Positions 1 through 64,000 of a stretch of DNA of 64,000 bases are shown here, piece by piece (position 1 is the first letter of the stretch; every line of letters begins with the position of its first letter). The notes under the pieces were generated by a model that worked only from the letters and a program-made list of their open reading frames with translations, was not told the DNA's origin and did not search any database. A program made the position numbers and the translations under genes. Source of the DNA: Gammaproteobacteria bacterium (GTDB taxonomy: Bacteria > Pseudomonadota > Gammaproteobacteria > UBA6429 > Thiohalophilaceae); NCBI GenBank assembly GCA_024275915.1, contig JAJRYG010000010.1:62001-126000 (forward strand), given 5' to 3'.

Positions 1-1011
1 CCGATTGCCAATCCCAGCCGCTTCATTCCCGACTGGACCTTCGGTATCCGTGACTCGGAAATGCAGGCGGTCATCGACGATCTGCGTGAAACGGAAAAAC
101 CCGACGTGGTGGTGGTTATTTCCCACAACGGCATGGATGTGGATCTGAAAATGGCGTCCATCGTCAGTGGCATCGACGTGATCTTCGGCGGCCACACCCA
201 CGACGGTGTCCCGGCACCGAGTATCGTCAAGAACAAGGGCGGCCAGACCCTCGTGACCAATGCCGGTTCCAACGGCAAGTTCCTTGGTGTCATGCAGCTT
301 GACGTGCGCAATGGCAAGGTTCAGGGCTTCGACTACAAGCTGCTGCCCGTGTTCTCCAACCTGCTGGAGCCCGACGTGGAAATGACCTCCTACATCGAGC
401 AGGTGCGCAAACCCTACTTGGGCAAGCTGACCGAGGAGCTGGCAGTGGCCGAAGGCGTGCTGTACCGCCGTGGCAACTTCAACGGTACCTTCGACCAGAT
501 CATCTGTGATGCACTGCGTGAAGTCGGTGGGGCACAGATTTCCCTGTCACCGGGCTTCCGCTGGGGCACCACCGTGCTGCCGGGTGACAAGATCACCATG
601 GACAATGTCATGGATCAGACCTGCATCACCTACCCGGAAACCTACGTGCGGGAAATGAGTGGCCAGACCATCAAGGACATCCTCGAAGACGTGGCCGACA
701 ACCTGTTCAACACCGACCCCTACTACCAGCAGGGCGGGGACATGGTACGTGTGGGCGGCTTGGACTACACCATCGATCCACGCAAGACCATGGGCACCCG
801 CATCACCGACATGCGCATGGACGACGGCGAGAAGATCGAGGCCGACAAGATCTACACGGTGGCCGGCTGGGCCACCGTGGGTTCAAAGGCACCGGGCAAA
901 CCCATTTGGGAAATCGTGGCCGAATACCTGCGGGACGAAAAGGTCGCCCGGGTCAAGAAGCTCAACACGCCGAAGATTGTCGGCATGGAAGGCAATCCCG
1001 GCATCGCCTGA
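1..1011 (+). CDS. soxB: SoxB thiosulfohydrolase, C-terminal part (5' end outside window)
   Basis: Periplasmic di-manganese hydrolase of the Sox thiosulfate-oxidation complex. It releases sulfate from the cysteine S-thiosulfonate carried by SoxYZ. The frame is open from base 1 (PIANPSRFIPDWTFGIRDSE) before the first ATG at 61, so the real start lies upstream of the window. About 336 residues are visible. Metallophosphoesterase motifs of the 5'-nucleotidase/SoxB family are present (SHNGMD, GGHTHDG), followed by the nucleotidase C-terminal-like domain (GNFNGTFDQIICDALR, GGDMVRVGGLDYTIDP). The SoxB assignment rests on this whole-protein resemblance rather than generic nucleotidase features. It is followed by a strong terminator and is convergent with hemH. 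It is the main evidence for sulfur oxidation in this organism. Confidence 0.93.
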   Translation, partial: PIANPSRFIPDWTFGIRDSEMQAVIDDLRETEKPDVVVVISHNGMDVDLKMASIVSGIDVIFGGHTHDGVPAPSIVKNKGGQTLVTNAGSNGKFLGVMQLDVRNGKVQGFDYKLLPVFSNLLEPDVEMTSYIEQVRKPYLGKLTEELAVAEGVLYRRGNFNGTFDQIICDALREVGGAQISLSPGFRWGTTVLPGDKITMDNVMDQTCITYPETYVREMSGQTIKDILEDVADNLFNTDPYYQQGGDMVRVGGLDYTIDPRKTMGTRITDMRMDDGEKIEADKIYTVAGWATVGSKAPGKPIWEIVAEYLRDEKVARVKKLNTPKIVGMEGNPGIA

Positions 1012-1033
1012 GCACAGGCGCACAGGCAAAAAC

Positions 1034-1061
1034 AAAAAAGGAGGGTTGTCCCTCCTTTTTT
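1034..1061. terminator. Bidirectional intrinsic terminator between soxB and hemH
   Basis: A six-base GGAGGG/CCCTCC stem closes a TTGT loop and is flanked by six A on the left and six T on the right. It can therefore end transcription of soxB on the plus strand and of hemH on the minus strand. It starts 22 bases after the soxB stop. Confidence 0.9.
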
Positions 1062-1078
1062 GTTGTCTGCAGGGCAAG

Positions 1079-1128
1079 CACTTGCAGCGGAGACTTGCCG
1101 GATAAGCAGACAGCATCATCCTGCCCTG
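1079..1128 (+). repeat. Degenerate copy of dispersed repeat family A
   Basis: The segment from CACTTGCAGCGG to CAGACAGCATCATCCTGCCC aligns with bases about 30219-30266 (CACTTGCACCGG to CAGACAGCATGATCTTGCCC). Most positions agree, and the last 20 bases differ at two. It lies in the soxB-hemH gap. It appears to be one half of the longer inverted-repeat element seen upstream of dapA. Confidence 0.5.
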
Positions 1129-1152
1129 TTGTTGCCTGAAAAAAAGCAGAAA

Positions 1153-2247
1153 TTATTGATCGGCGCCCTGCTGTCTTGCCCGTGCCGCTACCCCAGGCTC
1201 GGTTTCGAGTGACAGCCAGTCATGGGCATGCTGACGCACCAGCTCGACCATCATGCCGATGTGATCCTGTTCGGTGTTCAGTGCCGGAATATATTCGAAC
1301 TGCTTGCCGCCGGCGTTGATGAATACCTCGCGGTTTTCCTCACTGATTTCTTCCAGGGTTTCAAGGCAATCGGCGGAAAAGCCGGGGCAGACGATTTGCA
1401 CATGCCGGGTACCGGATTGAGCCAGGGTTTGCAGGGTTTCACTGGTATAGGGTTGCAGCCATTGTTCGGGGCCAAAGCGTGACTGGAAGGTGAGTTGCCA
1501 GTCGTTCTCGGTCAGTTCCAGTTTTTCTGCCAGCAGACGGGCGGTCTTGTGGCATTCACAGTAATAGGGATCGCCGGCCTCGAAATAGCGTTTTGGCAGA
1601 CCGTGGAAGGACATCAACAGCTTTTCCGGCCGCCCATCGGCTTGCCATTTGCGCTCGATACTGCGAGCCAGAGCCTGAATGTAGGCCGGGTGATCGTGGT
1701 AGTGCTGGACGAAACGCAGTTCGGGTACCCAGCGCCAGCTTTTCAGTTCGTCACTCACCGCATCCAGAGTCGAGGCGGTGGTGGTGGCGGAATACTGGGG
1801 ATACAGGGGCAGGATCAGGATACGCCGGGCACCGGCGGCACGCAGTTTTTGCAGGCCTGAGGCGATAGAAGGCTGGCCGTAGCGCATGCCCAGTTCGACC
1901 CGAACCTGACCGGCGAAAGACGGGGCAATGGCGGTTTGCAGTTTCTGCACCTGTTGCTGACTGATGACCATCAGGGGAGAGCCGTCATCGCTCCAGATTT
2001 TCCTGTAGGACGCGGCAACCTTTTTTGGCCGGGTCCGCAAAATGATGCCGTGCAGGGCCAGCCACCATAGCCAGCGAGGTTGTTCAACCACACGGGGGTC
2101 GGCAAGAAACTGGGCCAGATAGTCTCGTACTGCCCCGGTGTCGGGGGCTGCCGGGGTGCCAAGGTTGGTGAGCAGGATGCCGCTGCAGGCTTCGTCGTCG
2201 TGCCTGAAGTCAGGCAGGGCGGAAAATCGGTTTCGGGACATTGACAT
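1153..2247 (-). CDS. hemH: Ferrochelatase HemH
   Basis: Final step of protoheme synthesis: inserts Fe2+ into protoporphyrin IX, in the cytoplasm or at the inner membrane. The 364-residue product has the family hallmarks: GILLTNLGTP near residues 23-32, ILPLYPQYS near 145-153, the SFHGLP motif near 213-218 with the probable catalytic His215, and FQSRFGPEQW near 254-263. CPGFSADCLETLEEI near the C-terminus carries the conserved acidic residue. The length is slightly above the bacterial norm (about 320-340) because of N- and C-terminal extensions. The start could also be the second Met, two codons in. It is convergent with soxB and shares its terminator. Confidence 0.95.
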   Translation of the reverse strand: MSMSRNRFSALPDFRHDDEACSGILLTNLGTPAAPDTGAVRDYLAQFLADPRVVEQPRWLWWLALHGIILRTRPKKVAASYRKIWSDDGSPLMVISQQQVQKLQTAIAPSFAGQVRVELGMRYGQPSIASGLQKLRAAGARRILILPLYPQYSATTTASTLDAVSDELKSWRWVPELRFVQHYHDHPAYIQALARSIERKWQADGRPEKLLMSFHGLPKRYFEAGDPYYCECHKTARLLAEKLELTENDWQLTFQSRFGPEQWLQPYTSETLQTLAQSGTRHVQIVCPGFSADCLETLEEISEENREVFINAGGKQFEYIPALNTEQDHIGMMVELVRQHAHDWLSLETEPGVAARARQQGADQ

Positions 2248-2388
2248 GACTCGTAGACAATACGGTGTGTATTATCCTCAAGCCGGGCACAAAGCGGAAG
2301 GAATAATTGTCAATCGAGGGCTGTTTGGCCCCCTCTCATGGCACGGATTACCGGTGCAGGATCGTTTTTACTGCCTGCCATGATGGCA

Positions 2389-2469
2389 ATTTCGGTGACG
2401 TGCTCCTTTTCCCGCTCTCATACAGGATGAGCCGTGCTCCGCTTGCAAGAACCGCTGTGCCTCCGAAAA
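2389..2469. repeat. Palindromic intergenic repeat, family B copy 1
   Basis: An imperfect inverted repeat whose ends are TTTCGG and CCGAAA. It contains GACGTGCTCCTTTTCCC followed by a CTCATACAGGATGAG hairpin centre. The order of elements (GACGTGCTC, a T/C run, a small hairpin, GTGC, GAAAA) matches a longer copy at 52813-52986. It lies in the hemH-DUF2914 gap (2248-2776), which otherwise holds only the CRP-like site and a short hairpin near 2691-2731. Confidence 0.6.
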
Positions 2470-2602
2470 AGTCCCCGCAACCCCTGATTCATGCAACAAT
2501 TGGCTTGATCCTGCCGGGCTTGTGTCAATTCGCCGACTCAGGTCGTGGCTGTTGGCGGGCAGTCGGGTGGAATGGATTAAATTGCAGGATTCCTTGGCGG
2601 TT

Positions 2603-2618
2603 TGTGAACGGCATCACG
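2603..2618 (+). promoter_or_regulatory. CRP-like binding site and candidate promoter for the DUF2914 gene
   Basis: TGTGA, six bases, TCACG fits the CRP consensus TGTGA-N6-TCACA except for the last base. A possible -10 (TTATTA) lies at 2642-2647. This would put the site near -42, the usual class II activator position. The gene start is at 2777, so the leader would be about 120 bases. The match is to one short motif only and no CRP gene is in the window. Confidence 0.35.
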
Positions 2619-2776
2619 GCTGAATCTTTCCAATTCGACTCTTATTAGCGGTTCGTAAAATATCTGTTGTTCCTGTGGCGTGAGGCAAGGGCGTGATCCG
2701 TCATGAAGGGAGATTCCCGTCGATATCACGCATTTTACGGATGGCTAAATCATCAATTCGTTTAAGGGAGAATATA

Positions 2777-3517
2777 ATGAATAAATTAACCTACGCGGTA
2801 TTACTGGGGCTGTTTGTCTCGAGCCCGGCCCTGGCCGAAGCACAGTCTTCCACCTTGCCGGTGGCAGAAAAAACCAACAGCATCAATCTGGCAGACAATA
2901 CCATGATGAAGGGGCAGGGCATGTCCAGCGAGTCGTCCATGTCGAGCGATCAGCACATGTCCGCTGACAACATGAGCCAGAAAAATATGTCCGGTAGCAA
3001 GGGCCAGGCCGATAATGCCATGCACAGGGATTCGTCATCCTCCATGTCGCAGGGCATGCCAGGCAACCAGTCGGGCATGAACAAGCAGCAGGCCATGGAA
3101 GAGCAGAGTGGTTTTTCCCGTGGCAGTGTCGTGCGTTCTGCTTTCACTTCCTCCATCGAGGACCGTGAGCCGGTGGATGCGGTGGACAAGGTCGAAGGGG
3201 GGGACGAGACTATTTACTTCTTTACCGAGCTGCGTGACATGTCGGGGCAGACGGCCAAGCACCGTTGGGAGTACAACGGAGAAGTCATGGCCGAGGTGGA
3301 ATTCAATGTCAACGGACCGCGCTGGCGTGTCTGGTCGAGCAAGAATCTGCAGCCCGCCTGGGCCGGTGAATGGAAGGTCAGCGTACTGAACGGTGCCAAT
3401 GAAGTGATTTCGGAAAAAACTCTCGTTGTAGCGCCCCCCATGGGCAAGCCAGACAAGCCGCATGGGAAGCCGATGCAAACCATCGAATCCGATACGGAGA
3501 TGATGCCGGGCAACTGA
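2777..3517 (+). CDS. Secreted DUF2914-domain protein with Met/Ser-rich linker
   Basis: A 246-residue protein of unknown function. I chose the ATG at 2777 over the longer frame because AAGGGAG precedes it and the product then begins with a clear signal peptide (MNKLTYAVLLGLFVSSPALA). Residues about 40-110 are low-complexity and rich in Met, Ser, Gln and His (SSMSSDQHMSADNMSQKNMS and onward). The C-terminal half matches DUF2914: IYFFTELRDMSGQ, HRWEYNGEVMAEVEFNV, RWRVWSSKNLQPAWAGEWKV. DUF2914 is a small beta-rich domain without an assigned activity. The Met/His-rich stretch could bind copper or another soft metal, but that is only inference. It is monocistronic, with its own terminator. Confidence 0.8.
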   Translation: MNKLTYAVLLGLFVSSPALAEAQSSTLPVAEKTNSINLADNTMMKGQGMSSESSMSSDQHMSADNMSQKNMSGSKGQADNAMHRDSSSSMSQGMPGNQSGMNKQQAMEEQSGFSRGSVVRSAFTSSIEDREPVDAVDKVEGGDETIYFFTELRDMSGQTAKHRWEYNGEVMAEVEFNVNGPRWRVWSSKNLQPAWAGEWKVSVLNGANEVISEKTLVVAPPMGKPDKPHGKPMQTIESDTEMMPGN

Positions 3518-3545
3518 AACCAGCTGAGGATTCCGTCGGTAATCG

Positions 3546-3572
3546 AAAATGCTCCCCTGTGGAGCATTTTTT
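3546..3572 (+). terminator. Intrinsic terminator after the DUF2914 gene
   Basis: An AAAATGCTCC / GGAGCATTTT stem around a CCTGT loop, ending in six T. It starts 29 bases after the stop codon. The flanking A and T runs make it potentially bidirectional. Confidence 0.88.
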
Positions 3573-3753
3573 ATATCCATCATCGACTTAGCTTCGTGAC
3601 TTTACAGTTCACATTCATTCATGGCGGATTTTGTCCGGCTAATCATGATGACAGGCAAGACTGGCCTGCTATATTCAAATTACAGAGTCTGGCAATGGGC
3701 CGAGAGGGAAGCCTGTTGGGTTCCCGCCAGCCACAGCGGGTTTGTGTAAAACC

Positions 3754-3767
3754 TTGATGTAAATCAA
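3754..3767 (+). promoter_or_regulatory. Perfect FNR/ANR-type box, class II promoter position
   Basis: TTGAT, GTAA, ATCAA is an exact match to the FNR consensus TTGAT-N4-ATCAA. A plausible -10 (TTAAAT) lies at 3790-3795. With a start near 3802 the box centre (3760.5) falls at about -41.5, where FNR activates class II promoters. The first well-supported gene downstream is the DUF6763 gene at 3909. Anaerobic or microaerobic activation is inferred. Confidence 0.6.
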
Positions 3768-3908
3768 ATGGCTGTGCAGTGATATCAGGTTAAATGAAGA
3801 CGTACTCGAGAAGCCATGGTGAGTGCATGACCGAGATAGTCATGAAAAACGGGGCCGCTATCGAAGGGCTTCCGGTCAGCTACAGCGACAATGATGGGGT
3901 ATTCAGCA

Positions 3909-4181
3909 ATGTTGAGGAACGAACCGGTTATTGGTCAATGGTATCAGGACGAGCAGGCACGGATCTTCGAAGTGGTTGCGATCGATGATGAAGCCGTGGA
4001 GATCCAGTATCAGGACGGTGATGTGGCTGAAATCGAACTGGAATTGTGGTTTCAGACCCTGCCCGAACCGGTTGCCGAGCAGAATGCGGCTGCCGGCCCC
4101 TTCGACGAGCTGGAAGGATTCGATAGCGCCATGGAACCGGACATTTCCGCCGACTGGCAGAGCCACATCGACGAAATCTGA
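3909..4181 (+). CDS. DUF6763 family small acidic protein
   Basis: A 90-residue acidic cytoplasmic protein of unknown function. I recognise the N-terminal pattern PVIGQWYQDEQARIFEVVAI, then VEIQYQDGDVAEIELELW, and a C-terminal DWQSHIDE. This order is typical of the small gammaproteobacterial DUF6763 family. The start at 3909 (MLRNEP) is preferred over an in-frame ATG at 3891 because GGGG lies eight bases upstream. Its promoter region carries a perfect FNR-type site. A hairpin without a T-run separates it from the convergent ettA gene. Confidence 0.7.
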   Translation: MLRNEPVIGQWYQDEQARIFEVVAIDDEAVEIQYQDGDVAEIELELWFQTLPEPVAEQNAAAGPFDELEGFDSAMEPDISADWQSHIDEI

Positions 4182-4185
4182 AGCG

Positions 4186-4205
4186 GGCCTGCACTCAGGC
4201 AGGCC
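4186..4205. terminator. Terminator-like hairpin between the DUF6763 gene and ettA
   Basis: A perfect seven-base GGCCTGC/GCAGGCC stem with an ACTCAG loop in the short gap between two convergent genes. It has no T-run on either strand, so it may act only as an mRNA 3'-end stabiliser. Confidence 0.35.
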
Positions 4206-4235
4206 GCAGCCCCTTCGACGCATCGCATCCTGCGA

Positions 4236-5903
<1,668 letters not shown>

Positions 5904-6191
5904 GGGTTTTACCGTAATCCTGTGAAAAACAGCGCTATGTTACTGGCTTGGACGCCAATTGGGTACTGCCTGTGTGAGACCGACGGTTGCCTGCCTTGCT
6001 TCCTGGGTGTCCAGCGAGATGCCGATCTGGTATCGCACAGGCTGGCATTGGCCATTCGATACTTGCAAGCCATTGAAAAGACGAGAAAATGAAAAACCGG
6101 TCAGAATGATTCTGTTGCCCTGCAGGCAGGTCTGTTTTCACGCAAATCAGAAACTGCTTATATTGCCCGATGGAATTTTTTTAACTGACAG

Positions 6192-6218
6192 TAAAGTCAT
6201 AGGGTCTTTAGACGATAA
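6192..6218 (+). promoter_or_regulatory. Sigma-28 (FliA) type promoter of chemoreceptor 1
   Basis: TAAAGTCA, 11 bases, GACGATAA. The flagellar sigma-28 consensus is TAAAGTTT-N11-GCCGATAA, so 13 of 16 consensus bases match with exact spacing. It lies about 75 bases upstream of the chemoreceptor ATG at 6295. The rest of the 390-base gap before that gene holds no other feature I can support. Confidence 0.8.
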
Positions 6219-6294
6219 AGACAACATACGGATTGTGTCAGTTATTGGTCTCCAGGAAAAAGTCAATCATTGCAGAAACTAGACAAATAGAAAT

Positions 6295-7485
6295 ATGAAA
6301 TTAAATCTGAAACCCAGTCTGTTGCGTAACCTGCTTGTTTCTTTTCTCGTGTTTGGTGTCAGCGTGGGAATGGTGTTTCCCTTTTATGCCGAATTTTTTG
6401 TCGACTGGAAACCGGGCATGTATGTCTGGTTCTTTGTCGGTTGCGTTGTGGCTGGTGCCGTCATCGGTATCGTTAACTATTTTCTCGTCAAGCTCGTTCT
6501 GCTCAACAAGCTCAAACGCATTGCCGAGGTGGCCAATGCCATCAGTAACAAGGATGTCCGCCACCAGTGCAGCATGGAGAGCCACGATCTGATTGGTGAC
6601 ATCGTTGGCAGCTTCAACCGCATGTCCTCGACCCTGCGCGGCATGATCAACAGCATCAATGAAGAGGCCAACCAGCTTCAGAATGCTTCGGATAACCTCA
6701 GTGGCCTGACCAGCACTGCCACGGCGGCCAGTGAAAACCAGCTGAGCCAGGTCGAACAGGTGGCCACCGCCATGAACGAGATGGCGGCAACTGCCGAGGA
6801 AGTTTCCCGGCATACCAGCCAGGCCGCGACAGCCACCCAGGAAGCCAATGAACAGGGTGATCATGCCAAGGTGGTGGTCGTTGAGGCCATGAGTGCGGTG
6901 GATGTGCTGTCGGACATGGTCGGCAGTGCCGCCCGGGTGATTGGCGACCTGGAGAAGGAAAGCGAAAACATCGGTAACGTACTGGCGGTGATCAACGGCA
7001 TTGCCGAACAGACCAACCTGCTGGCCCTGAATGCGGCCATCGAAGCGGCCCGGGCCGGTGAACAGGGCCGGGGCTTTGCTGTGGTGGCCGATGAAGTCCG
7101 TACCCTGGCCACCCGGACCCAGGCTTCGACCGAAGAAATCAGCAACATGATCGACAAGCTGCAGTCCGGTACCCGAGAAGCGGTACGGGCCATGGAGCAG
7201 GGCGGTGCCCAGGCTCAAAACGGTGTCGAACTGACCGAGCAGGCGGCCGAAGCGCTGGCGATGATCGCCGGCGCCATGAACACCATCATGGACATGAGCG
7301 GGCAGATTGCCGAGGCGGCCGAAGAGCAGAATACGGTGGTCGAGGACGTCAATCGCAGTGTCGTGTCCATCAGTGACGGGGTGCATGAAGCCACTCAGAA
7401 TATGCAGCTTATCGATGCCTCCAGTCTCGAGGTCAACCGGCTGGCCCATGAGTTGCGTGGCTTGATCAGTGATTACAAGGTTTAG
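6295..7485 (+). CDS. Methyl-accepting chemotaxis protein with a minimal periplasmic part
   Basis: A 396-residue inner-membrane chemoreceptor. Two hydrophobic segments (about residues 9-30 and 41-67) enclose only about ten periplasmic residues, so there is no room for a ligand-binding domain. A HAMP-like region (about 70-125) follows. The signalling helical hairpin contains the near-invariant tip [30 protein letters not shown] near 230-260, which contacts CheA and CheW. It probably senses a membrane or energy-related signal, or relies on a partner protein, but that is inference. It is monocistronic behind a sigma-28-type promoter, which ties it to the flagellar regulon. Confidence 0.92.
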
Positions 7486-7570
7486 GGAAAATCAGTTTCA
7501 AGATACTAAGGTACAAGATACAAGTAAATACGGCTCCGGTCATTCCAGCGCAGGCATGACGAAATAGCCT

Positions 7571-7647
7571 CGTCACCCGTCACCCGTCACCCGTCACTGG
7601 TCACTGGTCACTGGTCACTGGTCACTGGTCACTGGTCACTGGTCACT
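7571..7647. repeat. Heptamer tandem array, 11 units
   Basis: Eleven exact-phase units of seven bases: three CGTCACC, one CGTCACT, then seven GGTCACT. The homogeneous block at the 3' side suggests recent expansion by slippage. It sits between chemoreceptor 1 and the efflux operon and is not inside a credible gene. It is preceded at about 7508-7565 by a sequence (AGATACAAGTAAA, then GGCATGACGA) shared with about 54590-54670. Confidence 0.9.
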
Positions 7648-8191
7648 TATCTGTCGAAGGCGGGAATCCAGAGGCTTGGGACGGGTTGAGAGGCGCTGTC
7701 GATGGCAGGAAGGGGTTTCGTGGCAACGAACCTTTCCGGGAGCGCCGGTGTCTCGCTGGCAACCCTGTCGGCAACAAGTGGGTGGGGCGCAATAACCGAA
7801 GGGCATTTCACCTGGGTGGTCACACCGTTTTCATGTCCTGCACCCTTCATCCAGCCACACGTTGTTTGTACGATGAGAACAGGGACCTTGTGGAATGTCA
7901 GTGGAACAGCGGCGATAAAAGACAGATAAAAGACAAAAGGGACGAGGGCCGGGGTGTGCCAGGGAGGGGCGCTACATATTCCTTTTAAAAACAATGGCTT
8001 GTCATTGAGTTTTCCGTGAATTTTGGTATTTTCTGGCCGCAGTGGGCGGGTTGTGCTTGCAAATATAAGAAAACGCTAATATAGTTCGCGCCTCCAGGTC
8101 ACGCCGGATGGCGGCGGGTGGGTGTGTCTGTCACCAAACCCGGCTATGATTGGCCTGATAATGGAACTTTTACCTTCAAGAGGATCAATTC
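7648..8191. other. Gene-free stretch upstream of the efflux operon
   Basis: Open frames on both strands here overlap each other, lack ribosome-binding sites and show no recognisable domain, so I do not call a gene. A TAATAT at 8077-8082 is a good -10 candidate for the efflux operon. Its -35 is uncertain: TGCTTG 17 bases upstream is the best fit. Confidence 0.4.
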
Positions 8192-9205
8192 ATGTCCATA
8201 GGTCGTGGTCTAATTCGTGTTTCCGGTTTGTTTCTGCTGGGACTGTCCTTCAATGTGGCGGCGATGGAAATCCAGACGGTCGAGGTGGGTTACGTGCAGT
8301 CCGATCAGGAGCGTGTCCTCGATGGTCTGATCGAGGCGGTGCATCAGGCCACCGTGTCGGCCCAGACTTCCGGTCGGGTGATTAAAATCAATTACGATGT
8401 GGACGACTTCGTCGAAAAAGGCGCCATCCTGCTGCAGTTTCGTGACAAGGAACAGCGTGCCCGCTACGAGGGGGCCCAGGCCAACTACGAGCAGGCCGAA
8501 GCGGAATACAAGCGAACCCGGGATTTGCTGAAGCAGAACCTGGTATCCCAGTCGGCCATGGACAAGGCCGAAGCCCGGCTCAAGGCTACCCGGGCCGAGC
8601 GGGATCAGGCGAAAGAAAATCTGGAACACACCCGGGTGCGTGCCCCCTACAGCGGCATCGTCGTCAAGCGCCACATCGAGGTCGGGGAAACCGCCCGCGT
8701 CGGTCGCAAGCTGTTTACCGGTATCTCCCTCGAGCAGTTGCGGGCCACGGTCAATGTGCCCGAAGACATCATCAACACCATTCGTGAAAAGAAACAGGCG
8801 CGCATCATCATCGACCGGGATCCGCCCCTGTCGCTGCCGGCCAAGTCTCTGACCATCAGCCCCTACGCCGATCCGGCCAGCCACACCTTCGTGGTGCGGG
8901 TCAATCTGCCCAAGGGTGATTACCGGATCTACCCGGGGATGTTTAGCAAGGTCGCTTTCATTATTGCCAAAACTCGCCAGTTGAGCATCCCGCGCAAGGC
9001 GCTGGCACATCGCAGTGAAGTTCAGGGCGTGTACGTGATCGGGGATGAAAACGACATTTCTTTCCGCCAGGTTAGGGTGGGTCGACACATGGAAAATGGC
9101 ATGGTGGCGATTCTGGCCGGTCTGAGCGAAGGTGAGACCATTGCCCTGGATCCCATTGCGGCGGTGGTCAAGCTCAAGGAACAGGAAATGGAGAGTGAAG
9201 AATGA
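8192..9205 (+). CDS. RND efflux periplasmic adaptor (membrane fusion protein)
   Basis: A 337-residue adaptor that links an inner-membrane RND pump to an outer-membrane channel. It begins with a signal peptide (GLIRVSGLFLLGLSFNVAAM). It then has the usual order: a lipoyl/biotinyl-like half (VSAQTSGRVIKINYDVDDFV), an alpha-helical hairpin (about residues 95-145, YEQAEAEYKRTRDLLKQ...), the second lipoyl half (RAPYSGIVVKRHIEVGE), and a beta-barrel/membrane-proximal region. AAGAGGA precedes the ATG. Its stop overlaps the start of the pump gene (ATGA), so the two are translationally coupled. The absence of a lipobox suggests anchoring other than by lipid. No outer-membrane channel gene is adjacent. 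Confidence 0.9.
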   Translation: MSIGRGLIRVSGLFLLGLSFNVAAMEIQTVEVGYVQSDQERVLDGLIEAVHQATVSAQTSGRVIKINYDVDDFVEKGAILLQFRDKEQRARYEGAQANYEQAEAEYKRTRDLLKQNLVSQSAMDKAEARLKATRAERDQAKENLEHTRVRAPYSGIVVKRHIEVGETARVGRKLFTGISLEQLRATVNVPEDIINTIREKKQARIIIDRDPPLSLPAKSLTISPYADPASHTFVVRVNLPKGDYRIYPGMFSKVAFIIAKTRQLSIPRKALAHRSEVQGVYVIGDENDISFRQVRVGRHMENGMVAILAGLSEGETIALDPIAAVVKLKEQEMESEE

Positions 9206-12200
9206 GCCAGCTTGGCATTTCCGGTAAGACGGCAAAGGCATTTCTGACTTCTGAAATTACCCCCCTGCTGGCCCTGGTCGGCTTCCTACTTGGCGTCTTT
9301 GCGGTGATGATTACCCCAAGGGAAGAAGAGCCGCAGATCAATGTCACCTTTGCCAACGTCTTCATCGCCTTTCCGGGTGCTTCGGCAAAGGAAGTCGAAG
9401 AACTGGTCAGCACGCCTGCCGAGCAGGTGCTCTCGGAGCTGGAAGGACTCAAGCATGTGTACTCGGTTTCCCAGCCGGGCATGTCCGTGTTGACCGTACA
9501 GTTCAAGGTGGGTGAAGACCGTACCCAGGCCATTGTGCGCCTCTACAATGCCCTGTATTCCAAACAGGACTGGCTGCCCCATGATCTGGGCGTGGCCCAG
9601 CCCATCATCAAGCCCAAGGGCATCGATGATGTCCCCATCGTCACCCTGACTCTGTGGACTGAGGATCCGGAGCGGGGTGCCTACGACCTGGGCAAGGTGG
9701 CCCATGCGCTAGAAGCCGAACTCAAGCGCGTCGAAGGCACCCGGGACATCTACACCCTCGGTGGCCCCGACCAGGTGGTGCATGTGCTGTTCGATTCGGC
9801 TCGCCTGGCAGGTTACGGCCTGGCGGTGGACGATCTGCGTGCCGCCCTGCGGCAGAGCAATGCTACCCGACCTTCGGGTTATCTGGTCGATGACAACAAG
9901 GAGGTGCTGGTACAGGCTGGTGTGTTCCTCAGTCAGCTCGACGAGATCAAGGATCTCATTGTTGGTGTGCATGACGGCAAGCCCGTCTACCTGCGGGACG
10001 TGGCTGACATCCGCAGGGGGCCCGACCAGCCCGAGGAATATGTGTGGATGGGGACTGGCCCGTCGGTGGCCGACAAGGGGATCGACGTGCAGGGTGAATT
10101 TCCTGCGGTGACCATAGCCATCGCCAAGCAGCCGGGTACCAATGCGGTGGAAATCGCCAACCAGGTGATCGAGCGAGCCAGGCAGCTGGAAGGGATTTTC
10201 ATCCCCGAGGGCGTGCATGTCACCGTGACCCGCAACTACGGGGCAACCGCCAATGCCAAGGCGCAGAAGCTCATCGGCAAGCTGGCTTTTGCCACCGCCT
10301 TCGTGGTACTGCTGGTATTGGTGGCGCTGGGACGCCGCGAAGCGGTGATCGTCGGCATGGCGGTGATCATCACCTTGGCCATCACCCTGTTCGCCTCCTG
10401 GGGCATGGGGTTTACCCTCAACCGGGTTTCCCTGTTTGCCTTGATTTTCTCCATTGGCATCCTTGTCGATGATGCCATCGTGGTGGTGGAGAACATTCAT
10501 CGACACATGCAGCTCTACCCCAACAGAAAGTTACTGGAGATCATTCCCGGTGCCGTCGATGAAGTGGGTGGCCCCACCATCCTCGCCACCATGACCGTGA
10601 TCGCGGCGCTGCTGCCCATGGCCTTCGTCACCGGTCTGATGGGGCCCTACATGAGCCCGATTCCCATCAATGCCAGTGTTGGCATGCTGATCTCCCTCAT
10701 CGTTGCCTTCGTGGTCACACCCTGGCTGGCCAACAAGCTGCTGGCCAACAAGCAGCACCATTCGGTGGATGATCTCAAGCAGGAAAGCAAGCTGTATGGC
10801 TTCTTCAAACGTGTTATCACGCCTTTTCTCAATGGGCGGCTGGGGCGCTGGAACCGGCGCAAGCTGATGGTCGTGGTGCTGCTGCTCATCGCCATGTCCG
10901 TGGGACTGGCTGTGGTCAAGCTGGTGGTGCTGAAGATGCTGCCCTTCGACAACAAGTCCGAATTCCAGGTGGTTGTCGACATGCCCGAAGGCACACCGCT
11001 GGAACAGACCGCCAGGGTGCTGGGTGAGCTGGGCCGTTATCTGGCCACGGTACCGGAGGTGAGTGACTACCAGGTCTACGCCGGTGGTGCGGCACCAATT
11101 AATTTCAATGGCCTGGTGCGCCAGTACTACCTGCGCCAGAAAGCCTTCATGGGTGACATCCAGGTCAACCTGCAGGACAAGCACCTGCGGGATCGAAAGA
11201 GCCATGAGATTGCCCGCGCGGTGCGTGAGCCCCTGCAGGCCATCGGCAAAAAATACAATGCCAATGTCAAGATTGTCGAAGTACCGCCTGGCCCGCCGGT
11301 GATGTCTCCGCTGGTGGCGGAGATCTATGGTCTGGATTACAGCGGTCAGATCGACATCGCCAAAAAGGTCCGCGCCATCTTCGAACAGACCCCCGACGTG
11401 GTGGACGTGGATGACAGCATTGAAGCTGAGGCCGACAAGCTGATCTTCACGGTGGACCAGCAACGTGCCGCCCTGCTTGGTGTCAGTCAGCAGTCGGTGG
11501 TCGGCGCACTGTCAGCGGCATTGAGTGGCAGTGATATCGGCTACCTGCATGCAGGCAACATGAAATATCCATTGCCCATCCGTCTGGAGTTTCATGAAGG
11601 CGACAAGGCACGGGTCGACAACCTGCTGGCCCTCAAGGTGCGTGGTCGCAACGGCACCCTGGTATCGGTCTCGGAGGTGGTCAAACCCATCGAAACCAAG
11701 CGGGAAAAGACCATCTACCACAAGGATCTGCTGCCCATCACCTTTGTGACCGGTGACATGGCCGGAGATCTGGACAGCCCGCTGTACGGCATGTTCGAGA
11801 TGTATGCCACGCTGGGAGAAACCCCGCTGTTCAACAATGCCCCTCTGCAGCAGACGTTGATCACCACACCGGACAACCCTTACCGCTACAGCATCAAGTG
11901 GGACGGGGAATGGACCGTGACCTACGAGACCTTCCGCGACATGGGCATTGCCTATTCGGTCGGTCTGCTGCTCATCTACCTGCTGGTGGTGGCCCAGTTC
12001 CGATCCTATCTGGTGCCCCTGATCATCATGGCGCCCATTCCCCTGACCCTGATCGGGGTCATGCCGGGCCATGCCATCTGGGGGGCCAAGTTCACCGCCA
12101 CCTCGATGATCGGCATGATCGCCCTGGCCGGGATCATCGTGCGCAATTCCATTTTGCTGGTGGACTTCATCAACCAGCAGGTGGAGGAAGGCATCGATTT

Positions 12201-12429
12201 CCAGGAGGCGGTGATCCGTTCCGGTTCGGTGCGGGCCAAGCCCATCATTCTCACTGGCCTGGCTGCCATGCTCGGCGCCTTGTTCATCCTCGATGATCCG
12301 ATTTTCAGCGGACTGGCCCTTTCGCTGATCTTCGGTATCCTGGTCTCCACGGTACTGACCCTGCTGGTGATTCCGGTCATGTACTATGCCTTCATGTACA
12401 AGCGCATGGAGAAGAAGGCCGCAGCATGA
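9202..12429 (+). CDS. RND-family efflux pump, inner-membrane permease
   Basis: A 1075-residue AcrB-like proton-driven transporter. The layout is TM1 near residue 22, a large periplasmic porter loop (FPGASAKEVEELVSTPAEQVL), a cluster of membrane helices near 360-560 with LIFSIGILVDDAIVVVENIHRH (the TM4 aspartate pair typical of proton relay), a second periplasmic loop, and the C-terminal helices (FTATSMIGMIALAGIIVRNSILLVDF). Length and motifs fit HAE/HME-type pumps. The substrate cannot be read from the sequence. It is the second gene of a two-gene operon with the adaptor. A strong hairpin follows the stop. Confidence 0.92.
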   Translation: MSQLGISGKTAKAFLTSEITPLLALVGFLLGVFAVMITPREEEPQINVTFANVFIAFPGASAKEVEELVSTPAEQVLSELEGLKHVYSVSQPGMSVLTVQFKVGEDRTQAIVRLYNALYSKQDWLPHDLGVAQPIIKPKGIDDVPIVTLTLWTEDPERGAYDLGKVAHALEAELKRVEGTRDIYTLGGPDQVVHVLFDSARLAGYGLAVDDLRAALRQSNATRPSGYLVDDNKEVLVQAGVFLSQLDEIKDLIVGVHDGKPVYLRDVADIRRGPDQPEEYVWMGTGPSVADKGIDVQGEFPAVTIAIAKQPGTNAVEIANQVIERARQLEGIFIPEGVHVTVTRNYGATANAKAQKLIGKLAFATAFVVLLVLVALGRREAVIVGMAVIITLAITLFASWGMGFTLNRVSLFALIFSIGILVDDAIVVVENIHRHMQLYPNRKLLEIIPGAVDEVGGPTILATMTVIAALLPMAFVTGLMGPYMSPIPINASVGMLISLIVAFVVTPWLANKLLANKQHHSVDDLKQESKLYGFFKRVITPFLNGRLGRWNRRKLMVVVLLLIAMSVGLAVVKLVVLKMLPFDNKSEFQVVVDMPEGTPLEQTARVLGELGRYLATVPEVSDYQVYAGGAAPINFNGLVRQYYLRQKAFMGDIQVNLQDKHLRDRKSHEIARAVREPLQAIGKKYNANVKIVEVPPGPPVMSPLVAEIYGLDYSGQIDIAKKVRAIFEQTPDVVDVDDSIEAEADKLIFTVDQQRAALLGVSQQSVVGALSAALSGSDIGYLHAGNMKYPLPIRLEFHEGDKARVDNLLALKVRGRNGTLVSVSEVVKPIETKREKTIYHKDLLPITFVTGDMAGDLDSPLYGMFEMYATLGETPLFNNAPLQQTLITTPDNPYRYSIKWDGEWTVTYETFRDMGIAYSVGLLLIYLLVVAQFRSYLVPLIIMAPIPLTLIGVMPGHAIWGAKFTATSMIGMIALAGIIVRNSILLVDFINQQVEEGIDFQEAVIRSGSVRAKPIILTGLAAMLGALFILDDPIFSGLALSLIFGILVSTVLTLLVIPVMYYAFMYKRMEKKAAA

Positions 12430-12447
12430 GTGTTATTGGTGCCTGAG

Positions 12448-12478
12448 CCGGGGGAATAACCGCAGGTTATTTCCCCGG
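12448..12478 (+). terminator. Long hairpin after the efflux operon
   Basis: A 14-base stem (CCGGGGGAATAACC / GGTTATTTCCCCGG, one G-T pair) with a three-base loop, 18 bases after the pump stop codon. There is no T-run, so it may protect the mRNA 3' end rather than act as a classic intrinsic terminator. Confidence 0.5.
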
Positions 12479-12489
12479 GGCATCGAGGT

Positions 12490-12574
12490 CCCGGGGCAAG
12501 ATCATGCTGGCTGTTACGGAAAGCGCCCACTGCAGATGATTGATATTCCGTGTCTGCCGCCGGGACGGGGAGCA
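12490..12574 (-). repeat. Dispersed repeat family A, second copy
   Basis: Read on the plus strand it contains GGGGCAAGATCATGCTG, then GATGATTGATATTC, then TGTCTGCCGCCGGGACG. The reverse complement of 30182-30269 has the same three blocks in the same order with similar spacing. It lies in the efflux-LysR gap (12430-12798). Apart from the hairpin and the promoter listed here, I see nothing else in that gap. Confidence 0.65.
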
Positions 12575-12739
12575 GGGTGCACAAATGTCGCCTGTGCTCA
12601 GGAAGTCCGGAGCTGCCGGGGAGCTCTCGTCACGGCATCTGATATCAACGGTCATGAGGCGAGCATGCGTTTGCCCTGTCCTGAGGCCATAAAGGGTGAT
12701 AATTCCTGCCTAAATTGTGTTAACATCCTTCCCCCAAAT

Positions 12740-12768
12740 TTGCCAATATCGCTATAGACAAATATTAT
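12740..12768 (+). promoter_or_regulatory. Sigma-70 promoter of the LysR-type gene
   Basis: TTGCCA (12740-12745), exactly 17 bases, TATTAT (12763-12768). The expected transcription start is near 12775, and GGGAG lies just before the ATG at 12799. Confidence 0.6.
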
Positions 12769-12798
12769 CAATGCGATTGCGTTAGCCCGGGAGAACAC

Positions 12799-13710
12799 AT
12801 GGCCGACAGACGTTTACAAGTATTTCAGACCGTTGCACGATTATTGAGTTTTACCAAGGCGGCCGAAGAGCTGCACATGACCCAGCCAGCGGTAACCTTC
12901 CAGGTCCGGCAGCTGGAGGAATATTTCAACACCCGTCTGTTCGATCGCACCCACAACCGCATCAGCCTTACTGAAGCCGGTATGCGCGTCTACGAGTGTT
13001 CGGAGCAAATCTTTGCCCTATATTCACAAATGGAAAACTCGGTTCGCGAGCTAACCGGTGACATCAGTGGCGTGCTGATCATTGGTGCCAGCACCACCAT
13101 TGCCGAGTACATGTTGCCGGTGCTGCTGGGAGATTTCAAAAAGAAATATCCGGATATCGTGGTGCGTCTGAAAGTGGCCAATACCGATGGCATTGTGGCC
13201 ATGGTGGAGAACAATGTTATCGATCTGGGTGTGGTCGAAGCCCCGGTCAACAACAAGAACCTGGTAGTGGAGCAATGCCGAATCGACCATCTGGTGCTGA
13301 TTGTTCCCCCCGGTCATGCACTGGCCCGGGAAGAGAGCGTCCCCATTTCCCGGATTGCCTAATTTCCCTTCATCTGCCGTGAAGAGGGTTCCGGAACCCG
13401 TGAGGTGATGATCGACAGTCTGATCCACGCCGGTGGTTCCACCAGTGATCTGCATATCGCCATGGAACTGGGCAGCCTGGAATCCATCAAGGGGGCAGTA
13501 GAAGCCGGCATGGGAGTCTCGATCCTGTCCAGTGCGACGATTCAGAAAGAACTCAAACTGGGCACCCTGGTGTCCGTGCAACTCGAAGAGCCCATCGATC
13601 GGCCCTTTTCCTTTGTCCACCAGAAACAGAAATTCCGTGTCCGGGCGATGGAAGAGTTGCTCAATTTTGCCCGTCAGTACTGCAAGTCTCATCAGGACGA
13701 TCTGATTTGA
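12799..13710 (+). pseudogene. LysR-type regulator interrupted by an in-frame TAA
   Basis: The full frame, read through one stop, is 303 residues, a normal LysR-family length. The N-terminal winged helix-turn-helix is intact (LSFTKAAEELHMTQPAVTFQ, then RLFDR). The effector-binding domain starts near residue 92. Codon 188 is TAA at 13360-13362. The frame then continues without a shift and stays LysR-like (FPFICREEGSGTREVM, GAVEAGMGVSILS). A single substitution from GAA, AAA or CAA would explain it. The visible N-terminal product (187 residues) would keep DNA binding but lose half the sensor domain. The subfamily is not clear to me. It lies upstream of, and in the same direction as, the pel operon. 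A sequencing error cannot be excluded from here. Confidence 0.85.
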
Positions 13711-14075
13711 ACAAGCATGAGAAAAGTCTGCTGAACCTGTTTCGCCAGTTGACCCCGGAATCGCGGGAAAACCTCAAGTTGTATGCCGAGTTCCTGCTGG
13801 GTCGGCAACCCCAACAGGCCGCAGTCCCCCAACAGCCGCTGGATCTCCCGCGACCGGACAATGAAACCGTCATCGGGGCCATCAAACGGCTGTCGGCCAA
13901 CTACCCCATGCTCAACAAGGATAACCTGCTGCACGAAACCTCGGGTCTGATGACCCGGCACATGCTGCATGGCCAGGACGCCAGTGAGGTCATCGATGAG
14001 CTCGAAATCATTTTCCGCAAGCATTACGACAAGCTGTGTGCCGAAGAAAAAAGCCTGGACAGCGCAAAAGACTAA
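13707..14075 (+). CDS. Conserved-looking small protein, TTG start, coupled to the LysR gene
   Basis: A 122-residue soluble protein that I do not recognise. It starts with TTG at 13707 and overlaps the LysR stop codon by four bases (TTGA). There is no in-frame ATG nearby, so expression probably depends on translational coupling. The N-terminal part (KSLLNLFRQLTPESRENLKLYAEFLLGR) resembles a short amphipathic helical segment common in small regulatory proteins. A Pro/Gln-rich linker (about 33-50) follows, then a helical, charged C-terminal region. No catalytic motif is visible. If the upstream TAA is real, ribosomes stop 345 bases earlier and coupling should fail. Confidence 0.6.
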   Translation: MNKHEKSLLNLFRQLTPESRENLKLYAEFLLGRQPQQAAVPQQPLDLPRPDNETVIGAIKRLSANYPMLNKDNLLHETSGLMTRHMLHGQDASEVIDELEIIFRKHYDKLCAEEKSLDSAKD

Positions 14076-14225
14076 GCCACGCACCTTCACCCACCTGTCT
14101 CAAGGTGTTGAAAAGTCGGTTTATTTCCTGTTTTCTGTAAAGATCGGCGCCAGCTTGCCGCTGTTTCATACAGTTATTCACATATTTACAGCTTAAAGTT
14201 AATCTTAATTCGAGATATTTTGCCT

Positions 14226-14260
14226 AAATCATTGCAATGGTAATGATTTTTTCTTATCTT
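14226..14260 (+). promoter_or_regulatory. Candidate pel promoter overlapped by an inverted-repeat operator
   Basis: TTGCAA (14232-14237), 17 bases, TATCTT (14255-14260) form a sigma-70-type promoter just before pelA. A perfect eight-base inverted repeat, AAATCATT (14226-14233) and AATGATTT (14242-14249), spaced by eight bases, covers the -35 and part of the spacer. The right-hand half partly resembles a Fur box (AATGGTAATGATT). A repressor bound here would block RNA polymerase. Confidence 0.45.
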
Positions 14261-14280
14261 TAATACTGGTGTAATTTACT

Positions 14281-17118
14281 GTGCCTTTATTATTTTATGG
14301 TCATAGGCTTATTCACCTCCATAAATCGCCGGTGAAGCACTTGCGCATCAGAACTCCGTCAAAAATACGTTTCTTTCTCCTGGCCTGGCTCATGTTGTGG
14401 TGGCTGCCTGCCGTTGTGGGCGCGAGTCCTTCCGTGGCGTTTTATTATGCCGATTCGCCGCCCACCGACATTCTCGCCCAGTACGACTGGGTGGTACTGG
14501 AAAGTGATCATGTCACCCCCCCACAGCAAAAGGCCTTGCGCCGCTTTGGTACCGAGCTTTTTGCCTATGTGAGTCTGGGGGAAGCAGAGCGATTTCGGGA
14601 CAGCCACCAACAGCTGGACAGGAAGATGTTCAGTGGCGAGAACCGGGGCTGGAACAGTGACATCGTCGACGTGACCCACCCCGATTGGCAGAAATACCTG
14701 CTCGAACAACGCATCCCCATGCTCTGGGAACAGGGATACCGAGGCTTTTTTCTCGATACCCTGGACAGTTACCAGGTGAGCCATGATGAAAAGGACTGGC
14801 CAGCCCAGCAGGCGGCACTGATTGGCATCATCGAGAAGATCAAGCAAAAATACCCGCAAGCAAAACTGATCCTCAATCGCGGTTTTGAGTTTGTCGACAA
14901 GGTTGCCGACAAGGTCGATGCCCTGGCGGTGGAATCGCTCTACGCCGGCTGGGATCAAAAAAACAAAAAATACCGGGAGGTGTCTGAAAAAGATCGGCAA
15001 TGGCTGCGCCCGCAGCTGGCCCGGGTTCGGCAACTGGGGCTCGAGGTCATCGTCATTGATTACCTGCCCCCGGAAGAGAAACAAAAAGCACGGAAGATCG
15101 CCCGGCAAGTGCTGGAACAGGGATTCATCCCCTGGGTGAGTACCCCGCAGCTGGACTATATTGGCAGTGGCAGTATCACCCCGATACCCCGCCGCGTACT
15201 GATGTTGTATGACAGCAAGCTGGAACCCCAAGGGCAATATCATTTTTCCAACCTGCATTTCTATGCCGAACTACCTCTGGAATACTTGGGCTACGTTCCG
15301 GTGATGCACGACATCCAGGAGGGATTACCACAGAGCCAGCTGGCGGATCGTTATGCTGGAGTGGTGACCTGGTTTGCAGGCAAGACAAAAGTCAAAGGCT
15401 ATGGAAAATGGCTGCAGCGCTTGATTCATGCGGGGGGGAAGATCGTTATGTTCGGTAATTCCGGATTGCAAAACGAGGATATGCTGCTTCAGCTGTTTGG
15501 TCTTGAACGAGCAGCTGTACCCCGGTCTCCTCTGAGTATTGGTGGTGACAAGGCGATGATGGGTTTCGAAATCAGGCCAAGGATACCTCGACATGGCCTG
15601 GAATATTTTCGTCTCGTGAAAAACAGTAAATCCCTGGTGCACATGTATGTTCAGGACAGTGACGATCATCAATACCCTGTCGTCGTGAGTGGTGACTGGG
15701 GCGGTATGGCTCTTAGACCCTGGGACGTTGAGATAAGTTTCGATGAAACCGCACGCTGGGTCATCAACCCGTTCTTGTTTTTGCAACAGGCCTTGCAGCT
15801 TGCCGATATTCCCATGCCTGACATGACAACCGAGAATGGCAGCCGCTTGTGGCTCAATCACATCGATGGTGATGGTTTTTTGAATCGGGCAGAAATGCCG
15901 GGTAACCCCTATGCGGCAGAAGTCATCTATGAAAAGATCCTGAAGAAATACCGTTATCCCCATACTGTATCCATTGTCGAAGGCGAGATAGGTCCGGCTG
16001 GTTTGTACCCGGAAGCAAGCCCGGAACTTGAAGCCATTGCACGAAAGATATTTTCATTACCCAATGTGGAGCTGGCCAGTCACAGTTACAGTCATCCGTT
16101 CGTCTGGATGCTGTTGAAAGAAGGTGCAAGCAGCAAACAGGGCTATACCCTGCCAATTCAGGATTATCGATTTGACCTGCGCAGGGAAATCCAGGGTTCA
16201 ATTGATTATATCAATACCCGCCTGGCTCCAGCCAACAAGAAAGCAGGCGTTTTCCTCTGGACCGGAGATGCATTCCCCGGAGAAAAAGCCCTGCAACTTG
16301 TAGAAGAGAATGGCCTGGTTGCAATGAATGGTGGTGAGACACAAATCAATGACCTCAAGCCATTTTTGTCATTCGTCTCACCCTCGACAAGGACAGTGGG
16401 AACTTGGCTTCAGATATATGCTCCTGTCATGAATGAAAACATCTATACCAATAACTGGCAGGGCCCATATTATGGCTTTCGACGGGTTATCGAAACATTC
16501 AGACTCACAGATAAGCCCCGACGGCTGAAACCCATTGGTATCTACTATCACTTCTATTCTGGCAGCAAACCGGCTGCACTCAAGGCGCTGGAGCAGATTT
16601 ATCAGTGGGCAGAAAAACAGGAGACTTTCCCACTTTATGTTTCCGATTATATCTCCCGCGTCATGGCCTGGCGGCAAATGGGCGTTGCCCGTTTGCCTGA
16701 TAACGGTTTGCTCTACCAGGGAGGGGAGCAGCTGCGCACCCTACGCTGGAAAACCGGACATGCCAGCCCCGATTTTTCCCGTTCCAGCGGTGTTGCCGGA
16801 GTTCGCAGACTGCATGACGGTGATTACATTCATCTAAATGGCGACAACAAAGTCCGTTTGTATTTTCAAAAAACGGCAGCCAGGGCGCCTTATCTACTGC
16901 GTGCCAATGGAAGAATCATCCATTGGCAGTCGGAGGGCGGAAATATTGATTTTCGCATGCACGCTGAAGTCCCGTTGCAAGTGGTTTTTTATTCTGGCTA
17001 CACGAACTGTCAGCTTTCATCTTCAAGGAAAATAGTCAGAAAGTACAAAAAAGGCAATGAATGGCATTATTGGTTCAGCTCCGGAGACAGTGGTAATGTC
17101 CGCTTTTCCTGCAGTTAG
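14281..17118 (+). CDS. pelA: PelA, Pel polysaccharide deacetylase/hydrolase
   Basis: Periplasmic modification enzyme of the Pel exopolysaccharide, made of partly de-N-acetylated GalNAc/GlcNAc. It is 945 residues, close to the Pseudomonas protein (about 948). After a signal/anchor (about 29-48) comes a GH114-like hydrolase domain (about 50-300). Its VES motif puts the likely catalytic Glu at 218. A middle domain follows, then a CE4-like deacetylase with HIDGDGF at 527-533 (metal Asp529/531) and SHSYSHPF at 600-607 (His601/605). The GTG at 14281 has no clear ribosome-binding site. Another GTG at 14332 (codon 18) is possible and would still leave the signal segment. First gene of pelABCDEFG. Confidence 0.95.
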   Translation: MPLLFYGHRLIHLHKSPVKHLRIRTPSKIRFFLLAWLMLWWLPAVVGASPSVAFYYADSPPTDILAQYDWVVLESDHVTPPQQKALRRFGTELFAYVSLGEAERFRDSHQQLDRKMFSGENRGWNSDIVDVTHPDWQKYLLEQRIPMLWEQGYRGFFLDTLDSYQVSHDEKDWPAQQAALIGIIEKIKQKYPQAKLILNRGFEFVDKVADKVDALAVESLYAGWDQKNKKYREVSEKDRQWLRPQLARVRQLGLEVIVIDYLPPEEKQKARKIARQVLEQGFIPWVSTPQLDYIGSGSITPIPRRVLMLYDSKLEPQGQYHFSNLHFYAELPLEYLGYVPVMHDIQEGLPQSQLADRYAGVVTWFAGKTKVKGYGKWLQRLIHAGGKIVMFGNSGLQNEDMLLQLFGLERAAVPRSPLSIGGDKAMMGFEIRPRIPRHGLEYFRLVKNSKSLVHMYVQDSDDHQYPVVVSGDWGGMALRPWDVEISFDETARWVINPFLFLQQALQLADIPMPDMTTENGSRLWLNHIDGDGFLNRAEMPGNPYAAEVIYEKILKKYRYPHTVSIVEGEIGPAGLYPEASPELEAIARKIFSLPNVELASHSYSHPFVWMLLKEGASSKQGYTLPIQDYRFDLRREIQGSIDYINTRLAPANKKAGVFLWTGDAFPGEKALQLVEENGLVAMNGGETQINDLKPFLSFVSPSTRTVGTWLQIYAPVMNENIYTNNWQGPYYGFRRVIETFRLTDKPRRLKPIGIYYHFYSGSKPAALKALEQIYQWAEKQETFPLYVSDYISRVMAWRQMGVARLPDNGLLYQGGEQLRTLRWKTGHASPDFSRSSGVAGVRRLHDGDYIHLNGDNKVRLYFQKTAARAPYLLRANGRIIHWQSEGGNIDFRMHAEVPLQVVFYSGYTNCQLSSSRKIVRKYKKGNEWHYWFSSGDSGNVRFSCS

Positions 17119-17130
17119 CCCCATTTGTCT

Positions 17131-17142
17131 GGGGCATGCCCC
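17131..17142. repeat. Palindrome in the pelA-pelB gap
   Basis: GGGGCATGCCCC is a perfect 12-base palindrome. It also competes with a GCCCC/GGGGC hairpin starting at 17118. It lies between two operon genes and might tune readthrough or mRNA stability. Confidence 0.35.
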
Positions 17143-17165
17143 GGGTTGCACGGGTTTTCTGCTAG

Positions 17166-20100
17166 TTGAGGTCGGATGACGTCGTGGCTGCCAGAAGTGG
17201 ACAACGTTTGGTCAGCCCGGTTGCCCTGGTCGTCATGGTCGTGGCAATTGTTTTTATTCTGATTCTATTGTTCCCCCAGCGTGTCAGTTTCCTTGGCAGT
17301 CGTCATCTGGAGCATCCCGATGCCCTTTCGATAGCCTATTTGCGTGCTCTGGTACGATCCGATGCCGGAAATACGGAGCTGAAAATTACCCTTGCACGTC
17401 AGTTGCTGAGTATTGGCAAGTGGCAAGAGGCCAGTGATGTATTGCACGGTATTTTTACGTCGGGCAATCAGGACTCAGCCGAGTTGCTGTTGCTCAGAAT
17501 CGACTTGGCAATCCAGCAACTGGCGGCTTTGCCGAAAAACAGCAAACGTCGTCAAGAACTGAAAAAGGAACTTTCAATCTGGATAAATCATCTGTTGCCT
17601 CTGGAGCTTGATGTTGCATCACAAAAGAAACTGGCCAGCCTGATGTTACGCTACAACCGCCCGGACATTGCGGCAAAAATCTTTCGCGAGCTGGCCTGGC
17701 AGGAAAAAAGCAGGGCAATGGAATACTGGGTACTGGCCGCAAAGTGGATGCTTGCCAGTGGTCAGCCGGGGCGGGCGGGAGAATATTATTTCAAAGCCTA
17801 TGACAGAGCAAAAACCGATCGTGAACGACAGGAATATGCCAGCAAAGGTATCGATGCCCTGCTCGCTGCTTCCGAGTATGGCAAGCTGCTGGGCTATCTC
17901 GATCAGGTTCTCAAGCGCTATCCCGAAAACACCGCTTTTCTCAAAATTGGCATCAGTATTGCTCGCCTGCAGGGGGATCTGCAAAAAGCCGGCAACTGGA
18001 ATCTGTTGCTGGTTGGTCTGGTTCCCGATGATCTCGATACCCTGGTACGGCAACGTGATATAGAACTGCAAAAAGGTGACCTGCAGCTGGCCCTGCACTA
18101 TGCTCGGCAGGTCGTGGCGAAGTCCCCCGGTAACCGGGTAAGCCGGAAAAAACTTGCCCTGATTGCCGAATGGGCAGGTCAGCCACAGCTGGCCCAGCAG
18201 CAATGGCAGTGGCTGGCCGATCACGATGCCAGTACGGAACATGACCAGCAATTGCTGCGTCTTGCAAAAATCAATCGTGATGATGCCGGTATCATCCATG
18301 CCCTGTCCTTGCTGGCACAAAAAAGACCGCTGAGCAAGGATGAATGGGAAATGCTGGTATGGGCCTGGGTGCACAGAGGTGAGCCTGAGCAGGCAGAAAA
18401 AAAACTGACTGAATATCTCAAGAGCCATCCTGAGGATCGGCTTGCCTGGCATCGCCTGACCCTGCTGCAACAGGACATGGGCCATTACCGGGATGAAATT
18501 CAAAGCTGGAAAAGCATCGAGCAGCAGTTTGGAGAACGTCCTGATTCCATCCTCAGCCAGGTAGAACTCCACTGGCGGCTCTATGAGCCAGATCGTGCCT
18601 ATGCGGAACTGAAGCGTGTCGATGATTTTGATGACGTTGAAAATGAGTACCATCTGGCCCTGGCTGGTGAACTGGGCTGGCGGGAAATGGATGACGAGCT
18701 GGCATTCAGGGCCTATCAGGCCTTGTGGGCGCGTGACAGGTCAAGTTCCCTTGCAGCAAAACGACTGATCGCCCTTGCAGTTCTGGATCAGCAGGATGAT
18801 GTCGCGATCCGTGTTGTCGAGCAACTGCCAGAAGAAAACCGGGATCAAATCCTGTTATATGCCATGTCCATGGCATCACAGAACCAGCGAAATGGATTGC
18901 TTGGAAAAATACTGGCACATACAGAAGGTAATGTCCGCCTGCAACAGTACGAGGCCTACTGGCTGTTCCTTGCCCAGTGGCATAGCCATGAGAACAGACA
19001 CAAGGCCGTTGTGGCTGATCTTGAGAACGCACTGCGACTCAATCCGGCATCCGCGGAGGTTCGCTCCGGTTTGTTGTGGGCATTGCTGGCAACCGGTAAT
19101 AAAAAAAAACTGGCGAAATATATTCGGTTATGGCAAAAGGATATCGATGATGAACCCCTGCTCTGGTCGCCCTATGCCATCGCCCTGAAAACCATCGGCC
19201 ATTACCGTGAATCCCTTTACTGGTATGCGCGCAAGGCCAGAATCAGTCCTGATGATTATCTCTGGCTGCTTGACTATGCCGATGCTCTCGATCAGGCAGG
19301 CTGGAGGAACTCGGCCTATCGTGTACGTCTTTATGTTCTTCAATACCTGCGGCCAAAGGCATTGCAGGCATTGAACAAGGACAAAAAGGCCAGTGGCATG
19401 CTGTTGCGCTATACTAGCCTTGCCCGTGACCTCAAGGGCAATGTGGCGGCCCAGCCCTGGGTGCGCTGGTTGCAGAAGACAGCCATCGAAAACCGTGACA
19501 AGCTGGCCAGTGAATTCGTCATTGCCTGGTTTCTTTCCCGCGAAGCCTATGCGCCTGCCCGTTACTGGTTGATGAGGCAGCATGTGCAGCGCATGCAGAC
19601 AACAGGCTGGCAGCAGATCACGCTCGCCCTGGCAGACAATGACTTGCAAAAAATCCAGCGACTGCTGATGAAATATGACAATTTGCCGATAACCACACAG
19701 GTTGTCGCCCTGCGCCAAACAGGGAAGGGGCAACAGGCCTTGCAGCTCGCTCTGGAAAATAACTCGGCAGCCTATAGGAACAAGGCTGATGCCAGCGTAC
19801 TCAGACAGCAGGCGGTGGATCTGCTGCAGGGTGGTTACAGTGACTGGGGGCTGGATTTCGATATGCATGAAATCAGTGATCTGCTGGTTCGATCCCGTGA
19901 TGCCCATTACCGCCATGGCCGACAGTCGTGGTTCGTTGCGGTTCGTGGACGGCAATATCAGCTTTCAGGTACCTCCACTTATGACCTAAGCGGTATTGCT
20001 GATGAGGCTGAGTACAGGCTTGACGGAGGCTGGTTCGGCAAGCGCAACCGCTTTTCCGGTTATGTGGGCAACAATAATCGTGCTGACGGGAATCTCAGCC

Positions 20101-20768
20101 AGGCTGGCGCCAGTTGGCAATATCTGTTCAGTCAGAACCTGTCATTGAGACTGATGCTGGATCTCAATGCCGTGGATGAAGTCAGTGCCCCGTTTCGGCT
20201 GGCCGGTGTGCTCGATGATGTGAGTCTGAAGCTGAATGCCAGCATCGGCAGCCGGGAATACCTTAATCTGAATCTTCAGTACAATGAATACCAGAGCCGC
20301 CAAGGACAGAGTTTGGGGCGCGGTCCACAACTGGATTTTGAACTGGGTCATCGGCTGGCAACAGGCCGAAATTCGTGGGCGCTCAGTGTTCAGGGAAATT
20401 TTGAAAATAATGCTCTGGAGTCCGTACTGCCCGCCGATATAGCAGCAAGAATGCCAACAGGCAGCCGCGTTGCTGATCTGGTACCGGCAAAAGTGGCCTT
20501 GCTGGGGCTGGGTATCAGTCTCAATCGTGGCAATCCAAAACGGGGTTATCCCAATGTGGCCAGTCCTCGCTATATGCTCAGTGGCTGGTTTGGTTCAGAT
20601 CTGGCCAACAACCAGCCTTCGGGGCGACTTGAGGCCGGGCTGGGGATACGCCTGTTTGGCAGTGACGAACTGAGTTTTCTTGCCTATTACAGTCGGGCAA
20701 CCAGCCCGTTGCGACCAGATCGGGATTTTGGTCTGCGGCTGGGTTATCATTACTTTCTTGGACGTTAG
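17166..20768 (+). CDS. pelB: PelB, TPR scaffold and outer-membrane porin of Pel export
   Basis: A 1200-residue protein (Pseudomonas PelB is about 1193). An N-terminal membrane segment lies near residues 15-36. A long periplasmic array of TPR-like helices spans about 55-860 and recruits and guides PelA activity. A C-terminal 16-strand beta-barrel (about 900-1200) has alternating residues and the terminal LRLGYHYFLGR typical of outer-membrane insertion. The listed start is TTG at 17166. A GTG at 17184, preceded by GAGG at a good distance, is an equal candidate and removes six residues. It lies 47 bases after pelA. Confidence 0.93.
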   Translation: MRSDDVVAARSGQRLVSPVALVVMVVAIVFILILLFPQRVSFLGSRHLEHPDALSIAYLRALVRSDAGNTELKITLARQLLSIGKWQEASDVLHGIFTSGNQDSAELLLLRIDLAIQQLAALPKNSKRRQELKKELSIWINHLLPLELDVASQKKLASLMLRYNRPDIAAKIFRELAWQEKSRAMEYWVLAAKWMLASGQPGRAGEYYFKAYDRAKTDRERQEYASKGIDALLAASEYGKLLGYLDQVLKRYPENTAFLKIGISIARLQGDLQKAGNWNLLLVGLVPDDLDTLVRQRDIELQKGDLQLALHYARQVVAKSPGNRVSRKKLALIAEWAGQPQLAQQQWQWLADHDASTEHDQQLLRLAKINRDDAGIIHALSLLAQKRPLSKDEWEMLVWAWVHRGEPEQAEKKLTEYLKSHPEDRLAWHRLTLLQQDMGHYRDEIQSWKSIEQQFGERPDSILSQVELHWRLYEPDRAYAELKRVDDFDDVENEYHLALAGELGWREMDDELAFRAYQALWARDRSSSLAAKRLIALAVLDQQDDVAIRVVEQLPEENRDQILLYAMSMASQNQRNGLLGKILAHTEGNVRLQQYEAYWLFLAQWHSHENRHKAVVADLENALRLNPASAEVRSGLLWALLATGNKKKLAKYIRLWQKDIDDEPLLWSPYAIALKTIGHYRESLYWYARKARISPDDYLWLLDYADALDQAGWRNSAYRVRLYVLQYLRPKALQALNKDKKASGMLLRYTSLARDLKGNVAAQPWVRWLQKTAIENRDKLASEFVIAWFLSREAYAPARYWLMRQHVQRMQTTGWQQITLALADNDLQKIQRLLMKYDNLPITTQVVALRQTGKGQQALQLALENNSAAYRNKADASVLRQQAVDLLQGGYSDWGLDFDMHEISDLLVRSRDAHYRHGRQSWFVAVRGRQYQLSGTSTYDLSGIADEAEYRLDGGWFGKRNRFSGYVGNNNRADGNLSQAGASWQYLFSQNLSLRLMLDLNAVDEVSAPFRLAGVLDDVSLKLNASIGSREYLNLNLQYNEYQSRQGQSLGRGPQLDFELGHRLATGRNSWALSVQGNFENNALESVLPADIAARMPTGSRVADLVPAKVALLGLGISLNRGNPKRGYPNVASPRYMLSGWFGSDLANNQPSGRLEAGLGIRLFGSDELSFLAYYSRATSPLRPDRDFGLRLGYHYFLGR

Positions 20769-20813
20769 AGCATAGTCTTTCTATAATCAGGTTAAGTTAC
20801 CATAAATATCAAT

Positions 20814-21386
20814 ATGAACAGCGTACTGGATAACATCAACAATAAAATCATGACGGCAATGAAATACAGCTCATGCGTCCTTGGTCTGGTTCTGTTGACC
20901 GCTTTTTCTACCGGTTGCAGTATCAAGCATATCCAGCAGGATCAGGTCGTCAGCAAACAGGCCCGCTGGGTACTGTTGCCCGTGGTCAATCTTGCAGAAG
21001 TGCCCCAGGCCGGTGAGCGTATCGAGTCGGTTATCGAAACCTTTCTTTATTCAAAAGGCATTGGCTCCCTGGCCTATTATCCCCGCCAGTCGGCAGAGCA
21101 GGCCTTGTTGATGCTGGATGACAGAAGCCGTTACAGCAGGGCGCTGCAGTGGGCAAAAACACAGGATTTTGATTACGCAATTACCGGCAGCATCGAAGAA
21201 TGGGGTTACAAGAGTGGCCTGGATGGTGAGCCTGCAGTGGGTCTCTCCCTGCGTATCATCGACATGAATAGTGGCAAGGTCATCTGGTCGGCATCCGGGG
21301 CCAAAACCGGCTGGGGGTACGACAGTGTCAGTGGCGTAGCCATCAGTCTGGTCAACAAGTTACTCGATGGCATCGATATCAAATAA
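20814..21386 (+). CDS. pelC: PelC outer-membrane lipoprotein
   Basis: A small lipoprotein that forms a dodecameric ring under the PelB pore and funnels the cationic polymer outward. The frame gives 190 residues. Likely true starts are Met13 (20850) or Met16 (20859), which give a compact lipoprotein signal, VLGLVLLTAFSTGC, with the acylated Cys near residue 35 of the long form. The mature part (WVLLPVVNLAEVPQAGERIE, FDYAITGSIEEWGYKSGLDG, VIWSASGAKTGWGYDS) matches the PelC fold. It lies between pelB and pelD as in the canonical operon. Confidence 0.92.
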   Translation: MNSVLDNINNKIMTAMKYSSCVLGLVLLTAFSTGCSIKHIQQDQVVSKQARWVLLPVVNLAEVPQAGERIESVIETFLYSKGIGSLAYYPRQSAEQALLMLDDRSRYSRALQWAKTQDFDYAITGSIEEWGYKSGLDGEPAVGLSLRIIDMNSGKVIWSASGAKTGWGYDSVSGVAISLVNKLLDGIDIK

Positions 21387-21392
21387 CCTATC

Positions 21393-22769
21393 ATGCCTGA
21401 GATAAGCAACCGGAACATTCATGTTCATGTAAACACCACAAAGAATATTGCCTGGTTCGAGACGCTTTTCATCACCGCGCTGATTCCGCTTGTCGGTCTG
21501 TGGTTGAACCCGCAGGATCCCTTTTTCCTTCAGGCCGATTTTCCCTGGCTGGTACTTGCCCCCCTGTTACCCGCCGTGCGTTATGGTTTCTTTCACGGCT
21601 TTATCAGTGCCATGAGCCTGATCCTGGGTATTGCCATTGTCTGGCGTCTGGGCATGTTGGAAATGCAACGTTTTCCGGCAGAATACAGTCTTGGTATTCT
21701 TATCATCAGCATGTTCGTTGGTGAATTTTCCGACATGTGGGGCCGCAAGCTGGAGCAGCAGCGGGCAGTGACGGATTATCAGCGCATGCGCCTGGATGAA
21801 TTTACCCATAACTATCACCTGCTGAAGGTTTCACACGATCGGTTGGAGCAGCGACTGGCGGCCAGTAATGTCAGCCTGCGTGAAGCCCTGTTGACCCTGC
21901 GCAAGGAGATGCTCGACAGTGACGGAAAAATGGTTGGGCTGGAATCGGTGGCCAGCCGTGTACTGGGCCTGTATGCCAGTTTTTGCCAGCTGCGTGTTGC
22001 CGCACTGTATGAAGTAAAAAAAGACCGGCTTGTGATTCCTGCGGTAGCCCGTATCGGCAAGGAGTCTGCCGTTGACATTTTTGATCCGATGATCAGGAAT
22101 ACGGTTTCCGAGGGCGTGTTGTACAGTGTTCGTGGCAGTTCGACCAGTACTTCAGCACACCGGCTACTGGCAACGATTCCAATTGTCGACGTAACCGGGG
22201 TCGTCTGGAACATCATCACCGTGCATGACATGCCGTTCATGGCCCTGCAGGAAGAAAACCTCATGTTGATGGCGGTAATGGGAGGTTATCTTGGCGACAT
22301 CATTCATTCGGGCCAGCGCAGTGGTGGTGAAAAAGATGCCCATGGCATTGCCTTTAAGCGTGAAGTCGAGCGTGCAATTTATAACACCCGTCATTATCAG
22401 CTGGCCAATATTGTCCTGACCATCATATTCCCGCCGGGCAAGGAAATCAGCAGTGAAGTACAGCAGATGATTATGTCGAACCTGCGTGGCCTGGATCGGG
22501 CGCGGGTTTTTCCGCCAGGCGAAGACAGGGCCGGTGCCATGTTCATGCTCCTGCCCTTGACCAACATGAGTGAATTTGATGCCTACCAGAACCGTATCAA
22601 TAATATTGTCAGACACAATATTGGTGAGAGTCTGGAAAAACTGGGTATCGTCATGACGGCCAGACAATTAAGGAAAAACGACAAAATCGAAACAATCTAT
22701 GATTTTTATGCAGACATTTCAGGTATAGGGCATGACGAAATTGGCGCTTCTGCTGATCCTTCTCCTTGA
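21393..22769 (+). CDS. pelD: PelD, inner-membrane c-di-GMP receptor of Pel synthesis
   Basis: A 458-residue membrane protein. Four hydrophobic segments lie between about residues 20 and 113. A coiled coil (about 116-175) follows, then a GAF domain (about 180-305), then a degenerate GGDEF domain. The latter keeps the inhibitory-site motif RGLD (R365-D368) that binds c-di-GMP; Pseudomonas PelD uses R367/D370. No active-site GGDEF is visible, so it is a receptor and not a cyclase. Binding activates polymerisation by PelF. The gene starts six bases after pelC and overlaps pelE by 38 bases. Confidence 0.94.
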   Translation: MPEISNRNIHVHVNTTKNIAWFETLFITALIPLVGLWLNPQDPFFLQADFPWLVLAPLLPAVRYGFFHGFISAMSLILGIAIVWRLGMLEMQRFPAEYSLGILIISMFVGEFSDMWGRKLEQQRAVTDYQRMRLDEFTHNYHLLKVSHDRLEQRLAASNVSLREALLTLRKEMLDSDGKMVGLESVASRVLGLYASFCQLRVAALYEVKKDRLVIPAVARIGKESAVDIFDPMIRNTVSEGVLYSVRGSSTSTSAHRLLATIPIVDVTGVVWNIITVHDMPFMALQEENLMLMAVMGGYLGDIIHSGQRSGGEKDAHGIAFKREVERAIYNTRHYQLANIVLTIIFPPGKEISSEVQQMIMSNLRGLDRARVFPPGEDRAGAMFMLLPLTNMSEFDAYQNRINNIVRHNIGESLEKLGIVMTARQLRKNDKIETIYDFYADISGIGHDEIGASADPSP

Positions 22770-23721
22770 ACTTGCCAGCTGGCTGGTCTTGTCCAGCAAC
22801 TGGCCGACAACGAGTCAGCTGCTGGTTTTTTCTGCCCTGCATGCCGTGGCTGTCTATCTTGCTGTCCGCCTGTTGATGCATTTTTTCCCCGACAAGTACC
22901 GGCAGCAAAAGGCGTCTACCCGGTTGACCCTGTTCAGTCTTGGTTTTTTCATTCCTTTTCTGGGCCTGCTCGGGCTGTTTGCCGCCATCCTCTGGGGGAT
23001 CGGCCATGAGCAGGAGGAAAAGATTGAAAACATTCAACGGATTGCTATCCCCGAGTTGCCCTATCGGCCGTTGCAAGTGACCGAGCAGCCCCGTTATGGC
23101 CAGGCTGGCCTGGTGAGTGTCTTGCGCAACGCCCCCAGCCCAGAAAAGCGCTTGCGTGCCGTCATGGCGACCCGTCAACTGAATGATTATGATGCCATTC
23201 AGGTGCTGCGGGTTGCGCTCAAGGATCCGGTCGATGATGTTCGCCTGCTGGCCTATTCCATGGTGGATGCAAAGGAAAAAACCATTAACCAGCAGATTGA
23301 AAGAACTCGCAGGAAACTTGCCAGTGCGATTGCCATCGAAAAGGCCAATCTGCACAGCCGGCTGGCCAATCTGTTCTGGGAACTGGGCTATCTGGAACTG
23401 GCTCAGGGGGAGGTACTGAAGTACACCCTCCTGCAGGCAAGGGAAAATCTCGATGCGGCACTGACCATCGATGCCAGCAATGCCTCCAACCTGTTGCAAC
23501 TGGGCAAGGTGCTGCTCAGGCTGGCTCAATATGAGCAGGCAGACGCCGCTTTTGCTCGAACCAGAGAGCTGGGCATGAACAAGGATGCCGTTTTGCCATA
23601 CCAGGCTGAAGTGGCCTTCATTCGTGGTGACTTTGTCAGTGTCCGGGCACAGTTGTCAGAGCTCAGTCCGTCTGCCCGCAACCTGGCACATCTCGATCAG
23701 GTGGTGAAATACTGGTCATGA
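22732..23721 (+). CDS. pelE: PelE, inner-membrane TPR protein of the Pel synthase complex
   Basis: A 329-residue protein. It has two N-terminal hydrophobic segments (about 4-20 and 28-45) and a third near 63-88. A cytoplasmic helical-repeat region resembling TPRs follows (AQYEQADAAFARTRELGMNK near the end). PelE bridges PelD and PelF in the synthase. The start lies inside the end of pelD (38-base overlap), and its stop overlaps pelF by four bases (ATGA), as expected for tightly coupled operon genes. Confidence 0.9.
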   Translation: MTKLALLLILLLELASWLVLSSNWPTTSQLLVFSALHAVAVYLAVRLLMHFFPDKYRQQKASTRLTLFSLGFFIPFLGLLGLFAAILWGIGHEQEEKIENIQRIAIPELPYRPLQVTEQPRYGQAGLVSVLRNAPSPEKRLRAVMATRQLNDYDAIQVLRVALKDPVDDVRLLAYSMVDAKEKTINQQIERTRRKLASAIAIEKANLHSRLANLFWELGYLELAQGEVLKYTLLQARENLDAALTIDASNASNLLQLGKVLLRLAQYEQADAAFARTRELGMNKDAVLPYQAEVAFIRGDFVSVRAQLSELSPSARNLAHLDQVVKYWS

Positions 23722-25262
23722 GAAAATGGTCCTCGGTCATCAATAGCCGCAAGCAGGCCGATATCGGTCTGCTCCTGGAAGGCACCTACCCATATGTCAG
23801 TGGTGGTGTATCCAGCTGGGTCAATCAGATTATCCTGGGTTTTCCCGAACTGACCTTTTCACTGATTTTCATGGGGGGCAGCCGTGACAATTATGACCAG
23901 GAAAAATACTTGCTGCCGGACAACGTGGTACATCTGGAGCGCCACTACCTGATGGATTCCTGGCAAAAGGGCCGGGTTCAACCCCGACCGGGAGACAGGA
24001 AGGTCTTTGCCGACAACCTGATCATGCACAATGCCCTGCGCAAGAGTGGCGAGCAGCTACCAGCCGAGGCATTGAAGAACGTCATCAGTACACTGGGCAA
24101 GAAAGGTCTGAGCCACAATGATTTTCTCTACAGCGAGGAAGCCTGGGAACAGATCAGTTATTCCTATGAACACTTCTGTACCGATCCTTCCTTCGTGGAT
24201 TATTTCTGGACTGTGCGCACCATGCATTCACCGCTGTTTACCCTGGCGCAGATCAGTAATACCATGCCAAAGGTAAAAGTCCTGCATTCCATTTCAACCG
24301 GCTATGCAGGTTTTCTCGGTGTCCTGCTCAAGCACAAGCGGGGGCTGCCCTTCATTCTTTCCGAACATGGCATCTATACCAAGGAACGCAAGATCGATCT
24401 GGCCCAGGCCGACTGGATCGAAGATGTCCATGAAACCTTCAGTGGTAATCTGGATGAGGATGTCAGTTACATGCGGCGTCTGTGGATTCGTTTTTTTGAA
24501 GGTATCGGGCGGGTCATCTATGATGCATCCGATACCATCATTGCCCTGTATGAAGGTAACCGGCAACGGCAGATTGCCGATGGGGCACCGGCAGAACGCA
24601 CCTCCAGCATTCCCAATGGCATCAATATCGAGCGTTATGCGGCGGTGCGGGAAAAGCGTAAACCGGGTTTCAAGCCGGTGTTGGGCCTGATCGGGAGGGT
24701 GGTTCCCATCAAGGACATCAAGACCTTTATTCGTGCCATGCGCGGGGTTTGTGCCAGCATTCCCGAGGCCGAAGGCTGGATCGTCGGGCCGGAAGATGAA
24801 GATCCCGACTATGTGCGCGAGTGCCGTGATCTGGTCAAAAGCCTGGGGCTGGAAGATAACGTCAGGTTTCTCGGTTTTCAGAAGGTCGATGACATCCTTC
24901 CCCAACTCGGTCTGCTGGTACTGACATCCATCAGTGAAGCCCTGCCACTGGTGATTCTGGAAGGCTATGCGGCAGGTGTGCCAGCTCTGGCCACCGATGT
25001 GGGATCATGCCGGGAACTGATCGAAGGCAGCAATGAGGAGGATAGGGCCCTGGGCGTATCGGGTGCCGTGGTTCCCATTGCCGATCCGGAGCAGACGGCA
25101 CAGGCGGCCATAAAACTGTTGAGTGACGAGGACGCCTGGCATGCCGCCCAGGCCGCGGGCATCAAGCGGGTGGAGAAATACTACCAGCAACGCGACATGT
25201 TTGCCCGCTACAGAAAAATCTATACACAGGCCCTGAACCTGCCGGCTGGGCAGGAGCACTGA
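23718..25262 (+). CDS. pelF: PelF, GT4 glycosyltransferase polymerising Pel
   Basis: A 514-residue soluble GT-B enzyme, the polymerase of the Pel complex at the cytoplasmic face. The N-terminal glycine-rich donor-domain motif EGTYPYVSGGVSSWVNQI near residues 16-33 is the PelF hallmark. In the C-terminal half, VLGLIGRVVPIKDIKTFI near 310-330 and the EALPLVILEGYAAGVPA E-x7-E signature near 400 fit GT4 retaining enzymes. Overlap with pelE and a one-base gap to pelG indicate tight translational coupling. Confidence 0.94.
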   Translation: MRKWSSVINSRKQADIGLLLEGTYPYVSGGVSSWVNQIILGFPELTFSLIFMGGSRDNYDQEKYLLPDNVVHLERHYLMDSWQKGRVQPRPGDRKVFADNLIMHNALRKSGEQLPAEALKNVISTLGKKGLSHNDFLYSEEAWEQISYSYEHFCTDPSFVDYFWTVRTMHSPLFTLAQISNTMPKVKVLHSISTGYAGFLGVLLKHKRGLPFILSEHGIYTKERKIDLAQADWIEDVHETFSGNLDEDVSYMRRLWIRFFEGIGRVIYDASDTIIALYEGNRQRQIADGAPAERTSSIPNGINIERYAAVREKRKPGFKPVLGLIGRVVPIKDIKTFIRAMRGVCASIPEAEGWIVGPEDEDPDYVRECRDLVKSLGLEDNVRFLGFQKVDDILPQLGLLVLTSISEALPLVILEGYAAGVPALATDVGSCRELIEGSNEEDRALGVSGAVVPIADPEQTAQAAIKLLSDEDAWHAAQAAGIKRVEKYYQQRDMFARYRKIYTQALNLPAGQEH

Positions 25263-25263
25263 G

Positions 25264-26631
25264 ATGGCTGGTATCGGCTTCGAACTTCGCAAGCTGTTGC
25301 GGCATGACAGTTACAGCGGTCTGATCCAGGCTTATGGTTATGCCGGCATCATCAGCTCGGGGCCGTGGATCCTGTCCATCCTCGGGGTCATGCTGGTGGG
25401 GGTGTTCAGTATCGGCATCGTTACACCGGAAACCCTGGTCATCCAGTTCCTGGTATCCGTTACCTATCTCATGGCCTCGTCGCTGATCATTACCGGCTTA
25501 TTGCAACTGCTGTTTACCCGCTTCATTGCCGACCGCCTGTTCGAGGACAAGGATGACATCATTTTGCCCAATTTGATGGGGGCGCTGACGGTAACGACCA
25601 TTGTCAGCGGTGTGGTGGGCAGCCTGTTGCTACTGCTGTTCTTTTCCGAATCGCTGATGTATGAACTTCTCATGCTGGCCAGTTTCGTCACCCTGAGCAA
25701 TGTCTGGATCATCGTGGTGTTCGTGTCCGGCATGAAGGCCTACAAGCGGGTCATGTATGTGTTTGCGGTGGGTTATGCCATGACGGTATTGCTGGCGATG
25801 CTGCTGCGGCCCTATGGTCTGGAGGGTCTGCTGGGTGGTTTTTTTGCCGGCCAGGTGGTGTTGCTGTTCCTGTTGCTGGCGCTGGTGATCCAGGATTATC
25901 CGGGCCGGCAGTTTGTTGCCTATGACTTTCTTCGACGCAGAAACGTTTACCTCAGCCTTGCGGCCACTGGCCTGTTGTACAACGCCGGCATCTGGGCAGA
26001 CAAGATTCTGTTCTGGCTGAATCCGGTCACCTCGGAAGTGGTCATTGGTCCACTGCGGGCCTCGCCAATTTATGATATTCCGATTTTTCTTGCCTACCTG
26101 TCGATCATTCCCGGCATGGCGGTGTTTCTGGTGCGTATCGAGACCGACTTCGCGGAAAGTTATGACCAGTTTTATAATGCCGTCAGGGAAGGGGATACCT
26201 TGCAGCATATCCAGTTGCTCAAGGTACGGATGGTGATCGCCGTGCGCCAGGGAATCTATGAAATCTTCAAGGTACAGGGTCTGACCGTGGTGATTCTCTA
26301 TCTGCTTGGGCCGACGATTCTTTCCACCTTGGGCATTTCACCGCTGTATATTCATCTGTTCAACATCGATATCACCGCCGTGGGGGTACAGGTGTTGTTG
26401 CTGGCGATTCTCAATGTGCTGTTCTATCTGGATCTGCTGAAAGTGGCAATGGGGTTGTGCGGGCTGTTTGCCCTGACCAATGTGGTCTTCACTCTGTTCA
26501 GTTTCGTCCTTGGTCCGGAGTTCTATGGCTTTGGTTTTGCTGTTGCGGTGGTCATCACCAGTCTTACCGGTCTATGGATCCTGTCCTACCGGCTGGAACG
26601 GCTGGAGTACGAAACCTTCATGCTGCAGTAG
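25264..26631 (+). CDS. pelG: PelG, Wzx/PST-like membrane protein of the Pel complex
   Basis: A 455-residue polytopic inner-membrane protein with about twelve hydrophobic segments. It belongs to the MOP/PST flippase-like group and is thought to move the nascent polymer across the inner membrane with PelD, PelE and PelF. The N-terminus MAGIGFELRKLLRHDSYSGL is characteristic of PelG. It is the last gene of the operon. I see no clear terminator between it and the convergent phoH-like gene. Confidence 0.93.
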   Translation: MAGIGFELRKLLRHDSYSGLIQAYGYAGIISSGPWILSILGVMLVGVFSIGIVTPETLVIQFLVSVTYLMASSLIITGLLQLLFTRFIADRLFEDKDDIILPNLMGALTVTTIVSGVVGSLLLLLFFSESLMYELLMLASFVTLSNVWIIVVFVSGMKAYKRVMYVFAVGYAMTVLLAMLLRPYGLEGLLGGFFAGQVVLLFLLLALVIQDYPGRQFVAYDFLRRRNVYLSLAATGLLYNAGIWADKILFWLNPVTSEVVIGPLRASPIYDIPIFLAYLSIIPGMAVFLVRIETDFAESYDQFYNAVREGDTLQHIQLLKVRMVIAVRQGIYEIFKVQGLTVVILYLLGPTILSTLGISPLYIHLFNIDITAVGVQVLLLAILNVLFYLDLLKVAMGLCGLFALTNVVFTLFSFVLGPEFYGFGFAVAVVITSLTGLWILSYRLERLEYETFMLQ

Positions 26632-26712
26632 GCGACTTGTGCAAGGCATCTGAGGCAAGGGACGGGTGACAAGGCGCTTTGCATTGTCCGAGCGGGTATA
26701 TGGAACAGAGAT

Positions 26713-28125
26713 TTAGAGGATTTCCGAGGAGTAGTCGGCCAGGCGGGAGCGTTCGCCACGCACCAGGGTGATGTGGCCGCTGTGGATCCAGTTCTTGAAG
26801 CGGTCGACAACATAGGTGAGCCCCGAGGTGGTTTCGGTGAGGTAGGGAGTGTCAATCTGGGCGATGTTGCCCAGGCAGACCACCTTGGTGCCGGGACCGG
26901 CGCGGGTGATGAGGGTCTTGAGCTGCTTGGAAGTCAGATTCTGGGCTTCATCGATGATGATGAAGCGATTGAGGAAGGTGCGGCCGCGCATGAAGTTGAC
27001 CGAGCGGATCTTGATGCGGTTGCTGAGTATGTCGTTGGTGGCGGCCCGGGCCCAGTCACCGCCACCGCCTTCCTCGGTCTTGGTCAGGACTTCGAGGTTG
27101 TCCATCAGGGCACCCATCCAGGGGGTCATCTTTTCTTCCTCGGTACCGGGCAGGTAGCCGATATCTTCTCCTACCGGAATGGTCACGCGGGTCATGATGA
27201 TTTCGGCATAACGGTTTTCTTCTACTGTTTGTTGCAGGCCGGCGGCCAGGGTCAGCAGGGTCTTGCCGGTTCCGGCCATGCCCAGCAGGGTGACGAAGTC
27301 GATGTCGGGATCCATCAACAGATTGAGGGCAAAGTTCTGCTCGCGGTTGCGGGCCTTGATGCCCCAGATGGCATTTTTGGGGTTGGCGTAATCACGTACC
27401 GTTTCGATGGTGGCTTTTTCGTCTTCCACCTGGCGGACAATGGCTTCGAAGCCGGCATCCTTGCTGTAGATGAATTCACCCGGGTACCAGTTCTTTACGT
27501 CTGGCCCGGTGATGCTGTAGAAGGTACGGCCTTCTTCGAGCCAGGAGTCCATGTCCTTGGCATGGGTTTCCCAGAAGTCATTGCTAATTTCGGCGCAGCC
27601 GCGGTAGAGCAGGTCGGCATCTTCCAGTACCTTGTCGTTGTGATAGTCCTCGGCATGCAGACCCACCACGGCGGCCTTGATGCGCAGGTTGATGTCCTTG
27701 GTCACCAGGGTGATGCGCCTGCCGTCATCCTTTTGTTGCATGGCCAGGGCGGTACCGAGGATGTTGTTGTCGGGCAGGTTTCCCGGCAGGTAGTTGGGCA
27801 GGGTATCGGGATAGGCGCGGGTCTGAAAGAACAGCCGACCACTAAGTTTTTCATTGATCGGATCGCCATTGCTCACGGTGTGCAGTTTACGGTTCAGCAG
27901 CAGGCCCCGCTCGATGTCTTCGTGGCTGGCCTCGCTCATCAGTTCGTCCATGAAGCGGCTGGCCTGGCGGGCGTTGCGGGCCACTTCGCTGTTGCCCTTC
28001 TTGTTTCGATCCAGCTCTTCGAGCACCATCATGGGGATGTAGAGATCATGTTCCTGAAAGCGGAACAGGCTGGCGGGGTCGTGCATCAATACATTGGAAT
28101 CGAGAACAAACAGTCGCTCTGCCAT
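26713..28125 (-). CDS. PhoH-like protein with an N-terminal PIN domain
   Basis: A 470-residue fusion of a PIN-type ribonuclease fold and a PhoH ATPase, the PhoH2-type arrangement. The PIN part (about 1-150) shows FVLDSNVLMHDP with Asp9 and TKDINLR near 142-148. The ATPase part has Walker A GMAGTGKT at 282-289 and Walker B FIIIDEAQN near 388-396. The family is linked to RNA unwinding and cleavage in other bacteria; its role here is not known. It is followed downstream by the convergent pelG end, and bcp lies eight bases upstream, so the two minus-strand genes probably share a transcript. Confidence 0.9.
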   Translation of the reverse strand: MAERLFVLDSNVLMHDPASLFRFQEHDLYIPMMVLEELDRNKKGNSEVARNARQASRFMDELMSEASHEDIERGLLLNRKLHTVSNGDPINEKLSGRLFFQTRAYPDTLPNYLPGNLPDNNILGTALAMQQKDDGRRITLVTKDINLRIKAAVVGLHAEDYHNDKVLEDADLLYRGCAEISNDFWETHAKDMDSWLEEGRTFYSITGPDVKNWYPGEFIYSKDAGFEAIVRQVEDEKATIETVRDYANPKNAIWGIKARNREQNFALNLLMDPDIDFVTLLGMAGTGKTLLTLAAGLQQTVEENRYAEIIMTRVTIPVGEDIGYLPGTEEEKMTPWMGALMDNLEVLTKTEEGGGGDWARAATNDILSNRIKIRSVNFMRGRTFLNRFIIIDEAQNLTSKQLKTLITRAGPGTKVVCLGNIAQIDTPYLTETTSGLTYVVDRFKNWIHSGHITLVRGERSRLADYSSEIL

Positions 28126-28133
28126 GGTTTTGC

Positions 28134-28616
28134 TTATTTCCGGTTTTCTTTATTGAGGGCTTTTACCGCGGTCAGGACTTCGTCTGCATGACCATCAACC
28201 TTGACCTTGCGCCATTCCTGGCGCAGTTTGCCGTTGGCGTCGATGAGGAAGGTGCTGCGTTCGATGCCGCGTACCTGCTTGCCGTACATGTTCTTCATCT
28301 TGATGACATCGAACAGCTGGCACAGGGTTTCGGCCTTGTCCGACAGCAGGTCGAACGTGAAGCCCTGTTTGCTGCGGAAATTTTCATGGGCGTTGAGGCT
28401 GTCCCGCGAGACGCCGAGCACCACCGTGTTCTGGCGCTTGAATCTTGCCAGATTGGCCTGGAAGTCCAGGCCCTCCCGGGTACAGCCCGGGGTGCTGTCC
28501 TTGGGATAAAAATACAGCACCACGTTCTTGCCCTTCAGATCGGCAAGGCCAATCTCCTTGTCTCCGGTGGCGGGCAAGCTGAAATCGGGTACTTTCTTGT
28601 TGACTTCGACAGTCAT
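28134..28616 (-). CDS. bcp: Bcp/PrxQ-type peroxiredoxin, apparently 1-Cys
   Basis: A thiol peroxidase of 160 residues that reduces hydrogen and organic peroxides with thioredoxin. The active-site motif is PKDSTPGCTREGLDF, with Thr42 and the peroxidatic Cys45. The E. coli enzyme has a resolving Cys at position 50; here that position is Leu. Cys78-type alternatives are also absent, so it probably works as a 1-Cys enzyme with an external thiol. The gene lies eight bases upstream of the phoH-like gene. Confidence 0.93.
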   Translation of the reverse strand: MTVEVNKKVPDFSLPATGDKEIGLADLKGKNVVLYFYPKDSTPGCTREGLDFQANLARFKRQNTVVLGVSRDSLNAHENFRSKQGFTFDLLSDKAETLCQLFDVIKMKNMYGKQVRGIERSTFLIDANGKLRQEWRKVKVDGHADEVLTAVKALNKENRK

Positions 28617-28746
28617 TCATCACTCCTGCAGTTTTATCAGCGACTTTCAGATAGTGTAAACCATGGCGCTGTGGGACACATGCTGAATTGTGTACCGCTG
28701 CCGGCCCGCCTGCAACGGTACCCCCTTCACCTTGTTCGCAGCAGGG

Positions 28747-29841
28747 TTACTCCGTATCCAGTTGCACCGCACGTAACTGCTCGGCGGCCAGTTCCGGGCT
28801 GATGGTATTGACGAACAGTCCCGAGCCCAGCTCGAAACCACTGGGAATGCTTGTGCGGGGACAGATCTCCAGATGCCAGTGATAGCTGGCCTCACAGTCG
28901 TCGTAGCCGGGGCCATGGGGCTGGGAGTGAAGGAAGAAGTTGTACTGGGCACCGCCGATGACCGCATCGAGCCGACTCATGGTGCGCTTGAGGACTCGGG
29001 CGAAGTCGGCCAGATCCTCGGTGCTGGCGGTCTGGAAATTGCTGTTGTGCTGCAAGGGCAGGATGTGGATTTCCCATTCATAACGGCTGGCAAAGGGCTT
29101 GATGGCGATAAAGCGCTCGCCCCGTTCCACCACGTATTGGCCGACGTCGATCTTGCGCACCACCTCGCCGGATTCCCGATCGTAGATGGTGGTTTCAAAC
29201 GTCAGGGCTTCGTCGATGAGGGTGCAGAAGATGCAGTGGTGGTGCTTGTCGTAGAACTCGCGGCTGTTGCGCACCTCGTCCTGCAGGTTCTGCGGCACCA
29301 CCGGCAGGGCGATGATCTGACTGTGGGTGTGGGCCATGCTGGCACCGGCGGCAGGACCGAAGTTCTTGAACAGCAGCACGTACTTGAGTCGGCTGTCCGA
29401 CTCGTAGAGCTGGCCGATGCGGGTCTGGAACAGGGTAAACAGCCGGTCGAGATGTTCGACGGACATTTCGTGGATGGCGATGCCATGCTGGGGGTGATCG
29501 ATGATCACCTCGTGACGGCCATAGCCATCCATGGCCTGCTGCAGGCCAAAGCTCAGCCCCATCTGGTTGCTGTCTTCCCCAAGTACCGGGAACAGGTTCT
29601 CGACGATGCGGGCCTGCCAGTCCCCACTGTCGTCATTGATGCGGGTGATTTCCGGTGGGGTCTTGTCTTCATTGCCGCGGCAGAAGGGGCAGGTGTCCAC
29701 GTGGGCTCGGGTATCACGTGGCGCGGGATCTTCGCTTTTCTGCGGGCGCATGTTACGGGCGGTGGCGATCAGGACAGATTCGGTGGGAACAATGGGGTTG
29801 ATACGGATTTCCCGCACTCCCTTGGGTGTATTGGCGACCAT
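28747..29841 (-). CDS. galT: Galactose-1-phosphate uridylyltransferase GalT
   Basis: A 364-residue HIT-superfamily nucleotidyltransferase. It exchanges UMP between UDP-glucose and galactose 1-phosphate (Leloir pathway). The zinc-binding CPFC is at residues 51-54. The active-site motif is HTHSQ at 171-175, with His173 as the likely uridylylated nucleophile; many relatives have HPHGQ, so this version is slightly unusual. SQPHGPGYDDCEASYHWHLE is the second conserved block. No other gal gene is adjacent. It could supply UDP-hexoses for polysaccharides such as Pel, but related enzymes acting on ADP-sugars exist, so the substrate is not certain. Confidence 0.87.
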   Translation of the reverse strand: MVANTPKGVREIRINPIVPTESVLIATARNMRPQKSEDPAPRDTRAHVDTCPFCRGNEDKTPPEITRINDDSGDWQARIVENLFPVLGEDSNQMGLSFGLQQAMDGYGRHEVIIDHPQHGIAIHEMSVEHLDRLFTLFQTRIGQLYESDSRLKYVLLFKNFGPAAGASMAHTHSQIIALPVVPQNLQDEVRNSREFYDKHHHCIFCTLIDEALTFETTIYDRESGEVVRKIDVGQYVVERGERFIAIKPFASRYEWEIHILPLQHNSNFQTASTEDLADFARVLKRTMSRLDAVIGGAQYNFFLHSQPHGPGYDDCEASYHWHLEICPRTSIPSGFELGSGLFVNTISPELAAEQLRAVQLDTE

Positions 29842-29934
29842 GGTGACCTCGAATGTGTATGCCGATAAGGGGAAAAATCTTCAGCCCAGACGATACTCCC
29901 AATTGACCCGATTGTAGACCTGGATAATTTTATG

Positions 29935-29979
29935 GCCCCCTAAACAGGATATTGAAGCCCCGCAAGGCTTTGAGGGGGC
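29935..29979. repeat. Nested hairpin upstream of galT
   Basis: Outer GCCCCC (29935-29940) pairs with GGGGGC (29974-29979), and inner AAGCC pairs with GGCTT around CCGCAA. The left part (TAAACAGGATATTGAAGCCC) weakly resembles the terminus of repeat family C at 62964. No T-run follows. Confidence 0.35.
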
Positions 29980-30094
29980 TGAGAGCGCAAATCGAGGTTG
30001 AATATTTCTGATTGTAATCAATGGCTTGACTTGTTCTCATGGTGCATTGACCGGCGTGCAGGGCCGGAGAATCGGGACAGACTCAATCGGGCGG

Positions 30095-30275
30095 GAATTC
30101 TTGTCAGGGCAACGCATGCTCACTTTGCGCCCGGTGTAAGTGATTGATATTCAGACGCCGTGAAGACATCCCTGTCGGCTTGGCTGCCGCGTCCCTGCGG
30201 CAGACATTGAATATCAATCACTTGCACCGGCCAAGAATCCGTATATCAGACAGCATGATCTTGCCCTGGAATTCT
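30095..30275. repeat. Inverted-repeat element, repeat family A, most complete copy
   Basis: Arms at 30131-30153 and 30208-30230 pair over 23 bases with one mismatch (core TAAGTGATTGATATTCA). They enclose about 54 bases that hold a second hairpin (GCTGCCGC/GCGGCAG). Similarity continues outward on both sides (CAGGGCAA...ATGCT) to GGAATTC at each edge, so the element is about 180 bases. There is no reading frame inside. It fills most of the galT-dapA gap; a one-mismatch FNR-like site (CTGAT-N4-ATCAA) lies at 30008-30021 beside it. Confidence 0.8.
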
Positions 30276-30327
30276 TGTCACGGGGAGGCTGTCAAAGTAC
30301 CATTGTCGTTTTTTTGCGGAGAAGGGC

Positions 30328-31203
30328 ATGTTTCAAGGCAGTATGGTGGCATTGGTGACGCCGATGCATCCCGACGGTCGCGTCGACACGGACGCCCTGG
30401 CCCGTCTGGTGGAGTTTCATGTCGAAAATGGCACCGATGCCATTATTGCCATGGGCACCACCGGTGAATCGGCGACCCTTGACGAGACCGAGCATTGCGA
30501 AGTGATCGGTCAGGTGGTAAAAATGTCGGCAGGCCGCATCCCGGTGATTGCCGGCACCGGCTCCAATTCCACCCGTGAAGCCATCGAGCTGACCCGTTGC
30601 GCCAAACAGGTCGGTGCCGATGCCTGCCTGCTGGTGACACCCTATTACAACAAGCCCACCCAGCAGGGCCTGTACCTGCATTTTCGTGCCGTGGCCGAGG
30701 CGGTGGACATTCCGCAGATCCTCTACAATGTCCCAGGGCGTACCGCCGTGGACATGCTGCCCGAGACCGTCGAGCGCCTGGCCGGCATCCCCAACATCAT
30801 CGGCATCAAGGAAGCCACCGGCGACATTGCCCGTGGCCGGGACATCATGCAGCGCTGTGGCCCGGACTTCGAGGTCTACAGTGGTGATGATGCCACCGCC
30901 GTGGCGCTGATCCTGGCCGGGGCACGTGGGGACATCTCCGTGACGGCCAATGTCGCCCCCGGTGACATGCATCAGATGTGTGCCGCCGCCCTGGCCGGAG
31001 ATGCCGAAACGGCACAGGCCATCAACCAGAAGCTGATGCCTCTGCACACCAGGCTGTTTGTCGAAGCCAACCCTATCCCGGTCAAATGGGCGCTGATGGA
31101 AATGGGCATGATCTCTTCCGGGATCCGTTTACCGCTGACAGAATTATCCGCTGAAAACCAGCCCGTTGTTCGCCTGGCGATGCAACAGGCCGGTGTTCTC
31201 TAG
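30328..31203 (+). CDS. dapA: 4-hydroxy-tetrahydrodipicolinate synthase DapA
   Basis: First committed step of lysine/diaminopimelate synthesis: condenses pyruvate with aspartate semialdehyde. It is a cytoplasmic TIM barrel of 291 residues. Active-site residues are visible: Thr44-Thr45 in GTTGES, Tyr107 in TPYYNKP, Tyr133 in LYNVPGRT with Arg138, and the Schiff-base Lys161 in IGIKEATGD. It heads the dapA-bamC-MBL-purC run, an order common in gammaproteobacteria. The gap to bamC is 46 bases. Confidence 0.96.
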
Positions 31204-31249
31204 CCGCCAGCGACGGCGGATACTCTTTATTTTTCAAGGAACATACCAG

Positions 31250-32329
31250 ATGCTAAAACGTATCGCTCTATTGCTCGGCATTGCCCTTATTGTCTCCGTG
31301 TCGGCCTGCAGCTCGACGGGAAAAGATACCGGTTATTACAAGTCGAAGACCAAGACGAAAACCGACAAACCACTGGAAGTCCCACCGGAGCTGACTCGTC
31401 CAGAACGGTCAGACAGCCTTTCGGTGCCGGTCATTTTCACTGAAGATGCCACCTATTCACAGAATCAGGCGGATTCGACCCGGGTCAAGCGGGATCGCGG
31501 TCTGCTGCCGGATACCCCGGGCGGGCGGCTGAAACAGGATGGTGACATTCGCTGGCTGGAAGTGGATGCCAGCCCCGAGGAGGTCTGGCGTGAGGCACAG
31601 GGCTTTTTCCGCAGCCTCGGTTTCGAGATCAAGCAACAGGTCCCCAAGCTGGGCATTTTCCAGACCAGCATGCAAAAAAGTGAGGTCTATCTGCCCACCA
31701 ACTGGTTCATCAAGGTGCTCAACAAGCTTTCATCATCGGGTTACATGGACAAGTACCGGGTGAGGATCGAGCGTACCGACGACCCGCACAAGACCCGCAT
31801 GTACATCACCCACCAGGGCTGGGAAGAAGTGGCCATCAATGAAGACGATGCGACCAGCGTGGTGGATACTTTCTGGCAGCCGCGTCCGTCGGATCCTGAG
31901 CTCGAAGTGGAAATGATGCTGCGTTTTCTGGCCTTCCGGGGCATGGACGAAGAGCAGGTCGAGCAGGCGCGCAAGAACAAGCCAAAACATGAAGACCGTG
32001 CCGTGATCGAGGAACTGGATGGGGAGAAGACCCTGGTGGTACTGGAAAACTTCCCGCGCACTTGGCGACGCACCGGCCTGGCCATTGACCGGCTTGGCAT
32101 CGAACTTGAAGACAGGAACCGGGATGAAGGTCTGTACTACATCAGACTGAGTGAGGATTTCCTCAAGAACCACGCCAGCAAGAGCAAGGACAAGACCGTA
32201 CAGTTCAAGATCCAGGTCAATGAGCGTGACGGTGAAAGCCTGATCATCATTCGTGACATGGATGGCAACCGTGCCAGGGGCAAGAATGCCGAGGTGCTGC
32301 TGGAACAGCTGTTCAAGTTGCTGCGTTAA
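31250..32329 (+). CDS. bamC: Outer-membrane assembly lipoprotein BamC
   Basis: Lipoprotein subunit of the BAM complex that folds beta-barrel proteins into the outer membrane (old names NlpB, DapX). The ATG at 31250 follows AAGGA and gives 359 residues beginning with a lipoprotein signal (ALIVSVSACSS, acylated Cys20). A disordered BamD-binding segment (about 30-90, PLEVPPELTRPERSDSLSVP) is followed by two helix-grip domains (about 100-235 and 250-355). The longer upstream frame overlaps dapA and is not needed. Confidence 0.9.
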   Translation: MLKRIALLLGIALIVSVSACSSTGKDTGYYKSKTKTKTDKPLEVPPELTRPERSDSLSVPVIFTEDATYSQNQADSTRVKRDRGLLPDTPGGRLKQDGDIRWLEVDASPEEVWREAQGFFRSLGFEIKQQVPKLGIFQTSMQKSEVYLPTNWFIKVLNKLSSSGYMDKYRVRIERTDDPHKTRMYITHQGWEEVAINEDDATSVVDTFWQPRPSDPELEVEMMLRFLAFRGMDEEQVEQARKNKPKHEDRAVIEELDGEKTLVVLENFPRTWRRTGLAIDRLGIELEDRNRDEGLYYIRLSEDFLKNHASKSKDKTVQFKIQVNERDGESLIIIRDMDGNRARGKNAEVLLEQLFKLLR

Positions 32330-32339
32330 GGCCAAACAC

Positions 32340-33101
32340 GTGCAGTTTGCCTCTCTGGGCAGTGGTAGCAAGGGCAATGCCACCCTGGTCAAGACCGCCA
32401 GGGCCTGCCTTCTCATCGACTGCGGGTTTTCCATGCGCGAGGCGCTGACCCGGCTGGAAAGACTGGACTGTGAGCCAGAAGCCATCAGCGCGATTCTGGT
32501 GACCCATGAGCACGGGGATCATGTTCGTGGTGTGGGTCCCCTGGCGCGTCGCTACGGCATACCGGTATGGACCTCACGGGGTACGGCCAGCGGTTCGGTA
32601 CTGGGCAAGCTGCCCGAACACCACTACCTGGATGTGCACGAGGAACTGCAAATCGGTGACATTGCCGTGCACTCCTTTCCGGTGCCCCATGACGCCCGGG
32701 AACCCTGCCAGTTTGTTTTTCAGCAGGATGCGGGCAAGCGCCTGGGTATCCTCACCGATACCGGCTCTATCACGGCCCATATCGAGGAAAAACTCTCGGC
32801 CTGTGATGCGCTGCTGCTCGAATGCAACCATGATGCAGAAATGCTGTCCAACGGACCTTACCCCTTGTCATTGAAGCAACGGGTAGCCAGTCGGCTGGGG
32901 CATCTGAGCAATGCGCAGGCGGCCGAGCTGTTGTCCCGACTGGACGTGTCCCGCCTGCAAACCCTGGTGGTGGCACACCTGAGTGAACAGAACAACACAC
33001 CCGAACATGCCAGAGCGGCCCTGGCGGCCGTGCTGGACTGTGAACCCGACTGGATCCAGGTTGCCGATCAGGCCGCAGGATTCGACTGGTACCAGATTTG
33101 A
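32340..33101 (+). CDS. MBL-fold metallo-hydrolase, YycJ/WalJ-like
   Basis: A 253-residue metallo-beta-lactamase-fold hydrolase with the metal-binding motif THEHGDHV near residues 56-63 and later ligands in PVPHDAREP, LTDTGS and VVAHLSEQNNTPE. It resembles the YycJ/VicX/WalJ group, proposed to act as a 5'-3' exonuclease or in cell-wall and DNA-repair functions. I chose GTG at 32340, ten bases after the bamC stop, because the product then starts at VQFASLGSGSKGNATLV, the usual N-terminus. The longer in-frame ATG lies inside bamC. Confidence 0.87.
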   Translation: MQFASLGSGSKGNATLVKTARACLLIDCGFSMREALTRLERLDCEPEAISAILVTHEHGDHVRGVGPLARRYGIPVWTSRGTASGSVLGKLPEHHYLDVHEELQIGDIAVHSFPVPHDAREPCQFVFQQDAGKRLGILTDTGSITAHIEEKLSACDALLLECNHDAEMLSNGPYPLSLKQRVASRLGHLSNAQAAELLSRLDVSRLQTLVVAHLSEQNNTPEHARAALAAVLDCEPDWIQVADQAAGFDWYQI

Positions 33102-33157
33102 ATTTTTGACATCACAACATGAATCAACCCCGCTGGGTTGGCACAGGAGTTTAGACA

Positions 33158-33871
33158 ATGAAACGACAGGCAGAGCTGTTTTCCGGCAAGGCAAAAACCG
33201 TTTATACCACCGATGATCCTGACAAGCTGATCCTGCATTTTCGCAATGACACTTCGGCTTTCGACGGAGAAAAAATCGAACAGCTGGATCGCAAGGGCAT
33301 GGTCAACAACAAGTTCAATGCCTTCATCATGCAGAAACTGGAAGCCGCCGGAGTGCCGACCCATTTCATCCAACTGCTGTCCGATGAAGAGTCACTGGTA
33401 AAGAAACTCGACATGCTGCCCATTGAATGTGTGGTTCGCAATATCAGCACCGGCAGCCTGTGTCGTCGGCTGGGCGTGGAAGAAGGCATGGATCTGGAGC
33501 CACCGACCTTCGAGTTCTTTTTGAAGAACGACGAACTGCATGATCCCATGATCAATGACTATCACATTCTTTCTTTCAAATGGGCGACCGAAGACGAGAT
33601 CGCCCAGATGAAGGAACTGACCTTCAAGGTCAACGATATCCTGAAAAAACTGTTTGCCGATGCGGGGCTGTTACTGGTGGACTACAAGCTCGAATACGGT
33701 CGCTACCAGGGCGGGCTCGTGCTGGGTGATGAATTTACCCCCGATGGCTGTCGCCTCTGGGACGCCGAAACCCGCGAGAAGCTCGACAAGGATCGCTTCC
33801 GTCAGGGACTTGGCGGCGTGGTCGAGGCCTATGAAGAAGTGGCCCATCGCCTGGGGGTCAAGCTCGACTGA
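33158..33871 (+). CDS. purC: SAICAR synthetase PurC
   Basis: Purine synthesis enzyme that joins CAIR and aspartate with ATP to give SAICAR. Its 237 residues match the bacterial monofunctional form. Motifs: SGKAKTVY near residues 9-16 (ATP loop), [25 protein letters not shown], and VDYKLEYGR then [12 protein letters not shown]. It ends the dapA-bamC-MBL-purC run and is followed by a strong terminator. Confidence 0.96.
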
Positions 33872-33898
33872 ACCTGACATCGGGGGGGGTACGCCATC

Positions 33899-33930
33899 AA
33901 AAGCCACATTAATCGTAATGTGGCTTTTTT
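33899..33930 (+). terminator. Intrinsic terminator after purC
   Basis: An AAAGCCACATTA / TAATGTGGCTTT stem with a short loop ends in six T. It starts 27 bases after the purC stop. Confidence 0.92.
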
Positions 33931-34015
33931 GTGTCCAGACTATGCAAAAGGTAGTAAAAATACTCACAATGCGCGAACCAATTCCGTTTTCAATGAGTTT
34001 TTCCACATAAAACCC

Positions 34016-34042
34016 TGAAGTTATGCGCCAGTCAGCCGCTTT
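34016..34042 (+). promoter_or_regulatory. Candidate sigma-28 promoter of chemoreceptor 2
   Basis: TGAAGTTA, 11 bases, GCCGCTTT. The -35 matches TAAAGTTT at six of eight positions with exact spacing; the -10 keeps GCCG but diverges afterwards. Transcription from here would start near 34049. That agrees with translation from the ATG at 34086 and not from the upstream frame start at 34023. Confidence 0.45.
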
Positions 34043-34085
34043 ATACAGGGTACAGAATCTGAAAAACTGCTCAAAGGTGAGAAAA

Positions 34086-36119
34086 ATGGCGAGAGTATTA
34101 GCCCTCTTTGCACAATTTAAAATCAGCCACAAGTTGTGGGCGGGTTTTGGCACACTGGTGCTGCTGTTGCTGCTGGTGTCGCTGACTGCGCTGAAAAGCC
34201 TGTCTGACGCCAAGGAAAACATGACCAAAATTGTCGATGAAGTGCAGCCGACTCTGCTGGCATCGATGGGAGTGGCCGATGCCCTGGACCGCACCAACGC
34301 GGCCCTGGGTTTCTATCTGCTCAGCAAGACCGAGTCCGACAAGAATGAATACCTGGCTAATCTGAAGTTTCTCGATGAGTCTGTCGTGCGCCTGGCGCAG
34401 ATGCCTAATGTGCAGAACCAGTCAGAAATACTGGCACGGGTGCAGCAGGTTGCCAATGGTATCGAAAAGTTCAAGGGCTACAAGGATCGAATGCTCGAAC
34501 TGGCGGTAGACATAAACAAGAATCAGCCGGGTCGGGCCTTTTCGGTAGAAAACATGGCACCGATTGCCAGCAACATCCAGCAGAACCTGACCCAGATGCT
34601 CGATGCCGAGGATGAGGAAGATGCCAACGAAGAAAGAAAGACATTATTGCTGGAAATCGCCGATTTGCGACAGTTGTGGATGAATATTCTCAATGAAAAC
34701 CGTGCCTTCATGGCTTTCCGGGGGCAGCCCAATATTGAAAATACCAAGTTGTTTCGCCTGGGGTTCATAGAAAAAGTGGCCCAGCTGGCCAGTCAGGAAG
34801 ACATGCTCAACTTCGAACAGGCCGAGGCCATCGAGGCGATTCAGTCGGGCATGAATCACTATTTCTCCCTGCAAGACAAGATGTTCACCATTCACAGTGG
34901 CGAGAAGTGGCGCACCGATGCCTATCTGATCAGCCACGAAATTGGCCCCCTGCTGCATGATATCAAGCAGAACATCGATCAGATCATCGAACATCAACAG
35001 AATGGGGCCGAGCAGGCGTCGGACTCTCTGTTGAACCAGGTCGATGCCACGACGAGCATTATCGGTGCCCTGTTAGTGCTTGGACTGATTGTGGGTGTTG
35101 GGGGCGCGGTGCTGATTACCATGCTGATCAGCCGGCCGCTCAAGGCCACGGTTGATGCCATGACGGACATCGCCGAAGGCGAAGGGGATCTGACCCGCCG
35201 CCTCGAAGTGGTCGGCAAGGATGAAATTGCCCAGCTTTCCCTGGCCTTCAACAAGTTTGTCGACAAGATCCAGACCACCATCAAGCAGGTGGCCAACTCC
35301 ACCAGCCAGCTGGCAGCGGCATCGGAACAGATGTCCGTGGTCAGTAACGAAGCCAGCAGTGGCGTTCAGCGACAGCGCGCGGAAACCGAGCAGGTGGCCA
35401 CCGCCATGAACGAAATGACTGCCACGGTTCAGGAAGTGGCGCGGCATGCCGAATCGGCCGCCGAGTCGGCGGGCGAGGCCGATGCACAGGCGCAAAATGG
35501 CCGCCAGGTGGTTAATAACACCATCTCGGCCATCGATGTGCTGGCCCGTGACGTGGAAAAGGCCGCAGATGTGATCCAGAGCCTGGAAAAGGACAGCGAC
35601 GAGATCGGCACGGTGCTGGAAGTGATTCGTGGCATTGCCGAGCAGACCAACCTGCTGGCCCTGAATGCGGCCATTGAAGCGGCCCGGGCCGGTGAGCAGG
35701 GTCGAGGCTTCGCCGTGGTGGCGGACGAGGTGCGCAGCCTGGCCAGCCGGACCCAGAGTTCCACGGAGGAAATTCAGCAGATGATCGAACGCCTGCAAAA
35801 GGGCTCACGGGATGCCGTGACGGTGATGGAAACCGGCCGTAACCAGGCTCAGATCAGTGTCGAGCAGGCCACCCAGGCCGGCAGTGCGCTGGAAAGCATT
35901 ACCAGCGCGGTGGATGCGATTTCGGCCATGAACAACCAGATTGCCGAGGCGGCACGCCAGCAGGGCGAAGTGGCCGATGAAATCAACCAGAACATCATCA
36001 ATATCAGCCAGGTGGCCGATGAAACCTCCGAAGGCACCCAGCAACTGGCCACTGCCAGTGCCGAACTGGCGCACCTTTCCCAGGAACTGCAGACCCTGGT
36101 AAGCCGTTTCAAGGTATAA
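34086..36119 (+). CDS. Methyl-accepting chemotaxis protein with helical periplasmic sensor
   Basis: A 677-residue chemoreceptor. ATG 34086 is preferred because AAGGTGAG precedes it and the product begins with the first membrane segment (about 17-38). A large, mostly helical periplasmic domain (about 39-325) follows and may form a four-helix-bundle sensor. The second membrane segment is near 327-350 ([20 protein letters not shown]). HAMP comes next ([25 protein letters not shown]). The cytoplasmic hairpin has the tip [20 protein letters not shown] near 518-537. The ligand is unknown. It is monocistronic and ended by a strong terminator. Confidence 0.93.
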
Positions 36120-36142
36120 TCCTGAATTCTTGTGAGACAGGC

Positions 36143-36169
36143 AAAACCCCGGTGTTCCGGGGTTTTTTT
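36143..36169 (+). terminator. Intrinsic terminator after chemoreceptor 2
   Basis: An AAAACCCCGG / CCGGGGTTTT stem around TGTT ends in a run of seven T. It lies 23 bases past the stop codon. Confidence 0.93.
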
Positions 36170-36254
36170 GTTGCAGGGGTCTTTTTGCCAAATGCTGCAA
36201 AACCCGTACAATGGCACCACCATTACTGCCCGTAACCTGTGAATAATTGTTTTT

Positions 36255-38141
36255 ATGAGTTCAAGTTATAACGCCGATTCCATCGAAGTCCTTACCGGGC
36301 TCGAGCCGGTACGCAAGCGTCCCGGCATGTACACCCAGACCGAACGTCCCAACCACCTGGCCCAGGAAGTCATCGACAACAGTGTCGACGAGGCGGTGGC
36401 GGGGTACGCCAGCAAGATCGAAGTGACCCTGTTCAAGGACGGTTCCCTCCAGGTGGCCGATGATGGCCGCGGCATGCCGGTGGACCTGCATCCGGAAGAA
36501 AAGGTCCCGGGCGTCGAAGTCATCCTCACTCGTCTGCATTCGGGTGGCAAGTTCTCCAACAAGAATTACCAGTTCTCCGGTGGTCTGCACGGCGTGGGCG
36601 TGTCGGTGGTCAATGCCCTGTCGAAGCACCTGGAAATCTGGATCCGGCGCGATGGCAAGGAATACAACATGGCGTTTGCCAACGGCGAGCGCACCTCCGG
36701 GCTGGAAGTGGTGGGCACCGTGGGCAAGCGCAACACAGGTACCACCATCCGCTTCTGGCCCGATGGCAAGTTCTTCGATTCTGCAAAATTCTCCGTGCCC
36801 CGCCTCAAGCATGTGCTGCGTGCCAAGGCGGTGCTGTGTCCCGGCCTGCAGGTCACCTTCATCGACGAGAACACGGGGGAAAAGGACGTCTGGCTCTATG
36901 AAGATGGTCTCAAGGCCTACCTGCTGGACGAGCTCAACGGCGCCGAGTGTCTGCCCGAAGAGGTGTTCACCGGCTGCCTGTCCGGCAACGAGGAGGCCGT
37001 TGACTGGGCGTTGGTCTGGGTGCCCGATGGCAGCACCAATGTCAGCGAAAGTTACGTCAACCTGATACCCACCGCCCAGGGTGGCACCCATGTCAATGGC
37101 CTGCGTACCGGGCTGACCGACGCCGTGCGGGAGTTCTGTGATTTTCGCAACCTGGTGCCCCGTGGTGTCAAGATCACCCCCGATGATGTCTGGGACAAGG
37201 TCAGTTACATCCTCTCGGTAAAAATGTCCGAACCGCAGTTTTCCGGTCAGACCAAGGAACGTCTGTCATCCCGTGAATCCGCCCCCTTCGTTGCCGGCGT
37301 GGTCAAGGATGCCTTTGCCCTGTGGCTCAATCAGCACATCGATCAGGGCGAGCGCATTGCCGAGCTGGCCATCAACAATGCCCAGACCCGCCTGCGTGCC
37401 GGCCGCAAGGTGGTGCGCAAGAAAGTCACCCAGGGACCGGCATTGCCGGGCAAGCTGGCCGACTGTGCCAGTCAGGATCTGGAAAGAACCGAACTGTTTC
37501 TGGTGGAAGGGGATTCGGCCGGGGGCTCGGCCAAGCAGGGCCGGGATCGGGAATTCCAGGCCATCATGCCGCTGCGTGGCAAGATCCTCAACACTTGGGA
37601 AGTGGACTCCGCCGAAGTGCTGGCTTCCCAGGAAGTCCACGACATTTCCGTGGCACTGGGTGTCGATCCGGGTTCGGACAAGTTTGACAGCTTGCGTTAT
37701 GGCAAGATCATCATCCTTGCCGATGCCGACTCGGACGGGGCACATATTGCCACCCTGCTCACCGCCCTGTTCCTGCGCCACTTCAAGGCGCTGGTGGACA
37801 ATGGCCATATCTATGTGGCCATGCCACCGCTGTATCGCATCGATGTGGGTAAGCAGGTGTTCTATGCCACCGACGAAGCCGAACGTCAGGGCGTGCTGGA
37901 TCGGATTGCTGCCGAGAAAATCAAGGGTAAGGTCACCGTCACCCGCTTCAAGGGGCTGGGTGAAATGAACCCCCTGCAACTGCGCGAGACCACCATGGAT
38001 CCCGATACCCGCCGACTGGCCCGACTGACCCTGCAGCCCGGTGACGATACCCAGCAGATGATGGACATGTTGCTGGCCAAGAAGCGTGCAGCAGACCGCA
38101 AGAAATGGCTGGAAGACAAGGGTGACATGGCCGAAGTCTGA
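36255..38141 (+). CDS. parE: DNA topoisomerase IV subunit B ParE
   Basis: ATPase subunit of topoisomerase IV, which decatenates daughter chromosomes. It has 628 residues, the ParE rather than GyrB length. The GHKL ATPase domain carries EVIDNSVDEA and GGLHGVGVSVVNALS; TRLHSGGKFSNKNYQFSGG is ParE-type. The TOPRIM domain has FLVEGDSAGGSAKQGRDR near 413-431, and DADSDGAHI supplies the metal aspartates. It is followed 64 bases later by parC, with a small GTCCCTG/CAGGGAC hairpin between them (38144-38161). Confidence 0.95.
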   Translation: MSSSYNADSIEVLTGLEPVRKRPGMYTQTERPNHLAQEVIDNSVDEAVAGYASKIEVTLFKDGSLQVADDGRGMPVDLHPEEKVPGVEVILTRLHSGGKFSNKNYQFSGGLHGVGVSVVNALSKHLEIWIRRDGKEYNMAFANGERTSGLEVVGTVGKRNTGTTIRFWPDGKFFDSAKFSVPRLKHVLRAKAVLCPGLQVTFIDENTGEKDVWLYEDGLKAYLLDELNGAECLPEEVFTGCLSGNEEAVDWALVWVPDGSTNVSESYVNLIPTAQGGTHVNGLRTGLTDAVREFCDFRNLVPRGVKITPDDVWDKVSYILSVKMSEPQFSGQTKERLSSRESAPFVAGVVKDAFALWLNQHIDQGERIAELAINNAQTRLRAGRKVVRKKVTQGPALPGKLADCASQDLERTELFLVEGDSAGGSAKQGRDREFQAIMPLRGKILNTWEVDSAEVLASQEVHDISVALGVDPGSDKFDSLRYGKIIILADADSDGAHIATLLTALFLRHFKALVDNGHIYVAMPPLYRIDVGKQVFYATDEAERQGVLDRIAAEKIKGKVTVTRFKGLGEMNPLQLRETTMDPDTRRLARLTLQPGDDTQQMMDMLLAKKRAADRKKWLEDKGDMAEV

Positions 38142-38205
38142 GCGTCCCTGTATTCAGGGACAGCGAATCTCTCCGGCGAACTGAAAATTCAACTGGAAAC
38201 ACACT

Positions 38206-40452
38206 ATGGCAAGTTCATCTGCTGATACCAATATCGAACTGTTACCACTGAAGGAATTTACCGAAAAGTCCTATCTGGACTATTCCATGTACGTAATTCT
38301 GGATCGGGCGCTGCCGTTCATCGGCGACGGCCTCAAGCCGGTACAACGGCGTATCGTCTACGCCATGAGCGAGCTGGGTCTCAAGGCCGGGACCAAGTTC
38401 AAGAAATCGGCCCGTACCGTGGGCGACGTGCTCGGCAAGTTCCACCCTCATGGCGACAGCGCCTGTTATGAGGCCATGGTGCTGATGGCACAGCCCTTCA
38501 GCTACCGTTACCCCCTGCTCGAAGGTCAGGGCAACTGGGGCTCACCGGATGATCCCAAGTCCTTTGCCGCCATGCGTTACACCGAATCACGCCTGTCGAA
38601 GTATGCCGATCTGCTGCTTTCCGAACTGGGCCAGGGCACGGTGGACTGGGTACCCAACTTCGATGGCAGCCTCATGGAGCCCCGCCATCTGCCGGCCCGG
38701 GTGCCCAACGTGCTGCTCAACGGCACCATGGGCATCGCCGTGGGCATGACCACCGACATTCCACCGCACAACCTGCTCGAGGTCTGTGAGGCCTGCATCC
38801 ATCTGCTGCAGTCGCCCAGGGCCACGCTCGCCGAGCTGACCGACATCATCCAGGGGCCTGACTACCCCACCGAGGCGGAAATCATCACGCCACGTGCCGA
38901 CATCCGCAAGATGTACGAAAGCGGCAACGGCAGCCTGCGCATGCGGGCCCGCTACGAGAAGGAAAATGGCGACATCATCGTCACCGCGCTGCCCCACCAG
39001 GCCTCGCCGGCCAAGATACTCGAACAGATCGCCGCCCAGATGACGGCCAAGAAGCTGCCCATGGTGGTGGATCTGCGTGACGAATCGGATCATGAAAATC
39101 CCACTCGCCTGGTCATTGTGCCCCGTTCCAACCGGGTGGACGTGGACGAGGTGATGACCCACTTGTTCGCCACCACCGATCTGGAACGCAGTTACCGCAT
39201 CAACATGAATGTCATCGGCCTCAATGGCAAGCCGGGTGTTCGCAACCTGCGTGACATGCTCAGCGAGTGGCTGAGCTTCCGTACCGATACGGTCAGACGC
39301 CGGCTCGAATACCGCCTGAAGAAAGTCACCGAGCGCCTGCACCTGCTGGACGGTCTGCTCATCGCCTTTCTCAACCTCGACGAAGTGATCCGCATCATCC
39401 GCAGCGAGGACGAACCAAAACCGGCCCTGATCAAGCGCTTCGGTCTGACCGAAACCCAGGCCGACTACATCCTCGACACCCGCCTGCGCCAGCTGGCACG
39501 GCTCGAAGAAATGAAAATCCGCGCCGAGCAGGAAGCCCTGAGCAAGGAACGGGACTCACTGGAGAAGACCCTTGGTTCCAGGCAGCGCCTCAAGACCCTG
39601 ATCCGCAAGGAACTGGAGGCCGTCATCGAGGAACACGGCGATGAACGCCGTTCACCCATCGTCGAGCGGGCCGCCGCCCAGGCCATTTCCGAAGCGGCGC
39701 TGATCAGCTCCGATCCCGTCACCGTGATCCTGTCGGAAAAAGGCTGGGTCCGTGCCGCCAAGGGCCACGAGGTCGATCCGGCCGAACTGAACTACAAGTC
39801 GGGCGATGGCTACTTGCACAGCGCCCGCTGCAAGACCAATCAGCCCGTGGTGTTCATCGACTCCACTGGTCGCACCTACGTGGTGCCGGCCCATACCCTG
39901 CCATCGGCACGGGGCCAGGGTGAACCTCTGACCGGTAAGCTTACGCCACCTGCGGGAGCCACCTTCCGCGGCGTCATGTGCGGCGATCCGGAGCAGCATT
40001 ATCTGCTGGCCACCGATCATGGTTTTGGCTTTGTCGTCAAGCTCGAAGATCTGCTGACGCGCAACAAGAAAGGCAAGGCCATCCTCAAGGTACCCGAAGG
40101 TGCGAAAGTTCTGCCACCGGTACCGGTGGCCGACATGGAAACCAATTGGGTGGCGGTGGTCAGCAACGAAGGCAAGCTGCTCATCCACCACATCGAGGAA
40201 CTGCCGGTACTGCCCAAGGGCAAGGGGGTCAAGATTATGAACATTCCCGCCGCCCGGGCCAAATCCGGCGAGGAATACGTCAGCGCCATTACTGTCATCG
40301 ACGAGAACGACTACCTGCGCATTCACTCGGGCAAGCGCCACAAGGTGCTCAAGACCAGGGACATGGAAGCCTACACGGGCGAACGGGCCCAGCGCGGCCA
40401 TAAATTGCCCCAGGGCTTCCGCAACGTGGACAAGATGGAAGCGGAGAAATAG
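38206..40452 (+). CDS. parC: DNA topoisomerase IV subunit A ParC
   Basis: DNA-cleaving subunit of topoisomerase IV, 748 residues. The catalytic tyrosine is Tyr125 in [10 protein letters not shown]. The quinolone-resistance region reads [11 protein letters not shown] with Ser85 and Glu89, the drug-sensitive residues at the two positions most often mutated. The C-terminal DNA-wrapping beta-pinwheel (about 490-740) is present and complete. It pairs with parE in a two-gene operon. Its end is convergent with the small membrane-protein gene. Confidence 0.95.
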
Positions 40453-40475
40453 GCAAGGGCGGTGGATTTCAGGAT

Positions 40476-40616
40476 TCAGCGGCCAGCAAACAAGCCAAAG
40501 AGCACATCCAGGATGGCGTAAGGCGTGTTCGTAAACAGCACCACATAACCGCAGAGGAAGATCAGGCTGCCGGTCAAGGTGATCACCGGGCCACCTCGTT
40601 TCTTCTCGCCACTCAT
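40476..40616 (-). CDS. 46-residue single-pass membrane protein
   Basis: A short frame from ATG (complement 40614-40616) to TGA (complement 40476-40478), preceded by GGGAG at a good distance. The product starts with a charged tail (MSGEKKRGG), then one or two hydrophobic segments (PVITLTGSLIFLCGYVVLF and YAILDVLFGLFAG). Its composition is clearly membrane-like and not random. I do not recognise a family. It lies 54 bases downstream of the lipoprotein gene and may be the third gene of that minus-strand operon. Confidence 0.55.
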   Translation of the reverse strand: MSGEKKRGGPVITLTGSLIFLCGYVVLFTNTPYAILDVLFGLFAGR

Positions 40617-40670
40617 CGGGCTCCCGCAGGTCGGGGAAAGGCAGTCGGGATACGGGGTTACGATACGGGT

Positions 40671-41744
40671 TTAATCTGATTTGAGAGGCGGCTTGACCAC
40701 CTGGGCATCTTTCTCCAGCCGCTCCAGCTTGTTCAGTACCCGGTTGGCCCGCTTGATGTGTTCCTTGAGTTTCTGGTTGTGCTTGTCGATTTCCTGCAGG
40801 GACTGCCATATTTTCAGGGCTTCTTCAATCTTGCCCTGGCTGTACAGATCGCGGCCGGCACGTATGCGTTGTTCGATACCCTTGCGGTAGAGTTGCTCTA
40901 GCTCCTGATACATGGCCCGGGAGGACTGGTACAGTTTTCGATTGCTGTTGATGAAATCCAGCTGCTGGCGTGCCTGTCGCAATCCTTCGTGGCTGTATCC
41001 CTGCTTGAGTGCGGCGATGAGTTCCCGAGTCTTCTTTTCCTGTTGAATCTGACGCTGACGGCGGACTTTTTTTAACCGCTGGCGGGCATCGCTGAGCTGT
41101 TTCCTGTCCAGTGTTTCCACAGCCAGTTTACTGATCAGGTTCAACATGTTACTGGCACCGCTGTAGTCTTTCCTGTCCAGTGCCTGAAATGTGAATTCAA
41201 GCAGGCGTTGCGCGGTTTTTTCTTTCTGGATGCGGTAATCCTTGAGTTCTGCATAGCGTTTTTCGGCGTCAGGCAAGACACGGATGATCTCCTGCTGTAC
41301 CGGGGTATTGGCAATCAGCCAGCGGGCCTTGTTGAGTACCAGTTTGAGTTCGAGCCGGTTGAGGTGTTTGTTTCTTCTGTTGAGAAAAGCCTGCTGGTGC
41401 CTTGTCAGTACCTTGCTGTCAGGCAGTTTGTCCAGTGCCTGCTCATAGGCCTGTTGAGCCCTGTACCATTCGTTTTTTCTGACAAACTGACGAGCATCGT
41501 CGATGGTTTTCTTCTCCAGTTTACTGGCCAGTGCCAGCAGGGTTTTCTTTTGCTGCATCAGGCGGATGTAGTTGGGGTTGCCGGGCTTGATGTACTCGAG
41601 GATGTCCAGGGCCTGGCCGTATTGCTGTTCGGCAATCAGCCGATCGATTTTTTCTGGAACATCAGCACCCAGCGAGCCAAAATAGGCACAGCCCGAGAGC
41701 AGGACATTGGCGAGCAGGATGACTGCCAGCAAGCATTTCTTCAT
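40671..41744 (-). CDS. Helical-repeat lipoprotein paired with the adenylate cyclase
   Basis: A 357-residue protein with a lipoprotein signal (LLANVLLSGCAY, acylated Cys19). The mature part is almost entirely helical and rich in Lys, Arg, Gln and Leu, with TPR-like pairs (IAEQQYGQALDILEYIKPGN, DLYSQGKIEEALKIWQSLQE) and long coiled-coil stretches. No enzyme motif is visible. Its start overlaps the cyclase stop by four bases, so the two proteins are made together. A role as an envelope sensor or partner of the cyclase is inferred from this only. Confidence 0.75.
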   Translation of the reverse strand: MKKCLLAVILLANVLLSGCAYFGSLGADVPEKIDRLIAEQQYGQALDILEYIKPGNPNYIRLMQQKKTLLALASKLEKKTIDDARQFVRKNEWYRAQQAYEQALDKLPDSKVLTRHQQAFLNRRNKHLNRLELKLVLNKARWLIANTPVQQEIIRVLPDAEKRYAELKDYRIQKEKTAQRLLEFTFQALDRKDYSGASNMLNLISKLAVETLDRKQLSDARQRLKKVRRQRQIQQEKKTRELIAALKQGYSHEGLRQARQQLDFINSNRKLYQSSRAMYQELEQLYRKGIEQRIRAGRDLYSQGKIEEALKIWQSLQEIDKHNQKLKEHIKRANRVLNKLERLEKDAQVVKPPLKSD

Positions 41745-43276
41745 ATAACCGATGACACCGGCGGTTGCTGAAGGATGTCATCGATTTGTGCGTTGATCTG
41801 TGCCTGGTAGCTGCTACCTACATCATGGACGATATAGGTCGACACCTCTTCACTGATGCCGCGCAATTTTATCGACTTGAATTTTTTCGCAATCAGCCGC
41901 CATTGAATGTCTTCATCGTGATAGAGCAGGTTGGTGATGATGATCTGATCCTTTTCTGCAACCGTATGCAGACGCGAGGCCAGGTTGACCGTGTCACCCA
42001 CAACGGTGTACTGCATCCTGTCTGCCGAGCCCATGTTTCCGGCCAGCATGTAGCCACTGTTTACACCAATGCGAAAATGGATGGCGGGCTTGCCGTCACG
42101 AACACGAACGGCATTGAGACGGGCTACCAGTTTCTGGATCATCACGGCACAGGCCAGGGCATGGAACTTGTGTTCGGGATCTGCTTCGGGGACACCGAAG
42201 ATCACCATGGCACAGTCACCCATGTATTTGTCGATGGTGCCTCTGTAGAGGGTACTGGCGGCGGAAATGTAGGTAAAATATTCGTTGAGCATGTCGGCCA
42301 CTTCATTGGCCGGCAGGTTCTCGGAGAAACTGGTAAAACCGACGATATCGGCAAACAGAACAGTGCCTTCCACATGCTTGCCACCCAGCTGAATATGATT
42401 GAGGTTGGACATGATCTGCTTGGCGACACTGGTGGAAACGAAGCGTGAAAAGGCGTTTTCCACCTGAGACTTTTCCAGCAGGTCGGTGGCCATCTTGTTG
42501 AAGGCTTCGGTCAGGAAACCGATTTCATCATTGCGCCTCTCCTTGATGTGATGGTGATACTCGCCCTTGCCAATGGCAACACTGGCATCCATCAGCTTGT
42601 GTATCGGCCGGCTCAGACGTTTGCCGGTGACAAAGGCAATGATGATGCCAAGCAGCACCATGATGAAGGTGGTAGCGGTAATGGTTCTTACCGTGTCATG
42701 CAGGGCCTGGGCCATGGTTGCCTTGCTGAAGGTGACCATGGCATGGCCGGCTATCACGTCGTTGAAATAAATCGGGGTGAGGAAGGATATTGCATCGATG
42801 GCACCAGACTCATCGCTGTGATCCCGCCATTCCACACTGTAGGTCCTGTCGGCAATCTGGCTGGAGCTGGCATAGAGTTGAATGATGTCCTGGCCGGGAA
42901 TGCGTCCTGATGTGGTCAGCAATTTGCCTTTTTCAGAATACACGGCGGAGCCCAGAATATTGCCATTATTGCCAAAGTTGCGGGTTACCACCATGAGACT
43001 CAGCAGGTCATCGGAAAGGATCAGTTCCTTGGACGATTCACCCAGCTGGCTGACCGAGGCCTGGCCAAATGAATTTATCTGATTCTGCAACAGGTGTGTC
43101 TGATTGGTGACTATCACCAGCCCCAGTAAAATCATGCCGGTGGAGATCAGAACCGTCAGCACGAAGGCCAGTTTGTAGGCAATGGGAATGTAGGCGGGGC
43201 GATATTGCCGGAAGAACCGCTTTATGCGGGGCAGCAGGGATTGCAGGTGTTTGACTGATGGTTTCCGGGTGATCAT
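41741..43276 (-). CDS. Membrane class III adenylate cyclase with HAMP domain
   Basis: A 511-residue enzyme making cAMP from ATP. TM1 is at about 33-57, a periplasmic sensor at about 58-195, TM2 at about 200-218, HAMP at about 219-272, and the catalytic domain at about 298-490. Catalytic residues are all visible: metal-binding Asp310 (LFADIVGFTSF) and Asp354 (DKYMGDC), adenine-selecting Lys350 and Asp428 (YTVVGDTVN), and transition-state Asn431 and Arg435. This set predicts ATP and not GTP as substrate. It heads a minus-strand operon with the overlapping lipoprotein gene. A seven-base inverted repeat (ATATTAC/GTAATAT, 43311-43333) lies just upstream of the start. Confidence 0.9.
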   Translation of the reverse strand: MITRKPSVKHLQSLLPRIKRFFRQYRPAYIPIAYKLAFVLTVLISTGMILLGLVIVTNQTHLLQNQINSFGQASVSQLGESSKELILSDDLLSLMVVTRNFGNNGNILGSAVYSEKGKLLTTSGRIPGQDIIQLYASSSQIADRTYSVEWRDHSDESGAIDAISFLTPIYFNDVIAGHAMVTFSKATMAQALHDTVRTITATTFIMVLLGIIIAFVTGKRLSRPIHKLMDASVAIGKGEYHHHIKERRNDEIGFLTEAFNKMATDLLEKSQVENAFSRFVSTSVAKQIMSNLNHIQLGGKHVEGTVLFADIVGFTSFSENLPANEVADMLNEYFTYISAASTLYRGTIDKYMGDCAMVIFGVPEADPEHKFHALACAVMIQKLVARLNAVRVRDGKPAIHFRIGVNSGYMLAGNMGSADRMQYTVVGDTVNLASRLHTVAEKDQIIITNLLYHDEDIQWRLIAKKFKSIKLRGISEEVSTYIVHDVGSSYQAQINAQIDDILQQPPVSSVI

Positions 43277-43584
43277 GAAATCTGTTTCTGACGGACGGGA
43301 TTCACATTGGATATTACTTCATAAGGGTAATATTCAGGAGATGACCGGGGCCGACGTATTGTCTGTTTTGCCATTGGTTTGCAGGTAGTCCTAATTATAG
43401 TGAATTCCGGTAGGAATTATTGAGCGGTGCGGGTATGATTTGTGAAGCAGTTCTATAAAATAATGAATTCTTCGCAGCCAATTGGCCCGGATCTAAACAT
43501 TAAGACTGAACTCCTGCCCCGGGCACACAACCGCCTGGCCGCAGATACAGGTTGAAATGAATCGATTTACCTAAGGATAACTCC
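43277..43584. other. Divergent intergenic region, cyclase / DUF1015 genes
   Basis: A 308-base AT-rich gap with no gene. It holds two perfect inverted repeats that could be operators: ATATTAC/GTAATAT spaced by nine (43311-43333), near the cyclase start, and AATTCC/GGAATT spaced by four near 43405-43420. Divergent promoters are expected, but no box pair is strong enough to call. Confidence 0.4.
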
Positions 43585-44817
43585 ATGACGCTTATTGCCC
43601 CTTTTGCGGGTCTTCGCCCGACCCCGGATCATGCTACCGATGTGGTGGCGCCACCCTATGATGTACTGAATACGGAGGAAGCCCGCCAGCGTGCTGCCGG
43701 CAGGCCTTACAGTTTTCTGCACATTTCCAAGCCGGAAATCGATCTGCCTGCGGGCACGGACCCGTTTTCTGCCGAGGTCTACCAGAAAGGTGCAGAAAAC
43801 CTGAAAAAACTCATCGACGAAGGTATTCTTGTTCGTGATGCCAAACCCTTCTATTATCTCTACCGGCTGAAAATGGGCGAGCACGTGCAAACCGGGCTGG
43901 TCGCCGTTGCCTCGGTAGCCGACTATGACTGCAACCGGATTCGCAAGCACGAGTTTACCCGGCCCGACAAGGAGGATGATCGGGTCAGACAGATCGATGC
44001 CCTGAATGCCCAGACCGGACCGGTATTTCTCACTTACCGGCATGACGATGTGGTGGACCAGGTTGCCGGGCAGGTCGCGCAGACTCCCCCCCTGTATGAT
44101 CTGAGCGCGGATGACGGTGTGCAGCATACCATCTGGCGCATCGATGAGCCTGGCCTAATCGAGACCCTGACACGAACCTTTGATGCCATGGATTGCCTGT
44201 ACATTGCTGATGGCCATCATCGTTCTGCTGCGGCTTCCCGGGTTTCTGCCATGCGAAGAAAAACGGGCGAGCCCCTGGCTTCGGCCGATTATTTTCTTAC
44301 CGTCATTTTCCCCGACAATCAGATGAAGATTCTTGATTACAACCGTGTGATCAAGGACCTCAACGGCCTTGACGAAGCCGGTCTGCTGGCGGCGGCCAGG
44401 GAAAAATTCGAGTTGCAGGAGAGTGACAGTCCGGTCAAGCCATCCCGGCCCGGTGAATTCGGCATGTACTTGGGCGGCAAATGGTACCGGTTGACCATCC
44501 GTAAAGAAAATATCCCCACCGATGATCCCGTTGCCCGTCTCGATGTCAGTCTGCTGCAGAATAATCTCATCGAACCCCTGCTGGGCATTGCCGATCCACG
44601 TCGTGACAAACGCATCGACTTCGTCGGTGGTATCCGTGGCCTGCAGGAGCTGGAAAAAAGGGTGGACTCGGGAGAAATGCAGCTGGCCTTTTCGCTCTAC
44701 CCCACCAGCATGGCCGATCTGATGTCGGTGGCCGATGCCAATGAAGTCATGCCACCCAAGTCGACCTGGTTCGAACCCAAGCTGGCCGATGGTCTGTTGT
44801 CTCATGTACTGGACTGA
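43585..44817 (+). CDS. DUF1015 domain protein
   Basis: A 410-residue soluble protein of the DUF1015 family, widespread and of unknown function. The family pattern is clear: FAGLRPTPDHATDVVAPPYDV at the N-terminus, then SFLHISKPEIDLP, YRLKMGEHVQTGLVAVASVADY, HEFTRPDKEDDR, and the LYIADGHHRSAAASRV motif near 205-220, which looks like an active or metal site. AAGGATAAC precedes the ATG. It is a single gene, convergent with the fimX-like gene. In other genomes such genes sit near serine-biosynthesis genes; none is adjacent here. Confidence 0.88.
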   Translation: MTLIAPFAGLRPTPDHATDVVAPPYDVLNTEEARQRAAGRPYSFLHISKPEIDLPAGTDPFSAEVYQKGAENLKKLIDEGILVRDAKPFYYLYRLKMGEHVQTGLVAVASVADYDCNRIRKHEFTRPDKEDDRVRQIDALNAQTGPVFLTYRHDDVVDQVAGQVAQTPPLYDLSADDGVQHTIWRIDEPGLIETLTRTFDAMDCLYIADGHHRSAAASRVSAMRRKTGEPLASADYFLTVIFPDNQMKILDYNRVIKDLNGLDEAGLLAAAREKFELQESDSPVKPSRPGEFGMYLGGKWYRLTIRKENIPTDDPVARLDVSLLQNNLIEPLLGIADPRRDKRIDFVGGIRGLQELEKRVDSGEMQLAFSLYPTSMADLMSVADANEVMPPKSTWFEPKLADGLLSHVLD

Positions 44818-44933
44818 GTCTACTGCCGAGTGCCACCCATGCTGTTCGAGGTGGCCTGAACGGGTATCGCCTGCCTCAGGAAATGATGCTTTTACAGAGG
44901 CAGGTGAAGCAGGAATACAATACAGGGGAGAAA

Positions 44934-47015
44934 TCAGAATGCGCTTTCGAACTCGTAGTTCATTTCCCGTTCTGGGGGTTGCAGAAAATAGCCCTGGATA
45001 AAATCGACGCTGCACTGCCAGAGCACTGCAAGACTGTTGGCATCCTCGACGAAGGCAGCAATGGTCTGGATATTCCGGGCTCGGGCTTCACCGGCAATTT
45101 CCTTGACATGCTCCTGGTTTTCGATGTTCTGTGCGAGATTGCCAATCAGGCCCGAGTGGATCTTGATAAAGTTGACATTGAGCTGCTGTATGGACTGGGT
45201 CCGGTTCTGCTCCATGCCAAAATTTTCGAGTCCGGTCCGGCAATTGAGGTTTGAAAAGCCTTCGATCAGGGCGCTGGTTTGTGCCAGGTGGTTGAGGGCA
45301 TCTTCTTCATTGAACATGAAGATGAGATTGTTGGTGTTGAGCCGAATGGCCTTGATACGTTCGGTAATCCAGCTCATGAATTCAGGATCGGTAATCGAGC
45401 CGGGCGAAATCTTGATGAAAAAGTGGGTTTCCTCACCTTCCCGGGTGCGTTCGGCAAGTTTTTTAAACGTATGGGTAATGACCCAGCGATCGATATAGCG
45501 GGTCAGGTCGGCGTGTTCTGCCGCTGGCAAGAATTCATTTGGCATGATCTCATTGCCACTTTCATCGATCATTCTGACCAGTACTTCATAGTGTGCCCCC
45601 GGGATACCATGCAGACTGACCGTAGGCTGGTATAGCAGGGTAAACTGGTTATTGCGCAGGGCTTCCTTGATGCGGTATTGCCAATGAGTGATCTGTTCCT
45701 TTTCTTCCAGTTCATCGGCACTCGGATTGTAGATGGCATACTGGTCTCCACCCTGTCTGGCGGCCAGCGCCGCACCTTTTTCAGCCTGCTTGGTGACGTC
45801 CTGCCAGTTACTGACGGTTTCGTTGATATGGGCAATACCGATACTGACCGAGGCTGAATGCATCTTGCCTCCCACGGTAATCGGCTTTTCGTGAACCCGA
45901 TTGATGATGGCGGTGGCGGTTTCTTCGGCATTTTCCCGTTTTGATTCGGAGCAGAGGATGGTAAATACCGGACCTTCCATGCGTGCGACAAAACCATTGT
46001 CAGCAATACTGATTTTGAGCAGTTCGGCAATACTGACCAGCAGGCTGTCAGCTTCGGTAATGCCCACTTCTTCACTCAGTTCGGAAAATTTATCCACGAC
46101 GATCCACAACAGTACCCCGTGGGCATTGCCAACGACTGCACGGCTGATGAGGTGATCGATTTTTTCCAGGAAGTAATTGCGGTTGTAGACACCGGTAAGC
46201 AGATCCTGCTTGCTGAGTATGTTCAGCTGTTGTTCGAGTTCCTTGCTGTCGGACTGATCACGGATGATGATTTGTGAGCAGACTTCACCCTCCATACTGG
46301 CCTGGGAAAATTCCATGCTGACCTTGAAACTGTGACCCTGGGTATGCTTTGCCTGGACATCGATGGTGTTTTCGCTGCTTTTTCCCTTGGCGTAGTTGCG
46401 CAGAAACGTTTTCAGCTTGGCATGGTCATCGGTTGAGACCATATCGAGAATGGGTGTGCCTTCCACGTCATCGAGGCTTTCATAGCCGAAAATTTCCAGG
46501 TAGGCCTGGTTGGCATAGATGTGCATGCCGTCCAGTACATAGGCAATGGCGTCACGTGAGGTGTCAATCAGTGCTCGCGAGCGCTTTTCTGCCTCGTGCA
46601 GCATCTGTTCGTTGCGCCGCATGGCCTTGCGAACCTTGAGGTCACTGATTTCACGCTTGATCACATGGAACAGGCGGGCCGTATCATGGTATTCGACAGC
46701 ATCACGGGCACCGGCGGCAAGATCCTTGTGAACCTCACCCTCATCCGAGGTGTTGTAGATGACCACCAGGGGAATATCCCGGCCATGCTTGTTGAGTATT
46801 TCCAGCGCCTGCTGGACGTTGAGAAAAGGCGTGGTCTGCTTGGCCAGAATGATGTCAACAGGATTATCTTCCAGCGCTTTTTCCAGATCTTCTTCATCCT
46901 CGGCACGGACATCACGGACAATCTGGCCTGAGTTTCGAAGGACATTGATCAGCTGCTCGGCTTCTTCAGGCACATCAAAGATAGTCAGTACTCTTAGCAG
47001 ATCTTTTTCGCTCAC
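44934..47015 (-). CDS. fimX: FimX-like degenerate GGDEF-EAL c-di-GMP receptor
   Basis: A 693-residue protein with the order REC-like (about 8-125), PAS (about 143-255), degenerate GGDEF (about 265-430) and EAL-like (about 445-690). Pseudomonas FimX is about 691. The GGDEF motif is EGPVF (347-351), so no cyclase activity is expected. The EAL motif is EVL (477-479), as in FimX, and Gln463 (LLYQPTVSL) matches the ligand-binding Gln of FimX. It is therefore probably a c-di-GMP receptor, not a phosphodiesterase. FimX controls type IV pilus assembly and twitching; no pilus gene is in the window. The REC part has no obvious phospho-acceptor. The 615-residue gene lies upstream on the same strand. Confidence 0.75.
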   Translation of the reverse strand: MSEKDLLRVLTIFDVPEEAEQLINVLRNSGQIVRDVRAEDEEDLEKALEDNPVDIILAKQTTPFLNVQQALEILNKHGRDIPLVVIYNTSDEGEVHKDLAAGARDAVEYHDTARLFHVIKREISDLKVRKAMRRNEQMLHEAEKRSRALIDTSRDAIAYVLDGMHIYANQAYLEIFGYESLDDVEGTPILDMVSTDDHAKLKTFLRNYAKGKSSENTIDVQAKHTQGHSFKVSMEFSQASMEGEVCSQIIIRDQSDSKELEQQLNILSKQDLLTGVYNRNYFLEKIDHLISRAVVGNAHGVLLWIVVDKFSELSEEVGITEADSLLVSIAELLKISIADNGFVARMEGPVFTILCSESKRENAEETATAIINRVHEKPITVGGKMHSASVSIGIAHINETVSNWQDVTKQAEKGAALAARQGGDQYAIYNPSADELEEKEQITHWQYRIKEALRNNQFTLLYQPTVSLHGIPGAHYEVLVRMIDESGNEIMPNEFLPAAEHADLTRYIDRWVITHTFKKLAERTREGEETHFFIKISPGSITDPEFMSWITERIKAIRLNTNNLIFMFNEEDALNHLAQTSALIEGFSNLNCRTGLENFGMEQNRTQSIQQLNVNFIKIHSGLIGNLAQNIENQEHVKEIAGEARARNIQTIAAFVEDANSLAVLWQCSVDFIQGYFLQPPEREMNYEFESAF

Positions 47016-47175
47016 TCAGTATCCTTATCAAATGTTTGCAATTTACGCAACCCGGATGGTTGATTCCGAACCGCTGCCCAGAGGCCATTGACCGGTATAA
47101 TGTCGTGAATGGAATCTAAAGGCAAGTAACCTGAATATATCGGCAAGTTTACCACTGACATAAGTCAGGGAGTGA

Positions 47176-49023
47176 TCAGATGGTCGACCAGATCTGGCCA
47201 AAATCCTGATCTTCCAGCCAATCTTCCTTTTTGACTTCCTGCACCTGTTTCTTTTCCTGCAGAAACTCGAACTGGAACTGGGCAAACAGGCCCGTATTCT
47301 GCAGCATGCGGGTCAGTTCAACCTGGACATTCTTGCCGAGAATATTGAGGGTGAGCTTGTTGCCCACACGCCAGGGAACCGGGCCGGTCACCAGTGAGGC
47401 GGGTTGGTTGTTGGCTTTTACGTCGGGGAGCAGCAGGGTGCGGTGGTAGGACTGGTTCCTGGTTTTGGCCGCTACCCGCATGCCGATGGCCGCTGCATTG
47501 GCGTTGAGCATTTCGATGCCCAGCTCCAGTTCACGCTCGGGATTGAATTTCATCCAACGGATTACGCCAATGTTCCATTTCCAGGAGCGATTGCTGATGC
47601 GCCGGCGGATACCGATGAGTTCGCCCACCTGGGCCTTTGCGGCACCCTCTTCAGTGTATTTCAGGCAATAGCCCCGGGCACTTTCGTTGATGATGACCCA
47701 GCTGTTCTCCTCGATGGGATCATCGTCGTTCACCGAATCAGCCAGCACCGGCAGCTCTTTTTCCAGCTCGGAGGGGCTCGATTCCTCTTTTTTGAGCTCG
47801 CTGGTGACAATTTGGGTCAGCTGCACATCTGAACCGCTCGGATAGACCATGTTCCATATATCGGGCTTTTCGTCGGTGAGGTTTTCAACCACGCTGCTTT
47901 CGAATTCGGCAGTGTGGCCAAATTCGGCGTCTGTTTTGTTGCTTTGGTGGGCATCAACCAGGATCTGGTGAATGGAGGTCAGGCCGGCGGCAACCTGAAC
48001 ATGTTCCTTTTTGTTGATTCTGGGGAAGGTGCGATGGGTTTCCAGGCCCCAGGCCGTCAGCAGGCGGCGCAGCAGATCGTGGGACAGATCCCGTCGACCC
48101 ATGTCGATGCCGCTGAGGGTGGTGGTGACCACATCTTCACTTTCCAGAATATCCTGGCGCAGGCGCTCGGCCAGTGCATCGGTGTTGATGATGCGACACA
48201 CGGAGTGATTTGGTCGCTTCAGGTGGTGACTCAATGCACCGGGGGGCGCTTCAGAAGCCAGGTTGATGGCAAACAGGCCCTGGGCTGCGGGGTGGTCGGG
48301 ATTATCAAGCTTGTGAATCGCACAATCCCGGGTAAATCGTTCGAGGCTGTTGTATATCTTCACCGCCTCACCCTGGCGCAGCTTGTAGGGAGATGCCAGC
48401 CAGAGCAGGCAATTGCGCAGGTATTCTTCCTCGATGGTTGATTTTTCACCGTACATGAGCCGGAAATCGGCAATGCCCAGGTGCTGGAGTTTGCGCAGCT
48501 CGGCAAAGGCATACAGCTTGTTGAGTTCTCCCCACATGCCTTCGGGGTAGGGGGAGTAGACCTGGTAGGACGTCAGCAGTGCACGGCCGGTGTAACTGAT
48601 TGCTCGGTGGATGAGCAGGGTCAGGTGTTTTTTGTCCTGAAAAAGCACACTGGATTTAAGGGCATCTTCAAGGGCGATTTTGTATCCCACGGCCATGGCG
48701 AGATTGATTTCACGGGTGGCGGCGGCAATTTTCTGGTTCTTGCGGGGCAAGGGGTAGGTCAGGCCAAAAAAATGCTTGCGCATGGAATCGGTAATATACT
48801 GTACCGTTTCTCTCAGGCTTTCCAGATAGCGAGTACGGTGCTGGTGCGAAAGATCCAGCTGGTTGGTTTCTTTCAGGCACCGGTAGATTTGACGGGCAGT
48901 TTCACCCAAGTTGGCTTTTGGCAACGCATCCAGCCACCGTTCAACATTTCGTGGACGGATATTGAATGAGTCTTTACCAGGTTTCTGCCTGGCGGGTATG
49001 GCCAGACCCAGCTTTTTGGACAA
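47176..49023 (-). CDS. 615-residue protein of unknown function next to the fimX-like gene
   Basis: I do not recognise a named family. It is soluble with no signal peptide. The N-terminal two-thirds are helical (LGETARQIYRCLKETNQLDL, SMRKHFFGLTYPLP). An acidic linker (about 370-435) follows. The C-terminal part (about 440-595) is beta-rich: VGELIGIRRRISNRSWKWNI, VIRWMKFNPERELELGIEML, then NKLTLNILGKNVQVELTRML. That end loosely resembles a divergent PilZ-like barrel, with Arg pairs near the start, but the D/N-x-S-x-x-G signature is missing. It lies 160 bases upstream of the fimX-like gene and is probably co-transcribed. A shared c-di-GMP/pilus role is inferred from position. AGGAGG precedes the start. 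Confidence 0.7.
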   Translation of the reverse strand: MSKKLGLAIPARQKPGKDSFNIRPRNVERWLDALPKANLGETARQIYRCLKETNQLDLSHQHRTRYLESLRETVQYITDSMRKHFFGLTYPLPRKNQKIAAATREINLAMAVGYKIALEDALKSSVLFQDKKHLTLLIHRAISYTGRALLTSYQVYSPYPEGMWGELNKLYAFAELRKLQHLGIADFRLMYGEKSTIEEEYLRNCLLWLASPYKLRQGEAVKIYNSLERFTRDCAIHKLDNPDHPAAQGLFAINLASEAPPGALSHHLKRPNHSVCRIINTDALAERLRQDILESEDVVTTTLSGIDMGRRDLSHDLLRRLLTAWGLETHRTFPRINKKEHVQVAAGLTSIHQILVDAHQSNKTDAEFGHTAEFESSVVENLTDEKPDIWNMVYPSGSDVQLTQIVTSELKKEESSPSELEKELPVLADSVNDDDPIEENSWVIINESARGYCLKYTEEGAAKAQVGELIGIRRRISNRSWKWNIGVIRWMKFNPERELELGIEMLNANAAAIGMRVAAKTRNQSYHRTLLLPDVKANNQPASLVTGPVPWRVGNKLTLNILGKNVQVELTRMLQNTGLFAQFQFEFLQEKKQVQEVKKEDWLEDQDFGQIWSTI

Positions 49024-49183
49024 GGGAATTCCTCCTGATTAACACGTCCATTGCGGGATGCTGGGGAAGACATCCATGTAGTTTAACTTGCTGAAATTAT
49101 GACACATTTACTTGACAAGTTCCTACTTTATACCTAGTAAAATAAAAAATTAATAATAAATCACTAGCCAGGATATAGGCCCA

Positions 49184-50191
49184 TCAGGAAAGTACGGGTA
49201 TTTTCGACATTTCTCCTGCAACTTCCCGGACCAGCCCGGGAACAAGGTAGCCTGGCAGGCTGTGGCGAAGCTCTCGCACGATCTCGAGGGCCCGGGCTTC
49301 GCTGACCTCAAAATGGCTGGCACCCGAGACCCGGTCCAGCAGGTGCAGATAATAGGGCAACACCCCCATTTCGAACAGACGTTCACTGAGTTGCCGCAGG
49401 GTTGTGGCCTGATCGTTGACGGAGCTGAGCAGCACCGACTGGTTGAGCAGGGTAACGCCCTGCTGGCGCAGCTTATTCATGGCGATGGCCACCTCCGATC
49501 CCAGTTCCTGCGGGTGGTTGGCATGAACCACCATGATCACCTGCAGGGCGGTGGCACTCAGCCAGCCCAGCAGGGCCTCATCCACCCGTTCAGGCAGGAC
49601 GATGGGCAGACGGCTGTGGATCCGCAATCGACGCAGGTGAGGGATCCGGCCCAGTTCGCCAGCCAGCCGGGCCAGCTTGTCGTCACCGAGGTTCAGCGGG
49701 TCGCCACCACTGAGAATGACTTCCTGTATGCTGGGGTCACTGGCGATGTAGTCCAGGGCCGCCCCCCAGCGGGAAGCCGAACTGGTGCTCTGCTGATAGG
49801 GGAAATGGCGGCGAAAACAGTAACGGCAGTGGATGCCACAGGCCCCGGTCGTCACGAGCAGCACACGGCCGTGGTACTTGTGCAGCAGGCCGGGCACAGC
49901 CATGGCATCCATGTCGCCCACAGGATCCGTGTCGAACCCCGGTTTCTCCTCGAATTCCAGCCGATGAGGCAGAACCTGCAGTAACAGGGGGTCACGAGGG
50001 TTGCCCTTTTCCATGCGGGCCACATAGCCGCGAGGGACGCGCAGGGGAAACAGGCTGGCTGCGTGTCGGGCCATGGGCAGGTCGTCACGGGGCAGTTCCA
50101 GCAGGGCCAGTAATTCGGCCGGATCGCGTACTGCCCGGGACAACAGTTTTTGCCAGGGGATCTGACAGTCAGGGCTGGTGTGAGGTATCAT
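49184..50191 (-). CDS. epmB: EF-P (R)-beta-lysylation protein EpmB, lysine 2,3-aminomutase
   Basis: Radical-SAM, PLP-dependent enzyme (335 residues) that turns alpha-lysine into (R)-beta-lysine for EF-P modification. The cluster-binding motif CGIHCRYC has Cys118, 122 and 125. SGGDPLNLGDDKL and RIHSRLPIVLPERV are typical of the YjeK group. The length excludes the longer clostridial aminomutases. It is divergent from efp, with 51 bases between the start codons, so the two probably share a bidirectional promoter region. Confidence 0.94.
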   Translation of the reverse strand: MIPHTSPDCQIPWQKLLSRAVRDPAELLALLELPRDDLPMARHAASLFPLRVPRGYVARMEKGNPRDPLLLQVLPHRLEFEEKPGFDTDPVGDMDAMAVPGLLHKYHGRVLLVTTGACGIHCRYCFRRHFPYQQSTSSASRWGAALDYIASDPSIQEVILSGGDPLNLGDDKLARLAGELGRIPHLRRLRIHSRLPIVLPERVDEALLGWLSATALQVIMVVHANHPQELGSEVAIAMNKLRQQGVTLLNQSVLLSSVNDQATTLRQLSERLFEMGVLPYYLHLLDRVSGASHFEVSEARALEIVRELRHSLPGYLVPGLVREVAGEMSKIPVLS

Positions 50192-50242
50192 ATATGGTTC
50201 TGATTCCGGTTAAATTTGCACGAACAAGGCTAAGAGGCGTCC

Positions 50243-50815
50243 ATGGCAAGCTATAGTACCAATGAATTTCGCAGCGGTCTCAAAATCATGATCGATGGCG
50301 ATCCCTGCAGCATCATCGAAAACGAGTTCGTCAAACCCGGTAAGGGCCAGGCTTTCAACCGGGTCAAACTCCGCAACCTGAAGACCGGCCGGGTGCTGGA
50401 AAAGACCTACAAGTCTGGCGAAAGCGTCGAGGCGGCAGACGTCATGGATACGGACATGCAGTACCTGTACAACGACGGTGATGCCTGGCATTTCATGCAT
50501 CCCGATACCTTCGAGCAGGTGGCCGCCGATAAGAGCGCCATCGGCGAGATGAGCAAATGGCTCAAGGAGCAGGACACGGTCACCGTAACCCTCTGGAACG
50601 GAGTCCCCATTGCCGTGACCCCACCCAACCACGTGGTTCTGACCGTGGTGGAAACCGATCCCGGAGTGCGGGGGGATACTTCCGGTGGTGGTGGCAAACC
50701 GGCCATCTGTGACACCGGTGCCGTGGTTCGTGTGCCCCTGTTCATCGATCAGGGTGAAAACATCAAGGTGGATACCCGCACCGGTGAATATGTCGGTCGC
50801 GCCAAGGATGAATAG
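50243..50815 (+). CDS. efp: Elongation factor P
   Basis: Translation factor of 190 residues that relieves ribosome stalling on polyproline. Three beta-barrel domains are present; domain I has [16 protein letters not shown] with Lys34 as the modification site, identical in position to E. coli, where EpmA and EpmB add beta-lysine. The C-terminal [10 protein letters not shown] fits the family. Its neighbours are the modifying enzymes on both sides: epmB divergent, epmA 14 bases downstream. Confidence 0.97.
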
Positions 50816-50829
50816 GCCGATCGTTTGCA

Positions 50830-51792
50830 ATGCGTGACTGGCAACCTTCGGCCTCCCTCGAAACACTGAAAAACCGGGCCCGGCTCCTGCAAAGGATCCG
50901 GGCTTTTTTCCATGCCCGCCAGGTACTGGAAGTGGAAACCCCGGTCCTGTCCAGAGCCGGGGTCACCGATCCTCACTTGGAAAGTTTTGCCACGGAAGAT
51001 CTCGGCCAGACCTTCTACCTGCACAGCTCACCGGAATTCCCCATGAAACGCCTGCTGGCCGCCGGCAGTGGTGACATCTACCAGCTGTGCAAGGTATTTC
51101 GCCGGGATGAACGTGGCCGCAGGCACAACCCCGAATTTACCCTGCTGGAATGGTACCGGCTCGACATGGATCATCATCAACTGATGCAGGAAGTGGATGC
51201 GCTGGTGCGGGCCGTCCTGAACGAACAGCTGACACTCGAAGCCACCCGCTATTTCAGCTACCGGCAGCTGTTCGAAACCTTTACCGGGCTGGAACCTTTT
51301 TCTGCCGGAGTCGAGGAACTGAAACAGTACACCGGACAACAGGGCCTCCAGATCAGCGGCATCGAGGCGGATGACAAGGATGCCTGGCTGGACATCATTC
51401 TCACCCATGTCATCGAACCGGCTCTGCCACGGAACTGCCCCGTGTTCGTCCATGACTACCCGGCCAGTCAGGCCGCCCTGGCACGGATCCGTGAGGGTAC
51501 CCCCGCCGTGGCCGAACGCTTCGAGCTGTACCTCAATGGCATGGAACTGGCCAATGGCTTTCACGAGCTAAGAGACAGCAAGGAACAGCGCCGGCGTTTC
51601 GAGAAGGGAAATCGGGCCAGGCAACAGGCTGGCCTGGCCGAAGTGCCCATGGATGAAAACCTGCTTGCTGCACTGGAGGCGGGCCTGCCCGATTGTTCCG
51701 GTGTGGCCCTGGGGGTGGATCGCCTGTTGATGCTGGCGCTGGGCAAAACAGACATCGGGGAAGTCCTGGCCTTTGACAGTCAGAGGACATAG
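50830..51792 (+). CDS. epmA: EF-P lysine ligase EpmA (PoxA/GenX)
   Basis: A 320-residue paralogue of the lysyl-tRNA synthetase catalytic domain that attaches (R)-beta-lysine to Lys34 of EF-P. Class II motifs are visible: VFRRDERGRRHNPEFTLLEW (motif 2) near 96-115, ELANGFHELRD near 240-250, and GVALGVDRLLMLALG (motif 3) near 294-308. The tRNA anticodon-binding domain of LysRS is absent, as expected. It is co-transcribed with efp. Confidence 0.95.
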   Translation: MRDWQPSASLETLKNRARLLQRIRAFFHARQVLEVETPVLSRAGVTDPHLESFATEDLGQTFYLHSSPEFPMKRLLAAGSGDIYQLCKVFRRDERGRRHNPEFTLLEWYRLDMDHHQLMQEVDALVRAVLNEQLTLEATRYFSYRQLFETFTGLEPFSAGVEELKQYTGQQGLQISGIEADDKDAWLDIILTHVIEPALPRNCPVFVHDYPASQAALARIREGTPAVAERFELYLNGMELANGFHELRDSKEQRRRFEKGNRARQQAGLAEVPMDENLLAALEAGLPDCSGVALGVDRLLMLALGKTDIGEVLAFDSQRT

Positions 51793-51889
51793 TTCATGTC
51801 AGCCCATGGTCAGAGAAGGTCTGATTTGTTCAGAGATTCCCGGAAGTGTGCTGGATCAGCGATCACCGAGAGGGGCTTGCGGCAACTGG

Positions 51890-52670
51890 CTATTTATCCG
51901 GCTCATCGGAGTTACCTGAAAGTGGTTCAAGCGTGATCGTGCACTTTTTCAGATCACGCTTGCGCGGTGGATTGGCCCAGCGGGGCCAGCTTTTGAGCAC
52001 GGATAAATCGGGTTTCAGGGTGATCACCCCGTTGATTATCTCGCCCTGGAATAAATAATCGGGATTCATCTCATCAAGCAAGGTTATTGTTAATTCGATA
52101 ATGACAGCCGGGTTTTCGATGCTCATTTCCTCTCCATTCAGTTTGACTCCGAGAACAAGCTGTGCATCGAAGCCATCCTGTGTTATTTCCATGCCGGTTT
52201 GTATGCCTTCGCTTATGACCGATACCCATGCAGAATTGATTTTGCGGCATGATTTGCTTGTCTTGCCTTTATATCTGCCAGATACGGTCCTGTAACCTCT
52301 TTGTTTGATTTCCTGGCTGTATATTGACAGTCGCCTTGTGTATTCTTCCCGGTATTCCTCGATATTGTCCTTGGTTATGGTTTTCCCTCCGATGATGAGG
52401 GTAGGAGCAGACGCTGATGCGGGCAGGAAATGCAGGATTGTTTTTGACTCCCATGTAAGCTTTCGCCAGTTTGCCCGCCGGAATTTCCTGTGCATTCTTT
52501 GCGACTCCCTCGGCAGTCAGGGTAGCAGCAAGACTTTCATTGCGACCACATGTCACCAGCTGAGCTGACAATATCACCATGAGTGACAAAAGGAGATGGA
52601 TGTATTTCAGACAAGAGTGCTTTGGTAAACCGATATCTTTGTTCGTGGAATCTGCTCCTTGTGTTACCAA
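51890..52670 (-). pseudogene. Frameshifted gene for an exported protein of unknown function
   Basis: Two overlapping minus-strand frames look like halves of one gene. The upstream frame (52269-52670) gives a hydrophobic export signal (YIHLLLSLMVILSAQLV) and a mature start up to KLAKAYMGVKNNPAF. The downstream frame (51890-52495) continues with APTLIIGGKTITKDNIEEYR and an acidic beta-rich end. Upstream of about 52440 the second frame is abnormally basic, and downstream of there the first frame loses sense. A one-base indel near 52440 would join them into about 245 residues. Neither half has a good start with a ribosome-binding site. The base composition is lower in GC than in neighbouring genes. 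An 11-base inverted repeat (51928-51962) lies near the 3' end. Confidence 0.6.
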
Positions 52671-52812
52671 ACCTTTTTAAATCAGAGTTATTGTTCAAGT
52701 GAATGATGGAAAAATAAAAGTCCGGTTCTGTTGAACAGGAAGGAATAAAACTGGCAGCAAACAGCGAGTACCATATTCCCCTACGGTCTGTCTTCTTTGT
52801 CTTTACCTAATC

Positions 52813-52986
52813 GTTACATAAATTTTCGGCGCAGGATGGTGTAGCGCCTTCCATGCCAGCATTTTCAGCGACGTGCTCGATTTTTCCCATCCTCACATAG
52901 GTTAGGCTATGCTGCGGTTGGAAAAATCTGTGCTCGACCCTGAAAATACTGTCCTGAAAGCCCCTGCATCCAAAAATTTATGCGAC
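52813..52986. repeat. Palindromic intergenic repeat, family B, long copy
   Basis: Ends TTACATAAATTTTCGG and the complement of CCAAAAATTTATGCG pair imperfectly. Inner arms at 52861-52887 and 52920-52947 share ATTTTCAG at one end and ATTTTTCC at the other, with a GACGTGCTC/GAGCAC-type block between. The whole element of about 174 bases could fold as a cruciform. It has no reading frame. It lies in the 52671-53102 gap, where I see no gene. Confidence 0.75.
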
Positions 52987-53102
52987 GATTGAGTTCATTG
53001 TGCAATAAAAGTGAGGTTTTTCCATTAAACACGCTGGTGACAGCAGAATATGCAGAAAAGCATTATTTTGACTGCCGTGCCAGCGGTATCGGTACCCGGG
53101 TT

Positions 53103-54191
53103 TCAGTGATGGGCCAGCCGGTTGATGAACGAATACCAGTGGGGTTGCTTTTCTATCGTTTCGGTTCGCATCAGCCAGTAAATGCCAAGGCGCATGCCGG
53201 CAAAGATGGCAATTACGGCGATCAGGGCGCGAACCGACAATACGGACAGGCCGGTCAGGCCATTGCCGATGTTGCAGCCACCGGCAAGGATGGCGCCAAA
53301 CCCCATGAGCATGCCGCCGATAATGATATGGCATAGATGATGCCGCTCCGGCAGGGTCCAGCGAAAAGTTCCTGTCAACAGCGCCATCAGGAACGAGCCT
53401 GCCAGGGTTCCGCCGAGCAGGGTGAGCCCAAACTGGGTGCCTTCACTGAGAACGGCGCCGGTCGAGAGCATGTAGGTCGAGTTTGCCAGTGGACCGGCAT
53501 AGGTCAGGGAGGCAGGGCGGTGCATGCTGAACAGGTCTTGGGACAGGTTGCCGGTGATCCACCAGCCCGCCACGATCAGCAGCCCCAAGATGCCGCCTGC
53601 ATACAGCAGCAGGGGACTGTAGCTGTTATTGCCGGTGAACAAAATCACACCCAGGAAAACAGTGACAAGCAGCACGGTCAGGTTGGCGGCCGAGACATGG
53701 ATCAGGCCGGGTATGGAGGCCAGCTCGACCGGCACCTCGAGCACGGTGGTCTGGTAGAGCCAGACGCGCAGGGGTTCAAGAGGACCATACATGGTGACCG
53801 CGGCAGTGATGCCCATGACCAGCAGAGCCAGGATGGCACTGATGTTGCCTTCTCCCACCCGTACGATGGTGCGACCGATGCAGCCACCGGCAAGGATGGT
53901 GCCGAAGCCGAACAGCAGGCCACCGAGCAAGGCACCAGACCAGTTGATACGGGAAAGCAGGTACACCGAGGCCTGCAGGTCAACCAGCCCGGTGATATCG
54001 AGCAGCTGGGTTCCCGCCAAGGCAATGGCGATGGCGACCAGGAAGGCATGCATTTGCCGGTAATCACGCATGAGGACAAGGTTGCTCACCACCGCAGACA
54101 TGCATAAACCGGAACGCTGGACGACGGCCCCCAGCAAAAGACCGGAAAACAAGCCACCGAAGACCAGCCAGATATTGAATTCTAATTCCAT
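53103..54191 (-). CDS. YeeE/YedE family transporter, probable sulfur-compound permease
   Basis: A 362-residue inner-membrane protein with about nine or ten hydrophobic segments. ATG 54191 follows a near-perfect AGGAGGTG and is preferred to the longer frame. Conserved cysteines sit in RSGLCMS (near 26-32), GGCIGRTI (near 87) and GGCNIGNG (near 315), the hallmarks of this group. The TsuA members import thiosulfate through such cysteines. With soxB at the window start, thiosulfate or related sulfur transport is a reasonable inference. It has no TusA-like partner gene here. Confidence 0.88.
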   Translation of the reverse strand: MELEFNIWLVFGGLFSGLLLGAVVQRSGLCMSAVVSNLVLMRDYRQMHAFLVAIAIALAGTQLLDITGLVDLQASVYLLSRINWSGALLGGLLFGFGTILAGGCIGRTIVRVGEGNISAILALLVMGITAAVTMYGPLEPLRVWLYQTTVLEVPVELASIPGLIHVSAANLTVLLVTVFLGVILFTGNNSYSPLLLYAGGILGLLIVAGWWITGNLSQDLFSMHRPASLTYAGPLANSTYMLSTGAVLSEGTQFGLTLLGGTLAGSFLMALLTGTFRWTLPERHHLCHIIIGGMLMGFGAILAGGCNIGNGLTGLSVLSVRALIAVIAIFAGMRLGIYWLMRTETIEKQPHWYSFINRLAHH

Positions 54192-54679
54192 GACGCACCT
54201 CCTGGAGAAAAGGATTGGTGGTACGGGTTGCAGCACGTTCTACATCGAAAAAGGGTTCTGGAAGAGAAAAAAACAGACGGATGACAGAGTACTGAATAGA
54301 GAAACATCCGTATGACGCTGAATAAAGCTTCTTCCTGATACCCTCTATGGTGCTGGCACGTATCAGTGTAGAAAATTCATCTCGAACCTGAAAAGCCTGT
54401 CAGGCTGATTAAAGCTTAGGGCGGTGGTGGCGGGAAATATGTAAGAGGGTTCAGAAGTTCCTGTAGGCAATAGATTACTGCTTTGGTATGGTTTTTACGT
54501 ACAGAGTCTCTCAGTACGGGGCGATTAGCAGGGGAGCTAGAAAAACGCCCGTGCAAACACCCACCTCTGCCTGGATGCTAGCCTGCGCTGGCATGACGAT
54601 ATGAACCTGGTCCTCGTCACTTTTGAGGGCAGATACAAGATACAAGGGAAAAGATACAAGTAAAAACCCGGTTCCGCTG
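54192..54679. other. Gene-free gap with a dispersed junk-like repeat
   Basis: No credible gene. Around 54590-54675 it shares GGCATGACGA, CCTCGTCAC, AGATACAAGATACAAG and GATACAAGTAAA followed by CGG and TCATTC with about 7505-7580, although the blocks are in a different order. This suggests a rearranged or composite repeat. Confidence 0.45.
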
Positions 54680-55534
54680 TCATTCGACAATGCTGCCCAG
54701 GCGCTGGCCAAACCTTACCGGGGTGCCTTCGCTGATATTTTCTTCCCAGCGAACCCGGTCATGGGCGAAGGCTATAATGACCGTGGATCCCATGTTGAAA
54801 CGGCCCATCTCTTCCCCCGCCTTGAGGCGGATCCCCTTGTCAGAATAATCCCAGCGACGGATTTCCTTTCCTGCCGGCGGGGTGATCACGCCCTGCCAGA
54901 CAGTTTCGATGCTGGCAACGAAAATGGCTCCCACCAGCACCATGGCCATGGGACCACAATCGGTATCGAAAAGGCACACCACCCGTTCATTGCGGGCGAA
55001 CAGCCCCGGTACCCGGCGGGTGGTGACCGGGTTGACACTGAAAAGCTTGCCGGGAACATGGATCACTTCGCGCAGCGTGCCGGCAACCGGCATGTGGATA
55101 CGATGATAATCACGGGGTGAAAGATAGAGGGTGGTAAAGAGGCCATTGTCGAAGGGCCGGCTGGTTTCTGCCCGGCCACCGAGCAGCTGGGTCAATGAGT
55201 AACTTTGCCCCTTGGCCTGGAACACCTGGTCACCGTCGATGTTCCTCGCCTGGCTGACAGTGCCATCCACAGGGCAGAGTACCGCGTCTTCGGCCGTATC
55301 AAGTGGCCTGGCGCCGGGTTTGAGGGCACGGGTGAAGAAACTGTTGAAGTCGGGATAGAGGCGGTAATCACTAACCTGGGCTTCGGCCATGTTGATGTTG
55401 AAGTGGCCGATGAACCAGCGCGTAAAGGCGTTCTTCAGCCATTCCACGCGCAGGCGGGTAAACCGGTTCATCAGGCGGGACAGGGCATGTTGTGGCAACA
55501 GGTATTGCAGCCAGACAAAAAGGGTTTCGGGCAT
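54680..55534 (-). CDS. psd: Phosphatidylserine decarboxylase proenzyme Psd
   Basis: Makes phosphatidylethanolamine from phosphatidylserine at the inner membrane. Its 284 residues match the bacterial form. It is a self-processing pyruvoyl enzyme. The cleavage site reads FNMGSTVI near residue 250, with MGST instead of the common LGST; the Gly-Ser bond and serine are kept, so maturation should still work. Catalytic-region motifs CPVDGTVS and YLSPRDYHRIHMP are present. It lies 39 bases downstream of the PCu(A)C gene on the same strand and may end that transcript. Confidence 0.95.
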   Translation of the reverse strand: MPETLFVWLQYLLPQHALSRLMNRFTRLRVEWLKNAFTRWFIGHFNINMAEAQVSDYRLYPDFNSFFTRALKPGARPLDTAEDAVLCPVDGTVSQARNIDGDQVFQAKGQSYSLTQLLGGRAETSRPFDNGLFTTLYLSPRDYHRIHMPVAGTLREVIHVPGKLFSVNPVTTRRVPGLFARNERVVCLFDTDCGPMAMVLVGAIFVASIETVWQGVITPPAGKEIRRWDYSDKGIRLKAGEEMGRFNMGSTVIIAFAHDRVRWEENISEGTPVRFGQRLGSIVE

Positions 55535-55573
55535 CAGGTTTATCTCAACGGCTATTTACAGAGTCTCAAGCAT

Positions 55574-56023
55574 TCAGTGGTGGGAGTGATCTTGAGTATG
55601 CTGGTCTTTGACCGGCAATTTCAGGCTGATTTTTTCGCCATTGGCCAGCAGCAGGGTAATTCCGATCATGTCACCGCTGTGAAAGGCTTTTTTCGGTTTG
55701 ATCAACATCAGATGGTAACCTCCGGGGTCGAGGCTGACCTTGCCATGGGCCGGGATGGTCAGTTGCTTCAGTTGCTCCATGTGCATCATGCTGTCTTTCA
55801 TGCTCATGCTGTGAATTTCAACCTGTTCGAACATCGGGCTTTGTACCCCGGTGATGGTGATGGGGCTGCTGGTCGGGTTGACCAGATCCAGGTAACCGGC
55901 CATGACCGGGGCAACCGGTGGGGCTTCCGGGACATAGGCCTTTTCGACATGCAGTTCCGAGGCACTGAGCGGCAAACTGAGCAGCAGGGCAAGGGTGAAC
56001 ACGATGATGCTTCTCATGGACAT
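55574..56023 (-). CDS. Periplasmic copper chaperone of the PCu(A)C family
   Basis: A small secreted copper chaperone (149 residues) that delivers Cu(I) to cytochrome oxidase. ATG 56023 follows GGAG at nine bases. The signal peptide IIVFTLALLLSLPLSA is followed by a cupredoxin-like fold. Copper ligands are in the Met/His cluster VEIHSMSMKDSMMHMEQL (near residues 76-93) and the GGYHLML region. A His-rich tail (DQHTQDHSHH) adds further possible copper ligands. It starts four bases after the SCO gene, so the two are co-transcribed, which fits oxidase copper loading. Confidence 0.92.
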   Translation of the reverse strand: MSMRSIIVFTLALLLSLPLSASELHVEKAYVPEAPPVAPVMAGYLDLVNPTSSPITITGVQSPMFEQVEIHSMSMKDSMMHMEQLKQLTIPAHGKVSLDPGGYHLMLIKPKKAFHSGDMIGITLLLANGEKISLKLPVKDQHTQDHSHH

Positions 56024-56027
56024 TGAA

Positions 56028-56690
56028 CTAGTCTCCAAAATGGTTACGTATTTGCTGGAAGTCGGAGGCGATGTTCTCGGCCTCGAAAGGCGGGGACAGC
56101 ACGGCGCGCCAGCGTCCCTCGGGGTCGAGCAGAATGATATGGGCGCTATGGTTGACCACGTAGGCTCCGGTCTTTTCATCCTTGTCTTCAAAACCATAGA
56201 GAATGCCCAACTGATTGGTGAACCTGTCGATTTCGTCGGCCTTGCCGGTGACGCCAATGAACGAAGGGTCGAAGTAGCGGGTATATCGTTTCAGGATATC
56301 CAGGTTGTCCCGATCCGGGTCCACGGAAACGAAATACAGTTTGACCTCGCCATTGTGGTGCGGGATCTTTTTCCAGGCCGATTGCATGATCTTGAGGGTA
56401 ATCGGGCAGACATCCGGGCAATGGGTGTAGCCAAAGAAAATGAAACTCCAGTGTCCCTGCAGGCTGTCCAGGTTGAAAGGCCTGCCATCGTGGTCACTGA
56501 GCTGGAAGTCGTTCTTGAGCACCTTGGGCGGCTCCAGCAGGGTGGCGGCCTTGAGCGGTATGGCAATGGGGGTATCCGGGGACTCGGTGGCGCGGAATTG
56601 GCTCAGGCCGTATCCGGCCGCCAGGCTGATCAGGGCGATAATAATGAGGAAGGGGGTCCGGGAAGCTCCGAGGATGGTTGAACTGTGCAT
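56028..56690 (-). CDS. SCO1/SenC copper chaperone
   Basis: Thioredoxin-fold, membrane-anchored protein that loads the CuA or CuB site of cytochrome oxidase. ATG 56690 is preferred, with AGGGA ten bases upstream; a longer start at 56714 or 56726 is possible. It has an anchor helix (about 12-32), then the CxxxC copper site (THCPDVCP near 90-97) and the distal histidine ligand (VVNHSAHI near 178-185). It is the first gene of SCO1-PCu(A)C(-psd). No oxidase gene is in the window. Confidence 0.93.
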   Translation of the reverse strand: MHSSTILGASRTPFLIIIALISLAAGYGLSQFRATESPDTPIAIPLKAATLLEPPKVLKNDFQLSDHDGRPFNLDSLQGHWSFIFFGYTHCPDVCPITLKIMQSAWKKIPHHNGEVKLYFVSVDPDRDNLDILKRYTRYFDPSFIGVTGKADEIDRFTNQLGILYGFEDKDEKTGAYVVNHSAHIILLDPEGRWRAVLSPPFEAENIASDFQQIRNHFGD

Positions 56691-56788
56691 GGGTTTATTA
56701 TCCCTGATTGTCATGATGGTTGCCATGGATGTTGGCCATAACCTGCACCGGGCACTGGATGAACATACGTTTGCCCTGACCGGTGGGT

Positions 56789-56831
56789 TTGATCAAATCC
56801 CCATATCAGGCTATGGTTGCATAAAACCATA
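56789..56831 (+). promoter_or_regulatory. Promoter and operator-like repeat of the S24 protein gene
   Basis: TTGATC (56789-56794), 17 bases, TATGGT (56812-56817) form a sigma-70 promoter. A perfect seven-base inverted repeat, TATGGTT (56812-56818) and AACCATA (56825-56831), overlaps the -10 and the start site. TTTGATCAAA around the -35 is also palindromic. No classic LexA box (CTGT-N8-ACAG) is visible. Confidence 0.5.
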
Positions 56832-56844
56832 AGGAATTACATCA

Positions 56845-57312
56845 ATGTCCAATGTTAACTATCTGATTCCAAAGAATAACCGTCCGGTCTGGTCCCCCGA
56901 GCTTGAAACCCTCGGTATTGTTGGCGAACAACTGTGTGACATTCCCATGCTGGGCTGGGTGGCGGCCGGTCAACCGGTTGATATCAGTGAAGAAAACGAG
57001 CAGGTCAGTGTACCGGCCAACATGGTGCGCAAGAACAGCTATGCTCTGCGGGTGCGTGGCCATTCCATGATCGACGACAATATCCAGGACGGCGACATCA
57101 TCGTCATCGAAAAGACCGAAACCGCCAGCAATGGCCAGTCGGTGATCGCCATGATCAACGGTGAGACCGTCACGCTGAAAAAATTCTACGTGGAAGCCGA
57201 GGGCATCCGTCTGCAACCGGCCAACCCGGACATGGCACCGATTTACCTGAAAAATGAAGAAGTACAGATCCTCGGGATTGTCACGGGTGTGATTCGAACC
57301 CCTGAGATGTGA
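56845..57312 (+). CDS. S24/LexA-like self-cleaving peptidase without a DNA-binding domain
   Basis: A 155-residue protein with the C-terminal peptidase part of LexA. The catalytic Ser74 is in GHSMIDD and Lys112 in VTLKKFY. A LexA-like cleavage site Ala41-Gly42 is in LGWVAAGQP. Spacing between site, Ser and Lys is close to that of LexA. Only about 34 residues precede this region, so the roughly 70-residue winged helix of LexA is missing. UmuD has a similar headless plan, but no umuC is nearby. It may be a self-cleaving accessory regulator; its target is unknown. The stop overlaps the next gene by four bases. Confidence 0.8.
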   Translation: MSNVNYLIPKNNRPVWSPELETLGIVGEQLCDIPMLGWVAAGQPVDISEENEQVSVPANMVRKNSYALRVRGHSMIDDNIQDGDIIVIEKTETASNGQSVIAMINGETVTLKKFYVEAEGIRLQPANPDMAPIYLKNEEVQILGIVTGVIRTPEM

Positions 57313-57821
57313 AATTCCTCTGCGACGAAATGCTCCAGCGCCTGGGCCGCTGGTTGCGGGCTGCCGGCCATGACACGCTGATCGAATCAGACGGCCGTGA
57401 TGACTACAGCCTGCTGAAACAGGCACAGGAGGAACAGCGGCTGCTCATTACTCGGGACCGGGGCCTGAAAAAGTTTCGCCATGCCGATGGCAATGTCGTG
57501 TTGCTGGAATGCAAAGGTCTGGAAGACTGTGTGGCCGATCTCAGCCATCAACTGGATATCAACTGGTTATACAAGCCCTTCAGCCGCTGCATGGTGTGCA
57601 ATACCCCGCTGACGGATACCAGCGAGGCCCAGAAACAGCGCTTGCCGGAGGATCAAAAAGGCGAACAGGCCGGCGAGAGCTACTACTGCCCGGGTTGTGA
57701 AAAAGTCTACTGGTCCGGCAGTCATGTGCGGCACATGCGCGACAGGCTGACGGACTGGCAGCAGCGCTATGCGACATCCACCCAGTCACGGCCTTCGGCC
57801 GATGGTGGGCCAGTGGTCTGA
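57309..57821 (+). CDS. Mut7-C RNase domain protein with zinc ribbon
   Basis: A 170-residue protein of the Mut7-C family, a PIN-like nuclease fold. Acidic residues expected in the active site are seen in KFLCDEMLQRLGRWLRAAGHD and ITRDRGLKK. The C-terminal half has a zinc ribbon: CMVCNTPL and YYCPGCEKVYW. Translation starts with GTG at 57309, overlapping the S24 stop (GTGA), so the pair is translationally coupled. The natural RNA target is unknown. It is convergent with cbpM. Confidence 0.85.
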   Translation: MKFLCDEMLQRLGRWLRAAGHDTLIESDGRDDYSLLKQAQEEQRLLITRDRGLKKFRHADGNVVLLECKGLEDCVADLSHQLDINWLYKPFSRCMVCNTPLTDTSEAQKQRLPEDQKGEQAGESYYCPGCEKVYWSGSHVRHMRDRLTDWQQRYATSTQSRPSADGGPVV

Positions 57822-57830
57822 GAATACGGC

Positions 57831-58145
57831 TCAGAAACGGTTTTCCAGCAAACGCAGGCGTTCTTGCAGGCGTTCGATTTCTTCCAGCAGTTCGACCGCC
57901 AGTACTGCACCGGGCAGGTTGACGCGCAGATCCTGTTGCAGGTGCAGAACCCTTTCCACCCGTCGCAAACTGGGGCCGGTAAAGCGCCACTGGGACGGCA
58001 CCGGACCGCGGGGTTCCAGCAGGCCTTCATCCACCATGCTCATGATGGTTTCTGCGCGGATGGCGCAGGTCTGGCACAGTTCGGCCAGACTCATTTCGAA
58101 ATTCTCGTCAAGTATTTCAATCATCTCGGTAGACTTCATTTTCAT
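57831..58145 (-). CDS. cbpM: Chaperone modulator CbpM
   Basis: A 104-residue protein of the MerR-like-helix CbpM family that binds the J domain of CbpA and inhibits it. The N-terminal part (LAELCQTCAIRAETIMSMVDEGLLEPRG) is the helix-turn-helix-like fold; a helical C-terminal tail follows (VELLEEIERLQERLRLLE). It lies two bases after cbpA in the usual cbpA-cbpM pair. Confidence 0.9.
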   Translation of the reverse strand: MKMKSTEMIEILDENFEMSLAELCQTCAIRAETIMSMVDEGLLEPRGPVPSQWRFTGPSLRRVERVLHLQQDLRVNLPGAVLAVELLEEIERLQERLRLLENRF

Positions 58146-58147
58146 GG

Positions 58148-59131
58148 TTACACCCCAAGCCGGCTGCGAGGATTAAAGGGCATTTCTTCCGCCATGCGCT
58201 TGTACAGTTCCTTTTGTGCCTCGGTTTCGGCCTTCGGGGTCATGATCTGCAGAACCAGATACTGATCCCCGGCGGGTTTGCCGGGCAGGCCCTTGCCCTT
58301 GAGGCGCAGCTTGCGGCCGGTCTGGGAGCCGGCGGGAATCTTCATTTCCACGGTCCCTCCCAGGGTCGGTACGGAGACACTCGAACCCAACGCCGCTTCC
58401 CATGGGGTAATGGGCAGATCCAGATAGATGTCCTTGCCTTCGACGCGGTAAAGCGGATGGGGTTTGAATTCCACTTCCAGGTACAGATCTCCGGCAGGCG
58501 CATCCCCCATGCCCGGCGCCCCCTGGCCCTTGAGTCGGATGCGCTTGCCACTGGTGATGCCCTTGGGGATCTTGACGTTGAGGGTCTTGTCACGGGTAAT
58601 GACATGACCGGAGGCATCGACTTCGGGAACCCGCAGGGAGATGGCCCGTTCGGTGCCGTTGTACGCATCTTCGAGATCGATGAGCACCTTGGCCCGGTGA
58701 TCTTCGCCTTTCATGTGGAAGCCACGCTGCTGCCCCCCGAAGCCATGGGCACCACCGTGGGAGGCACCATAGCCAGCCCTTCCAGTGCCTCGCTGGCCAA
58801 ACAGGTTCTCAAAAAAGTCACTGAAGCTGGCGGCATCGGCATCGGTAAAGCCACCTCCACTGAATTCAAAACCGGCATCCCAGCCCGGTGGCGGGGTAAA
58901 GTCTTCCCCTCCCTGCCAGCGGCTGCCCAGTTGATCGTAGGCCGCACGTTTTTCCGGATCTTTCAGCACTTCGTAGGCTTCGCCCACTTCCTTGAAACGG
59001 GCTTCGGCATCGGCCTCCTTGCTGACATCGGGGTGGTACTTCCTTGCCAGTTTGCGGTAGGCACGTTTGATTTCATCCTGGGTCGCGTCACGTTTGACGC
59101 CCATGATTTCATAATAGTCTTTATATTTCAT
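58148..59131 (-). CDS. cbpA: DnaJ-class co-chaperone CbpA
   Basis: A 327-residue J-domain protein, co-chaperone of DnaK and nucleoid-associated protein in stationary phase. The J domain (about 1-70) has HPD at 33-35. A Gly/Phe-rich linker (about 75-135) follows, then the two C-terminal substrate-binding domains and dimer region. It has no zinc-finger CxxCxGxG repeats, so it is of the CbpA and not the DnaJ type. Confidence 0.94.
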
Positions 59132-59273
59132 GTTGGCTCTTGTCGAAGCGTTGGTTTTGCGCTGTCGGAATGATGCCCCTCACGACCTGCCTGGCAGGTA
59201 GGGACGCAGTACTGGGTTTATTGGGGCACGGAGGCAGGCTTTCAAGGCACCCGTGACTCGGGTCCATGACGAT

Positions 59274-60395
59274 TCAGCGGGCTGCCTGCTCTGCTTCGTT
59301 GTTGTCCAGCTCAATGCCTCGGTTCAGCCAGGCCATGAACAGCTCATAGCCCAGCGCCAGGGCAATGGCGCCGACGAACAGGCCGATGATGCCCGACAAC
59401 AGCATGCCGCCGATGGCACCGATGAGGATCACCGGCATGGGGGTATCCATGCCGCGGCCCAGAAGCATGGGTTTGAGAATACCGTCACTGAGGCTGACCA
59501 GCACCCCGTAGACGGCGAAGATCACAGCCGGCGTGGTGTCGGCATAGGTGAACACATAGGCGATGACCGGGCCCAGTATGAGCAGGGGCGGGATCTGGGC
59601 AACGGCGACGATCAACACCAGCAGGGTCCACAGACCCCAGCCGGGCACACCCATGAGGTACATGCCGATGGCGGCCAGCACCGCCTGGATGACGGCAATG
59701 CCAAGCACCCCCTGGGCCACGCTGCGAATGGTGTCACGCGCCAACAGGGTCAGCTGTATGCCATGTTCCGGGGTGGTCAGACGCTGCAGAAACCTGACCG
59801 TGGCCTGGTAGGAGTTTCCGGAGTGGGCCAGCAGGATTCCCGAGATGATGATGGAGATGACGAACATGACGATCGCCCCGCCGGCACCGGTGGCGGCCGA
59901 AATCAGCATCTGACCGGCCTGTTTGAGTTGCGGGGAGTATTCCTTGAGCGTGGCCTGCAGGTTGGTGGAGGCCTGGTGCCAGACCGAATAGAGCTGTTCA
60001 CCGATGAGCGGCAGCTCGGCGATGCTCTTTTTCGGTGGTGGAATGCTCAGCTTGCCCTGGTGCAGTTCGCCGGCCAGAGCCTGGGACGTGTTGATGAGGG
60101 AATCGGAGATGATCACCGTGGGTGTGATCAGCATGGCCAGGGTCAGCAGGGTATAGACGATGGCAGCCACATTCTTGCGTCCGCCCAGCAGAGCCTGCAG
60201 CTTCACGTACAGGGGATAGATGGCCACGGCGATGATGGCGCCCCAGATGACCGGCATGAAAAACGGTGAAATGATCAGGTAGCACCAGTAGACCAGGAAA
60301 CCGATCAGGGCCAGTCGAATCGACGCCTCCATGGTGCGGCTGATATAGAGGGTTTCTTCCTGCTGTTCTTGCTGCTGTTCTTGGGACGGGGACAT
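59274..60395 (-). CDS. AI-2E family transporter (UPF0118/PerM-like)
   Basis: A 373-residue inner-membrane protein with about eight hydrophobic segments. The N-terminal tail is Gln/Glu-rich and soluble (SPSQEQQQEQQEETLY). The family includes exporters of autoinducer-2 and Na+/H+ antiporters, so the substrate is open. The C-terminal conserved part (VYGVLVSLSDGILKPMLLGRGMDTPMPVILIGAIGG) is typical. It is a single gene between cbpA and chemoreceptor 3. Confidence 0.88.
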   Translation of the reverse strand: MSPSQEQQQEQQEETLYISRTMEASIRLALIGFLVYWCYLIISPFFMPVIWGAIIAVAIYPLYVKLQALLGGRKNVAAIVYTLLTLAMLITPTVIISDSLINTSQALAGELHQGKLSIPPPKKSIAELPLIGEQLYSVWHQASTNLQATLKEYSPQLKQAGQMLISAATGAGGAIVMFVISIIISGILLAHSGNSYQATVRFLQRLTTPEHGIQLTLLARDTIRSVAQGVLGIAVIQAVLAAIGMYLMGVPGWGLWTLLVLIVAVAQIPPLLILGPVIAYVFTYADTTPAVIFAVYGVLVSLSDGILKPMLLGRGMDTPMPVILIGAIGGMLLSGIIGLFVGAIALALGYELFMAWLNRGIELDNNEAEQAAR

Positions 60396-60559
60396 CGGGG
60401 CATTCTCCAGGCAAATGGGATGTTATTGTTCTGTTGGCCGATTATGGGTGAAATGCCAGAGGGAATAAAGCACCACGGGAATCGTGGATTCGTGGCCCCG
60501 AGGCAGGGCGGTGAGGGGATGGCACACGTCCCTGTGCCTGGATACGCAGAAGAGCGAAG

Positions 60560-62470
60560 TCAGATTTTGAACTGGGAGACCAGTTTCTGCAGCTCGGCCG
60601 AGAGTTCGGCCAGTTCGTCACTGGCCAGGGAGATCTGCTGGGCACCTTCGGCGGTCTGGTGAACCACGTCATTGATATTGGTGATATTGCGATTGATTTC
60701 TTCGGCCACGGCGCCCTGTTCCTCGGCGGCACTGGCGATCTGGATATTCATGTCGGTAATGCTGTTGACCGCCTGGCTGATCGATTGCAGTGACTTGCCG
60801 GCTTCATCGGCATGACTGACACTTTGCTGGGCTTTTTCGGTGCTGCTGTGCATGGCCGAGACCGCATCCCGCGAACCGGCCTGCAGGCGTTCAATCATCT
60901 GCTGGATTTCTTCGGTTGACTTCTGGGTACGACTGGCCAGGGTGCGAACCTCGTCGGCGACTACCGCAAAGCCACGGCCCTGTTCACCGGCACGGGCCGC
61001 TTCAATGGCCGCATTCAGTGCCAGCAGGTTGGTCTGCTCGGCAATCCCGCGGATCACGTCGAGCACCGAGCCGATGTTTTCCGATTCATCTTCCAGTTGC
61101 TTGATGACATTCGAGGCGCTGTCGATTTCACTGGCCAGGGTATTGATGGAGCTCACCACCCGGTTGACGACTTCCTGGCCATTGGCTGTTTCGTCATTGG
61201 CGCTTCTGGCCGAGTGAGCGGCATCGGCAGCATGACGAGCCACTTCCTGAACCGTTGCCGTCATTTCATTCATGGCGGTGGCCACCTGCTCGGTTTCACT
61301 TTGCTGCTGGCGAACACCCTCGGTGGTGATGCGGGTAATGTTGGTCATTCTTTCTGCCGAGGAGGCCAATTGGGTGGTGGAGCCGGCCACGCGGCTGACC
61401 ATATCATGCACTTTTTTGGCAAAACGGTTGAAGGCCGCGGAGAGATGGGAGATCTCATCCTTGCCTTCCTCGCTCAGACGCCGGGTCAGATCACCTTCAC
61501 CTTCGGCAATGTCATCCATGGCGTCGGCAGTGGAGCGAATGGGCTGGCTGATGCTGCGACCAATCAATCCGGCAATGACCAGCCCCACCAGCAATGCAAC
61601 GATGCCGATGAGCAGAATGGAATACTGGATCTGGTTGAGGGAGGCCACGTAGTGACTGCGATCCATGGCGATTTCCAGGACGCCGATGGGTTTGCCGGAA
61701 AAGTCATTCACGGCACGAAGATAAACCGAGACCGGAGTCCCATTGACTTCATCCTGAAAACTGACGGCATTACCATTGATGGCGCGCGACATTTCTTCAT
61801 CACTGCTGAGGCGGGTTTCTCCCAGGGTGCTGGCAAACAGCTGGTATGCGCCGTCACGGGCCACGTACAGGGCGATGTCGACATTGAATTTTTTCTTGAA
61901 GGCATCGAAGAAGGGTTGGCCGAACGACATGCCCATTTCCAGCGAACCGATGTGTTTGCCCTGGTATTCGACAGGCACCAGACCGCGGATGCCAAGACCG
62001 GCAACACCCTTTTCAAGTCCCTTTACCGGGGATTTGTTCCTGTTGACCTGTAAAACGGTTTTCCTGAAACCGGACAGATCATCCCCGAACTTGGCCGGTT
62101 TATGCACGCGCAAAAACGAAGTGGCCGGTGGCGTATGGAACTGGAACTGCCGGACTGCGTATTTTTCTTTCAAGGTCTTGAATCCGGGCACCAGTCGGTC
62201 GGCAAGGGCCTGCCGGTCTTTTTCGGCAAAGGCCTTCTGTATTTCTGGCATGGTGGCGAGCATGTAGCTCATGGCTTGGGCGAGCTGGCCCTTGGAGTCG
62301 ATTTCGGCCATGGCGCTTTCATACAGGCCCTGTAATTCCCGCAGCTCCGCCTCGCGGACGACACCGGCGACCTGTTTGAGAACCAGTGGAATTACGATGA
62401 CCAGGACCAGGACCAGGACCAGGGCGAAGCCTGCGGAGATACGGGTACCAATTTTGAAATTGCGAAACAT
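60560..62470 (-). CDS. Methyl-accepting chemotaxis protein with a Cache-type sensor
   Basis: A 636-residue chemoreceptor. TM1 lies near 12-33 and a periplasmic sensor near 34-280. The sensor has the pattern [22 protein letters not shown] and [19 protein letters not shown], which fits a dCache_3-like domain. TM2 is near 284-306. HAMP and the signalling hairpin follow, with the tip [20 protein letters not shown] near 478-497. The ligand is unknown. It is monocistronic behind an excellent sigma-28-type promoter on the minus strand. Confidence 0.93.
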
Positions 62471-62542
62471 GGAACGACTCCAGTGTTATTTAGTGGTTGA
62501 TGCGTTTTTCAGAGGCTCGTGCAGGGTGAATCTGTGGAATAT

Positions 62543-62569
62543 TTATCGGCGCAGGTGGTGAATACTTGA
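62543..62569 (-). promoter_or_regulatory. Sigma-28 (FliA) type promoter of chemoreceptor 3
   Basis: On the minus strand: TCAAGTAT, 11 bases, GCCGATAA. The -10 is a perfect sigma-28 match, the -35 agrees at six of eight positions, and the spacing is exact. It ends 72 bases before the start codon of the chemoreceptor. Confidence 0.82.
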
Positions 62570-62669
62570 GTAGATGCGAGGAGATGGCATTGTTCGGCTA
62601 TCAGTACGCCAGGCGGGCAGGCATCACCATGCGGTGGCCGGCAAGTCATTGAAAACCAAAGGGCCAGCG

Positions 62670-62790
62670 GGCTGTTGGAAAAGGCCTCACTGACCCTTTT
62701 CAACCCCGGGACGCCGAAAATGGCACAGCATCCCACCGCCGCACACAGGCTGCCAGACCTCCGGTGTGTTCCTTTCCGGTTGCGCAGCCG
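62670..62790. repeat. Repeat family C, degenerate copy
   Basis: CTGTTGGAAAAGG and CCCTTTTCAAC form a hairpin, followed by GAAAATGGC, a CCGCACACAGGCTG block and CGGTG. The same blocks appear in the same order in the fuller copy at 62964-63130. Confidence 0.6.
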
Positions 62791-62963
62791 AGAAGGGGTT
62801 TTTCGATGGCCGGGCAAAAGAAAAGGCTGGGGACGATGCATTTTCAGCCCTGAAACCGTCGGCAATACCGGTTGAAGGCGTTCAAATAAAAGGCATATAG
62901 TTGGTGAGCAGCAGGCAAGGCCGGCGCGTCCTGGCTTCGGGGATCATTGGCGCGTTGATGGCC

Positions 62964-63130
62964 TAACAGGATGTTGAAAAAGCCCTTCCCTGGCCTTTTT
63001 CAACTCGGGAACGGCAAACGCGGTTTGCCGTTCCCTCACATTTTCAATGACTTGTGGTCATTGAAAATGGCGGTGCGTCCCTGCACCGCACACAGGCTGT
63101 CGAATAACGGTGTTTTTCAACAGCCTGTTA
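62964..63130. repeat. Repeat family C, complete element with nested palindromes
   Basis: A 167-base element. Its ends, TAACAGGATGTTGAAAAA and the complement of TTTTTCAACAGCCTGTTA, pair over 18 bases with one mismatch. Inside are three further hairpins: GTTGAAAAAG/CTTTTTCAAC-type near 62972-63004, GGAACGGCAAAC/GTTTGCCGTTCC, and ATTTTCAATGAC/GTCATTGAAAAT. It ends 27 bases before the Na/Pi gene, so it may affect its transcription. It has no frame coding for a transposase. The remaining gap 62791-62963 holds nothing I can name. Confidence 0.8.
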
Positions 63131-63157
63131 ACCACAAACCACAGCAGGAAAAAAACA

Positions 63158-64000
63158 ATGAAACACAAGGCCACCCCGTTGGTTCCGGGCTCTGAAGCAG
63201 AACAGGCCGGTTCGTGGCGCTGGCTGGGACTTCTGGCCCTGTTCGGTCTATTGATTTTTCTGCCGGTCATCCTGCCTGTCTCGGCGCAGGAGGTGGAGCC
63301 GCCGGTGGATGTGGACTGGTTCATGGTTGGCATGGGGCTGTTTGGTGGTCTGGCTCTGTTCCTTTACGGTATGGAGGAAATGTCCAACGGCCTCAAGGCC
63401 GCATCCGGTGACAGTCTGAAAAACCTGCTGGGCAAGCTGACCACCAACCGGTTCAGTGGTGCCCTGACCGGTGCCTTTGTTACCGCCATCCTCAACTCTT
63501 CCTCGGTTACCACCGTGCTGGTGGTTGGCTTTATCACGGCCGGAGTGATGACCCTGTCCCAGTCCATCGGGGTCATCATGGGTGCCAATGTGGGCAGCAC
63601 CTTTACCGCCCAGATCGTGGCCTTCAATGTCACCCAGTATGCCCTGTTGCCGGTGGCCATCGGTTTTGCCATGAGCTTCACGGCGAAGAATGATCGCATT
63701 CGCTACTACGGCATGATGATCATGGGGCTGGGGCTGGTATTTTTCGGCATGGGGATCATGAGTGATGCCATGGCCCCCTTGCGCAGTTACCAGCCTTTCC
63801 TTGCACTCATGCAACGCATGGAAAATCCCTTGCTGGGGATTCTTGCCGGTGCGGTATTTACCGGTCTGGTGCAGTCCTCGGCAGCCACCACCGGTATTGC
63901 CATCGTTATGGCCAGTGAGGGCCTGATGAGTCTGCCGGCTGGGATTGCCCTGGCGCTGGGTGCCAATATCGGCACCTGCGTGACCGCCCTGCTGGCCTCC
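63158..64000 (+). CDS. Na/Pi symporter family protein, N-terminal part (3' end outside window)
   Basis: An open frame runs from ATG 63158 (GCAGGAA upstream) to the window end without a stop, 281 residues. It is a sodium-phosphate symporter of the NptA/PNaS type. Residues 1-50 hold a leader-like hydrophobic segment (WLGLLALFGLLIFLPVILPVSA). The conserved paired motifs then follow: LFLYGMEEMSNGLK, AILNSSSVTTVLVVGF and GLVQSSAATTGIAIV, plus two GANVG/GANIG sites. Most of the C-terminus is missing, so any PhoU-like tail cannot be seen. Confidence 0.9.
   Translation, partial: MKHKATPLVPGSEAEQAGSWRWLGLLALFGLLIFLPVILPVSAQEVEPPVDVDWFMVGMGLFGGLALFLYGMEEMSNGLKAASGDSLKNLLGKLTTNRFSGALTGAFVTAILNSSSVTTVLVVGFITAGVMTLSQSIGVIMGANVGSTFTAQIVAFNVTQYALLPVAIGFAMSFTAKNDRIRYYGMMIMGLGLVFFGMGIMSDAMAPLRSYQPFLALMQRMENPLLGILAGAVFTGLVQSSAATTGIAIVMASEGLMSLPAGIALALGANIGTCVTALLAS

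Follow-up and report, generated by a model that had tools for sequence, protein, structure and literature searches.

An IS5-type MITE with a covarying five-hairpin core beside a phosphate-transporter gene

What is a palindrome-rich element doing immediately upstream of a phosphate-transporter gene? In the window, by which we mean the whole 64,000-nucleotide stretch of DNA analysed here, the element lies in the divergent intergenic region between a chemotaxis-receptor gene on the minus strand and a Na+/Pi-cotransporter gene on the plus strand (Table 1). Its end (63130) is 27 bases upstream of the ATG at 63158 of the Na_Pi_cotrans protein, as a sequence-only reading of the locus had stated. That reading suspected a mobile element and also proposed an effect on expression of the transporter gene. 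Our own reading, to which we give a probability of about 0.82, is that the element is a mobile IS5-type MITE with a structured five-hairpin core, and that the copy on the Na/Pi side is most likely an incidental insertion.

Table 1. Coordinates of the element, its parts and its neighbours in the window
Feature	Position	Strand	Evidence or remark
Intact MITE copy, CAGG...CCTG (type A ends)	62967..63127	+	161 bp; R2 175.8 bits, E 1.5e-48
Left target-site 4-mer CTAA (YTAR)	62963..62966	+	flanking-4-mer read-out, YTAR statistics
Right target-site 4-mer TTAA (YTAR; one base off left)	63128..63131	+	flanking-4-mer read-out, YTAR statistics
Left terminal inverted repeat CAGGATGTTGAAAAA	62967..62981	+	repeat comparison, 15 bases
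Right terminal inverted repeat TTTTTCAACAGCCTG	63113..63127	+	repeat comparison, 15 bases
Hairpin H1; 5' arm = inner part of left terminal repeat	62973..63004	+	fold, covariation, R2
H1 loop TTCCCT (minus strand AGGGAA)	62986-62991	+	
Hairpin H2, 13 pairs	63007..63035	+	palindrome, fold, covariation
Hairpin H3, 13 pairs	63039..63069	+	palindrome, fold, covariation
Hairpin H4	63070..63089	+	fold, covariation, R2, loop pattern
H4 loop GTCCCT	63077-63082		minus strand C[AGGGAC]G, ANGGAX hexaloop on C-G pair
Hairpin H5; 3' arm = right terminal repeat	63093..63127	+	palindrome, fold, covariation
Degraded second copy	62668..62752	+	37-base repeat 81% identical; score 39, shuffles <=27
Na+/Pi-cotransporter gene, continues past window end	63158..64000	+	PF02690 E 3.4e-63
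Divergent methyl-accepting chemotaxis protein gene	60560..62470	-	PF00015 E 1.2e-47

The near-perfect 18-base ends and the three internal palindromes that had been described at this locus are borne out: positions 62964-62981 and 63113-63130 are 94% complementary over 18 bases, and of the three 13-base palindromes two are perfect and one pairs at 12 of 13 positions. Hairpins had also been recognised, as a nested set of four; the hairpins are there, but they are better described as a row of five, of which the first contains one terminal repeat and the last the other. On the plus strand the five-hairpin fold has an energy of -87.5 kcal/mol, while shuffled sequences average -44.1 (z -12.2), and the minus strand, likewise forming five hairpins in a row, reaches -91.1 (z -10.4); none of 200 shuffles equalled either fold. 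The degraded copy reported upstream is real but badly decayed. Its best stretch (62716-62752) has a score of 39, where the highest of 500 shuffles reaches 27, and an end with two mismatches lies at 62668-62682; the covariance model R2, described below, misses it. An end-like fragment claimed near 29940 fared less well. The match spans 14 bases, was equalled or beaten by five of 500 shuffles of only 221 bases and has no R2 match; the claim is not supported, and the fragment appears indistinguishable from chance.

Other copies are found in the same genome and in several of its relatives. The genome-wide count that the sequence-only reading had proposed gave, for the own genome (G000; 2.34 Mb, 77% complete, 112 contigs), 36 near-complete matches over at least 131 of the 167 positions at 84-100% identity and four partial ones, among the 40 scored of 176 candidates. 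The end motif CAGGCTGTTGAAAAA, with at most one mismatch, occurs 200 times in this genome (105+95) as against 0 for its reversed control. In a search of relatives, five of 40 genomes matched, namely the own genome, G008 of the same family (21 places with copies or fragments at up to 91% identity, plus four antisense self-matches), G039 (21 matches), and G032 and G035 with one each, while the same-genus genome G001 gave no match. A DNA search with the whole element added G040 and G042, so that many dispersed copies are seen in G000, G008, G039, G040 and G042. This patchy presence among relatives fits a mobile repeat.

In G040 (the JACORW assembly) copies lie less than 100 bases from contig ends, for example L126, L127, L137 and L142, so the repeat probably breaks assemblies and the copy counts are probably too low. 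G042 (3.1 Mb, the genome of L130) gave 431 first-look candidates, 40 of them scored, the highest candidate number of all genomes in the whole-element DNA searches. The own genome also holds 44-bp solo units (L100:95-138, L101:82-125 and L103:114-157), which consist of H1 alone between two full terminal repeats, in the case of L101 with CTAA on both sides; a deletion from the H1 3' arm to the right repeat is their probable origin.

The flanks of the copies carry a target duplication. Between its flanking 4-mers the window copy measures 161 bp, which leaves no space for a transposase gene, and its own flanks, CTAA and TTAA, differ from each other by one base. Of 197 nhmmer matches, 62 were kept as near-full copies, which come from four genomes; the others are partial or antisense self-matches. 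The two 4-mers are identical in 26 of the 62, where permutation gives a mean of 10.4 (p<1e-4). By genome the identical pairs number 16 of 34 in G000 (p 0.0015), 5 of 16 in G008 (p 0.0003) and 5 of 11 in G039 (p 0.052). A YTAR flank stands on the left of 41 and on the right of 43 of the 62 copies, and passages of PMC10359306 give YTAR as the conserved target duplication of IS5. A palindromic target site was also considered and is not supported (p 0.16 over the 62 copies). No relative in a 24-genome search aligned at the DNA level across the intergenic region to offer an empty site, and a plasmid DNA search returned no whole-element match for the window copy or for the L183 copy.

A partner transposase with matching ends, which the sequence-only reading had proposed to look for, is found in the relative G008, where it is frame-broken. 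It is an IS5-family transposase related to that of a rhizobial IS, split over three frames with identities of 57, 52 and 54%. The 1,304-bp unit around it has perfect 15-base ends the same as those of the MITE and is flanked by CTAA/CTAT. A search with the element end also identified ISs on two rhizobial plasmids that start with CAGGCTGTTGAAAAA, are annotated as members of the IS5 family and have an open transposase gene; the encoded proteins pass the cut-off of NCBIfam NF033581 (transpos_IS5_4). These two are among five plasmid places with the end sequence that were examined. One of the others lies before a gene annotated as ISL3 family, where a second end was not found, and two are without annotation, in Halioglobus with both ends and in Paraburkholderia with a single end. 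No such transposase was found in the own genome (77% complete) or in G040-G042 (in a search without a positive control); the own assembly is incomplete, and assemblies are broken by repeats.

Two of the plasmid units have further features. In the Rhizobium plasmid NZ_CP018236.1 (L053:3492-5018) the IS sits exactly between two 12-base palindrome arms, cagtaagactaa and ttagtcttactg, and its flanks are these arms, not identical YTAR copies. The IS-like unit in the Halioglobus plasmid CP019045.1 (L055:3504-5352) has the ends CAGCCTGTTGAAAAA with CTAG on both sides, and its inner reading frames look by eye like a different transposase inserted in a remnant.

Because the copies are flanked by duplicated YTAR and an IS5-family IS with the same ends occurs in a relative, the element by the phosphate-transporter gene is a MITE with IS5-type ends and target. 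This supports the original suspicion of a mobile element that has conserved ends, a conserved fold, copies elsewhere and a partner transposase; the mobilisation of the element in trans, and the act of movement itself, we infer. A palindromic repeat of the REP/BIME type, mobilised by a REP-associated tyrosine (Y1) transposase, would share the dispersed palindromes and the short solo units (35-44 bp), but the YTAR target duplications point to a DDE enzyme, and we regard this origin as extremely improbable. The Y1 transposase PF01797 had no match in G000 (77% complete) and had matches in four of the seven genomes searched.

If instead the element were kept because a folded leader or terminator controls the Na/Pi gene, two observations would be in its favour, the short distance to the ATG and a promoter-like site at 62872-62901 that would transcribe through the element (chance mean 0.4). 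Against this, copies occur in all four gene arrangements (at the loosest setting, with crude ORF calls, 22 divergent, 16 convergent and 41 tandem of 79 loci), no promoter-like site lies inside the element, and only one terminator-like site, H4 on the minus strand, falls within it; by chance the 751-base region would hold 1.6 on average. The GGA strand, which is the minus strand and is discussed below, is also directed away from the Na/Pi gene at the window copy. The proposed action on phosphate-transporter expression finds no support of its own, and we consider local control very improbable. Most likely the copy on the Na/Pi side was inserted there incidentally, in an intergenic region between divergent genes.

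The hairpin core extends well beyond copies with these ends. Covariance model R1, built from 17 copies and run on 89 loci from eight genomes, showed that elements with other ends share the five-hairpin fold. Ends of type A read CAGG.TGTTGAAAAA, those of type B GGAA.CTCTGA and those of type C CAGGTTGATGCAAAA, and in all three types the first and last hairpins are, by eye, rebuilt around the respective terminal repeat. Among 26 type B (GGAA..TTCC-ended) copies with ends recognised by regular expression, a few of them visibly one base off, the flanking 4-mers are identical in 14 (permutation mean 5.6, p<1e-4), so that YTAR target duplication is seen for type B elements, too. The core itself had no match in 12 IS- or transposase-bearing loci, and its presence inside ISs was rejected on this result.

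Several single loci show how the ends can be arranged. A chimera at L169:1260-1424 combines a left end of type B with a type A end on the right, which indicates that ends can recombine between families. At L165:1631-1765 the third hairpin of a type B element contains a type A end, which looks like a nested insertion. L203 and L205 have a further end type, GTGTCGCAAAA...TTTTGCGACA, around the same core, and there are thus more than three end sets.

A second covariance model, R2, was built from 25 copies and matches 79 of 369 genomes of the class, taken to be Gammaproteobacteria, the own genome included, in 61 of 272 genera. It also matches 47 of 398 genomes drawn from the phylum, taken to be Pseudomonadota; 44 of these carriers are outside the class, 35 of them belonging to a single family and the remainder to six further families. 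Seven to eight candidates were scored per genome, which makes the copy numbers of this survey lower bounds. An exact-pattern scan found four carrier assemblies, three labelled Gammaproteobacteria (one of them as from groundwater) and one labelled Chromatiales. A known RNA family was rejected in the window, since no Rfam family reaches its gathering score within the 64 kb. Laxer scans of the window copy and eight loci gave no element hit reaching a gathering score, the hits being far below it except for a tRNA in locus L179. A literature search, with most subscription journals outside its reach, returned no report of this repeat or of CsrA-binding MITEs, and this structured MITE superfamily is apparently previously undescribed.

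Compensating changes, a further check proposed in the sequence-only reading, are abundant in the core. In 25 diverse copies (alignment A4), 95.4% of cells are paired and 51 of 56 pairs have double changes, with 287 double-change cells; shuffling gives 68.7 and sliding the partners 30-49. In 47 copies (alignment A5) the figures are 95.5% standard pairs, 55 of 56 pairs with compensatory changes, and 659 double-change cells as against 192.7 and 55-107. Both alignments were fitted by models of the same structure, which favours that structure, but despite this the slid controls stay far below the observed double changes. A structure-blind MAFFT alignment of 62 copies gave a first RNAalifold consensus of only 22 pairs, because the hairpins of distant families were out of register; 11 of the 22 predicted pairs had double changes, and this consensus was replaced by the structure-aware alignments. 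Among copies within a genome, the H2-H4 stems have a mean minor-letter frequency of 0.034 compared with 0.151 at unpaired positions (p 8e-14). The core is therefore widely distributed, covarying and independent of end type. Its base pairing is preserved by compensatory changes across many bacterial families and through terminal-repeat exchange, so that the core most likely works as a folded single strand, on which selection would act.

Some loop bases, unlike the stems, hardly change. The most invariant unpaired positions include TCC.T in the H1 loop (2.0, 1.85, 2.0, 0.3 at the N, and 1.73 bits) and TCC.T in the H4 loop (1.85 bits each, 0.69 at the N), followed by two G in the H2 loop (1.70 and 1.74 bits). 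TCC.T is present in H1 of 40, in H4 of 43 and in both hairpins of 37 of the 47 copies.

These loops bear on two other explanations of the hairpins. The standard pairs are nearly all Watson-Crick (in A5, 2,435 Watson-Crick, 32 G.T, 60 A.C and 55 other cells), which also fits DNA hairpins or palindrome correction, and G.T and A.C changes within genomes are symmetric, as from a DNA process. The element could be an ordinary MITE with hairpins of no selected function, its palindromes kept by templated quasi-palindrome correction in replication; such correction copies one arm onto the other and would imitate covariation. It leaves unexplained, however, why loop bases stay fixed at 1.7-2.0 bits amid changing stems, with 0.3-0.7 for the intervening N, and why hairpin number, order and size are constant through end-repeat replacement, and we judge it unlikely. 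Slightly less unlikely is a role of DNA-level hairpins in transposition, where each terminal repeat has a hairpin of its own and a folded single strand or cruciform would offer the transposase a double-stranded end or stop internal cuts. The re-forming of the first and last hairpins of types A, B and C around each new terminal repeat (by eye) agrees with this role, as does the G.T/A.C symmetry, but the three internal hairpins and the conserved ANGGA loops find no place in it, the 12 transposase-bearing sources lack the core, and IS5-type DDE enzymes are not known to require hairpin ends.

We prefer selection on a folded single strand, and the loops suggest what may recognise it. On the minus strand, opposite to the strand of the sequence-only reading, TCC.T reads A-N-G-G-A. 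The H4 loop there has the form C[ANGGAX]G, with the C-G closing pair in 43 of 47 copies, and the H1 loop comes with either six or five bases; one strand thus holds several hairpin loops with A(N)GGA. Passages of PMC4005645 describe CsrA/RsmE sites as A(N)GGAX loops on a C-G closing pair, the hexaloop ANGGAX being the high-affinity form, along with five-base loops without the N, and those of PMC6692469 give the CsrA consensus as RUACARGGAUGU or (A/U)CANGGANG(U/A). CANGGANG occurs 67 times on the GGA strand of the 47 copies and twice on the other strand (at least once in 44 copies and at least twice in 22), whereas 200 Markov controls have a mean of 2.1 and a maximum of 6. Exact ACARGGAUGU, part of the SELEX consensus, is present in eight of the 47, and the looser CAGGAHG, which is less strand-specific, is present in 19 on the GGA strand with 10 occurrences on the other. 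Nine copies from outside the class give CANGGANG counts of 15 and 3 and no exact ACARGGAUGU.

Other observations are mixed. Within genomes the ANGGA positions have a minor-letter frequency of 0.038, below that of unpaired positions (p 3e-4), but they are no better conserved than positions drawn at random from the element, most of which are stem (0.29, 0.47 and 0.24 of the random sets are as low). Across the 47 copies plus-strand A.C cells, which are G.U on the GGA strand, outnumber G.T cells by 60 to 32 (p 0.005), in favour of the GGA strand; by pair columns the excess is slight, 31 to 26, and two columns give 19 of the 60 A.C cells. G.T changes are not fewer than A.C changes within lineages (47 vs 35 events, p 0.22, in the first 91 of 150 A3 rows and only lineages with at least eight rows), and within genomes there are 65 G.T and 64 A.C cells, neither count giving a GGA-strand wobble signal. 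The csrA gene is present in the own genome. Compared by eye, csrA matches occur in 71 of 79 carriers and 242 of 290 non-carriers and are absent from 8 of 79 and 48 of 290, respectively. The carriers without a match (G032, G120, G150, G190, G209, G222, G264 and G367) include G150 at 95% and G222 at 98% completeness, which argues mildly against a strict need for CsrA.

The orientation of the GGA strand relative to neighbouring genes was also considered. Tandem gene pairs with loose gene calls have 13 sense and 28 antisense copies (p 0.03), and other settings give 12 vs 21 (p 0.16), 8 vs 14 (p 0.29) and 14 vs 24 (p 0.14). The test covers 47-79 loci with crude longest-ORF gene calls and one copy per locus, with three duplicate loci, short-flank loci and loci without flanking ORFs left out. 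An orientation effect is not accepted, since p 0.03 is reached only with loose gene calls and no robust rule emerges.

With ANGGA in two apical loops, the folded strand may be an RNA read by CsrA/RsmA-type proteins. Because the motif was noticed after the fact, and in view of the orientation, csrA and wobble results and the lack of an internal promoter, we give this prediction somewhat below even odds, although putative CsrA/RsmA binding is the best functional lead. The wider proposal is a shade more tentative still: a superfamily in at least two classes of one phylum whose selected, covarying RNA module would carry two CsrA/RsmA-binding hairpins per copy, kept through end swaps.

ERIC, BOX, RUP and Correia elements are, like this MITE, intergenic, structured, mobile and present in many copies, and their ends and target differ from those seen here; unlike them, the window has no Rfam match at the gathering threshold. 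MITEs are usually seen as degenerate IS leftovers with arbitrary insides. In this MITE it is the ends that can be exchanged and the inside that is conserved, a reversed pattern that is found in about a fifth of the class genomes searched and beyond the class. The element resembles the IS-derived bacterial MITEs treated in passages of a review (PMC10969869), the Coxiella QMITEs (PMC5896051) included: it is short, leaves no space for a transposase gene, and has terminal inverted repeats, target duplications, many copies and a stable fold. Unlike them, it has a conserved loop motif and a single covarying five-hairpin core that extends beyond one class and across differing terminal repeats. With the IS5 family (NF033581) it has in common the terminal repeat CAGGCTGTTGAAAAA and the 4-base YTAR duplication, but only about 15-18 terminal bases are shared with the ISs seen, and the five-hairpin core is absent from the 12 transposase-bearing loci examined. 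A(N)GGAX apical loops on C-G-closed stems, and the ANGGAX hexaloop, recall RsmZ and CsrB as described in parts of PMC4005645 and PMC6692469; unlike these, the present element is a mobile repeat, not one chromosomal sRNA gene, with two candidate sites per copy. Two CsrA-related sRNAs of Alcanivorax are described in passages of PMC9788540, where they are not called mobile repeats.

For a repeat that has no gathering-level Rfam hit in the window, the covariance model can serve directly in annotation, and what selection acts on in non-autonomous elements becomes a directly testable question here. If the GGA loops do bind CsrA/RsmA, they would connect a mobile repeat with a global regulator. The copies, with tens and perhaps hundreds of them per genome, could then serve as a mobile sponge, or as portable landing sites, for this global regulator of translation, and the element could itself be protected or timed by CsrA binding.
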